50,080 nt of DNA from an uncultured Alphaproteobacteria bacterium. Its GTDB lineage: Bacteria > Pseudomonadota > Alphaproteobacteria > HIMB59 > GCA-002718135. The DNA is taken from the NCBI GenBank assembly GCA_902569865.1, contig CACFVT010000004.1:1-50080 (forward strand), written 5' to 3'. The translations under genes were made by a program, and so were the position numbers. Positions 1-50,080 of this stretch are shown here, one piece after another. The notes under the pieces were generated by a model, which did not search any database, had not been told where the DNA came from, and saw only the letters and a list, made by a program, of their open reading frames with translations. Numbering within the stretch: position 1 is the first letter of the stretch; every line of letters begins with the position of its first letter.

Positions 1-15
1 TACTTCTTTTGCCAT
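1..15 (-). CDS. rplK: Ribosomal protein L11, N-terminal fragment (MAKEV...), truncated by window edge
   Basis: Minus-strand ATGGCAAAAGAAGTA directly downstream of nusG; nusG-rplK order is conserved in bacteria. Only 5 codons are visible. Confidence 0.55.
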
Positions 16-32
16 ATTTACTCCTACTCTAT

Positions 33-566
33 TTATGCCTTCTCAACTTGTGAATACTCTAAATCTACGGGTGTAGATCTGCCAAATATAGAAACTGCAA
101 CTCTTAATCTAGCTTTTTCTTCATCAATTTGCTCAATTTCTCCATTAAAGGATGCAAAAGGTCCATCAATAACCTTAACTTGCTCACCTACATCATACAT
201 AACTGCTGGTCTAGATTTTTCAACTCCATCAATTACTTGCTCTGATATTCTTTTAGCTTCAGCATTGCTTATTGGAACTGGTTGACCTTTATTTCCTAAA
301 AAACCAGATAATTTAGGAGTATTTTTAATGATGTGCCATGTGTCATCATTAAGATTCATTTTAATAAGTATATAACCTGGAAATATTTTTCTTTCAGTGT
401 TTATCCTAACTCCTCTTTTGACCTCTACAATATTTTGAGTTGGGACTGATACTTCTTCAATTTGATCAGAAATACCAAGTTTACCTGCTTGATCCAAAAT
501 ACTGTCAGCAACTTTTTTTTCATATCCTGAGTAAGCGTGAAGCACATACCATCTACATTTTATCAT
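33..566 (-). CDS. nusG: Transcription termination/antitermination protein NusG
   Basis: 177 aa; WYVLHAYSGYEKKVADSI, FPGYILIKM, GFLGNKGQPVPIS and KOW-like VGEQVKVIDGPFASFNGEIE; downstream of secE. Confidence 0.97.
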   Translation of the reverse strand: MIKCRWYVLHAYSGYEKKVADSILDQAGKLGISDQIEEVSVPTQNIVEVKRGVRINTERKIFPGYILIKMNLNDDTWHIIKNTPKLSGFLGNKGQPVPISNAEAKRISEQVIDGVEKSRPAVMYDVGEQVKVIDGPFASFNGEIEQIDEEKARLRVAVSIFGRSTPVDLEYSQVEKA

Positions 567-567
567 C

Positions 568-777
568 TTATAAACCTGAACCTATTTCTATAATTTTCTT
601 AATTGAAAAAGACCAAACCTGATCACTAAGAAGAAAAAAGATTGAAAATAAAAAAATCAACAAAATTACTATTAAAGAAGAAATAAGTGTATCTCTTCTT
701 GAGGGCCAAGTAACCTTTTGTAATTCTTGTCGAACTTGTCTGACAAAAAGTGCAGGTGATGTTTTTTTATTTTCCAT
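568..777 (-). CDS. secE: Preprotein translocase subunit SecE
   Basis: 69 aa; FVRQVRQELQKVTWPSRRDTLISS followed by one TM segment; upstream of nusG. Confidence 0.95.
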   Translation of the reverse strand: MENKKTSPALFVRQVRQELQKVTWPSRRDTLISSLIVILLIFLFSIFFLLSDQVWSFSIKKIIEIGSGL

Positions 778-796
778 ATTTTTTTCAATTAATTAT

Positions 797-872
797 TGGC
801 AGGAGTGGCAGGACTTGAACCCGCAGCCCCCGGTTTTGGAGACCGGTGCTCTACCAGTTGAGCTACACTCCT
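797..872 (-). tRNA. tRNA-Trp (CCA)
   Basis: Minus strand AGGAGTGTAGCTCAACTGGTAGAGCACCGGTCTCCAAAACCGGGGGCTGCGGGTTCAAGTCCTGCCACTCCTGCCA; complete cloverleaf, anticodon CCA, encoded 3' CCA. Confidence 0.96.
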
Positions 873-915
873 AAAATTCAGATATAGCTAAAACTAATAG
901 AGCGGTCTCAAATAC

Positions 916-2106
916 CTATTCAATAATTTCAGCTACAACTCCAGCACCAACAGTTCTACCACCTTCTCTAATTGCGAATTTTAAACCTTTATCCATAGCA
1001 ATTGGAGAAAGCAAGGTAACTTCCATTGTAATGTTATCTCCTGGCATAACCATTTCAGTTCCTTCCGGAAGTTTGATTGTGCCAGTTACATCTGTTGTTC
1101 TAAAATAGAACTGAGGTCTATAATTAGAGAAGAAAGGGGTATGTCTTCCACCCTCTTCTTTTTTAAGAACATAAGCTTCAGCTTTAAATTTAGTGTGAGG
1201 TTTGATAGATCCAGGTTTAGCTAAGACTTGACCTCTTTCAACCTCTTCTCTTTTAGTACCTCTAAGTAAAACACCTACGTTATCACCTGCTTCACCTGAG
1301 TCTAAAAGTTTTCTAAACATTTCTACACCAGTACATGTGGTTTTTTGAGCTTCTCTTATTCCTAATATTTCAATTTCTTCACCAACCTTAACTTGTCCTT
1401 GTTCAATACGACCAGTTACAACAGTTCCTCTTCCAGATATTGAAAATACATCCTCTACTGGCATTAGAAATGGTTGATCTATAGGTCTGGTTGGTTGAGG
1501 TATAGACTCATCAACAGCTTTCATAAGCTCAATAATTGAATTTTTTCCTATTTCATCATCTCTTCCTTCTAAAGCAGCTAGGGCAGATCCTTTGATGATT
1601 GGGATTTTATCACCAGGGAATTCATATGATGTAAGGAGTTCTCTAATTTCCATTTCAACTAAATCAATTAATTCTTTATCGTCAACTTGGTCAACTTTAT
1701 TCATGTAGACAACAAGAGCTGGAACACCCACTTGTCTTGCTAAAAGAATATGTTCTCTTGTTTGTGGCATTGGTCCATCAGCAGCATTAACAACAAGAAT
1801 TCCCCCGTCCATCTGTGCGGCACCTGTAATCATATTTTTTACATAGTCGGCATGACCAGGACAATCTACGTGTGCATAGTGTCTTGCTTCAGTTTCATAT
1901 TCTACATGAGCTGTAGAAATTGTAATTCCACGTTCCCTTTCCTCAGGAGCTTTATCTATGTTTGCATAGTCAGTAAACTCTGCTCCTCCAGCTTCTGCCA
2001 GAACTTTAGTTATTGCAGCAGTTAAAGTAGTTTTACCGTGATCAACGTGTCCAACAGTACCGATATTACAATGCGGTTTATTTCTTTCAAATTTTGCTTT
2101 AGCCAT
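916..2106 (-). CDS. tuf: Elongation factor Tu
   Basis: 396 aa; [40 protein letters not shown] motifs. Confidence 0.99.
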
Positions 2107-2136
2107 TTTTATTACCCCAGTATTAAATATTCATTT

Positions 2137-2210
2137 TGGAGCGGGTGAAGGGAATCGAACCCTCGTAGCCAGCTTGGAAGGCTGGAGCTTTACCACTAAG
2201 CTACACCCGC
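2137..2210 (-). tRNA. tRNA-Gly (TCC)
   Basis: Minus strand GCGGGTGTAGCTTAGTGGTAAAGCTCCAGCCTTCCAAGCTGGCTACGAGGGTTCGATTCCCTTCACCCGCTCCA; anticodon TCC, encoded CCA. Confidence 0.96.
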
Positions 2211-2260
2211 TTTTGAAACCGACTCACTCACTCATTGCCTTTATGCCTACTCTCCAATTA

Positions 2261-2346
2261 TGGTGGAGGGGGTAGGATTCGAACCTACGTACGCTCACGC
2301 GGGCGGATTTACAGTCCGCTGCCTTTAACCACTCGACCACCCCTCC
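2261..2346 (-). tRNA. tRNA-Tyr (GTA)
   Basis: Minus strand GGAGGGGTGGTCGAGTGGTTAAAGGCAGCGGACTGTAAATCCGCC...GGTTCGAATCCTACCCCCTCCACCA; long variable arm, anticodon GTA, encoded CCA. Confidence 0.96.
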
Positions 2347-2364
2347 AAACTTGAAGAAATGGCA

Positions 2365-2384
2365 CATACTAATTAATTAGTATG
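2365..2384. repeat. Perfect 20-bp palindrome CATACTAATTAATTAGTATG
   Basis: Sequence equals its own reverse complement; overlaps the candidate promoter of the tRNA/tuf operon. Confidence 0.9.
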
Positions 2385-2392
2385 ATTGTCAA
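2366..2392 (-). promoter_or_regulatory. Candidate sigma70-type promoter of the tRNA-Tyr/tRNA-Gly/tuf operon
   Basis: Minus-strand TTGACA (2387..2392), 15-nt spacer, TAGTAT (2366..2371), about 20 nt upstream of the tRNA-Tyr 5' end. Spacer is short, so the -10 assignment is tentative. Confidence 0.45.
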
Positions 2393-2517
2393 TCTAAAAC
2401 AACTTACCGTCCACCCTAAGATTCAAATGTTCTTAAAAGCGCGCTCCTTTTAGACAAAAAATTGGAATTTGTATATATCTAGATTGTATTTAATAGACAA
2501 ATCTGTGATAAATAAAA

Positions 2518-3282
2518 ATGCCAAAAAATAACTATCAAAAACCTAGCAATACTAGGAAAAAACAAATAATCTATGGATTACACGCAGTTAAAGCAGCATT
2601 ATTAAATGATAAAAGAAATCATTACGAACTTTTAATTACTGAAAATCACCAAAAATTAGCAGATAATTACAAATCAAAAATACAGAAAATTACATTTTTA
2701 CATCAAAAAGAATTTCAAAAAATGTATGGAGATGAAAAATCTACACAAGGGATTATATTAAAAACAAATGATTTTGAAAGACCAAATCTTCAACAATTTT
2801 TAAAAAATGAAAAGCTAAATCATAAATCTGTTTTATTAGCCTTAGATCAAATAACTGATCCACAAAATATAGGATCAATAATGCGTTCATGTGCTTTGTT
2901 TAACTGCAAGGGAATAATAGTAGCTAAGGACAACGCGCCAGACCTTACTCCCTCTTTATACAAGGCTGCATCAGGAGCTGCAGAAATTGTAAACTATTTC
3001 AAAGTGACAAATTTAAAAAGAAGTATTTCAGAATTAAAAAAAACTGGTTATTGGGCTTATGGGTTTGACTCATCAAATAATGAAAATTCAGACAATATAA
3101 ATTTTTCAAAAAAATCAATATTAGTATTTGGTTCAGAAGGTAAGGGTATAAGAGATCTAGTAAAAAAAGAATGCGATGAGATTATACAATTACAAATGCA
3201 AAAGAACACCCATTATCAAATTGATAGCTTGAATGTATCAAATGCAGCTTCAATTGCTCTTTATGAATTTTTTAAATCTTAA
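2518..3282 (+). CDS. rlmB: TrmH/SpoU-family RNA 2'-O-methyltransferase (RlmB-like)
   Basis: 254 aa; IYGLHAVKAAL, LDQITDPQNIGSIMRSCALF, LVFGSEGKGIRDLVKKECDEIIQLQM, SLNVSNAASIALYE SPOUT motifs. Confidence 0.92.
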   Translation: MPKNNYQKPSNTRKKQIIYGLHAVKAALLNDKRNHYELLITENHQKLADNYKSKIQKITFLHQKEFQKMYGDEKSTQGIILKTNDFERPNLQQFLKNEKLNHKSVLLALDQITDPQNIGSIMRSCALFNCKGIIVAKDNAPDLTPSLYKAASGAAEIVNYFKVTNLKRSISELKKTGYWAYGFDSSNNENSDNINFSKKSILVFGSEGKGIRDLVKKECDEIIQLQMQKNTHYQIDSLNVSNAASIALYEFFKS

Positions 3283-3301
3283 CTTATAATTTTTTTTAAA
3301 A

Positions 3302-3377
<76 letters not shown>

Positions 3378-3429
3378 ACTAAAATAGCCATTTACAATTA
3401 AATTAAAAATTCGACAAGTGATTTATATT

Positions 3430-3549
3430 TTAAATTCCAGGAATATAAGGGACACCGTCACCTTTCACTTTTTCATTAATTTCTGAAATAGTTGAGCAAG
3501 CAGTTAATGGAGATATAACTAAAAAAAGTATTAATATTAATTTTCTCAT
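3430..3549 (-). CDS. Predicted 39-aa small lipoprotein (not in supplied ORF track)
   Basis: Minus-strand ATG...TAA encoding MRKLILILFLVISPLTACSTISEINEKVKGDGVPYIPGI: charged N-terminus, hydrophobic core, LTAC lipobox. Confidence 0.6.
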   Translation of the reverse strand: MRKLILILFLVISPLTACSTISEINEKVKGDGVPYIPGI

Positions 3550-3553
3550 GTTT

Positions 3554-6310
3554 TTAATTTATCTTTTCTATTTTCGCAGCGCAATACTTAAATTCAGGAA
3601 TTTTTCCATAGGGATCAAGAGCTGGATTAGTCAAAAGATTTGCAGCGGCTTCATTATAACAAAAAGGTATGAAAATTACACCTTCAGGAATTGTTCTATC
3701 CTCTCTTACTCTTATATTAACAGTCCCCCTTCTAGTTGAAACTTTTATCTTATCTCCTGGTTTCATATTTTTCTTTACAATTTCATTGGGTGATATTGAA
3801 ACAGTTGCTTCAGGTTCTATCGCATCTAAATTAGAGGCTTTTCTAGTCATAGCTCCTGTGTGCCAATGCTCAAGCTGCCTTCCAGTAGTAAGAATCATTT
3901 CAAATTCATCATCAGGAATTTCATCTGGAGAGGTAACACTTGCTGGAACAAATTTTCCTCTTCCAGACTCATTAGGAAATTTATCTCCAAATACTATTTC
4001 ATCACCAGGAGTAGTTGGAGAACTACTTGGATAAGTTACTGAATTTTCTTTTTCTAACCTATCCCACGAAATATTATTTAATGAAGGCATGGTATTTGAC
4101 ATCTCTTCATAAATTTCCTTCGGATGTTTGTAATGCCAATCTAAGCCCATTCTTTTTCCTAATTCATTTGTGATCCACCAATCCTCTTTTGCTGCACCAG
4201 GTGCATCAAGAGCCTTGCGACCCATTTGAACTTGTCGATTTGTATTAGTAACAGTTCCATTTTTTTCAGGCCATGCTGAAGCAGGAAAAATTACATCTGC
4301 ATAAGTTGCAGTTTCAGTTAAAAAAATATCTTGAACTACCAAGTGATCTAGCATTTGAAGGGCTTCTCTTGCGTGATTAAGATCTGGATCAGACATTGCA
4401 GGATTTTCTCCAAGTATATACATACCCTTAATTGTATTTTCATGAATGGCATCCATAATTTCAACAACTGTTAAGCCTTTTTTATTGTCTAAAGATGTGT
4501 TCCAAAATTTTTCAAAAAAATCTTTTTTGTCATTGTTTTCAACTAACTGATAGTCTGGGTACATCATTGGGATTAGTCCAGCATCAGAAGCTCCTTGCAC
4601 ATTATTTTGACCGCGAAGAGGGTGCAATCCAGAACCTCTTCTTCCAACATTGCCAGTCATCAATGCTAAGGATATCAAGCATCTTGCATTATCAGTTCCG
4701 TGAACATGCTGTGATATTCCCATTCCCCAAAAAATTATCCCCTTATTAGTATTTGCAAACAACCTTGCAACCTCTCGAATCATTTTTGCGTCTATACCAG
4801 TTTGTTCTTCCATCAATTCTGGTGGATAATTTTTTAAATGATCTTTTAGGTCAACAAAGCCTGACGTTTGTTTTTTGATGTATTCTTCGTTATATAAATT
4901 TTCCTCAATTATGACATTCATTATGGAATTTAAGAGAGCAACATCTGATCCTGATTTAAATTGCAACATGTGTGTTGCGTGTTTTTTTAATGCATGACCT
5001 CTTGGATCCATTACAATTAGTTTCGATCCTTTCTTTGCTGCATTTTTAAAAAAAGTTGCAGCAACAGGATGGTTTTCAGACGGGTTAGCACCAATTACAA
5101 TGATAACCTCTGAATGTTCAACTTCATAAAAAGGTGCAGTGACAGCACCAGAACCGATAGTTTCAAGCAAAGCAGCAACAGATGATGCATGACAAAGACG
5201 CGTGCAATGATCAACGTTATTGGTGTTAAAGCCAGTTCGAATAAGTTTTTGAAAAAGATATGCTTCCTCATTTGAACACTTAGCTGATCCAAAACCAGCA
5301 AGATTGCTTTTTCCGTTTCTTTTCTTCTTAATTTCAAGAAATCCATTTGCTGCATAATTTAATGCTTCTTCCCAGCTAGCCTCTCTAAAATATTCATGTA
5401 AATTTGAGAAATCAATATTTGGATGTAAATCTTTTTGTTTTCCTTTTATTCTTATTAAGGGTTTCGTTAATCTCTCTGGATTACTAACATAATCAAAGCC
5501 AAACCTTCCTTTTACACAAAGTCTATTTTTGTTAGCTGGACCATCAATGCCGTTTACATACTTTATATCATTATCTTTAACATTGTATTCAATTTGACAT
5601 CCTACACCGCAATAAGGGCACACACTGTTTACCTTTTTATCTACATCACTTTGACCTATGCCTTCTTTGTTGACAACAGTTGCAGGCATTAATGCTCCTG
5701 TAGGACAAGCTTGTACACACTCCCCACAAGCTACACATGAACTATCTCCCATTGGATCATCAAAATCAAAAACTATTTTTGAGTTTTCTCCTCTGTATGC
5801 CATTCCAATAACATCATTTACTTGAACTTCTCTACAAGCACGTACACAAAGGTTGCACTGAATGCAGGCATCTAAATTTACTGCCATACTCGGATGTGAA
5901 TTATCCGATTGACAAGGAATTTTTTTTGGGAATCTATTTTCTTTTAGATCAACTTTATCAATCCAATTCCAAAAATCAGAATTATTATCATGTGCAATTT
6001 CTCTTTCAGGTTGGTCAGCTAATAATAATTCGAAAACTAATGTTCTAGATTTTTTTGCTTTATCTGAAGCAGTTTGCACCTTCATATCAGTTGAAGGTTT
6101 TCTAATACATGACGCTGCTAATACTCTTTCTCCTTCAATTTCAACCATACATGCTCTACAGTTTCCATCAGCTCTGTACCCAGGTTTGCTTGAATAACAC
6201 AAATGAGGAATTTCATTACCGAGTCTATTCGCTACCTGCCAGATTGTTTCATCTTTATTTGCCTCAACTAGCTTATCATTAAGATAAAACTTTATTTTTT
6301 TATTACTCAT
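3554..6310 (-). CDS. fdhA: NAD-dependent formate dehydrogenase alpha subunit (molybdopterin, 2Fe-2S and 4Fe-4S N-terminal domains)
   Basis: 918 aa; N-terminal ferredoxin/NuoG-like Cys clusters, CIQCNLCVRACREVQ, CVACGECVQACPTGAL, CPYCGVGCQIEY, and VDHCTRLCHASSV (Cys rather than Sec active-site region). Confidence 0.95.
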   Translation of the reverse strand: MSNKKIKFYLNDKLVEANKDETIWQVANRLGNEIPHLCYSSKPGYRADGNCRACMVEIEGERVLAASCIRKPSTDMKVQTASDKAKKSRTLVFELLLADQPEREIAHDNNSDFWNWIDKVDLKENRFPKKIPCQSDNSHPSMAVNLDACIQCNLCVRACREVQVNDVIGMAYRGENSKIVFDFDDPMGDSSCVACGECVQACPTGALMPATVVNKEGIGQSDVDKKVNSVCPYCGVGCQIEYNVKDNDIKYVNGIDGPANKNRLCVKGRFGFDYVSNPERLTKPLIRIKGKQKDLHPNIDFSNLHEYFREASWEEALNYAANGFLEIKKKRNGKSNLAGFGSAKCSNEEAYLFQKLIRTGFNTNNVDHCTRLCHASSVAALLETIGSGAVTAPFYEVEHSEVIIVIGANPSENHPVAATFFKNAAKKGSKLIVMDPRGHALKKHATHMLQFKSGSDVALLNSIMNVIIEENLYNEEYIKKQTSGFVDLKDHLKNYPPELMEEQTGIDAKMIREVARLFANTNKGIIFWGMGISQHVHGTDNARCLISLALMTGNVGRRGSGLHPLRGQNNVQGASDAGLIPMMYPDYQLVENNDKKDFFEKFWNTSLDNKKGLTVVEIMDAIHENTIKGMYILGENPAMSDPDLNHAREALQMLDHLVVQDIFLTETATYADVIFPASAWPEKNGTVTNTNRQVQMGRKALDAPGAAKEDWWITNELGKRMGLDWHYKHPKEIYEEMSNTMPSLNNISWDRLEKENSVTYPSSSPTTPGDEIVFGDKFPNESGRGKFVPASVTSPDEIPDDEFEMILTTGRQLEHWHTGAMTRKASNLDAIEPEATVSISPNEIVKKNMKPGDKIKVSTRRGTVNIRVREDRTIPEGVIFIPFCYNEAAANLLTNPALDPYGKIPEFKYCAAKIEKIN

Positions 6311-8006
6311 AATCTATCTCATTTGAAAAATATTTTAGAACTGAATTAAGTGGATTTGTAGCCGCTTGACCCAAACCACAAATTGAGGCTTGAGACATTA
6401 CCTCTGATAAATCTTTAAGTTTTTCTTTATTCCAAATTTTTTCTTTCATCAGTTTCACTGTTTTTTCAGTTCCAACTCTGCATGGAGTACATTGTCCACA
6501 ACTTTCCTCTTCAAAAAATTTTAATAAGTTGAGAGCTACATCTTTCATGTCATCTTTATCAGACAAGATTACTATGGCTGCAGATCCTAAAAAACATCCG
6601 GCTTCAGTTAATTCTTTAGAACCATAATCTAGAGGAATATTATTCATTTTAGAAGGTAAAATTCCTCCGGAGGCACCGCCAGGAAGATACCCTTTAAAGA
6701 CATGATTGTCTTCCATCCCACCACAATAATCATCTATTAATTCTTGGATTGTAATACCTGCTGGAGCTACTTTAACGCCAGGATTTTTAACTCTTCCTGA
6801 GACTGAAAAACTATGAAAACCTTTATTTCCATGAATTCCTTTATCTGCAAACCAATTTGGTCCTTTTTCTAATATATCCCTTATCCAAAATAGTGTTTCA
6901 AGATTGTTAGTTAGGGTGGGTGAATTAAATAATCCAACTTCTGCCACATAAGGTGGTCTATGTCTTGGGAGACCTCTTTTGCCCTCAATACTCTCAATCA
7001 TTGCAGACTCTTCTCCGCATATATAAGCCCCAGCACCTCTTCTTAATACAATATGACCATGAGGAATAATCTCTTCTTTTTCCAACTTTAAAATTTCATC
7101 ATTCAATATTTTTATTACAGAAGGATACTCATCTCTCATATAAATATAAACATTAGATGCCTTAATAAATAAAGATGCAATTACTGCCCCTTCAAGAAAT
7201 CTATGAGGATCTTTTTCTAAATAAGTTCTATCTTTAAAAGTTCCAGGCTCTCCTTCATCACCATTAACAGCTACATACTTTTTTCCACTATATTTAGAAA
7301 CAATTTCCCACTTTGTACCTGTGGGAAAGCCGGCCCCTCCCTTACCTTTTAAACCACTATCTTTGAGTAATGATATTATTTTATCGTTTGTTATTTGCCC
7401 CTCCTTAACTTGTTGTGCAATATTATATCCCCCATTTTTTTTATAATCTTCAAAAGAAATATAATTTGGTATAATCGTTTCAAATTTCTTATTTTTAATT
7501 ACATCTTGTACAGAATTTACAGAAGCTTTATCGACATAGTTTTTTCCAACACAAACTGTTGGGGCCACATCACATCTACCCATGCAAGGACCAGGAACAA
7601 CTTTAATATTTTTGTTTTCACTGTTCTTTAAATCGTTAAGTAATTTTTGTGCACCAAATAATTCACAGGTTAAGCTCTCACATACTCTTACTAGTGTGAG
7701 CGGTTCAAAAGTTTCTGAATTTTTTACTATATTAAAATGTGCATAAAATGTTGCAACTTCATAAATTTCTGCAAGAGGTAAGTTAATTATTGTTGATAAG
7801 GCAACTAAGTGTTTGTCATATAATACGCCAAAATTATCCTGCAAAATATGCAAATATTCAATTAGCTCATCTCTTTTAAAATTAGATCCCTTAAAAAGAT
7901 TTAATACATCATCATAAAATTTATTTTCAGCTTGCCTACCTTTTGGCTGCCATCTTCTCTTCTTTTTCTTTAAAGAGCTATCTGTTTGAGAAATAAATTT
8001 ATCCAT
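6303..8006 (-). CDS. fdhB: Formate dehydrogenase beta subunit; fusion of NuoE/FdsG-like and NuoF/FdsB-like domains
   Basis: 567 aa; N-terminal 2Fe-2S thioredoxin-like CESLTC...GPCMGRCDVAP, then NuoF GRGGAGFPTGTKW-like GKGGAGFPTGTKWEIV, NGDEGEPGTFKDR, GAGAYICGEESAMIESIEGKRG, ESCGQCTPCRVGT. Confidence 0.93.
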   Translation of the reverse strand: MDKFISQTDSSLKKKKRRWQPKGRQAENKFYDDVLNLFKGSNFKRDELIEYLHILQDNFGVLYDKHLVALSTIINLPLAEIYEVATFYAHFNIVKNSETFEPLTLVRVCESLTCELFGAQKLLNDLKNSENKNIKVVPGPCMGRCDVAPTVCVGKNYVDKASVNSVQDVIKNKKFETIIPNYISFEDYKKNGGYNIAQQVKEGQITNDKIISLLKDSGLKGKGGAGFPTGTKWEIVSKYSGKKYVAVNGDEGEPGTFKDRTYLEKDPHRFLEGAVIASLFIKASNVYIYMRDEYPSVIKILNDEILKLEKEEIIPHGHIVLRRGAGAYICGEESAMIESIEGKRGLPRHRPPYVAEVGLFNSPTLTNNLETLFWIRDILEKGPNWFADKGIHGNKGFHSFSVSGRVKNPGVKVAPAGITIQELIDDYCGGMEDNHVFKGYLPGGASGGILPSKMNNIPLDYGSKELTEAGCFLGSAAIVILSDKDDMKDVALNLLKFFEEESCGQCTPCRVGTEKTVKLMKEKIWNKEKLKDLSEVMSQASICGLGQAATNPLNSVLKYFSNEIDYE

Positions 8007-8031
8007 TTAAATTGAATTATTAATATATATT

Positions 8032-8292
8032 TTGTATCAGATTAAAATGAAAGATTCAGTTGAAAATGATGAAATAGTTCTTGATACTAGTGGTACAGAA
8101 TGTCCAATCCCGGTACTTAAAGCAAGAAAACTTGCACAAGAACTAAAGAATAGCATAGTAATAAAGATAATAGCCACAGACCCTCTTGCTATTGCTGACT
8201 TTGAGCACTATTGCACTCAATCAGGTTATGAATTTCTTGAAAGTTATAATGAAAGTGAAAAAATTATAATTAAATATAAATTTAAAATTTAA
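8032..8292 (+). CDS. TusA/SirA-family sulfur-carrier protein
   Basis: 86 aa; LDTSGTECPIPVLKARKLAQEL...IATDPLAIADFEHYCTQSGYEF, the CPxPxxK TusA signature. Confidence 0.9.
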   Translation: MYQIKMKDSVENDEIVLDTSGTECPIPVLKARKLAQELKNSIVIKIIATDPLAIADFEHYCTQSGYEFLESYNESEKIIIKYKFKI

Positions 8293-9506
8293 TAAAATAA
8301 TTTGTCAAAATCATAGTAATCAAAAATATCTCCTTTTTTAATAATACTTACATCTTCAGGAATCTCTACTACACCATCTGAATAAGATATAGAGGATATC
8401 ATTCCTGAACCTTGTTTTGGATGTTTAGAAAGAACATATTTATTTTTAACTAATTTTTTTGATACCCTAAGCCATTCGAGTCTTTTTGTTTTTTTTATCA
8501 TAGAAAAATTTGTTTTAATCTTCTCTGGCTTAATATTATTAATTATTGAGCCAATTAATTTGTAAATTAAAGGCTTAACAACAAATACATATAACAATTG
8601 AACGGAAACAGGATTGCCTGGTAAACAAACTATATATGTTTGCTTAATTTTCCCAATTGCAATAGGTCTTCCTGGCTTAATTGCAGCTCGCCAAAAAAAA
8701 ATTTTTCCGTTATTTTTTAAAGTATTAATTAAATGGTCTTCATCTCCAACTGAAGCCCCACCTGTTGTAATTATAATATTGTAATTAGACACTTCATTTA
8801 ATAATCTTTTCTTTATTTGATAGGCGTTGTCAGGAAAATTACCCAAGAATTTCTTTGTTATATAATTTTTATTTAAAAGAGAGTTTAGTAGATAATAATT
8901 TGAATTATTTATTTTAGAATTTCTTAATTTTGTTGTTGGTTTTACTAACTCGTTACCACTCGTAAAAAAACCAATTTTAATTTTTACATAAACCTTTATT
9001 TTACTATAACCAATTGCAGCAATTAAGTTTAAATTCTTATTATCAATTTTTGTACCTTTTTTTAATACAAGACTTCCCTTAGAAATATCCTCGCCCTTAT
9101 TTCTACAGTTATCTCCATAAGCTGGAACTTTAATTAAAAAAAGTTTATTATCGATGATTTCTGTATTTTCCTGCATTACAACAGTATTTGAATTTAAAGG
9201 CATTTTGGCACCAGTAAAAATCCTAATAACCTCTCCTTCTTTTATTTTATGATTAACTCTATCCCCTGCCGCAACTCTATTTTGATTAATTTTTTTTGGT
9301 ATTTTATTTAAATCTTTTTTTAACAAAGCATATCCATCTACTGCTGAATTTTTAAAAGGTGGTAAGCTTATCTTTGAATATATATTTTCTGCCAAAATTT
9401 TGTCTTCTGCATCTTGAAGATTAATTATTTCAGTTTTATTAATTTCACTTGGACATCTTTTAATAAAATTTAATATTTGCCTCAAATACAGCGGTTTCTT
9501 ATTCAT
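8289..9506 (-). CDS. moeA: Molybdopterin molybdenumtransferase MoeA
   Basis: 405 aa; LPPFKNSAVDGYALL, RIFTGAKMP, TTGGASVGDEDH, KPGRPIAIGKI, GLPGNPVS-like CLPGNPVSVQLLY. Confidence 0.94.
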   Translation of the reverse strand: MNKKPLYLRQILNFIKRCPSEINKTEIINLQDAEDKILAENIYSKISLPPFKNSAVDGYALLKKDLNKIPKKINQNRVAAGDRVNHKIKEGEVIRIFTGAKMPLNSNTVVMQENTEIIDNKLFLIKVPAYGDNCRNKGEDISKGSLVLKKGTKIDNKNLNLIAAIGYSKIKVYVKIKIGFFTSGNELVKPTTKLRNSKINNSNYYLLNSLLNKNYITKKFLGNFPDNAYQIKKRLLNEVSNYNIIITTGGASVGDEDHLINTLKNNGKIFFWRAAIKPGRPIAIGKIKQTYIVCLPGNPVSVQLLYVFVVKPLIYKLIGSIINNIKPEKIKTNFSMIKKTKRLEWLRVSKKLVKNKYVLSKHPKQGSGMISSISYSDGVVEIPEDVSIIKKGDIFDYYDFDKLFY

Positions 9507-9988
9507 AGAATTTTTTTTATTATAAATTCAACTAAGTTTTTAGTATCATTTTTTTTAAATACAGGAGTTCTTGTATCTTTTAACTCATCAGAAACAAATG
9601 CTATTACATTATTAGCTTCTTTATTTTTATTTTTTAAACCTTTGCCTAATATTTCGATTTTTGGATGGTTTTCTTTTTTAAAACCTTCTACAACAATAAT
9701 ATCTACATCTTGAAACTCTTTAATTAATTCCTTTAAATTTTTTTCATTTTTATCATTATTTTCTATTATTTTTGCCCAACGTTTTGAAGAACTAATAATA
9801 ACTTGATTAGAGCCAGCCTCTCGATGTTTAAAACTATCTGTGCCGGGTTTATCAATATCAAAATCATGATGTGCATGTTTTATCGATCCAATCTTGTAAC
9901 CACTCTTGACCAATAGTTTGATTATTAGACTAGCATAATATGTTTTTCCAACATCTTTCAAACCAGTGATACCGATAATTTTGCTCAT
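9503..9988 (-). CDS. mobB: Molybdopterin-guanine dinucleotide biosynthesis protein MobB
   Basis: 161 aa; IGITGLKDVGKTYYASLIIKLL P-loop, IKHAHHDFDIDKPGTDSFKHREAGS, VEGFKKENHPKIEI. Confidence 0.93.
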   Translation of the reverse strand: MSKIIGITGLKDVGKTYYASLIIKLLVKSGYKIGSIKHAHHDFDIDKPGTDSFKHREAGSNQVIISSSKRWAKIIENNDKNEKNLKELIKEFQDVDIIVVEGFKKENHPKIEILGKGLKNKNKEANNVIAFVSDELKDTRTPVFKKNDTKNLVEFIIKKIL

Positions 9989-10674
9989 ATATTTTTCTTA
10001 TTAAAAATGTAAACTAATGAATATATTATAATTGTTAGCAAAATTAAAACTATACCTAAAGCCATTGCATATTCAAGATTACCCATTCTTGTCTCAAGCG
10101 AAATTGCTGTAGTCATCACTCTTGTAAAGTGATCTATGTTTCCTCCTACAATCATTACAGCTCCTACTTCAGATATAGCTCTTCCAAAAGCAGAGAGCAG
10201 TGCTGTAATAACAAGAAAATAACTGTGTTTAGTAATTATAAATGCCACACCGAAAAAGGGCATATTAATAGATCTTAATTGATCTTTATACTCTCTCCAA
10301 TTTTGATCAAAAATTTCGTGTGATATGGAAGTAACAATTGGAAAAATAATTATTACTTGTGCTATTATCATAGCAGTAGGTGTATATAGCAATTGCAAAA
10401 CACCCAAAGGGCCTCCAGAAGCAAACATGAAATATACTATCAACCCCACTACTACAGGTGGAATGCCCATCAATGAATTAAGCACTATTAAAATAAAACT
10501 TTTAAACAGGAAATTTTTTATAGCTATATAATAACCGATTAATAATCCGAAAATTGAAGCAACAATGAGAGCAAAAATACTAACGTATAATGATAAAATA
10601 ATAATTTCCCACAAATCATTATCAAAAGAAATGATTAAAAATAAAGATTTTGTAAAAATTTCTATAATGTTCAT
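9985..10674 (-). CDS. tupB: ABC transporter permease, tungstate (TupB) type
   Basis: 229 aa; membrane permease with LNSLMGIPPVVVGLIVYFMFASGGPLGVLQLLYTPTAMIIAQVIIIFPI and GRAISEVGAVMIVGGNI (EAA loop), as in TupB-type permeases; 4-nt overlap with mobB. Confidence 0.8.
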   Translation of the reverse strand: MNIIEIFTKSLFLIISFDNDLWEIIILSLYVSIFALIVASIFGLLIGYYIAIKNFLFKSFILIVLNSLMGIPPVVVGLIVYFMFASGGPLGVLQLLYTPTAMIIAQVIIIFPIVTSISHEIFDQNWREYKDQLRSINMPFFGVAFIITKHSYFLVITALLSAFGRAISEVGAVMIVGGNIDHFTRVMTTAISLETRMGNLEYAMALGIVLILLTIIIYSLVYIFNKKNI

Positions 10675-10698
10675 ATAAAGATAATATCAGAATACAGT

Positions 10699-11517
10699 AT
10701 GAGTAAAAAAATTAAATATTTAGTTGCACCTAACCCACTAGATAGATATTTAACTAAGGAAATAAATGGCTTTGATGAAAGTTTTAAGAAAACTAAAACA
10801 AAGGTTATAATAGAGAAAGATCTTACTATTTATTTAAATAATCAAGAAATTGTAACACTAATGACAGTTGGTGATCATCCTGGATATCTTGCAGTGGGTT
10901 ACTTATTAAATCAAAATATGCTCAAAAAAAGTGATAAGATTAAAAAAATCGAATATGACCCTGACCTCAAAGTTGTGGTTGTAAGAACATCTCGAAAAAC
11001 TAATTATGAGAAAAAATTAAAAAGAAAAATTACTACAAGTGGATGTGCGGTTGGAACAGTATTTGGTGATGTTTATGATGAGATCTTAAAAAGTAAAATT
11101 AAATCCAAAAAAAAAATAAAACATTCATGGATCTATGAAATTTCAAAAAAAATTAATTTAACACCAAGTTTATATCTTGAAGCTGGAGCTATTCATGGTT
11201 GTGCAATTATTGAAAATAATAATCCAATTATTTATATGGAAGATGTTGGTCGTCACAATGCCGTAGATAAAATCGCAGGATATATGTTTTTAGAAAAAAT
11301 TAATGGAAATAATAAAATTTTTTATACTACAGGAAGGTTGACTAGTGAGATGGTCATCAAAACTGTAAAAATGAAGATACCTATTTTAATATCACGCTCA
11401 GGTTTTACATCTTGGGGTGTTGAGCTTGCTAGGAAAACTAATCTTACTTTAATCGGAAGAGCAAAAGGCAAAAAATATCTAGTACTATCAGGTGAAAAAA
11501 GAATTGATCATAAATAA
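10699..11517 (+). CDS. fdhD: Formate dehydrogenase accessory sulfurtransferase FdhD
   Basis: 272 aa; LMTVGDHPGYLAVGYLLNQ, TTSGCAVGTVFGD, MEDVGRHNAVDKIAGYMF, TTGRLTSEMVIK, ILISRSGFTSWGVELARKTNLTLIGRAKG. Confidence 0.93.
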   Translation: MSKKIKYLVAPNPLDRYLTKEINGFDESFKKTKTKVIIEKDLTIYLNNQEIVTLMTVGDHPGYLAVGYLLNQNMLKKSDKIKKIEYDPDLKVVVVRTSRKTNYEKKLKRKITTSGCAVGTVFGDVYDEILKSKIKSKKKIKHSWIYEISKKINLTPSLYLEAGAIHGCAIIENNNPIIYMEDVGRHNAVDKIAGYMFLEKINGNNKIFYTTGRLTSEMVIKTVKMKIPILISRSGFTSWGVELARKTNLTLIGRAKGKKYLVLSGEKRIDHK

Positions 11518-12127
11518 ATCAAAAACAATAATAGTTATTCTTGCTGGTGGCCAATCACGTCGATTTGGTGGTGGTTATAAAACTCTAAAAAGGCTCAATC
11601 ATATATCCGTACTTGATAGAATTATTCAAAATTTTAAAAAGCTAGAGATGGAAATAGTTTTAAATGTAAACTCAAATGAAGAACAGTTTTTAAAAACAGG
11701 CTTACATTTAATAAAGGATGAGCTAAAAAATTTTCAAGGTCCTCTTGCTGGAATATTTTCATCAATGAAATGGATATTAGAAAATAAAAAAAATATTGAA
11801 TGGATTTTTACATCACCATCCGATACTCCATTTTTAAGTAAAAGTTTGGTGGATAAATTTTTAAGCACTAACTTTAATAATAAAACTAATATAGTTATAG
11901 CAAAATCCTTCAACAAAACACATCCTGTAATTGGTTTTTGGCATATTTCATTAATTAAAAGTTTAGAAGAATTTTTAGCTAAAGATAATAGAAAAATTAT
12001 GCATTGGGTAGAGCAACAAAATTACGAACTTCTAAATTTTAAAGACAAAAATTATTTTTTTAACATTAATACTCAGGCTGATTTAAAAGAGGCAATTAAA
12101 ATTGAGAAGTCTATAAAAAAACTATAA
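11492..12127 (+). CDS. mobA: Molybdenum cofactor guanylyltransferase MobA
   Basis: 211 aa; VILAGGQSRRFGGGYKTL, DELKNFQGPLAGIFSSM, TSPSDTPFLSKSL, HPVIGFW; GTG start overlapping the fdhD 3' end. Confidence 0.92.
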   Translation: MKKELIINKSKTIIVILAGGQSRRFGGGYKTLKRLNHISVLDRIIQNFKKLEMEIVLNVNSNEEQFLKTGLHLIKDELKNFQGPLAGIFSSMKWILENKKNIEWIFTSPSDTPFLSKSLVDKFLSTNFNNKTNIVIAKSFNKTHPVIGFWHISLIKSLEEFLAKDNRKIMHWVEQQNYELLNFKDKNYFFNINTQADLKEAIKIEKSIKKL

Positions 12128-12175
12128 TTTACTGGATAATCTTAATAATAAGATTATAAATTAATACCATAAATC

Positions 12176-13090
12176 ATGTCAATATACCTTCCTATAGCCG
12201 AAATGAATATCAATATCTTCTTAATTGTTTTTATTGGAATGATTGTAGGTGCATTATCTGGCCTGTTCGGTGTTGGAGGAGGTTTTTTAATGACTCCTCT
12301 TTTGATTTTTCTAGGTATTCCACCTGTAGTTGCAGTTGGTTCTGAGGCTCCACATGTTTTAGCTTCCAGTGTATCTGGAGTTATAGCACACTGGCGTAAA
12401 AAAAATGTTGATTTTAAGATGGGTTTTTTTTTATTATCTGGCGGTATAATTGGATCAACTCTAGGGGTTAATTTATTTAAATTACTTAAGACTTATGGTC
12501 AAATTGATATTGTTATTCAATTTTTATTTTTAATTTTTCTTGGTTTTATTGGAATATCAATGGCTTTCGAAAGTGCAAAAACAACTATAAAAAATTATCA
12601 AACTACTTCAGCAATTAGAACTAAACTACATCAACATTCTTGGATACATGGACTTCCTTTTAAGCTTCGTTTTCACCGCTCAAAATTATATATTTCTGCA
12701 ATTCCACCTATTTTAATTGGTTTTTTTGTTGGAGTGTTATCAGCAATGATGGGTGTTGGTGGCGGCTTTATTATGATACCTGCAATGGTTTACATATTGG
12801 GTATGTCTACAAATGTTGTTGTGGGAACTTCATTATTTCAAATTATTTTTGTAACAGCAAACTCAACCTTTTTTCAATCTTATTTAAACCAAACTGTTGA
12901 TATAGTTTTATCTGCTCTTATGATCCTTGGTGGAGTTATTGGTGCACAAATTGGAGTTAAAATTGGATCAAAATTAAAAGCTGAATATTTGAGAGGTATT
13001 TTAGCAATTTTAGTATTACTTGTTTGTGCTAAGATTTTAACTGACTTGATTCTTATGCCCTCAGATTTATTTACTACTTCATTGTATTGA
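12176..13090 (+). CDS. TauE/SafE-family membrane transporter (sulfite exporter-like)
   Basis: 304 aa; two repeats of GLFGVGGGFLMTPLLIFLGIPPVVAVGSEAP and AMMGVGGGFIMIPAMVYILGMSTNVVVGTSLFQI. Confidence 0.9.
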   Translation: MSIYLPIAEMNINIFLIVFIGMIVGALSGLFGVGGGFLMTPLLIFLGIPPVVAVGSEAPHVLASSVSGVIAHWRKKNVDFKMGFFLLSGGIIGSTLGVNLFKLLKTYGQIDIVIQFLFLIFLGFIGISMAFESAKTTIKNYQTTSAIRTKLHQHSWIHGLPFKLRFHRSKLYISAIPPILIGFFVGVLSAMMGVGGGFIMIPAMVYILGMSTNVVVGTSLFQIIFVTANSTFFQSYLNQTVDIVLSALMILGGVIGAQIGVKIGSKLKAEYLRGILAILVLLVCAKILTDLILMPSDLFTTSLY

Positions 13091-13476
13091 TTCAAATGAA
13101 AAATTTTAAACAATATTTTATTACTTATACAGGGATGGGATTATTAGCTTTATACTATGTAAGTCGATTTTTTGAAATTGATTTCGATTATTTATTGCAG
13201 ATAACTATCTTTATTTTATCAGGGTGCTTATTATTGAAATTGTTTTATTGGTACAATATTGGCAAAAGTTCTGAAAGGGAAAATTTATTGAGATTTTCTT
13301 TTATCGTTTTAACATATTTTCTTCCAATATATATGATAATTCAAGAACCTACTTTAATTATTGATTTAACAATTTTAAAAATATCTTATGTAATTATTTT
13401 TACTTTTGCCTTTATTGGAATGCTTATAGAAAGATATTTGTTTGCTATGAAAGAAAAAATTAAAGAAAATTTATAA
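13087..13476 (+). CDS. Hypothetical small membrane protein (about 4 TM)
   Basis: 129 aa, strongly hydrophobic segments, overlaps the upstream TauE-like stop by 4 nt; family not recognised. Confidence 0.6.
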   Translation: MIQMKNFKQYFITYTGMGLLALYYVSRFFEIDFDYLLQITIFILSGCLLLKLFYWYNIGKSSERENLLRFSFIVLTYFLPIYMIIQEPTLIIDLTILKISYVIIFTFAFIGMLIERYLFAMKEKIKENL

Positions 13477-13496
13477 TATGAATAAAATAAAGTAAA

Positions 13497-14237
13497 ATGA
13501 ATAATAAATTACAATCTATTGTTTTTATCATTGTGTTTTTTTTTACAAAAGCCATTTTGGCTGAGGCATATTTTGATTTATCTCAAAATAATATTAAAAT
13601 TGAAACAGATTTTAATGGTAAAGAAATAATTATTTTTGGAATTTTAAATGATGATCAAGAAACTATTATTACTATTAAAGGTCCTCCGAAAAAAGCATTA
13701 ATTCAAAAAAAAGAGAGAATTTTAGGTTTTTGGTTTAATACAAAACAAATTTCTTATGATAAAATTCCCAGTATTTTTTTTATTTCGTCATCATCAAAGC
13801 TTGAAGATATTTTACCAATGTCTACCATAATTAAAGAAGAGCTTAGCTTTGATTTATTGTTAGAAAATAAATTATCACAAAGAAATTTTATATCTGATGT
13901 ATCATTAAAGAATTGGCAAGATAATTTTGTTAGAATTAAAAAAAATAAAAGTTTATTCAAACAATATAAAGTTGCAAAAATAGAAAATAAACTTTTTCAA
14001 ACACGGGTTTTTTTCCCAGCTGAGTCAATCCCTGGAAAATATAAAGTTCAAGTTTATCAAATAAAAAATAATATAATTTTAAATAAGAAAGAAAAAATTT
14101 TAACTTTACAAAAATCTGGCATGGGAAGTCAAATATATGATTTTGCACACAAAAATGCAGCAGCTTATGGTTTTTTTACTATCGTATTTGCTATATTATC
14201 AGGATTTCTTGCTGCAACATTGTTTAGGAGGTATTAA
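13497..14237 (+). CDS. TIGR02186-like membrane-anchored protein
   Basis: 246 aa; signal peptide, IKIETDFNGKEIIIFGIL, VVVKGPPKK-like IITIKGPPKKALIQKKERILGFWFNTKQ, C-terminal TM; next to TauE/SafE gene. Confidence 0.7.
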   Translation: MNNKLQSIVFIIVFFFTKAILAEAYFDLSQNNIKIETDFNGKEIIIFGILNDDQETIITIKGPPKKALIQKKERILGFWFNTKQISYDKIPSIFFISSSSKLEDILPMSTIIKEELSFDLLLENKLSQRNFISDVSLKNWQDNFVRIKKNKSLFKQYKVAKIENKLFQTRVFFPAESIPGKYKVQVYQIKNNIILNKKEKILTLQKSGMGSQIYDFAHKNAAAYGFFTIVFAILSGFLAATLFRRY

Positions 14238-14710
14238 TGAGTGATAGTAGGTACATATTAGTTATTGCTGATGATTCACCAGAGATGGAAATTGCTCTTG
14301 AGTACGCCTGTGCCAGATCAAAGAAAACAAGCCGAAAAATAATTATAGCAACATTTATAGAGCCTTTGGATGTTTTAACAACTCAAGGTGTAACAGAAAT
14401 TATGAAAAATGAAGCAAGAGAAGTAGCTGAAAACCTTCTTCAAAAAGCAGCAAGTCATGTAAAAAATAAAACTGGTGAAATTCCTTCTTTGGCACTTAGA
14501 GAGGGAGAAACAATTGCTGAATTAAAAAAACTTCTTGAAGAAGAAGAAAAAATTAATGTATTAGTTTTAGCTGCAAATTCTGATCCTAAAAATAAAGAAT
14601 CAAATATGATTATTAATTCTCTAGTAAGTCAAGAAATTGCAAATCTAAGAGTGCCAGTTATGATTGTTCCTGGTAACTTTTCAAAAGATCACATTGCTTT
14701 AATTACTTAG
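14237..14710 (+). CDS. Universal stress protein (UspA family)
   Basis: 157 aa; ILVIADDSPEMEIALEYACARS...VLVLAANS...IANLRVPVMIVPGN. Confidence 0.85.
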   Translation: MSDSRYILVIADDSPEMEIALEYACARSKKTSRKIIIATFIEPLDVLTTQGVTEIMKNEAREVAENLLQKAASHVKNKTGEIPSLALREGETIAELKKLLEEEEKINVLVLAANSDPKNKESNMIINSLVSQEIANLRVPVMIVPGNFSKDHIALIT

Positions 14711-14712
14711 AT

Positions 14713-15348
14713 ATGTCTGAATTAATAGCTGAGAAATTAATTGATATTGGATCAGTTCAGTTCTCTTTTAATGATCATTTTACATTAACATCAGGTTTAA
14801 AATCTCCAGTTTACGTAGATTGTCGAAGAATTATATCTTTTATTGACGAAAGAGATTTTATTATGAACGAGGCTGTTAATTATTTTAAATCAAATAATTT
14901 GAAATTTGATTTAATAGCAGGTGGTGAAACAGCAGGCATTCCCTATGCTGCAATTATTTCTGAAAAAATGAAAAAACCGATGTTATATATCCGTAAGAAG
15001 CCAAAAGGTTTCGGTAAAAACCAGCAAATTGAAGGAGAATTTAAAAAAAAAGACAATACTATTTTAATTGAAGATCTGGCAACGGATGGTGGAAGTAAAG
15101 TTATATTTATTGAAGCCATGAGAAAAGCTGGATTAATAGTAAAAGATATTTTTGTTATTTTTTATTACGACATATTTGATTATGAAGACTCAGTTTTATC
15201 CAATTTAGATGTTAATATTCACTATCTTTGCACATGGAAAGATATTATTTCTGTTATAGAAAAAAGAAAATTATATAATCAAAATGAAATAAATAATTTA
15301 AAAAATTTTTTATCTAATCCTGATAATTGGAGAAAAAATAATGCCTAA
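14713..15348 (+). CDS. pyrE: Orotate phosphoribosyltransferase
   Basis: 211 aa; FTLTSGLKSPVYVDCRRII, IAGGETAGIPYAAIIS, MLYIRKKPKGFGKNQQIEG, ILIEDLATDGGSK PRPP motif. Confidence 0.95.
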   Translation: MSELIAEKLIDIGSVQFSFNDHFTLTSGLKSPVYVDCRRIISFIDERDFIMNEAVNYFKSNNLKFDLIAGGETAGIPYAAIISEKMKKPMLYIRKKPKGFGKNQQIEGEFKKKDNTILIEDLATDGGSKVIFIEAMRKAGLIVKDIFVIFYYDIFDYEDSVLSNLDVNIHYLCTWKDIISVIEKRKLYNQNEINNLKNFLSNPDNWRKNNA

Positions 15349-15769
15349 TATTATTTTAATCAGTGGGGGTTTTGATCCGATTCATAGCGGTCATATAAAA
15401 TTAATTAATGATGCTAGTAAATATGGGGATGTAATTGTTCTTCTTAATTCAGATGAATGGTTAAGAAATAAAAAAGGTAAAGAATTTTTATCTTTTGATG
15501 AAAGAAAAATTATAATGAAAAACATAAAAGGTGTCATTGATGTTATTGAATTTGATGATACTGACAAGACTTCTATTGATGGAATTAAAAAAGCAAAATC
15601 ACTTTATAAAAATAATGTAATTAAATTTGCAAACGGTGGGGATAGAAATAATGAAACTACACCTGAGAAAGAATTTTGTGATAAAAATAATATAGAAACT
15701 CTTTTTGGAATAGGTGGTAATGATAAATCTAATTCAAGTTCTTGGATTTTAAAAAAATGGAAAGAATAG
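15341..15769 (+). CDS. Cytidylyltransferase-like nucleotidyltransferase
   Basis: 142 aa; ISGGFDPIHSGHIKLINDASKYGDVIVLLNSDEWLRNKKGKEFLSFDER, the HxGH nucleotidyltransferase signature. Confidence 0.88.
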   Translation: MPNIILISGGFDPIHSGHIKLINDASKYGDVIVLLNSDEWLRNKKGKEFLSFDERKIIMKNIKGVIDVIEFDDTDKTSIDGIKKAKSLYKNNVIKFANGGDRNNETTPEKEFCDKNNIETLFGIGGNDKSNSSSWILKKWKE

Positions 15770-15772
15770 TAA

Positions 15773-16375
15773 TTAAGGATAAAGTTTTTTAATTTTCCAG
15801 GAGTTATCACTTTTCAAATAAAGTACTCGGTCATGAAATCTAAATGGCATTTCTTGCCAAAACTCAATTAAATTAGGCATAACTAGATAGCCATTCCAAT
15901 GTGATGGACGAGGAATATCTTTATCTTTATATTTCATTTCAAAATCTTTAATGTTTTTTACTAATTCATCTCTAGATGAAAGATCATCACTTTGGCTAGA
16001 TGACCATGCTCCAATCTGACTATTTCTTGGACGTGTTTTAAAATAAGAGTCAGCAACTTCTTTGCTTACAATATTTGCAATACCCTCTATTCTTATCTGT
16101 CTATTTTGAGTTTTCCAATGAAAGTTAAGAGCAACATTGTTATTTTCTTTAATTGATTTACCTTTTTTACTATTAGAATTAGTATAGAAAACTAAACCAA
16201 TTTCATCATATGATTTTAATAAAACTACTCTTGATGAAGGTTGATTGTTAGAAAGTGTAGATAGTGTCATTGCATTTGGATCGTTTATCTCTGTTTTACA
16301 TGCTAAATCATACCATTTTTTAAATAAAATGAATGGATCTTTAATGTTCTCAATCAGATCTTTGTGCTTTAACAT
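15773..16375 (-). CDS. pdxH: Pyridoxamine 5'-phosphate oxidase
   Basis: 200 aa; DPNAMTLSTLSNNQPSSRVVLLKSYDEIGLVFYTNSNSKKGKSI, SRDELVKNI, RPSHWNGYLVMPNLIEFWQ. Confidence 0.95.
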   Translation of the reverse strand: MLKHKDLIENIKDPFILFKKWYDLACKTEINDPNAMTLSTLSNNQPSSRVVLLKSYDEIGLVFYTNSNSKKGKSIKENNNVALNFHWKTQNRQIRIEGIANIVSKEVADSYFKTRPRNSQIGAWSSSQSDDLSSRDELVKNIKDFEMKYKDKDIPRPSHWNGYLVMPNLIEFWQEMPFRFHDRVLYLKSDNSWKIKKLYP

Positions 16376-16438
16376 TTTCGATATATTAAGTAATAAAACT
16401 TATATATAATCTTAAAAATAATAAAAAATAGGAATTTA

Positions 16439-17260
16439 ATGTTAATGCAAGGAAAAAAAGGGCTAATAATGGGTGTTGCTAATGATAGGTCAATAGCATG
16501 GGGAATAGCAAAATGTTTAGCCGAAAATGGCGCATCTATTGCTCTAACTTATCAAGGAGAGGCTCTTAAAAAGAGAGTAGAGCCGTTAGGTCAATCAATA
16601 AATTCAAATATATTAATACCTTGCGATGTTGCTGACTCTAGTAGTATGGAAAATGTTTTCAAAACACTAGAACAAAAGTGGGGCAAAATTGATTTCTTAG
16701 TTCATGGAATTGGTTTTTCAAATAAAGATGAATTGAGAGGTAAATATTACAACACATCTTCAGCAAACTTTAATCAAACGATGCACATTTCATGTTATTC
16801 ATTTACAGAGGCTTGCAGATTAGCTGAGCCATTAATGAATGATGGTGGCTCTATTTTAACTTTAACTTATTATGGAGCAGAACAAGTTATGCCACATTAC
16901 AATGTAATGGGTGTTGCCAAAGCTGCTTTAGAGGCTAGTGTTAGATACTTAGCGGTTGATCTTGGTGAAAAGAATGTAAGAGTGAACGCAATAAGTGCTG
17001 GTCCAATCAAAACCCTTGCAGCTTCTGGAATAGGTGATTTTAGATTTATTTTAAAATGGAATGAACTAAATGCTCCATTAAAAAGAAATGTTAGTCAAGG
17101 TGATGTAGGTAATTCAGCACTTTATCTATTAAGTGATTTAGGAAGCGCTGTAACTGGAGAGATCCAACATGTTGACTGTGGATATCATACTGTTGGAATG
17201 GTAGCAGTGGATGAAGCTGAAAAAGTATCCGATCTATTAAATGAATTTAACAATAAATAA
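16439..17260 (+). CDS. fabI: Enoyl-[acyl-carrier-protein] reductase (NADH)
   Basis: 273 aa; GLIMGVANDRSIAWGIAKCLAENGASIALTYQGEALKKRVEPL, YNVMGVAKAALEASVRYLAVDLG, AISAGPIKTLAASGI. Confidence 0.97.
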   Translation: MLMQGKKGLIMGVANDRSIAWGIAKCLAENGASIALTYQGEALKKRVEPLGQSINSNILIPCDVADSSSMENVFKTLEQKWGKIDFLVHGIGFSNKDELRGKYYNTSSANFNQTMHISCYSFTEACRLAEPLMNDGGSILTLTYYGAEQVMPHYNVMGVAKAALEASVRYLAVDLGEKNVRVNAISAGPIKTLAASGIGDFRFILKWNELNAPLKRNVSQGDVGNSALYLLSDLGSAVTGEIQHVDCGYHTVGMVAVDEAEKVSDLLNEFNNK

Positions 17261-17263
17261 ATA

Positions 17264-18334
17264 ATGTCATCAAACTCTATTGGAAAATTATTCTCATTCT
17301 CAACTTGGGGAGAAAGTCATGGTAAAGCGATAGGATGTGTAATTGATGGAGTTCCATCTAATATTGAGCTTAGTGAAAAACATATTCAACCTTACCTTAA
17401 TAAAAGAAAACCTGGTCAATCAAAATATACGACTCAAAGAAATGAAGATGATAAGATAGAAATTTTATCTGGTGTTTTTGAGGGTAAGACAACTGGCCAT
17501 CCAATATCTCTAATAATTTACAATAATGACCAAAGATCTAAAGATTATTCAGAAATTAGAGAAAAATTTCGACCTGGTCACGCTGATTATACCTATTGGA
17601 AAAAATATGGAATAAGGGATTACAGAGGTGGTGGTAGATCAAGTGCTAGAGAAACTGCTATGCGAGTAGCAGCAGGAGCTATTGCAAGAAAAGTTATATG
17701 GAAAAAAATTGGCAATCAAGCCAAAATTACTGGTGCTCTAATTCAAATAGGTAATTCCAAAATAAACTATGATAATTGGAATGAAAATTTCATCTCTGAA
17801 AATGAATTTTTTTGCCCAGATGAAAAAATAATAACTGAATGGAAAAATCTTATAGATAATGCTCGTAAAGATGGATCCTCATTAGGTGCAATAATAGAAG
17901 TTAGAGCATCAGGTATACCCACAGGTCTAGGTGAACCTATATATGATAAGTTAGACTCTGATATTGCAAAAGCATTGATGACAATTAATGCTGTTAAGGG
18001 TGTAGAAATAGGTAATGGCTTTGATAGTGTTAATGAGGATGGAAAAACAAACGTAGATGAAATGATATTAAAAGAAGGTAAACCAAGTTTCTTAAGCAAC
18101 AATAATGGTGGTATTCTTGGAGGCATTAGTTCTGGACAAAATATAGTTTGTCGATTTGTAGTAAAACCAACAAGCTCAATAACATCTGAGAGAAAAACAA
18201 TTGATATTAATTTGCAAGAAACAACGATTTCAACAAAAGGACGTCATGATCCTTGTGTAGGTATTAGAGCAGTTCCTGTTGGTGAAGCAATGCTTGCAAC
18301 CACTATTGCAGATCATTGTCTTCGCTATTTCTGA
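17264..18334 (+). CDS. aroC: Chorismate synthase
   Basis: 356 aa; [78 protein letters not shown]. Confidence 0.98.
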
Positions 18335-19068
18335 TACTTTGCAGTAAGTAAAAATTCTGTATTACCTTTTGGGCCTTTGATAGGGCTTTCAATAATATTC
18401 AGCACTTCACAATTACACTCACATTCAAACCATGTTTTGATTTCATCACAAATACGAACGTGAATGTCAGAGTTTTTAACTACACCTTTTTTTGTTTCAT
18501 TTTTTTTTGACTCAAATTGTGGTTTAATGAGTACAATAATAATACTTTTATTTTTTAGTAACTCTAAACAAGGTAAGATAACTTTTTTAAGACTGATAAA
18601 GCTAACATCGCAAACTAATAATTCAATTAATTCACTAATTATATCTTTAGTAAGATAACGAGCGTTTATCTTTTCCAAATTTATAACTATTTTATTTTCT
18701 TTTAATCTTTCATGTAATTGATTTGTGCCAACATCAACAGAAAATACTTTCTTTGCACCTCTTTGAATTAATACCTCTGTAAAACCTCCAGTAGATGCGC
18801 CAAGATCCAAACATACTTGATTTTCTACATTAATATTATTTTCATCAAGTGCTTTAATTAATTTATAGGCTCCTCTAGAAACCCACTTGGGGCCAAGATT
18901 TTTGATTTCAATTAAAGAGTAAGGACTTATATTAAATCCACTTTTATTGATGATTTTTCCTTCAACAGAGACTTGACCTGCCATAATCATAGATTGAGCT
19001 TTTGTTTTAGAATCAGCTAATTTTCTATCAAAGAGTATTTGATCAAGTCGTATTTTTTTTAAAATCAA
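18325..19068 (-). CDS. tlyA: TlyA family rRNA (cytidine-2'-O)-methyltransferase / hemolysin-like
   Basis: 247 aa; S4-like [71 protein letters not shown]. Confidence 0.93.
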
Positions 19069-20987
19069 TTGCTTATATTTTTATTGAAAGATTGAAAATT
19101 AACTACGTTATCTTGATAAATCTGTATGATCTTTTTGGCAATAGAATCAGCATCCATTCCTATTTCTGAATATTGTTCTTCAGGAGATTGATGGTCTATA
19201 AATTTATCTGGAAAAAAAATATTATTTACTTTGGTTGATGTAATCTTAATTCTTTCATTATGAATATAATTTAAAACACTAGAACTAAATCCACCACTTG
19301 AACCTTCTTCAATAGTAAGCAAGTATTTATGATTATCTAATAATTGTTCTAGTAAATTTGTATCAATTGGTTTTGCAAATCTAGCATCTGCCAAAGTTGG
19401 TTGAATTCCATTGGCATTAAGAATTTTTATTGCTTCTTGGCAGCTTTGTAACCTTGATCCTAAATTTAAAATCGCTACTTCATTGCCTTCTTCAAGAATA
19501 ATTCCCTTTCCTATTTCTATGGGGTCAATATTATTATCATTATTATTAATTTCACCTGTTCCTCTTGGATATCTAAATGCCGAAGGCCTATCATTAATAA
19601 AAACAGTTGTATTAATCATTCTAATTAATTCATTTTGATTACTAGGTGCCATAATTATAAAATTTGGAAGTGTAGATAGAAAAGTAATATCATATGATCC
19701 AGCATGGGTTGGCCCGTCTGCTCCAACTAGTCCAGCACGATCAATTGCAAATCTTACAGGAAGTTTTTGTAATGCTACGTCATGAACAATTTGATCATAA
19801 GCCCGCTGTAAAAAAGTTGAATAAATTGCCACATATGGTTTAAAACCTTCTGTAGCAAGTCCTGCAGCCATGGTTACAGCATGTTGTTCAGCTATACCAA
19901 CATCAAATAACCTATCAGGATACTGAGAATTAAATATATCTAAACCAGTTCCACTTATCATTGCTGCAGTAAGTGCAACAATTTTTTCATCATTTTTAGC
20001 AACATTTGATAATGTTTCCCCAAAAATTGAGGAGTATGTTTTTTTATTTGATGAATTTAAAGATTGTCCTGTTTTAACATCAAATTTATTAACACCATGA
20101 AATTTATCATCAGATTTTTCCGCCGGCTCATAACCATAACCCTTTTTGGTCACACAATGAAGAAAAATTGGTTTATCAACTGATGAGTCTTTTATATTTT
20201 CTAAAACTTGAACTAATGTTTTAATATCATGGCCATCGATTGGTCCTAAGTAATAAAAACCTAACTCTTCAAATAAAGTGCCACCAGTCACTAAACCTTT
20301 TGAAAACTCCTCAGCTTTATACAAAGTTTTAGATACTGAATTTGATAACTTTGTTGATATTTTTTTTAATAAACTTCTAACATTTGTATATTGTTTTGAA
20401 GAAAGTAATTTTGTTAAATAATTACTCATTGCACCAACAGGTCTATCAATTGACATGTCATTATCATTTAAAATTACTATCATTTGTTTGTTACTAGCAC
20501 CTACATTGTTCAATGCTTCATATGCCATTCCTGCACTTAGCGCACCATCGCCAATAACAGATATAATTTTAGCATTATCATTATTCAGGTCCTTGGCAAC
20601 TTTCATACCCATGCCTGCAGAAATAGATGTAGAACTATGCGCTGTACCAAAAGGATCATACTCACTTTCACTTCTTTTTACAAATCCATACAATCCATTT
20701 TTTTGTCTTAAGGTTTCAATTTTATTCTTTCTGCCAGTTAGAATTTTGTGAGGATATGATTGATGACCGACATCCCAAATCAATCTATCTCTTGGAGTAT
20801 TAAAAACAAAGTGTAAAGCTATTGTTAGCTCCACAACACCTAAGCCTGCACCTAAATGTCCTCCAGTTTTTGAAACAGTTTCAATAGTTTTATTTCTAAG
20901 CTCATTTGATAAATTTTCTAATTCGATTAATGATAATTTTCTTAAATCAGAAGGAAAATTAATTTTATTTAAAAGTTTATAACTCAT
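19065..20987 (-). CDS. dxs: 1-deoxy-D-xylulose-5-phosphate synthase
   Basis: TKTGGHLGAGLGVVELTIALHFVFNTPRDRLIWDVGHQSYPHKILTGR, GDGALSAGMAYEALNN. ORF reaches 21026, but MSYKLLNKINFP (start at 20987) is the more plausible start. Confidence 0.95.
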   Translation of the reverse strand: MSYKLLNKINFPSDLRKLSLIELENLSNELRNKTIETVSKTGGHLGAGLGVVELTIALHFVFNTPRDRLIWDVGHQSYPHKILTGRKNKIETLRQKNGLYGFVKRSESEYDPFGTAHSSTSISAGMGMKVAKDLNNDNAKIISVIGDGALSAGMAYEALNNVGASNKQMIVILNDNDMSIDRPVGAMSNYLTKLLSSKQYTNVRSLLKKISTKLSNSVSKTLYKAEEFSKGLVTGGTLFEELGFYYLGPIDGHDIKTLVQVLENIKDSSVDKPIFLHCVTKKGYGYEPAEKSDDKFHGVNKFDVKTGQSLNSSNKKTYSSIFGETLSNVAKNDEKIVALTAAMISGTGLDIFNSQYPDRLFDVGIAEQHAVTMAAGLATEGFKPYVAIYSTFLQRAYDQIVHDVALQKLPVRFAIDRAGLVGADGPTHAGSYDITFLSTLPNFIIMAPSNQNELIRMINTTVFINDRPSAFRYPRGTGEINNNDNNIDPIEIGKGIILEEGNEVAILNLGSRLQSCQEAIKILNANGIQPTLADARFAKPIDTNLLEQLLDNHKYLLTIEEGSSGGFSSSVLNYIHNERIKITSTKVNNIFFPDKFIDHQSPEEQYSEIGMDADSIAKKIIQIYQDNVVNFQSFNKNISN

Positions 20988-20991
20988 AAAA

Positions 20992-21213
20992 CTAAAAATC
21001 TTCTTTTGTAACTTTGTTGTCCTCAATCATTATTTTTTTAATCTGCATTTCAATATCTTTTAGTTTGTTGTCACAAATTTTCTTAATTTTCATACCTTCT
21101 TCATATAGCTTAACTGACTCTTCTAAACCAATTTCACCAGACTCTAACTTTTCAACAATTAGTTCAAGTTTTTGCAAATTTTTTTCAAAGCTATTTTCTT
21201 TATCTTTACTCAT
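20992..21213 (-). CDS. xseB: Exodeoxyribonuclease VII small subunit
   Basis: 73 aa; FEKNLQKLELIVEKLESGEIGLEESVKLYEEGMKIKKICDNKL. Confidence 0.93.
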   Translation of the reverse strand: MSKDKENSFEKNLQKLELIVEKLESGEIGLEESVKLYEEGMKIKKICDNKLKDIEMQIKKIMIEDNKVTKEDF

Positions 21214-21214
21214 A

Positions 21215-21502
21215 TCATCTACCTATTTTTGATAAGATTTTATTTTCTTTTAAATTATACATAATTAAGTATGAATGGTCATTATCAGAAATAACTATCA
21301 ATACATTATTTTCATCAATTATTTTTAAATCTTTGATATTCTCAGAATTTTTAAGATTTAATGAATAATTTGTTATTTCATTATTTGATAAATCTTTAGT
21401 GTTTGAAATTTTAGAATACAAACCGTATAAAAGAAATGCAAAACATATAAATATTAATATTGCTAATAATATAACAATAAATTTAAGAAAACTATTACTC
21501 AT
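21215..21502 (-). CDS. DUF6476-like single-TM protein
   Basis: 95 aa; N-terminal TM then a short beta-rich domain; location divergent to an RluA-family gene fits this alphaproteobacterial family. Confidence 0.5.
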   Translation of the reverse strand: MSNSFLKFIVILLAILIFICFAFLLYGLYSKISNTKDLSNNEITNYSLNLKNSENIKDLKIIDENNVLIVISDNDHSYLIMYNLKENKILSKIGR

Positions 21503-22472
21503 GAATGGAACCTATACTCACAAAGTAAATATAAATAAAGAACTAAGTTCAATTAGATTGGATAAGATCCTAGCCAAAAAAGTTGATAAATTATCTCGTA
21601 TGCAAATTAAAACGTTGATCAAAAGTGGGAATGTTAAATTAAACAATATTCCAATACTTGACCCATCATATTTAGTTAGAGAAAACGATAGTTTTGAAAT
21701 ATCTATATTAAAACCTGAAGAAACAAAATATACAGCTGAAGATATAACTCTAAACATTATATATGAGGATGATGATTTAATTGTAATTAATAAGCAAGCG
21801 GGAATTGTAACTCATCCAGCGCCTGGAAATCAAACAGGGACATTAGTTCAAGCATTAATTCATCATGCAAAAAATACACTAAGTGATGTGAATGGAAATA
21901 ATAGGCCTGGTATTATTCATAGATTAGATAAAAATACTAGTGGATTAATGGTAATTGCAAAAAATAATTTTACACATATACATTTAGCTAATCAGTTCAA
22001 AATGCATTCAATTTCTAGAAAATATAAAGCAATTATTTGGGGAGTGCCTTCTAATCAAATTATAGAAGGATACATTGAAAGACATAAAATAAATAGAAAA
22101 AAAATGAGCTTAAATAATAAAGAAGATGGAAAGTTTTCAAAAACAGAAATAAAGTTGATTAAATCTTTTCAAAACTCTGCTTTAATTGAATGTACACTTC
22201 ATACAGGAAGGACACATCAAATAAGGTTGCATTTAACATCAATTAATTCACCTGTAGTAGGTGATGAAATTTACGGTAAAAACAAAATTAGTAAATATGG
22301 GTTAGATAAAAAAAATTTTAATAAATTTTTAATTTTAAAAAACTTTCAACGACAAGCATTGCATGCAGTTCATTTAGGTTTTTTTCATCCAAAATTAAAA
22401 AAAAATATGCAATTTAACTCAAATTTGCCTGAAGATATGCAGAATTTACTAGATTTGTTAATAAAATATTAA
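21501..22472 (+). CDS. RluA/RluD-family 23S rRNA pseudouridine synthase
   Basis: S4-like SSIRLDKILAKKVDKLSRMQIKTLIKSGNVKLN, IVTHPAPGNQTGTLVQALIHH, GIIHRLDKNTSGLMVIAKN, CTLHTGRTHQIRLHL. ORF opens at 21399; ATG at 21501 is the better start. Confidence 0.92.
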   Translation: MNGTYTHKVNINKELSSIRLDKILAKKVDKLSRMQIKTLIKSGNVKLNNIPILDPSYLVRENDSFEISILKPEETKYTAEDITLNIIYEDDDLIVINKQAGIVTHPAPGNQTGTLVQALIHHAKNTLSDVNGNNRPGIIHRLDKNTSGLMVIAKNNFTHIHLANQFKMHSISRKYKAIIWGVPSNQIIEGYIERHKINRKKMSLNNKEDGKFSKTEIKLIKSFQNSALIECTLHTGRTHQIRLHLTSINSPVVGDEIYGKNKISKYGLDKKNFNKFLILKNFQRQALHAVHLGFFHPKLKKNMQFNSNLPEDMQNLLDLLIKY

Positions 22473-22502
22473 TTTCGATTTTAAATATGATATAGGGCAG
22501 GG

Positions 22503-25727
<3,225 letters not shown>

Positions 25728-25738
<11 letters not shown>

Positions 25739-27083
25739 GATTAATCCTTATATCTTTTTCTATTCTTTTTGCTTTTGCTTGAACTAATTCTAAGTCTTTT
25801 CCCTCAACTAATATTCTTATCAAAGGTTCTGTGCCAGATAACCTTATCAATAATCTAATATTTTTATCTTTAATTTTTTTGTTGTTGAGGTTTTTAATAT
25901 ATTGAAGACAATTTTTTGAAATTTTTGTGTAAGGTATATTAATTTTAATTTGAGGAAAATTATTATATAAATTAAAAATTGAGCTAACTGGTTTTTTTAA
26001 TTTTGATATTATTTCCATTACTTTTAATGCTGCTAAAATTCCATCTCCTGTTTTTGAATACTCAGATAAAATTATATGGCCAGATTGTTCGCCTCCTAAA
26101 ATCGAGTTGTGTTTTTGCATTTCATTTATGACATTTATATCTCCTACCGATGAACGTTTTAATTTAATTTTTAAATTACTTAAAAGATAATTTTCTAATC
26201 CTAAGTTTGACATTACTGTAGTAATAATGGGAAACTGAGTTTTTGTGTTATTTAAATTTATAAGATGTTTAGCAAATAATGCAATTATTTTATCACCATC
26301 AATTTCTTCGCCTTTTTCATTTACTATTATCAATCTGTCTCCATCACCATCAAAAGCAAAACCTATATCAGCTCTTTCCTGTATTACTTTTTTTGATAAT
26401 TCATTTATGTTTACGGCTCCACAATTAAAATTAATATTTTTTCCATTAGGTTTATCATTAATACACACAACTTCATGACCTAGTTCCCAGAAAATATGCG
26501 GGGCTATTTCATAAGTTGCACCATTCCCACAATCTAAAACTATTTTTAATTTTCTTATTTTTATATTCTTTTGTAATGTATTTTTTAAAAATTCAGAATA
26601 TCTACCTGAAGCATCCTCAAGTCTAATAGCTTTTCCTGTAATAAACTTACTATTAATAATTTTAGAATATTGTTTTTTATTTAAAATAATATCTTCAATC
26701 TTATTTTCTAATTTTGTACTTATTTTATACCCATCTGAATTAAAAAATTTAAGACCATTATATTCAAATGTATTATGAGATGCTGTAATCATTACACCGA
26801 TATCTGCCCTTAAAGACCTCATTAAATGTGGGACTGCAGGAGTTGGTAACGGTCCAACTAGCACAACTTCCATACCCATTGAAATAAATCCCGCTGTAAT
26901 TAAAGGTTCATAAAGATAACCTGATAATCTTGTGTCCTTGCAAATTATTACTCTTGAATTTTTCTTTTTTCTAGATTTTAATAAGTATCCTGCAGCTTTA
27001 GAAATTTTTAGAGTTGTTTCTGGAGTTAGAGGTTCTTCATTAACTAAGCATCTTATTCCATCAGTACCAAATATTTTGCCCAT
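25728..27083 (-). CDS. glmM: Phosphoglucosamine mutase
   Basis: 451 aa; FGTDGIRCLVNEEPLTPETTLKI, MITASHNTFEYNGLKFF, DGDGDRLIIVNEKGEEIDGD, IRLSGTEPLIRILVEG. Confidence 0.97.
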
Positions 27084-27130
27084 ATACCCTTTTATTGAAT
27101 ATATTAAATAAAATAAAGAGGTATGATTTA

Positions 27131-29032
27131 TTAGTTGGGTTGGGGGGCTGTTGTTCCACCAGATTTTGGAACTGAAGTATGAGTGGTCGAGGTAGCTGAA
27201 GTTGTATCGTCAAAATCATCACGAGAAGGTTTGATTCCTTTAATTAAGTCTTTAATTTCATCACCACTTAAAGTTTCGAATTCTAACAAACCTTTAGCAA
27301 CAATATGTAACTCTTCAATATTGTCTTGAAGAATTTTTCTACATAATTTGTCAGCTTCTTCAGCTAAAAACCTTACCTCGTCATCGATAATTTTTGCTGT
27401 TGAATCTGAGAGATTCTTTGATTGTGCAACTGAGTGACCCAAAAATACTTCTTCACTGTCATTATTATATCGTAAATTACCAAGTTTTTCACTCATACCC
27501 CACTCAGTAATCATTTTTCTTGCAAGGTTAGTAACCATTTGTATGTCACTTGCTGCTCCGTTTGTAATTTTGTCTTTACCAAAAATCATTTCTTCAGCTA
27601 TTCTTCCTCCAGTGGCTATAACTAAATGTGCTTTCATTTGATCTACCCTCATTGAGAATTGATCTTTTTCTGGAAGTCTCATTACCATTCCAAGAGCTCT
27701 GCCTCTCGGAATAATTGTAGCCTTATGAATTGGGTCAGATGCAGGTGAATGAAGAGTTGCAACTGCATGACCAGCTTCATGATAAGCAGTTAATTTTTTT
27801 TCATCTTCCGACATGACCATAGATCTTCTTTCAGACCCCATCATCACTTTATCTTTAGCATTTTCAAAATCTTCCAATGTAACCATTCTTTTATTTTTTC
27901 TTGCTGCCAATAAAGCAGCTTCATTTACTAAGTTAGCTAAATCAGCACCGGAAAAACCGGGCGTACCTCTTGCAATAATTTTAGAGTCAAACTTTGGTGA
28001 AACCTTAATTTTTTTAATATGAACTTTTAATATTTTATCTCTACCGATTATGTCAGGATTAGATACAGTAATTTGTCTATCAAATCTTCCTGGTCTTAAA
28101 AGTGCTGGATCAAGGACATCTGGTCTGTTAGTTGCTGCAACAATAATTACGCCAGCGTTTGCTTCAAAACCATCCATTTCAACAAGCAATTGATTTAAAG
28201 TTTGTTCTCTTTCATCATTTCCACCACCTAAACCTGCCCCTCTATGTCTACCTACTGCATCAATTTCATCGATAAATATAATGCAAGGAGCATTTTTTTT
28301 TCCTTGTTCAAACATATCTCTTACTCTACTTGCGCCAACACCAACAAACATTTCCACAAAGTCGGAGCCTGATATTGAAAAAAAAGGAACATTAGCTTCT
28401 CCTGCAATGGCTCTAGCTAAAAGAGTTTTACCGGTTCCAGGAGGGCCAACTAATAAGGCTCCTGTTGGTATCTTTCCTCCAAGTCGTGAGAATTTTTTTG
28501 GATCCTTTAAAAATTCAACTACTTCTTCTAGTTCTTGCTTTGCCTCATCAATTCCAGCCACATCATCAAATGTAATCTTGCCAATAGCTTCATTTAACAA
28601 TTTTGCTTTTGATTTTCCAAAACCCATTGCTTTCCCTCCACCTGATTGCATTTGTCTCATGAAGAAAATCCAAACACCAATTAACAGCAACATAGGGAAC
28701 CAGGATAGTAAAACACTTAAAATCGGATGCATAGATCGCTCTGATGGTTCAGCAACTATTTTTACACCAGATTGATTTAATTTATTGACTAAATCAGGGT
28801 AATTAGGTGAGTATGTTGAGAATGATCTTCCATCTTCAAAGAAGCCTGATACATTATTTCCAATTATTTTTACTTCTGAAATATTGCCATTATCTGCAGC
28901 TATAAGAAAATCAGAAAAAGATATTACTTTAGATTGATTATTAGAAGAGCTGTTTTGAAATAAATTAAAAAGAGCTATTAAAAGCAACCCTATCACAACC
29001 CATAAAATTATGTTTTTACTAAAATTTTTCAT
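27131..29032 (-). CDS. ftsH: ATP-dependent zinc metalloprotease FtsH
   Basis: 633 aa; [54 protein letters not shown] zinc site, SRH region. Confidence 0.99.
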
Positions 29033-29081
29033 TTGTAACTATTACATAGGAATTAAAACTAAAAACACAATAGTTTTTGCC

Positions 29082-29372
29082 CTATTTTTGAAAAAATGTA
29101 AGCAAATCATCGTTTTTTTTTATAGATACTCCAGTCAGATTAAAGATCTTAAAACTAGATTTTTTCATCTCGCTAATGAAAAGTTTAATTTTTGAGCTTC
29201 TTGCTTTGTATTTTTTATCTGAAAAAAATTTTAAACAAAGCAAAATAATTTTTTCAATTATAAGATCATCAAATTTTAAAAGGGTATCTCTTTTAATTTT
29301 AATGCTCTTAGGCTTAATTTCAAATATAGTATCGATTAAACATTTCCATACCATATTTCTATAATAAGGCAT
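29082..29372 (-). CDS. tilS: Probable C-terminal part of TilS in a different frame
   Basis: 96 aa ORF overlapping the end of the TilS N-terminal ORF; ends FKIFNLTGVSIKKNDDLLTFFQK, resembling the TilS C-terminal 'LGGC-x-I-xx-xxx-L-x-hxRE' segment. One base change in an upstream A7 tract would join the frames. Confidence 0.55.
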   Translation of the reverse strand: MPYYRNMVWKCLIDTIFEIKPKSIKIKRDTLLKFDDLIIEKIILLCLKFFSDKKYKARSSKIKLFISEMKKSSFKIFNLTGVSIKKNDDLLTFFQK

Positions 29373-30045
29373 TTCTTTTTTTCAAATTCATAAAATCATT
29401 TTTAATTAATTTTTTATATTTATTATTTTGTAAAAAATTTCTTACTTTTACTCTTGTATAATTTACATCTTTATTTGATGGATCATTTACAAAAATTAAT
29501 TTATTTTTTTTATTAAAACTAAGTATTGATTTTTTTTTTATTTTAATAAAAGGTCTTAAAATTTGTATTTTTTTAAAATAAGTAATTTCTTCCATTGATC
29601 CCAAACCTGCAAAATTGCTACCATTTATTTTTCTAATTAAATAAGTCTCCAAATTATCATCAAAATGATGGCCTAAAAATAAATGGTGGATATAATTTTT
29701 TTTACAAAAAGTAATTATTCCATCAAACCTATTGTTTCTTGCCTGTTCCATATTTTTTTTGATTAATTTATTTTTTTTTATTTTTAAAATTCTAGCGTTT
29801 ATATTTAAATCCCTTAAAATATCTCTCACATAGTGAGACTCTTGCTCTGAATTATTTCTAATTTTATGATCAAATATGAGGGCAGATAATTTACCGTGTT
29901 TTGATTTAATCCATTTATTGATAAGATAAACAAGAGCAATACTATCTGGTCCTCCAGATACACCCACAGCAACATGTGGGTATTTTTCAAAACATTTTAA
30001 ATTATTTAGATAGGAAAAAAAATTAATGTCATTTAATAACATCAA
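29359..30045 (-). CDS. tilS: tRNA(Ile)-lysidine synthase TilS, catalytic N-terminal domain (frame ends early)
   Basis: 228 aa; VAVGVSGGPDSIALVYL P-loop, FDHKIRNNSEQESHYV, FLGHHFDDNLETYLIRKINGSN, FVNDPSNKDVNYTRVKVRNFL. Confidence 0.9.
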   Translation of the reverse strand: MMLLNDINFFSYLNNLKCFEKYPHVAVGVSGGPDSIALVYLINKWIKSKHGKLSALIFDHKIRNNSEQESHYVRDILRDLNINARILKIKKNKLIKKNMEQARNNRFDGIITFCKKNYIHHLFLGHHFDDNLETYLIRKINGSNFAGLGSMEEITYFKKIQILRPFIKIKKKSILSFNKKNKLIFVNDPSNKDVNYTRVKVRNFLQNNKYKKLIKNDFMNLKKRNALL

Positions 30046-30965
30046 TTTGCAAATTCACATTCCATATTATCTTTTATTTTGTCAGGATCTTTTGCAAATT
30101 TGTTTCCTTTATAGTTTTGATTTAATATTAATAAGGTTTTGCATGCTTCAGAAAATTTATTCATTTCTTTTAAAGATTTAGATAACTCATAATACATTTC
30201 AGCCGCCTTTATACTTTGGGGAAAACGCTGAACACCCTCTCCAAATACAATAGCTGCTTTTCTATAATTTGACTCAAATAGATAAATTTTTCCTAACCAA
30301 AAATGTGCTGATCCAGAAAGTTGATTTTCTGGGAAGTTTTCAATAAATTCTTCAAGAGAAATCTTAGATTTATCATAGTTTTTTTTCATCATTTGATCCA
30401 ACGCGGCTTGTAATTGTTCTTCAGGTGTTAAAGTATTTAATTCTTTATCTTGATTTGTCATTTTTTTTTCTAAAGTTATTTCTTCATTATTAGAAATTTC
30501 ATTTGTATTTTCAGATATGACTAGTTTTCCTAGCGTATTTTCTTCTTCTCCATCTAATGTTGTTGATTTTTCTTTTCCACTAGATTCAATATTTTGAATT
30601 TCTATTTTATTCTTAATTTCATTTAAATTTAAATTCATATCATTTTCAAGTTTTTGGATATAATTAGAAAAATCATCCAATTTAAATATAATTTCCTCAA
30701 GTTGAAGAGTTAGATTTTTTATATCTTTTTCTAAATCATACATTCTAATATCAATAGAAGTAAATCTTTCTGCATCATCTTGATTATTTTTTAAATTCAA
30801 ATCATTGCTATCAAATGATTTATTAAAAACAGCTTTATTTAAATCACTTACTTCTTGCTTAATACGATCAAGTTGTTGTTTTACAGTCAGTGACTCCTCA
30901 GCGCTTAATGAATAAAAACATAAATTAGCAAAGACAAAAAAAATTATAGGTAAAAAGTATTTCAT
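30042..30965 (-). CDS. cpoB: Tol-Pal system coordinator CpoB/YbgF
   Basis: 307 aa; signal peptide, coiled coil, TPR region EEFIENFPENQLSGSAHFWLGKIYLFESNYRKAAIVFGEGVQRFPQSIKAAEMYYELSKSL; downstream of pal. Confidence 0.88.
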   Translation of the reverse strand: MKYFLPIIFFVFANLCFYSLSAEESLTVKQQLDRIKQEVSDLNKAVFNKSFDSNDLNLKNNQDDAERFTSIDIRMYDLEKDIKNLTLQLEEIIFKLDDFSNYIQKLENDMNLNLNEIKNKIEIQNIESSGKEKSTTLDGEEENTLGKLVISENTNEISNNEEITLEKKMTNQDKELNTLTPEEQLQAALDQMMKKNYDKSKISLEEFIENFPENQLSGSAHFWLGKIYLFESNYRKAAIVFGEGVQRFPQSIKAAEMYYELSKSLKEMNKFSEACKTLLILNQNYKGNKFAKDPDKIKDNMECEFAN

Positions 30966-31003
30966 TACAAAAATTATATTATTTTTTATTTAGACAAAAA
31001 TAA

Positions 31004-31025
31004 GGCGCTATAAAAATATAGCGCC
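31004..31025 (-). terminator. Strong hairpin between pal and cpoB (terminator/attenuator-like on minus strand)
   Basis: GGCGCTATA-AAAA-TATAGCGCC: perfect 9-bp stem, 4-nt loop; minus strand continues TTATTTTTG. Confidence 0.7.
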
Positions 31026-31040
31026 ATTATTGAAAATAAT

Positions 31041-31562
31041 TTAGTTTACTATTGTTACTGATCTTCTATTTTGAGCCCAGGCACCATCATTGGAACCTAC
31101 TACAGCTGGTCTTTCTTTTCCATAGGATATTGTTGACACTCTATCAGCAGAAATTCCTAAATTTATAATGTAATTTTTAACCGACTGTGCTCTTTTTTCT
31201 CCTAATGCAAGGTTATATTCTCTTGTGCCTCTTTCATCACAATGACCTTCAATAATAACAGAAACATCAGAATATTGTTTAAGCCAAGCCACCTGATCCT
31301 GAAGTAGTTCTTTAGCATCAGAATCTAATTCAGAGCTATCATAGTCGAAGAAGACTCTATCACCAACATTTACAATTAGATCCTCTTGTGATCCTGGTTC
31401 TATTGAAGCTGATTCTGTATTTTCAGTATCAGCGCTTGAAGACACATCTGAAGAAGTAGATGTAGAACCTGATCCTGATGAGTCTGCAGTATCTTTTGGA
31501 GTTGTTGAACAAGCTGCTAAAAAAAATACTAAAAGTGCGCTCGCTATTAATTTTATAATCAT
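31041..31562 (-). CDS. pal: Peptidoglycan-associated lipoprotein Pal
   Basis: 173 aa; lipobox LAAC, VFFDYDSSELDSDAKELLQDQ, IEGHCDERGTREYNLALGEKRAQSVKNYI. Confidence 0.96.
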   Translation of the reverse strand: MIIKLIASALLVFFLAACSTTPKDTADSSGSGSTSTSSDVSSSADTENTESASIEPGSQEDLIVNVGDRVFFDYDSSELDSDAKELLQDQVAWLKQYSDVSVIIEGHCDERGTREYNLALGEKRAQSVKNYIINLGISADRVSTISYGKERPAVVGSNDGAWAQNRRSVTIVN

Positions 31563-31670
31563 ATAAAAACTCTCCCGATGTGTAATATCAATAAAAATCT
31601 ATACTTTAATTACCATTTTTTTTATTAATTCATATATATTTTTTTTAAAAATGTATATTTTTCCTTAAAA

Positions 31671-32984
31671 TTAATGCATTAATGGAGACCAAGCTGGGTC
31701 AGAACCTCCCAAAGGAGTTATAATTTTTCTCTCATTATAACCTGTAAGATCAATAGAGTATAAACTTGAATCCCCTCCACTTCCATCTGCAGATGTACGT
31801 TCGTCCTTAAAATACATCAAATATCTTCCATTTGGAGACCAAGTCGGACCCTCAACATGAAAAGATTTTGCTATCATCCTTTCATTGGAGCCATCAATTT
31901 CCATAACTCCTATATAGAACTGGCCACCTTCTTGCTTTGTAAAAGCAATCATATCTCCTCTTGGAGACCACACTGGTGTATAGTAACTCCCCCTCTCTCT
32001 ACTTATTCTTTTAAGGTTTTTTCCATTAACATCGATAATATACAAGTGTCTTCTGCCTGTTCTATCAGAGTTAAATACGATTTTTTTTCCATCTGGGGAA
32101 AAACTTCCAGAGACATCAATTGATGAGTTGTTAGTTATTCTTTTTGTCGCTCTTGTTGGGAGATCTAAAATATAAATTTCTGAATTCCCAACATCAGGTT
32201 CTGAATAAGACATGACAATTTTACTTCCATCTGGTGAGAAGCGTGGAGCAAAAGTCATTCCAGGAAATTCACCTACTATTTCTTGCTGCCCAGTCTCTAT
32301 ATCGAAAATAAAAACCCTGGGGCTATTAGCCTTTACATAAGACATAAAAGTTATTTTTTGAGAGTTAGGCGAAAAACGTGGAGTTAAAACCAAATAAGAA
32401 CCATCAGTCAAAAAACGATGATTAGCTTGGTCTTGATCCATAATTGCTAATCGTTTTTGTCTATTATCTTTTGGTCCAGTTTCAGCTACATAAACTATTC
32501 TAGTATCAAAAAAACCACCCTCACCTGTTATTCGTTGGAAAATAGCATCTGAAATAATATGAGCTACCCTTCTCCAGTTTTTTTTACTTGTTTTATATTT
32601 TTTACCCACTATTTGCTTTTGAGCAAAAACATCAAACAATCTAAACTCTACAGAAATATTTTCATTGTTTGTTTCAATTTTACCAGCAACTAAGTGCTGA
32701 GCCTTAATTACTTTCCAATCTTCAAACCTAGGTTGGTTAGATAAAGACTCAGAAGATTGTATAAATGCTTTTTTATCAAGAGGAATAAACAAACCTGACC
32801 TTTCCAAATTATCAGAAATTACAGAGGAGATATTTTTCCCAATTTTTTCTAGAGAAGAATTATTAGAAAACAAATCAGTGACTGCTATTGGAGTTGGTTT
32901 TACTGTTCCCTGACTAAGAGTTAATTCAAGAGCATAAGTATTAATTGAAGTAAAAGTTAAGAATAATATTAGTAAATATTTCAT
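31671..32984 (-). CDS. tolB: Tol-Pal system beta-propeller protein TolB
   Basis: 437 aa; repeated FSPDGSKI/FSPDGKKIVFNSDRTGRRHLYIIDVNG WD-like repeats; between tolA and pal. Confidence 0.96.
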   Translation of the reverse strand: MKYLLILFLTFTSINTYALELTLSQGTVKPTPIAVTDLFSNNSSLEKIGKNISSVISDNLERSGLFIPLDKKAFIQSSESLSNQPRFEDWKVIKAQHLVAGKIETNNENISVEFRLFDVFAQKQIVGKKYKTSKKNWRRVAHIISDAIFQRITGEGGFFDTRIVYVAETGPKDNRQKRLAIMDQDQANHRFLTDGSYLVLTPRFSPNSQKITFMSYVKANSPRVFIFDIETGQQEIVGEFPGMTFAPRFSPDGSKIVMSYSEPDVGNSEIYILDLPTRATKRITNNSSIDVSGSFSPDGKKIVFNSDRTGRRHLYIIDVNGKNLKRISRERGSYYTPVWSPRGDMIAFTKQEGGQFYIGVMEIDGSNERMIAKSFHVEGPTWSPNGRYLMYFKDERTSADGSGGDSSLYSIDLTGYNERKIITPLGGSDPAWSPLMH

Positions 32985-32995
32985 TTTATAAATAA

Positions 32996-34057
32996 TTAAT
33001 TTTTAATCCAACTATAATCAATTGTTATCTTTAAGTCTTTCCATGATTCATACTTATCAAGAGGTAATTTAAGTTTAGAACAAAGAGGGTTATATAAAGT
33101 GGCCACTGCGCTTTCTGTAATTGCTTCATAATAAGGATTACTCTTACTTATATTTGTGTCAAGAATTTGTACAGTGTCTTTTCTGACATTAGCCTCTCTA
33201 TCAATTTTTGCACTAATTTTTACCATTTCATCACCTATTATTTGAGTGCCTGCCCTGGGATTAAAGCAACTTCTTAATTGCTGTAAAACAAGATCCATTT
33301 CAGAAATTGATACTTCTATATTTGCTTTATTCTCATTCTCATTATCTTGCTCTATTTTATCTTCTTCATTATTATTGTTATTAGAAGTATTTGATATATC
33401 TTCATTCCTTAAGTCTTTCAGCATTGTTGCAAGATTAAAATCTGGCTCTGGTTTTGAAACAGGTTTTGGTTTATCTATAATTTTGGTATCTTTCTTAATC
33501 TCTGGTTTTGTTTTATTTTCAATCACTACATCACTTATTGCTTTTATCTGTTCTGGAGCTTTTGGTTTTAATTTAGGTTTTATTTTATTAACTTTTAGTG
33601 TTTCTCCACTCTCTACATTTAACTTTTTTTCTTCAATTAAATTGTTAATTTCCTTTTTTTTTAAGGTAATATTTTTTGACTCAGGTTTCTTTATCATTTC
33701 AGTATCATTGATCTTTTTTTCGTTTGTATTTACTTTTTTCTTAGTTTTTTCATTTAAATCTATTTTTTGAATTTCGGTATTTTCAGAAGAGGTAAATTTT
33801 TTTTGTTCTATTTTTTTTGATTCTTTATTAATTTCAATATTTTCTTTTTTAGATGTTAATGATGTAACATCAGAAACATTTAAAATTTCAATTGGTATTA
33901 CTTGAGGCATTGGTATTTTTTTTGGTTTAAAAAAGTCAGGGAGTCCAATAGCAAATAATAAGATAATCAAATGCAGAAAAAGAGAAAAGTAAATTCCTAA
34001 ATGATTTGGTTTAGAGTTTTCTATATAATTAAAAGCCTTGTAATATAAGGACTGCAT
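32996..34057 (-). CDS. tolA: Tol-Pal system protein TolA (TonB-like)
   Basis: 353 aa; single N-terminal TM, long Lys/Glu-rich region, C-terminal globular domain with Cys pair; located tolR-tolA-tolB. Confidence 0.88.
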   Translation of the reverse strand: MQSLYYKAFNYIENSKPNHLGIYFSLFLHLIILLFAIGLPDFFKPKKIPMPQVIPIEILNVSDVTSLTSKKENIEINKESKKIEQKKFTSSENTEIQKIDLNEKTKKKVNTNEKKINDTEMIKKPESKNITLKKKEINNLIEEKKLNVESGETLKVNKIKPKLKPKAPEQIKAISDVVIENKTKPEIKKDTKIIDKPKPVSKPEPDFNLATMLKDLRNEDISNTSNNNNNEEDKIEQDNENENKANIEVSISEMDLVLQQLRSCFNPRAGTQIIGDEMVKISAKIDREANVRKDTVQILDTNISKSNPYYEAITESAVATLYNPLCSKLKLPLDKYESWKDLKITIDYSWIKN

Positions 34058-34062
34058 TATAT

Positions 34063-34494
34063 TTAATTTTCTTTTGGATTTTGAGTAACAAGAGCTACTT
34101 TAATATATCCTGCAGAGTTTACTAATGACATAATTTCCATTATTCTACCATAGGCAACCACCCTATCACCTCTTACATATATCCTAGCTTCCTTATTTAA
34201 TTCAGTTATAGCATTTAATCTTGGTATTAAATTTTCAACTGCAACTTTAGATTCTCCTAAATAAATCTCACCGCCTAATTTAACAGTAATTTCTAATGGA
34301 TCCTTTTGGTCGGTTAATGCAGATGCTTTTACTTTTGGAAGATCTACAGGGATACCAACAGTTAGTAGTGGTGCTGTAACCATGAAAACAATTAGTAAAA
34401 CTAACATAACATCAACAAAAGGTGTGACATTAATCTCACTCATTTGAGAGTATTTCTTACGTCTTCTTAATGAATTGTTATTTAAGTTTATCAA
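34063..34494 (-). CDS. tolR: Biopolymer transporter TolR
   Basis: 143 aa; MSEINVTPFVDVMLVLLIVFMVTAPLLTVGIPVDLPKV. Confidence 0.95.
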   Translation of the reverse strand: MINLNNNSLRRRKKYSQMSEINVTPFVDVMLVLLIVFMVTAPLLTVGIPVDLPKVKASALTDQKDPLEITVKLGGEIYLGESKVAVENLIPRLNAITELNKEARIYVRGDRVVAYGRIMEIMSLVNSAGYIKVALVTQNPKEN

Positions 34495-34495
34495 T

Positions 34496-35215
34496 TTATT
34501 TTTTCTCTAATTGTCTAAAAAAAATTGTTGTAAACTCATCCATAAAAGTCTCTAAAGAAACAAAATACTTGGACAAATCACTTGAAATTTTATTATATGC
34601 AACAACTGCAGGAATAGCCACAAAAAGGCCAAGTGCAGTAGCGAATAATGCTTCTGCTATTCCTGGTGCTACTACAGATAAATTAGTATTTTGAGCAACA
34701 GCAATTGATTTAAAACTGTTCATAATACCCCAAACCGTTCCAAATAATCCTATAAATGGTGCAGTAGAACCAGATGTTGCTAAAAATGTCAGATTTTTCT
34801 CCACTATTTCACTTTCTTTATTAAAAGTTACCACCATGGATCTTTGCATTCTATCCTTTAGTGATGAAAGGTTTGCGCTTATTTCACCTTCGTGACTTGA
34901 TTTACTTTTTTTCCATTCTGAAATTGCAGCACAAAAAATTTTTGACTTAGGATCAAGTTTATTAAAGTTTAAAGTTTCGTATAAATCTTCAAAAGAATTG
35001 CCTGACCAAAAAATTTCTTCAAATTCTTTTTCCATCTGCTTAAGTTGTCTTAATCTGACAAGCTTAGAAACAATTATGCTCCATGAATATAGCGATGCTA
35101 AAATTAATATTATTATAACTGATTTTACAACAAGATCGGCACTCATAAAAAGTGCAAACATTGAGAAATCTATGTTTTCAGATGCAATATTATTAACTGT
35201 GCTAACTTCTTCCAT
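34496..35215 (-). CDS. tolQ: Tol-Pal system protein TolQ (MotA/TolQ/ExbB)
   Basis: 239 aa; FLATSGSTAPFIGLFGTVWGIMNSFKSIA, PGIAEALFATALGLFVAIPAVVAYN. Confidence 0.95.
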   Translation of the reverse strand: MEEVSTVNNIASENIDFSMFALFMSADLVVKSVIIILILASLYSWSIIVSKLVRLRQLKQMEKEFEEIFWSGNSFEDLYETLNFNKLDPKSKIFCAAISEWKKSKSSHEGEISANLSSLKDRMQRSMVVTFNKESEIVEKNLTFLATSGSTAPFIGLFGTVWGIMNSFKSIAVAQNTNLSVVAPGIAEALFATALGLFVAIPAVVAYNKISSDLSKYFVSLETFMDEFTTIFFRQLEKK

Positions 35216-35514
35216 TATTCTGTATCCTTTATTTTTGTTAAATCATCACTATGAACCATAATCCAAAAACCTGGTCTATTTTTTTCACACAATGCTATAA
35301 CAGGAGTTTTACCCTCATCTTTAGCAAGTTTTGCTGTATCATCCCATAAAGAAACAGCTGTATGTTTTGCTCTTAATTTGCACTCTATAAAAAGTTCATC
35401 ATGAATAACATCCGCACGTGTAACTTTTCCATTACCTCCACTTAAAGGAGTTCTTTGGCCATTAAAATAATTTGCAACATCTCTTTCTCTTTTTTTCCAA
35501 GCTTTATCAGGCAT
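35215..35514 (-). CDS. Small PD-(D/E)XK-fold nuclease, Hjc-like resolvase candidate
   Basis: 99 aa; KKRERDVANYFNGQRTPLSGGNGKVTRADVIHDELFIECKLRAKHTAVSLWDDTAKLAKDEGKTPVIALCEKNRPGFWIMVHSDD: N-terminal Glu helix, glycine loop, ADVI-x5-IECK (D..ExK). TAATG overlap with tolQ. Confidence 0.72.
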   Translation of the reverse strand: MPDKAWKKRERDVANYFNGQRTPLSGGNGKVTRADVIHDELFIECKLRAKHTAVSLWDDTAKLAKDEGKTPVIALCEKNRPGFWIMVHSDDLTKIKDTE

Positions 35515-35527
35515 AATCTTCCTTTCG

Positions 35528-36277
35528 CTATGCTGTTAACGTGTTTAATATATCATCACTAACATCAAAATTTGATGATACTACTTGTACATCTTCATTT
35601 TCTTCTAATATATTCAATAACTTAAATAATGTTTCAGCTTTTTCTTTTGACACAGAAATTTCATTTTCACTTTTCCAAATTAATCCTGTAAAATTTGTTG
35701 GACCAAATCTTTCAATTATTTTTTGATTAAGTTGATGAAGAATTGTTTGATCACAATAAATATTGTATACATCCTCATTAAGCTCATAATCTTCAGATCC
35801 ATTTTCTATAATAAAATCAAATAGTTCTTCTTCATTAATATTATTTTTATTTAATGTGATGCTTCCTAATCTTTTAAAACCAAAACTAACACTTCCCGTC
35901 TCACCAAGATTTCCTCCATATTTACTAAAAGTGGATCTTACCTCTGCTGCTGTTCTGTTTTTATTATTAGTAAGAGCTTCGACAATAATTGCAACACCAT
36001 CTGGACCATAACCTTCATATCTTACTTCTTCATAATTACTGTCAGAATCATTCCCTTCACCTTTTTTAATAGCTCTTTCGATATTATCTTTAGGCATATT
36101 TAAAGACTTTGCTGTTCCTACTGCTGATCTTAATCTTATATTTTTTTCAGGATCAGGCCCCCCTTCTTTTACTGCAACAGAAATTTCTCTACCTAATCTA
36201 GAAAAGATCTTTGCTCGTTTTTTATCTTGTGCACCTTTTCGATGCATAATATTTTTAAATTTAGAATGGCCTGCCAT
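35528..36277 (-). CDS. yebC: YebC/PmpR-family regulator / translation factor
   Basis: 249 aa; MAGHSKFKNIMHRKGAQDKKRAKIFSRLGREISVAVKEGGPDPEKN, MPKDNIERAIKKGEG, YEGYGPDGVAIIVEALTNNKNRTAAEVR. Confidence 0.97.
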   Translation of the reverse strand: MAGHSKFKNIMHRKGAQDKKRAKIFSRLGREISVAVKEGGPDPEKNIRLRSAVGTAKSLNMPKDNIERAIKKGEGNDSDSNYEEVRYEGYGPDGVAIIVEALTNNKNRTAAEVRSTFSKYGGNLGETGSVSFGFKRLGSITLNKNNINEEELFDFIIENGSEDYELNEDVYNIYCDQTILHQLNQKIIERFGPTNFTGLIWKSENEISVSKEKAETLFKLLNILEENEDVQVVSSNFDVSDDILNTLTA

Positions 36278-36355
36278 AACTCTCTATAAATATTTTGTTC
36301 GTTATCAGTAAAGTAATTTAAATAAATCAATATTGTGTCTAATATATGTAATTTT

Positions 36356-37144
36356 TTACATCTGAAAAGGTACAATTTTCAATGATAATCCAGTGCTATC
36401 ATCAATTTCAATGTATGTTCCACATATAGTTATTTTGTTATCAGCAGGAAAAAACCTGCTTTCTGATCTATAGCCTTTAACAAAACCATGAATAGGGTTT
36501 TCTTTATCCATACCAATAACCGAGTTATAATCACCCGTCATTCCAACGTCTGTTTGATAAGCAGTACCACCATCAAGTATCTTTGCATCTGCTGTAGGAA
36601 TATGTGTATGAGTTCCAAGAATAGCTGAAACTTTCCCATCAAAATAATGACCAAAAGCATTTTTTTCTGATGTTGTTTCACCATGCATATCAATGAATAT
36701 GGCACTACAAGTTGATCCCAGTTTTTCTTTTTGTAAAAAATTCTTAGTCACGCTAAACGGGTCATCTAAAGAAAGACCCATGAATAACCTTAACATAACC
36801 TGCACAATTATAATCTTTTTATCATTATTAAGTTTTAGTTCATAATACCCTTTTCCAGGGACTCCACTTGGATAATTTAATGCCCTAACAATTTTAGGAC
36901 ATTCTTCAATGTATGATAACATTTCCCTTTGATCCCATGCGTGATTTCCCAACGTTATTACATCGACGCCCGCTTCAATAAGTTGAACTGCAATTTTTTT
37001 TGTGATCCCATAACCGGCAGCTGCATTTTCAGCATTAACTATCAATGCATCAGGTTTATATTGATTCTTTATATCTGAAATTTTTTTAATAAATGTTTCT
37101 CTAGCTTCTTTCCCGACAATATCCCCAATAAATACTAATTTCAT
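36356..37144 (-). CDS. YmdB/TIGR00282-family metallophosphoesterase
   Basis: 262 aa; MKLVFIGDIVGKEARETF, NAENAAAGYGITKKIA, VDVITLGNHAWDQREM, GTHTHIPTADAKILDGGTAYQTDVGMTGDYNSVIG. Confidence 0.93.
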   Translation of the reverse strand: MKLVFIGDIVGKEARETFIKKISDIKNQYKPDALIVNAENAAAGYGITKKIAVQLIEAGVDVITLGNHAWDQREMLSYIEECPKIVRALNYPSGVPGKGYYELKLNNDKKIIIVQVMLRLFMGLSLDDPFSVTKNFLQKEKLGSTCSAIFIDMHGETTSEKNAFGHYFDGKVSAILGTHTHIPTADAKILDGGTAYQTDVGMTGDYNSVIGMDKENPIHGFVKGYRSESRFFPADNKITICGTYIEIDDSTGLSLKIVPFQM

Positions 37145-37722
37145 ATAAACTTGTATAATTGTTTTTCAGTTAAAACGAAATCTAATTTATAATCAAAACC
37201 ATCTATAGGTATTTTATTTTGCTTTTGCTCATCAAAAGCAAAGCCTACAGTATAAAATTTTAAATTTAATTTTCTTAATTTTGCAAAAGTTTTATCATAA
37301 AAACCTCCTCCATATCCCAGCCTATATCCATTCAAATCGAAACCTAAGCAGGGAACAAAAAATAATTGTGGGAGTGTTTCCTCATTTTTATTTGTTGGTT
37401 CAGGAATATTATATTTACCTAATTTAAAATTCGTATTTGGATTACTTTTTATAAAAATAAGCTCTGTTGAATCTCTTTTAATTACAGGAAATGATAATGT
37501 TTTACCTAAATCCATAATTTTTTTATTTAGTTGATGTGTTGATATTTCTGAGCGAATTGAAATGAAACTTGCAATATTTAGAATCTCTTTAAAATTAATA
37601 TATTTATTTATTTGCTCAAAAACCTTAACATTAAATTCAATAGTAGAATTTTTTTTTATTAAATCTCTTTTATGAGTTAAAATTTTTCTCAAATTTATTT
37701 TTTGAGAAAGTAATTCATTCAT
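37141..37722 (-). CDS. fthC: 5-formyltetrahydrofolate cyclo-ligase
   Basis: 193 aa; LFFVPCLGFDLNGYRLGYGGGFYDKTFAKLR, VGFAFDEQ. Confidence 0.92.
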   Translation of the reverse strand: MNELLSQKINLRKILTHKRDLIKKNSTIEFNVKVFEQINKYINFKEILNIASFISIRSEISTHQLNKKIMDLGKTLSFPVIKRDSTELIFIKSNPNTNFKLGKYNIPEPTNKNEETLPQLFFVPCLGFDLNGYRLGYGGGFYDKTFAKLRKLNLKFYTVGFAFDEQKQNKIPIDGFDYKLDFVLTEKQLYKFI

Positions 37723-38143
37723 GATTTTTTTTTAAAATATTATTTTTAATTTGCGTAAGTTCACTATGAAATTCTTCTAAAGCATATTCTAATTTTGATA
37801 CTTCATCAGTCTTATTATTTAGTTCTGATTTGATTTTTTTTATTGCATTAATACTTTCTTCAGACTCTTTTTTTGTTAACTTAATCTCTTTTTTTAATAA
37901 CTCATTATCAGTTTCTTTGATATTCAGCCTATCTTTTAATGCTTGAATACCCCCAATTGAGTCCTGCAGTTCTAAGCTAATAAGTGTAGCAATCTTCAGG
38001 TCGCTTACTTTTCCATGTAAGTGAGAAAATTTATTCCAATTTTTATTTAATGTTTCTACTGCCTTTAATAGTCTTTGTTTTTCATCTTCTTTATATGATA
38101 ATTTTAATTTTTGATTAAATATGCTTACCTCAAGATCGGGCAT
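37715..38143 (-). CDS. zapA: Cell division protein ZapA-like
   Basis: MPDLEVSIFNQKLKLSYKEDEKQRLLKAVETLNKNWNKF...KIATLISLELQDSI then coiled coil. ORF reaches 38176; MPDLEV is the likely start. Confidence 0.8.
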   Translation of the reverse strand: MPDLEVSIFNQKLKLSYKEDEKQRLLKAVETLNKNWNKFSHLHGKVSDLKIATLISLELQDSIGGIQALKDRLNIKETDNELLKKEIKLTKKESEESINAIKKIKSELNNKTDEVSKLEYALEEFHSELTQIKNNILKKNHE

Positions 38144-38330
38144 TTTCTTCCTCAAGAAATTCTTCCAATTCTTCAACGCTTTCTCTAATTCCTTTTTTTA
38201 ACCCTGACAACTCTTTATTCAATTCATCAATCTTTTTTTCAAAATTATTATCATTATCTAAATTCTCAGAAATATTTTTTATTTCTTGAATAATTTTTTT
38301 TAAAAGAGATATTTTTTCATCAATTTTCAT
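38130..38330 (-). CDS. Small coiled-coil protein (DUF4164-like), upstream of zapA
   Basis: 66 aa, heptad-like Leu/Glu/Lys-rich; position upstream of zapA as in many alphaproteobacteria. Confidence 0.5.
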   Translation of the reverse strand: MKIDEKISLLKKIIQEIKNISENLDNDNNFEKKIDELNKELSGLKKGIRESVEELEEFLEEENARS

Positions 38331-38369
38331 ATGTATTTTATAGTTCGATTATTTTAAAATGTCACTTTA

Positions 38370-40397
38370 TTGCATTTTAATATTAGTGTAAAAGAATACA
38401 AATACCGAGGGAATTTGAAAACTAATAATATAAAATCAGAAAAACTATCTCAATTAGCTAATTGTATACGTTTTTTATCAATTGATGCTGTTCAAAAGGC
38501 AAATTCAGGTCATCCAGGCATGCCTATGGGTATGGCTGACATAGCTACAGTTTTATTTAAAAATCATTTAAAATTTGATCCAAATGATCCAAAATGGATA
38601 GATAAAGACAGGTTTATTTTATCAAATGGACATGGCTCAATGCTTCTGTATGCATGTTTATATTTAACAGGCTACAAAGATATCAGTTTGGATAATATTA
38701 AGAAATTTAGACAAATAGGCTCTCCTACAGCTGGGCATCCAGAGTATGGCGAGTTAGCGGGTATTGAAACAACAACTGGTCCATTATCTCAAGGACTTTC
38801 AAATGCTGTTGGATTTGCAATGGCTGAAAGTAAACTTTCTTCTTCATTGGGCAAAGATTTTATTAACCATTATACATATGTTTTTGCTGGAGACGGTTGC
38901 TTGATGGAAGGATTAAGTCATGAAGCCTGTAGTTTAGCAGGTCATTTAAAATTAAATAAGCTAATAGTTTTTTTTGATGATAACTCAATTTCAATAGATG
39001 GAGAAATATCATTAAGTAGTAGTGATAATATTCAAGTGCGTTTCAAATCATATGATTGGAATGTATTAAATGTTAATGGTCACAATCATGAAGAAATTAA
39101 TGAAGCTATACTTAATGCTAAGAATTCTGATAAGCCAACAATTATTTGCTGTAAAACTAAAATAGGATTTGGCTCACCTAATAAAGAAGCTAGCGCTTCT
39201 TCTCATGGGTCACCTTTAGGTAAGGAAGAGGTAGAACTTACTAGAAAAAATTTGAATTGGAATCATAAAGAATTTTATATTCCTGATGATCTTCTCTCAG
39301 AATGGAGAGGCTTTGCAAATAGAAACGCTGAAATTAAAAAAAATTGGGAAAATAAAAATGCAGATTTTTTAAATTCTAGTAAATTCAATAATTTTTTTAA
39401 TGAAAATTTAGACTCCGATATTAAAGCTGAAATAATTAATTTTAAAAAGTTATATGCTAAAGATGATACAAAGTATGCAACAAGAAAAGCTAGTGAAAGT
39501 TCACTAGAGCTCCTTAATAATCATATTGTAAACTTTCTGGGAGGGTCTGCTGATTTAACAGGATCTAATAATACTAAAACAAAAGAGATGGATATTTTTA
39601 ATGCTGAAAATTATAAAGGAAGCTATGTTTATTACGGTATAAGAGAGCATGCTATGGCCGGTGTAATGAATGGTTTAGCATTACATGGAGGGATTAAACC
39701 GTACGGAGGAACATTTCTAGTTTTTTCTGATTACTGTAGACCATCAATAAGATTATCTGCTTTAATGAAACTTCCTGTTATATATGTAATGACACATGAC
39801 TCCATAGGTCTTGGAGAAGATGGTCCGACACATCAGCCTGTAGAACATTTAGCTGCTTTAAGAGCTATTCCAAATTTAAATTTGATAAGACCTAGTGATA
39901 TTTTGGAAACAATTGAAGCATGGGAAATAGCTCTAGAAACTAAGGGGCCAACTATTTTAGCATTAACTAGACAAGGTTTGCCAACTAATAAAAGAGATTC
40001 TTATGAAGATAACTTAACTAGGAAAGGGGCTTATATAATAAAAAATCATTCCAAATATGATGCTTCAATTTTTGCTTCAGGTTCTGAGGTTGAAATTGCA
40101 CTTCAAGCATCAATTAAATTACAAGAAATAAATATTAATCTAAGAGTTATATCTTTTCCATCTATGGAACTTTTTGAAATGCAAAATGCAAAATATAAAA
40201 AAGAAATAATTGGCAATAAACCAAAATTTGCAGTTGAGGCTGGAGTAATTAATGGGTGGGAAAAATATGTAGACTATGAAAACTTCATTGGTATGAGATC
40301 TTTTGGTGCAAGTGGTTCATACAATGATGTTTACAAACATTTTAATATTACAGCTGATAATATATGTAAAAAAATTCAAGAAAAATTAATATTATAA
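38370..40397 (+). CDS. tkt: Transketolase
   Basis: 675 aa; ANSGHPGMPMGMADIATVLF, TTTGPLSQGLSNAVGFAMAE, AGDGCLMEGLSHEA, HDSIGLGEDGPTHQPVEHLA. Exact start uncertain. Confidence 0.97.
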   Translation: MHFNISVKEYKYRGNLKTNNIKSEKLSQLANCIRFLSIDAVQKANSGHPGMPMGMADIATVLFKNHLKFDPNDPKWIDKDRFILSNGHGSMLLYACLYLTGYKDISLDNIKKFRQIGSPTAGHPEYGELAGIETTTGPLSQGLSNAVGFAMAESKLSSSLGKDFINHYTYVFAGDGCLMEGLSHEACSLAGHLKLNKLIVFFDDNSISIDGEISLSSSDNIQVRFKSYDWNVLNVNGHNHEEINEAILNAKNSDKPTIICCKTKIGFGSPNKEASASSHGSPLGKEEVELTRKNLNWNHKEFYIPDDLLSEWRGFANRNAEIKKNWENKNADFLNSSKFNNFFNENLDSDIKAEIINFKKLYAKDDTKYATRKASESSLELLNNHIVNFLGGSADLTGSNNTKTKEMDIFNAENYKGSYVYYGIREHAMAGVMNGLALHGGIKPYGGTFLVFSDYCRPSIRLSALMKLPVIYVMTHDSIGLGEDGPTHQPVEHLAALRAIPNLNLIRPSDILETIEAWEIALETKGPTILALTRQGLPTNKRDSYEDNLTRKGAYIIKNHSKYDASIFASGSEVEIALQASIKLQEININLRVISFPSMELFEMQNAKYKKEIIGNKPKFAVEAGVINGWEKYVDYENFIGMRSFGASGSYNDVYKHFNITADNICKKIQEKLIL

Positions 40398-40417
40398 AAT
40401 AACAGAGAGGCAAGAGA

Positions 40418-41422
40418 ATGAGAGTAGCAATTAATGGATTTGGAAGAATTGGAAAATTAGTTTTTAGAGCTTTTCTAGAAAAAAACTTAAAAGGTGCAGA
40501 AATAGTTGCAATAAATGAACTTGGGAGCTTAGACTCAAGTTTGCATTTAATGCAATTTGACAGTATTCATGGAAAGCTTCCCTTTAATATAAAAAAAAGC
40601 AAAGATGGATTAAAGTATAAAAATAAAACAATTAAATTTTTTAGCGAAAGAAATCCAATTAATCTTCCATGGAAAAAACTTAAGGTTGATATAGTTCTAG
40701 AATGTAGTGGAGTTTTTTCTAGTAAAGAAAAATCAAACGCGCACATTAGTGCAGGAGCAAAAAAAGTAATTATTTCTGCTCCAGCTTCAAATGTTGATGC
40801 TACAATTGTTCAAGGTGTTAATAATCAAATATTAACAAAAAAACATAACATTATATCAAATGGATCTTGTACTACTAATTGTTTAGCTCCAGTTGCTATG
40901 GTCCTTGATAAGGGAGTTGGTATTGAAAGTGGTTTTATGACTACTATACATAGTTATACTGGTGATCAAAGGACTGTCGATCAAAGTCATAGTGATCTAA
41001 GAAGGGCAAGAGGGGCGGCTATATCGATGATTCCTACTTCTACTGGTGCAGCTAAAGCTCTTAGTTTAGTTTTGCCAAAAATGAAAGGAAGGCTTGATGG
41101 AACAGCAATAAGAGTTCCAACACCTAATGTATCACTAATTGATTTTACATTTACCTCAAAGAAGAAAACGACAGTAGAAAAAATTAACAAACTAGCAATT
41201 AATGCCAGTAAAACTAAGGGGTTAAAAAATATTTTAACTACCAATGAATTGCCATTAGTTTCAATAGATTTTAATCACAACTCAAGTAGTTCTGTGTTTG
41301 ATTTAACTCAAACTCAAGTTCTTAATGGTAGATTTTGCAGAGTTTTGTCCTGGTATGATAATGAATGGGGTTTCTCAAATCGAATGATTGAAACGATGCT
41401 TGATTTAAAAAAATTATTATAG
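40418..41422 (+). CDS. gap: Glyceraldehyde-3-phosphate dehydrogenase
   Basis: 334 aa; MRVAINGFGRIGKLVFRA, SNGSCTTNCLAPVA, HSYTGDQ, WYDNEWGFSNRM. Confidence 0.98.
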   Translation: MRVAINGFGRIGKLVFRAFLEKNLKGAEIVAINELGSLDSSLHLMQFDSIHGKLPFNIKKSKDGLKYKNKTIKFFSERNPINLPWKKLKVDIVLECSGVFSSKEKSNAHISAGAKKVIISAPASNVDATIVQGVNNQILTKKHNIISNGSCTTNCLAPVAMVLDKGVGIESGFMTTIHSYTGDQRTVDQSHSDLRRARGAAISMIPTSTGAAKALSLVLPKMKGRLDGTAIRVPTPNVSLIDFTFTSKKKTTVEKINKLAINASKTKGLKNILTTNELPLVSIDFNHNSSSSVFDLTQTQVLNGRFCRVLSWYDNEWGFSNRMIETMLDLKKLL

Positions 41423-41839
41423 GTGAGTAAAAAATTAGTTGCTTTTACAATAAGTACGCTTGATCAAGCTGAAGACATTATTTTAGAGTCTAAAATCCAT
41501 AAAATCAAACCCATACTTCATTTTAAATATTATATTCTTAGTGGCTTTGGTCCTGAATATGTTTTGATTTTTCAAAAAGTGCTAATTTCAAAGTTTGGAA
41601 AATCAAGCTTTAAATTGTTCATTGATTGTGGTTTTGACAGTAGCCTAAGTATAAGAATGGCAATAAAAAAAATTGAATATATAAAACTTAGGGGTAATTC
41701 AATTATTTTAAAAAAAATTAGAGAGATAGCAGATAAAAATAGAGTTTTATTAAATCCTTCTTTTAATATAGTAGACTGCAGAAAAATAGAAAATATTAAT
41801 TTAAAAATTAAAAAAATATACTCTAGGGAAAAAAAATGA
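41423..41839 (+). CDS. Conserved hypothetical between gap and efp
   Basis: 138 aa, GTG start immediately after the gap stop; PEYVLIFQKVLISKFGKSSFKLFIDCGFDSSLSIRMAIKKIEYIKLRG resembles an uncharacterised alphaproteobacterial protein encoded before efp (recalled pattern, not searched). Confidence 0.6.
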   Translation: MSKKLVAFTISTLDQAEDIILESKIHKIKPILHFKYYILSGFGPEYVLIFQKVLISKFGKSSFKLFIDCGFDSSLSIRMAIKKIEYIKLRGNSIILKKIREIADKNRVLLNPSFNIVDCRKIENINLKIKKIYSREKK

Positions 41840-42405
41840 AAATTGATGGTAATCAAATAAAGGTTGGAAACATTTTAGAAATTAATTCTAAATTGTGGCG
41901 AGTATTAAAAACTCAACACACGCAACCAGGTAAGGGAGGTGCCTATTTACAGGTTGAGATGAAAGAAATTAGAGAAGGAACAAAAATCAATGAAAGATTT
42001 AGATCCTCTGAAAGTGTAGAAAGGGCTATTCTGGATGAAAAAATTTGTCAATTTTTATACTCTGAAAATAATAAGTTTGTTTTCATGGATAATTCAACAT
42101 ACGAACAAATTGAGGTTGGTGATGATATAATAACAGAAAATCAATCTAAATTTTTAATTGAAAATGATAATATTAATCTTCAATTTTATGAAGAGTCAGT
42201 TGTTGGTTTAGAGCTGCCTGATAATATAATTTTAAAAGTTGAAGAAACTGAAGCAGTAGTCAAAGGTCAAACTGCTGCGTCATCATATAAGCCTGCCATA
42301 TTAACTGGAGGAATAAAAACTTCTGTGCCACCCTTTATATCAACTGAAGACTACATAGTAGTAAGTACCACAAATGCAAGTTATGTTGAAAAAGTAAAAA
42401 AATGA
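41836..42405 (+). CDS. efp: Elongation factor P
   Basis: 189 aa; IKVGNILEINSKLWRVLKTQHTQPGKGGAYLQVEMKEIREGTKINERFRSSESVERA. Confidence 0.97.
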   Translation: MKIDGNQIKVGNILEINSKLWRVLKTQHTQPGKGGAYLQVEMKEIREGTKINERFRSSESVERAILDEKICQFLYSENNKFVFMDNSTYEQIEVGDDIITENQSKFLIENDNINLQFYEESVVGLELPDNIILKVEETEAVVKGQTAASSYKPAILTGGIKTSVPPFISTEDYIVVSTTNASYVEKVKK

Positions 42406-43181
42406 TGTTGCCATCGACAATAAATATTTTTGAAAAAGCAGCAAGAAAAGCTGGTAGAATACTAACACGTGATTTTGGTGAAATAGAAAATTTACAAATA
42501 CAGTCAAAAAATGTTGGTGACTTTGTTACTAGTGCTGATTTAAAAGTTGAAAAATCTTTATTAGAAACCTTAAGATATTATTATCCAAAAGTTAATTTTT
42601 TAACTGAAGAATCAGGTTATATTCAAGGTGAAGGGGAGATGATAGTTATTGATCCAATTGATGGAACTACAAACTTTATTCATGGAATTCCTCTTGTTGC
42701 CATTGTAATTGCAAAAATAGTAAACAATGAAATAACTGATGGTGTTGTTTATAATCCTATTTTAAATGAATTTTATTGGGCATCTTTAGGGCAAGGTTCA
42801 TGGTGCAACAATAAACGATTAAGAGTTTCAAAAAGACATGATTTAACAAATTGCTTGATAGGAACAGGGATTCCTTTTGGAAATAGGGTTTATAAAAACT
42901 TTTATAAAGAACTAGATAATATTTCTAAAAATTCTGCCGGAGTAAGAAGATTAGGCGCTGCTGCTTTAGATTTAGCATATGTTGCCTCTGGCAAAATTGA
43001 TGGTTTCTGGGAAAGAGATCTAAATTTATGGGATATCTCCTCCGGTGTCTTACTTGTAAAAGAGGCTGGTGGTAAAATAACAGAGCCAGATGGAAAAAAA
43101 TGGACAACAAATTCAAGAGATATAGTTGTTTCTAACTCTTTAATTCATAAGAAATTGACAGAAAATCTAACTTTACTTTAA
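42402..43181 (+). CDS. suhB: Inositol monophosphatase family protein (SuhB)
   Basis: 259 aa; FLTEESGYIQGEGEMIVIDPIDGTTNFIHGIPLVAIVIA, WDISSGVLLVKEAGGKIT. Confidence 0.94.
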   Translation: MMLPSTINIFEKAARKAGRILTRDFGEIENLQIQSKNVGDFVTSADLKVEKSLLETLRYYYPKVNFLTEESGYIQGEGEMIVIDPIDGTTNFIHGIPLVAIVIAKIVNNEITDGVVYNPILNEFYWASLGQGSWCNNKRLRVSKRHDLTNCLIGTGIPFGNRVYKNFYKELDNISKNSAGVRRLGAAALDLAYVASGKIDGFWERDLNLWDISSGVLLVKEAGGKITEPDGKKWTTNSRDIVVSNSLIHKKLTENLTLL

Positions 43182-43208
43182 AATATATTTGGCTATAAGT
43201 CTTCACAA

Positions 43209-43436
43209 ATGAAAAAAAGTATACATCCAGATTATCATGAAATAAATGTTGTAATGACTGATGGATCAACATTTAAAACAAAATCTACATGGGGCAAAGA
43301 AAACGACACACTCAAGTTGGATATTGACCCAAAGTCTCATCCTGCTTGGACTGGTGGAAAAGCAAATTTAAACGAAGCTGAAGGACAGGTAGCAAGATTT
43401 CAGAAACGTTTTAAAGGGGTAAAAATATCTAAATAA
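43209..43436 (+). CDS. rpmE: 50S ribosomal protein L31 (zinc-free type)
   Basis: 75 aa; [47 protein letters not shown]. Confidence 0.94.
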
Positions 43437-43625
43437 TTATTTAAAATATTTTTTGGCTTCATTTATAGAGCTTTCTTTTAGATTAATTTCCTCTTTAACT
43501 CTTTTAATTTCTTCCTGAAGTTCAAATATATATTGTTTTAAATTTTCTATACTCAAATCCTCTAAATTAAGGCTTTTTATAGTCTTTTCCTTTTCATTAA
43601 TTTCTAAAAAATCTGTCATAAGCAA
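43437..43625 (-). CDS. DUF1192-like small coiled-coil protein
   Basis: 62 aa; LNLEDLSIENLKQYIFELQEEIKRVKEEINLKESSINEAKKYFK pattern (S-x-EELxxYIxxLxxEIxRVxxEI...A..FFK). Confidence 0.75.
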   Translation of the reverse strand: MLMTDFLEINEKEKTIKSLNLEDLSIENLKQYIFELQEEIKRVKEEINLKESSINEAKKYFK

Positions 43626-43689
43626 TTATTTTATATTAAATTGATAGGAATATATTTATAAGAGTTTTTTTTTTATAAAAGGATAAAAT

Positions 43690-44277
43690 ATGAAATTACC
43701 ACTTATGCCAAAAGCAACAGCAATATGGCTGATAGACAATACTTCACTTAGTTTTGATCAAATATCTGAATTTTGCGGCCTTCATGAATTAGAAGTTCAA
43801 GGAATAGCAGATGGTGAGGTTGCTGTAGGTATGCGTGGTTATGATCCAGTTGATAATAAACAACTAACAAAAGAAGAGATAGTAAGATGTGAAAGTGATC
43901 CTAAAGCTAGATTAAAATTAATTTCTTCAGAGGTAATTGACTCACTTCCTCCAAGAAAAAAGGACTCTAAATATACTCCATTATCATTGAGGCAAGAAAA
44001 GCCATATGCAATATTTTGGCTAATTAAAAGATATCCTGATGATGAATTAAGTAGCTCACAAATTGCAAAGCTAACTGGATCTACTAAAAATACAGTTGAA
44101 GCAATTCGTAATGGAACTTTTAGAGAAGCAATACTTGAAGCAAAAAGCCCAATGGACACAGGCCTTTGCACATTTCAAGATCTTGAAAAAGCCCTTAACC
44201 GTGCTAAAAATAAAAAAGATAGGCAAGAGGCTGCAGAGGCTAAAGCAAAATTATTAGCTGAAACTGAATCTAATTAA
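43690..44277 (+). CDS. DUF1013 family / TrcR-like cell-cycle transcriptional regulator
   Basis: 195 aa; MPKATAIWLIDNTSLSFDQISEFCGLHELEVQGIADGEVAVGMRGYDPV, KPYAIFWLIKRYPDDELSSSQIAKLTGSTKNTVEAIRNGTF. Confidence 0.88.
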   Translation: MKLPLMPKATAIWLIDNTSLSFDQISEFCGLHELEVQGIADGEVAVGMRGYDPVDNKQLTKEEIVRCESDPKARLKLISSEVIDSLPPRKKDSKYTPLSLRQEKPYAIFWLIKRYPDDELSSSQIAKLTGSTKNTVEAIRNGTFREAILEAKSPMDTGLCTFQDLEKALNRAKNKKDRQEAAEAKAKLLAETESN

Positions 44278-44788
44278 ATTTTACTTTCAATAAATAATTT
44301 AAATAAAAAAACATTAAAAATAGCCAAAAAGTCGTCATTAAAATAAAAAAGAGTAATAATTGATTGATATCAATTAGGCCAAGTGGACTACCTGAATAAT
44401 AAGTTAATGGACCTAAAACTGCGCTGAGTAAAAGAGCTATTAATTTATATTTTGATAAAAAAACAAATACTTCATCAAATAAAGATGCAAAACTTGGCCA
44501 TAGAACAACCATCCATATAGGCAACCATCCAAAATATAAAGATGACTCAAAATTATATATTTTAAAATGTACTAAGATTGAGTCAAATAAATATCCAACT
44601 ACTGAAATTGAAAATACTATAAATGTAAATTTCAATTTATTTTGTGAATTTGTAAAAGCTAAAAATAAAAAAATTAGACCACAAATTAAGCCTAGTAAAA
44701 AACTTTTATACAAAATTTCACCAAAAACACACATGAGCCATGTTAATTGATAACCAGAGAGCATAAAAAAGATTTTTATTTTGCTCAT
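44270..44788 (-). CDS. DUF2878-like membrane protein
   Basis: 172 aa, multiple TM; LPIWMVVLWPSFASL, GPLTYYSGSPLGLI; downstream of CFA synthase-like gene. Confidence 0.78.
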   Translation of the reverse strand: MSKIKIFFMLSGYQLTWLMCVFGEILYKSFLLGLICGLIFLFLAFTNSQNKLKFTFIVFSISVVGYLFDSILVHFKIYNFESSLYFGWLPIWMVVLWPSFASLFDEVFVFLSKYKLIALLLSAVLGPLTYYSGSPLGLIDINQLLLFFILMTTFWLFLMFFYLNYLLKVKFN

Positions 44789-45975
44789 TTGGTAATAAGA
44801 AAATGAGAGACATCCGTTGACTGACTTATGAAGCCTGTTTCACAGTAAGCTAAATAAAACTCCCACATTCTTTTAAACCTATCATTAAATCCAAGCTTAA
44901 CTAGTTCATTCCATGAACTTTGAAATTGTTTATTCCAAAGACTTAGAGTTTTAGCATATGATAATCCAAAACTTTTTATTTCTTTAAAATCAAGACCTAC
45001 TTTGTTATTTATTTCTAAAAGTTCTTTTTTAGTTGGAAGCATTCCACCGGGGAAAATATACTGTTGAATAAAATCTGGTTGATTTTGATAATTTAAAGAT
45101 CTTTTTTCATCTATTGTAATAATTTGCAATGCTGCTTTGCCAGAAATTAATAAAGAGTTGCTAACAATATCAAAGTACTTTTCCCAATATTTTTTTCCTA
45201 CAGCTTCAAACATTTCTATAGAGGCTATATTGGAGTATTGAGTATCAATATCTCTATAATCCTTAAATTTAATTGATACTTTTTCTCCCAAACCCTCTTT
45301 TTGAATTTTATTTGACGCATATTCATATTGCTCCTTAGATATAGTAATTGCATCAATATTAGATTTAAAGTTTTTTGCGGCATATGAGGAAAATCCCCCC
45401 CAGCCACAACCTATTTCAAGGACTTTAGAATTCTCATTTAAATTGAGTGATTCTGCTATTTTATGATATTTATTTAATTGGGCATCAAATAAATTTTGAT
45501 TTTCTTTTTCAAAATATGCTGAAGAGTAAGTCATGCTTCTGTCTAGCCACTTTGTATAAAAATTATTACCTAGATCATAATGATACTGAATATTTTTTTT
45601 ACTTTGAGACTTTGTGTTTTCATTAAGAAAATGTTTAAATTTAGAATAAATGTTAAAAAAAATATTTGATTTTAAATTTACTAAGAAATGATTTTCATTT
45701 CTAAATGCTAGCAATAATAAATTAGTTAAATTAGAAGAACTAAAATCACCGTCCATGTATGACTCTGCAAATCCAACTGATTTTCTCTTTAAAATTTTAG
45801 AAATAAATTTGTAATTATTTATAGTTAAATCTGCTTTATGCGCACTGTTAATACCTGTAAATGATTGCATAGAGCCAGAGGGAAAAGTTACTGATAATTC
45901 TCCATATTTAATTTTTGAAAGAAATTTTTGCGCAACAATTTCAAATGGTGGTTTAAATTTATTATATAAATGCAT
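44785..45975 (-). CDS. SAM-dependent methyltransferase, cyclopropane-fatty-acyl-phospholipid synthase family
   Basis: 396 aa; YHYDLGNNFYTKWLDRSMTYSSAYFE, VLEIGCGWGGFSSYAA, ITISKEQYEYA, SIEMFEAVGKKYWEKYF, QYIFPGGMLPT. Confidence 0.93.
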   Translation of the reverse strand: MHLYNKFKPPFEIVAQKFLSKIKYGELSVTFPSGSMQSFTGINSAHKADLTINNYKFISKILKRKSVGFAESYMDGDFSSSNLTNLLLLAFRNENHFLVNLKSNIFFNIYSKFKHFLNENTKSQSKKNIQYHYDLGNNFYTKWLDRSMTYSSAYFEKENQNLFDAQLNKYHKIAESLNLNENSKVLEIGCGWGGFSSYAAKNFKSNIDAITISKEQYEYASNKIQKEGLGEKVSIKFKDYRDIDTQYSNIASIEMFEAVGKKYWEKYFDIVSNSLLISGKAALQIITIDEKRSLNYQNQPDFIQQYIFPGGMLPTKKELLEINNKVGLDFKEIKSFGLSYAKTLSLWNKQFQSSWNELVKLGFNDRFKRMWEFYLAYCETGFISQSTDVSHFLITK

Positions 45976-46748
45976 TAAAAACTTCCTTCAAATGATATGG
46001 TATCTTTTGGTTTTTTCTTTCTAGCATAATATTTCCCACCTTTAAAAAAAATTATTATAGCCTCAAACAAAATGGCAGAAATTATTTTAAAACCAAATAG
46101 TGGGTTTAAAAGATTATATTTTAATAATTTAGATACTTTGAAATCTATAAATTTGCCTGATTGTGAAGCCATAAGTATTTTTTTATTATTACTATCATAT
46201 AGATCTATAATAATATTTATATAGTCATTGGTTAGTTTATTTGTAAATAAATACTTACCCTTCATTCCAATAAAAGGAGAAACATAAAAATTTTTTTGAC
46301 ATTCATGAGTTAAGGCTTTTAAAATTTTACTATGCCCTCTTGCAAATATATAAGTATGCTGTTCATTGGAGGTGTTTTTAACTTCATAAAATATTGAGAT
46401 TAATTTATCTTCATCATAACAATAAATAATTGAAAGAGGATTAAAAACATATCCAAAAATTCTTGGAAAACAAAGTATTTTAATTTTTAAATTCCTATAC
46501 TTTACATCATAGTTTTGTAACATTTCAATTATAAATTCTTTAATCGATCTTTCATCTCTATATCCATGATCTTTTTCATTAAAAGAAAATATATTGAATG
46601 AATTTACTGAAAAAATTTTTGATTTTGATTGTATCATTTCTAGCTCATCAAGATCTATAAATAAACTTGGTACTTTATATTTAAAAAAATGCTTAATGTT
46701 TCCATAACGTTTATGAACTATTGAAGAAACTATAATCTTTGTGTTCAT
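45975..46748 (-). CDS. DUF1365 family protein
   Basis: 257 aa; IVSSIVHKRYGNIKHFFKYKVPSLFIDLDEL, FNEKDHGYRD, CFPRIFGYVFNPLSIIYCYD, EVKNTSNEQHTYIF. Confidence 0.93.
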   Translation of the reverse strand: MNTKIIVSSIVHKRYGNIKHFFKYKVPSLFIDLDELEMIQSKSKIFSVNSFNIFSFNEKDHGYRDERSIKEFIIEMLQNYDVKYRNLKIKILCFPRIFGYVFNPLSIIYCYDEDKLISIFYEVKNTSNEQHTYIFARGHSKILKALTHECQKNFYVSPFIGMKGKYLFTNKLTNDYINIIIDLYDSNNKKILMASQSGKFIDFKVSKLLKYNLLNPLFGFKIISAILFEAIIIFFKGGKYYARKKKPKDTISFEGSF

Positions 46749-46753
46749 TTGAT

Positions 46754-48049
46754 TTAATATAATAGTCTATTATAAAAGTTATTATCTCTTTTCCAAGGGA
46801 TATCAACATTCAACATTTTTGCAATATAGGCAGCTGATTGAATTCCATCTTCATGAAATCCATATCCATGATAGGCTCCACAAAAGAATGTATTATTAAC
46901 TCCTTGTAAATATTTTAATTTTTTTTGAGACTTCATTGTTTGTAAATTAAATTTTGGATGTGTAAAAGATACCTCATTATGTATAGTTTTTGGGATCTTG
47001 TCAGGATTAATAGTTACAAAATATTCTTTTTTAGTTTTTAATTTTTGTAGGTTATTCATCCAATAAGTTAATGTAAAGTTTATATCTTCCTTTTTGCTTT
47101 TAATAAAATTCCAACTAGACCATGTTTTTTTATTTTTGGGCATTATTGATCTGTCTGAGTGAAGATATGCTCTATTCATAGTATACTCAAACTCTGATAA
47201 GATTTTTTTTTCATCATTTGTAGGGTTGTCAATTATTGTTAAAGCTTGATCTGCATGAGTGGCAATAACAAGATAATCGAATGAAATCTCTTCACCATTT
47301 TTAATTATTTTTACATAATTATCAGATCTGACTATCTTATTTATTTTTGTATTAAGAGTATAATTAAATTTTTTCAGATTTAAAATTTTTTTGATGTATG
47401 AATTACTACCTCCTTGAACATATTTCCACTGAGGTCTATATTTGAAATTAAATAAGTCATGATTATTAAAAAAGTTTAAAAACAACTTTAGAGGAAAATT
47501 TTTTACATCGTTTTGATTCATAGACCAAATTGATGATATTAAAGGATAAATATGAAGTTTTTTTAAATATGAAGAAAAATTATTACTATTAAGAAAGTCT
47601 TCGATAGTAAAATTATTTTTAATATTTTCTAATTTTAAATTTCTACATAATTTATAGAAAAGATAAATTTCATAAATCATTTTTAAATAACTAATATTAA
47701 AAATATTTTTATATTGTGCAAATAAGGATTTAAGATTTTTTCCACCGTACTCAATATTATAATTAATATCTGACACAGCAAATGACATATCTGAATTCAT
47801 TGTTTGAACATTTAAATGATCAAAAAATTTAATTAAATCTGGATAATTTTTATCATTAAAAACAATAAAACCTGTATCTATAGAAATATTATTATCTGTT
47901 TTTACTTTTATAGTCCTTGTATGACCACCTAAATATTTATTTTGTTCAAATAGATGAACATCATATTTTGATGATAGAAAATAAGATGCACTAATTCCAG
48001 CAATACCTGATCCAATTACAGCAATTTTTTTTTTAGAAACTTTATTCAC
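46754..48049 (-). CDS. FAD/NAD(P)-dependent amine-oxidase-like oxidoreductase
   Basis: 431 aa; IAVIGSGIAGISASYFLSSKYDVHLFEQNKYLGGHTRTI, DTGFIVFNDKNYPDLIKFF, FCGAYHGYGFHEDGIQSAAYIA. Confidence 0.93.
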   Translation of the reverse strand: MNKVSKKKIAVIGSGIAGISASYFLSSKYDVHLFEQNKYLGGHTRTIKVKTDNNISIDTGFIVFNDKNYPDLIKFFDHLNVQTMNSDMSFAVSDINYNIEYGGKNLKSLFAQYKNIFNISYLKMIYEIYLFYKLCRNLKLENIKNNFTIEDFLNSNNFSSYLKKLHIYPLISSIWSMNQNDVKNFPLKLFLNFFNNHDLFNFKYRPQWKYVQGGSNSYIKKILNLKKFNYTLNTKINKIVRSDNYVKIIKNGEEISFDYLVIATHADQALTIIDNPTNDEKKILSEFEYTMNRAYLHSDRSIMPKNKKTWSSWNFIKSKKEDINFTLTYWMNNLQKLKTKKEYFVTINPDKIPKTIHNEVSFTHPKFNLQTMKSQKKLKYLQGVNNTFFCGAYHGYGFHEDGIQSAAYIAKMLNVDIPWKRDNNFYNRLLY

Positions 48050-49466
48050 TTATTTTTTTAAAAGCAGCCAAAGCTCTTTTTCTTGTTTCATTTAAATCAA
48101 TGATTGGTTTTGGATAATCTCTTCCTAAAATAAAATTATATCTTTCTTGTTCTCCATCTGTCATTTCCCATGGGGAATGAATAAATTTTTCAGGGATTTT
48201 ATCTAACGAAGGTAAAAATTTTTTTACATATTGTCCTTTAGGATCAAATTTTTTACCCTGTAATATAGGATTAAAAATCCTAAAGTATGGGCTGGCATCT
48301 GCCCCACTACCTGCAATCCATTGCCATCCTGCTGAATTGGATCCAATATCTGCATCAACTAATGTATCAAAAAACCACCTTTCCCCTTCTTTCCAATGAA
48401 TTAAAAGATTTTTTGTCAAAAAGGAGCCAACAATCATTCTTACTCTATTATGCATCCAGCCCATTTCATATAGCTCTTTCATTCCTGCATCAACAATTGG
48501 AATTCCAGTTTTTCCTAATTTCCAAGTATGTAAATTTTTTTTATCTCTTAACCATGGAAATTTTTTAAATTTTGATTGGATTGGAAACTCAGTCATTGCA
48601 GGATAATTAAACAAAAGATTATATGAAAAATCTCTCCACCCAATTTCTGACAAATATTTCTTTTTATTATTTTCGTCTATATTAGATTTCATTACTTCAT
48701 TAAAAATTCTTAATGGAGAAATTTCTCCATAATGTAAGTGTGGAGAAATTTTTGATGTAAAATCACTATCAGGCCTATCTCTGCCAGTGCTATAATTAAA
48801 TAATTTGTTGTTTATAAATTTTTTAAGTTTTAACTTAGCTGCATTTTCACCTATATCCCAATACGAGAGTATTCTATTCATCCATTCTTTTTTAGGCATA
48901 TTTAATTGTAATTCCTTTATTTTTAAAACAGAGTTAATATTTTTTTTATAAAAATTATATTTACTTGATGAACTTAGAGATAATTTTTTATTTATAAGTA
49001 TCTCAAAGTTTGTTTTCCAAAAAGGTGTAAAAACTTTAAAAAAATTTCCAGATTTATTTTTTACTTCCCATGGTTCTGATAATAAATAACCATTGAAGGT
49101 ATTACAAACAATAGATTTTTTATTCAAAGAAGATTTTATTTCTTTATCTCTTATAATTGAATATTTGTCATATAGTCTATTCCAGCTGAAGTGTGAAATA
49201 TTTTTATCTTCAATAATTCTATGTATGATTTTTTTTGAATTCCCTTTAAAAACATAGAGCTTACTATCAAGTTTAGCTAACTCGTTATCTAAACACTCTA
49301 ATGATTTTTCTAACCAACATTTAGATGCATGCCCTATTTCAATATTTTCTTCATAAATATAAATAGGTATAATTTTATCAACTTCCTTAGAGAGTTCATA
49401 AAGTGCAGGATTATCATTTAGTCGCAAATCTAATCTAAACCAGTGAATTCCTATTCTATCCGTCAT
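48042..49466 (-). CDS. phr: Deoxyribodipyrimidine photolyase (cryptochrome/photolyase family)
   Basis: 474 aa; IHWFRLDLRLNDNPALYELS, GRDRPDSDFTSKISPHLHYGEISPLRIF, WMHNRVRMIVGSFLTKNLLIHWKEGERWFFDTLVDADIGSNSAGWQWIAGSGADASPYFRIFNP. Confidence 0.97.
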   Translation of the reverse strand: MTDRIGIHWFRLDLRLNDNPALYELSKEVDKIIPIYIYEENIEIGHASKCWLEKSLECLDNELAKLDSKLYVFKGNSKKIIHRIIEDKNISHFSWNRLYDKYSIIRDKEIKSSLNKKSIVCNTFNGYLLSEPWEVKNKSGNFFKVFTPFWKTNFEILINKKLSLSSSSKYNFYKKNINSVLKIKELQLNMPKKEWMNRILSYWDIGENAAKLKLKKFINNKLFNYSTGRDRPDSDFTSKISPHLHYGEISPLRIFNEVMKSNIDENNKKKYLSEIGWRDFSYNLLFNYPAMTEFPIQSKFKKFPWLRDKKNLHTWKLGKTGIPIVDAGMKELYEMGWMHNRVRMIVGSFLTKNLLIHWKEGERWFFDTLVDADIGSNSAGWQWIAGSGADASPYFRIFNPILQGKKFDPKGQYVKKFLPSLDKIPEKFIHSPWEMTDGEQERYNFILGRDYPKPIIDLNETRKRALAAFKKISE

Positions 49467-49508
49467 AGGTACAAAGGTAGGTTATAAAATTTATAAAAAA
49501 AGGTAATT

Positions 49509-49703
49509 TTACTTACTATGTGGAGGCATTTTTTTTTCAACAAACCATACATGCTTCTTAAGAACTGGGTCATATTTTTTCAATCTTAATTTATCTGCAA
49601 CTTTCATACCTTTTGTTGGTTTTCTAACAATATATTTTGTTCCTGTTTTAGGGTTTTCTTCAGGTATAAGTTGCTTTAAAGCATATGATGTTTTTTTTGC
49701 CAT
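49509..49703 (-). CDS. rpmG: 50S ribosomal protein L33
   Basis: 64 aa; TGTKYIVRKPTKGMKVADKLRLKKYDPVLKKHVWFVEKKM. Confidence 0.92.
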   Translation of the reverse strand: MAKKTSYALKQLIPEENPKTGTKYIVRKPTKGMKVADKLRLKKYDPVLKKHVWFVEKKMPPHSK

Positions 49704-49744
49704 TTCGCTCCTATATATTAAAAAATATCTAAATAAAGTATTTT

Positions 49745-50080
49745 TTAGAGATCATTAACTGTTTGCTTAATATAAGGACTGTACAAACCTTTTTTCTTTG
49801 CGATTGATATTTGCTTATTTCTATCAATTAAACTCTTTTTCTTAGACTCACTTATTTGACCATAGCAATTAGGACATGAAACACCCTTTATGAATTTTTT
49901 AGATTTGAGTTGATCTTGAGATAAGGGATATCTACACGCATGACAAAGCTCATAAGTTCCATCTTGTAGTTCATTTTTTACTGAAACCCTATTATCAAAA
50001 ACAAAGCATTCTCCATTCCATAATGAATTTTTGTAAGTTGTTTTTTCCAAATAACTCAAAATACCACCATGAAGTTGATT
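49745..50080 (-). CDS. trhO: TrhO/YceA-family tRNA hydroxylation protein (rhodanese-related), C-terminal part; continues beyond window
   Basis: Minus-strand frame open to the window edge: [34 protein letters not shown]...[15 protein letters not shown]...GVSCPNCYG. The track start at 50059 is internal. Confidence 0.85.

Follow-up and report, generated by a model that had tools for sequence, protein, structure and literature searches.

TilS and one-base frameshifts in described genomes

The tRNA(Ile2)-lysidine synthetase TilS is considered essential and is found in about 98% of bacterial genomes (PMC12514573). The described enzyme with which the present locus compares is that of Aquifex aeolicus (1WY5/2E21), a short TilS of type II, a class defined by a CTD1-like region that follows the catalytic domain, the lack of a CTD2 and a single chain of about 310–330 aa. 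Indels and frames broken by them have been discussed in two settings. The first is the sequencing of single cells: in the pipeline behind the AG-xxx plates, benchmark cultures gave 3.0 indels per 100 kbp and a mean genome recovery of 60%, and plates AG-319, AG-414, AG-447 and AG-457 are listed in the same data paper (PMC6122165). The second is that of the AT-rich insect endosymbionts, where rescue of frameshifted genes by slippage was proposed for Blochmannia (PMC3017870). A transcriptome-wide survey of Escherichia coli and Buchnera found that homopolymer errors are mainly insertions, with few deletions, and that they restored the reading frame in none of the cases (PMC5574713).

A tilS gene interrupted at a run of seven A

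The window (the whole stretch of DNA analysed here, 50,080 nucleotides) carries tilS as two overlapping open reading frames with an A7 tract between them (Table 1). Coordinates and translations bear out this arrangement and the early stop, both described in the original prediction. The upstream frame encodes 228 aa and ends in ...MNLKKRNALL before its stop codon, and the downstream frame encodes 96 aa starting with MPYYRNMVW.... On the coding strand, the junction reads TTG AAAAAAA G, and the removal of one A gives the continuous reading ...NLKKEMPYYRNMVW.... The neighbouring genes are a presumed CpoB/YbgF-like gene, which we take to be the end of a tol-pal gene cluster from the usual gene order of such clusters, and a gene that we take to be ftsH because of the AAA+ and HEAGH motifs in its translation.

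Table 1. Features at and around the split tilS gene (positions in the window)
Feature	Position	Strand	Basis or remark
tilS 5' part, PP-loop catalytic domain	29359..30045	minus	228-aa frame with premature TAG; domain search
A7 tract (T7 as displayed), site of the one-base insertion	29376..29382	minus	coding strand compared with the three nearest relatives, which have A6
tilS 3' part, +1 frame, C-terminal ~97 residues of TilS (~320 aa in this lineage)	29082..29372	minus	homology to relatives
Presumed CpoB/YbgF-like gene, directly upstream of tilS	30042..30965	minus	position and translation
Presumed ftsH, intact, directly downstream of tilS	27131..29032	minus	translation

The 228-aa product is the catalytic domain of TilS. 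It matches TIGR02432 (E = 2.4e-47; 161.3 bits, above the curated cut-off of 93.6) and Pfam PF01171 (E = 7.2e-48), the same PP-loop domain as in the A. aeolicus enzyme. The 96-aa product alone matches no Pfam or NCBIfam model. Its earlier description as similar to the C terminus of TilS holds only in terms of homology to the lineage's own proteins: compared with the C-terminal ~97 residues of TilS from three relatives, it shows identities of 94%, 83% and 78%, and in these relatives the residues are fused with the catalytic part in one open frame of 321–323 aa. The alignment of the family profile with A. aeolicus TilS (1wy5) ends at profile position 268 of 322, some 45 residues beyond the break. 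The window's relatives resemble this enzyme in their total of ~320 aa and in being alignable beyond the break, and those with comparable copies fit type II by length. In contrast, the chain recorded in the window stops at 228 aa, short of the type II range, and this record alone has the last ~97 residues in another frame, with one surplus A.

The tract and the reading frame in relatives

The original prediction had named an alignment of close relatives over the A tract as a check. The nearest TilS genes are those of the single-cell genomes AG-414-A22 (96% amino acid identity, measured between the 228-aa product and residues 1–224 of this TilS), AG-447-P14 (87%) and AG-319-D07 (83%). All three have TTG-A6-GAA followed by an open frame to about 320 aa. 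At the junction, the translations of the closest relatives are ...NLKKEMPYYRYMIW... and ...NLKKEMPYYRNMVW.... A DNA alignment over the tract, from which locus L005 was left out, showed that more distant relatives keep the reading frame at the junction with other codons.

The same holds for the family as a whole. Among the 292 genomes searched, all 78 members with a tilS uncut by a contig end, the window's own genome being left out of this count, have one open frame of 319–339 aa. The other incomplete copies (G030, G086, G090, G103, G115 and G132) run to the ends of their contigs. The window's tilS is the only copy in this set that is split inside a contig, and neither the A7 nor the split is common to any relative.

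The part of the gene beyond the break shows no sign of decay. No other stop interrupts it, and the dN between this part and AG-447-P14 amounts to 0.079, compared with 0.080 for the intact gene of AG-414-A22; this part thus shows neither the extra lesions nor the relaxed constraint of a pseudogene. Normal constraint acted on the window's tilS up to the very recent past, or still does.

One-base frameshifts elsewhere in the window's genome and in AG-414-A22

The window aligns to AG-414-A22 over its whole length (50,081 bp, 97.66% identity) with eight indels, of which five are not multiples of three. Two of these five lie in poly-A/T runs inside clear genes, and they break the frame in opposite genomes: tilS in the window and dxs in AG-414-A22. 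In the window, the dxs gene (19065..21026, minus) has A8 at 19219 and an unbroken frame, and AG-414-A22 has A7 and is frameshifted near the 3' end (locus L050, contig 4, ~34120), which makes it the reciprocal of the tilS case. The window and AG-414-A22 also differ by one G (GGG against GG) at position 41826, which alters the final codons in a short gene (41423..41839) that overlaps the start of an efp-like gene at 41836.

We extended the census of frameshifts to longer stretches (window's genome, 360 kb; AG-414-A22, 453 kb), which gave 154.6 kb of alignment and about 160 genes; apart from tilS, gene names are our own assignments from translations. On the side of the window's genome, this alignment contains three one-base frameshifts, in tilS, ftsI and murF, each with one additional A; the last two sites lie at ~8750 and ~11850 of G000:C2. 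Its ftsI (G000:C2:7496-8806, L061) has A8 where relatives have A7, and a frame of 440 aa instead of 552–556 aa. Its murF (G000:C2:10566-11931, L061) has A6 where relatives have A5, and a frame of 438 aa instead of 458–468 aa, the shift altering and shortening the last ~25 residues. AG-414-A22 has four others: in ftsI at another site (G061:C3:15448-17107, L083 of L079-L086; T6, compared with T5 in relatives), in dxs, in ubiA (T5 compared with T6) and in an ABC-type permease gene (T6 compared with T5). In five other relatives, ftsI is one long frame of 552–556 aa. Each of the seven frameshifts involves one base in an A/T run of 5–8, none is common to both genomes, and most of the genes concerned are normally essential.

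These counts correspond to in-gene rates of 1.9 (window's genome) and 2.6 (AG-414-A22) frameshifts per 100 kb, close to the published 3.0, with the reservation that the latter is an average over other species, not split by homopolymer, and is compared here with in-gene single-base frameshifts only (PMC6122165). At the benchmark rate, 4.6 indels would be expected in 154.6 kb, and about 2.3 of the 79 tilS copies would carry one if all came from single-cell genomes; we observed one. The assembly of the window's genome comprises 61 contigs and reaches 58.8% completeness. We infer from this fragmentation, from a completeness near the ~60% of such assemblies (PMC6122165) and from the single-cell origin of its closest kin that it is itself a single-cell genome. 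The pattern of unshared homopolymer slips in unrelated genes, at about the rate of the pipeline, matches the one expected of indel errors in single-cell assemblies.

Origin of the surplus A

The original prediction had left four explanations of the A7 unranked, and had named A6 throughout the relatives as the outcome that would point to error; the A6-type frame is what the relatives consistently show. Since the closest relatives show an unbroken frame with A6, 78 copies are intact and similar slips occur elsewhere in the genome, an assembly error is the most likely explanation, rather than new biology. As far as sequence comparison can tell, the A7 is probably a homopolymer indel error from amplification or assembly, and the gene an ordinary single-frame tilS of ~320 aa, of the short size of type II, in which the draft record would carry one surplus A. 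This base was most likely added by polymerase slippage during single-cell whole-genome amplification, or in the read consensus or assembly of the amplified DNA. The three other explanations (evolved slippage, +1 frameshifting and a TilS made of two polypeptides) are unsupported because no relative has the A7 or the split. For AT-rich single-cell genomes, this is a reason for caution: an apparent break at an A/T run turns up in about two genes per 100 kb, and without reads or relatives such breaks should not be taken for pseudogenes, split enzymes or recoding.

The main rival of assembly error is a true one-base insertion in the chromosome of the cell, either a fresh mutation or a low-frequency strain variant. 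In that case tilS would be defective, or chance slippage would rescue it in part. A/T runs are abundant (174 of 7–10 in the window) and mutable, and the intact state of the sequence beyond the break fits both readings, since a recent real mutation would likewise leave no decay. However, this account needs at least three fresh lesions (tilS, ftsI and murF) in normally essential genes within ~155 kb of one genome, and four others in its nearest relative. A real loss of TilS should also be costly, because the enzyme is considered essential and the AUA codon is frequent in the window (34.5 per 1000 codons). In searches for the tRNA-Ile(CAU) itself, a pattern of the anticodon loop proved too strict and was uninformative either way, returning nothing of use even in a 99% complete relative, and ARAGORN found no CAU tRNA in the analysed stretches, which cover only part of each genome. 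We consider a genuine mutation improbable, and we infer that the cause of the A7 was technical.

It is much less likely that the frame is restored during transcription by slippage on the poly-A tract, the mechanism proposed for Blochmannia and Buchnera. The broader form of this idea is similarly hard to credit, namely that the lineage truly bears scattered cell-specific poly-A frameshifts (tilS, ftsI, murF, dxs, ubiA) tolerated through slippage of the RNA polymerase, as a free-living parallel to these endosymbionts; if it were true, we would know of no earlier example among free-living marine lineages. The resemblance consists in an AT-rich genome with many poly-A runs and in one-base poly-A/T slips in essential genes that show no other decay, as in Blochmannia vafer (PMC3017870). 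The difference is that here none of the frameshifts is common to relatives and their density is near the error rate of single-cell assemblies. Furthermore, the polymerase would have to delete one A or add two on a tract of no more than A7, and tilS has several longer intact runs (A8–A10), which are of equal length in AG-414-A22. The survey of E. coli and Buchnera also argues against such a rescue, given the few homopolymer deletions and the lack of any frame-restoring transcription error among its results (PMC5574713).

The remaining two explanations have the lowest probability. Programmed ribosomal +1 frameshifting could in principle yield full-length TilS, as the coding sequence continues in the +1 frame after an A-rich junction, but it is hardly credible: the shift occurs in no relative, and the place of the shift is not marked by a stop codon, the one in the zero frame coming ~15 nt further downstream. 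Sites of the poly-A/AAAG type are classically of the −1 kind, and a −1 shift on the A run was rejected in its own right, as it enters the third frame, cannot reach the C-terminal part and cannot make the full protein. Nor is a frameshift or slippery site conserved among the relatives, all 78 comparable copies being single-frame and the three closest having A6. A TilS of two polypeptides, in which the 96-aa product would start at its own ATG and associate in trans with the catalytic part, is just as implausible: the start of this ATG precedes the stop codon of the upstream frame by 11 nt, which would allow translational coupling, but it is an internal Met codon in the intact TilS proteins of AG-414-A22 and AG-447-P14, and both parts are fused in every comparable relative.
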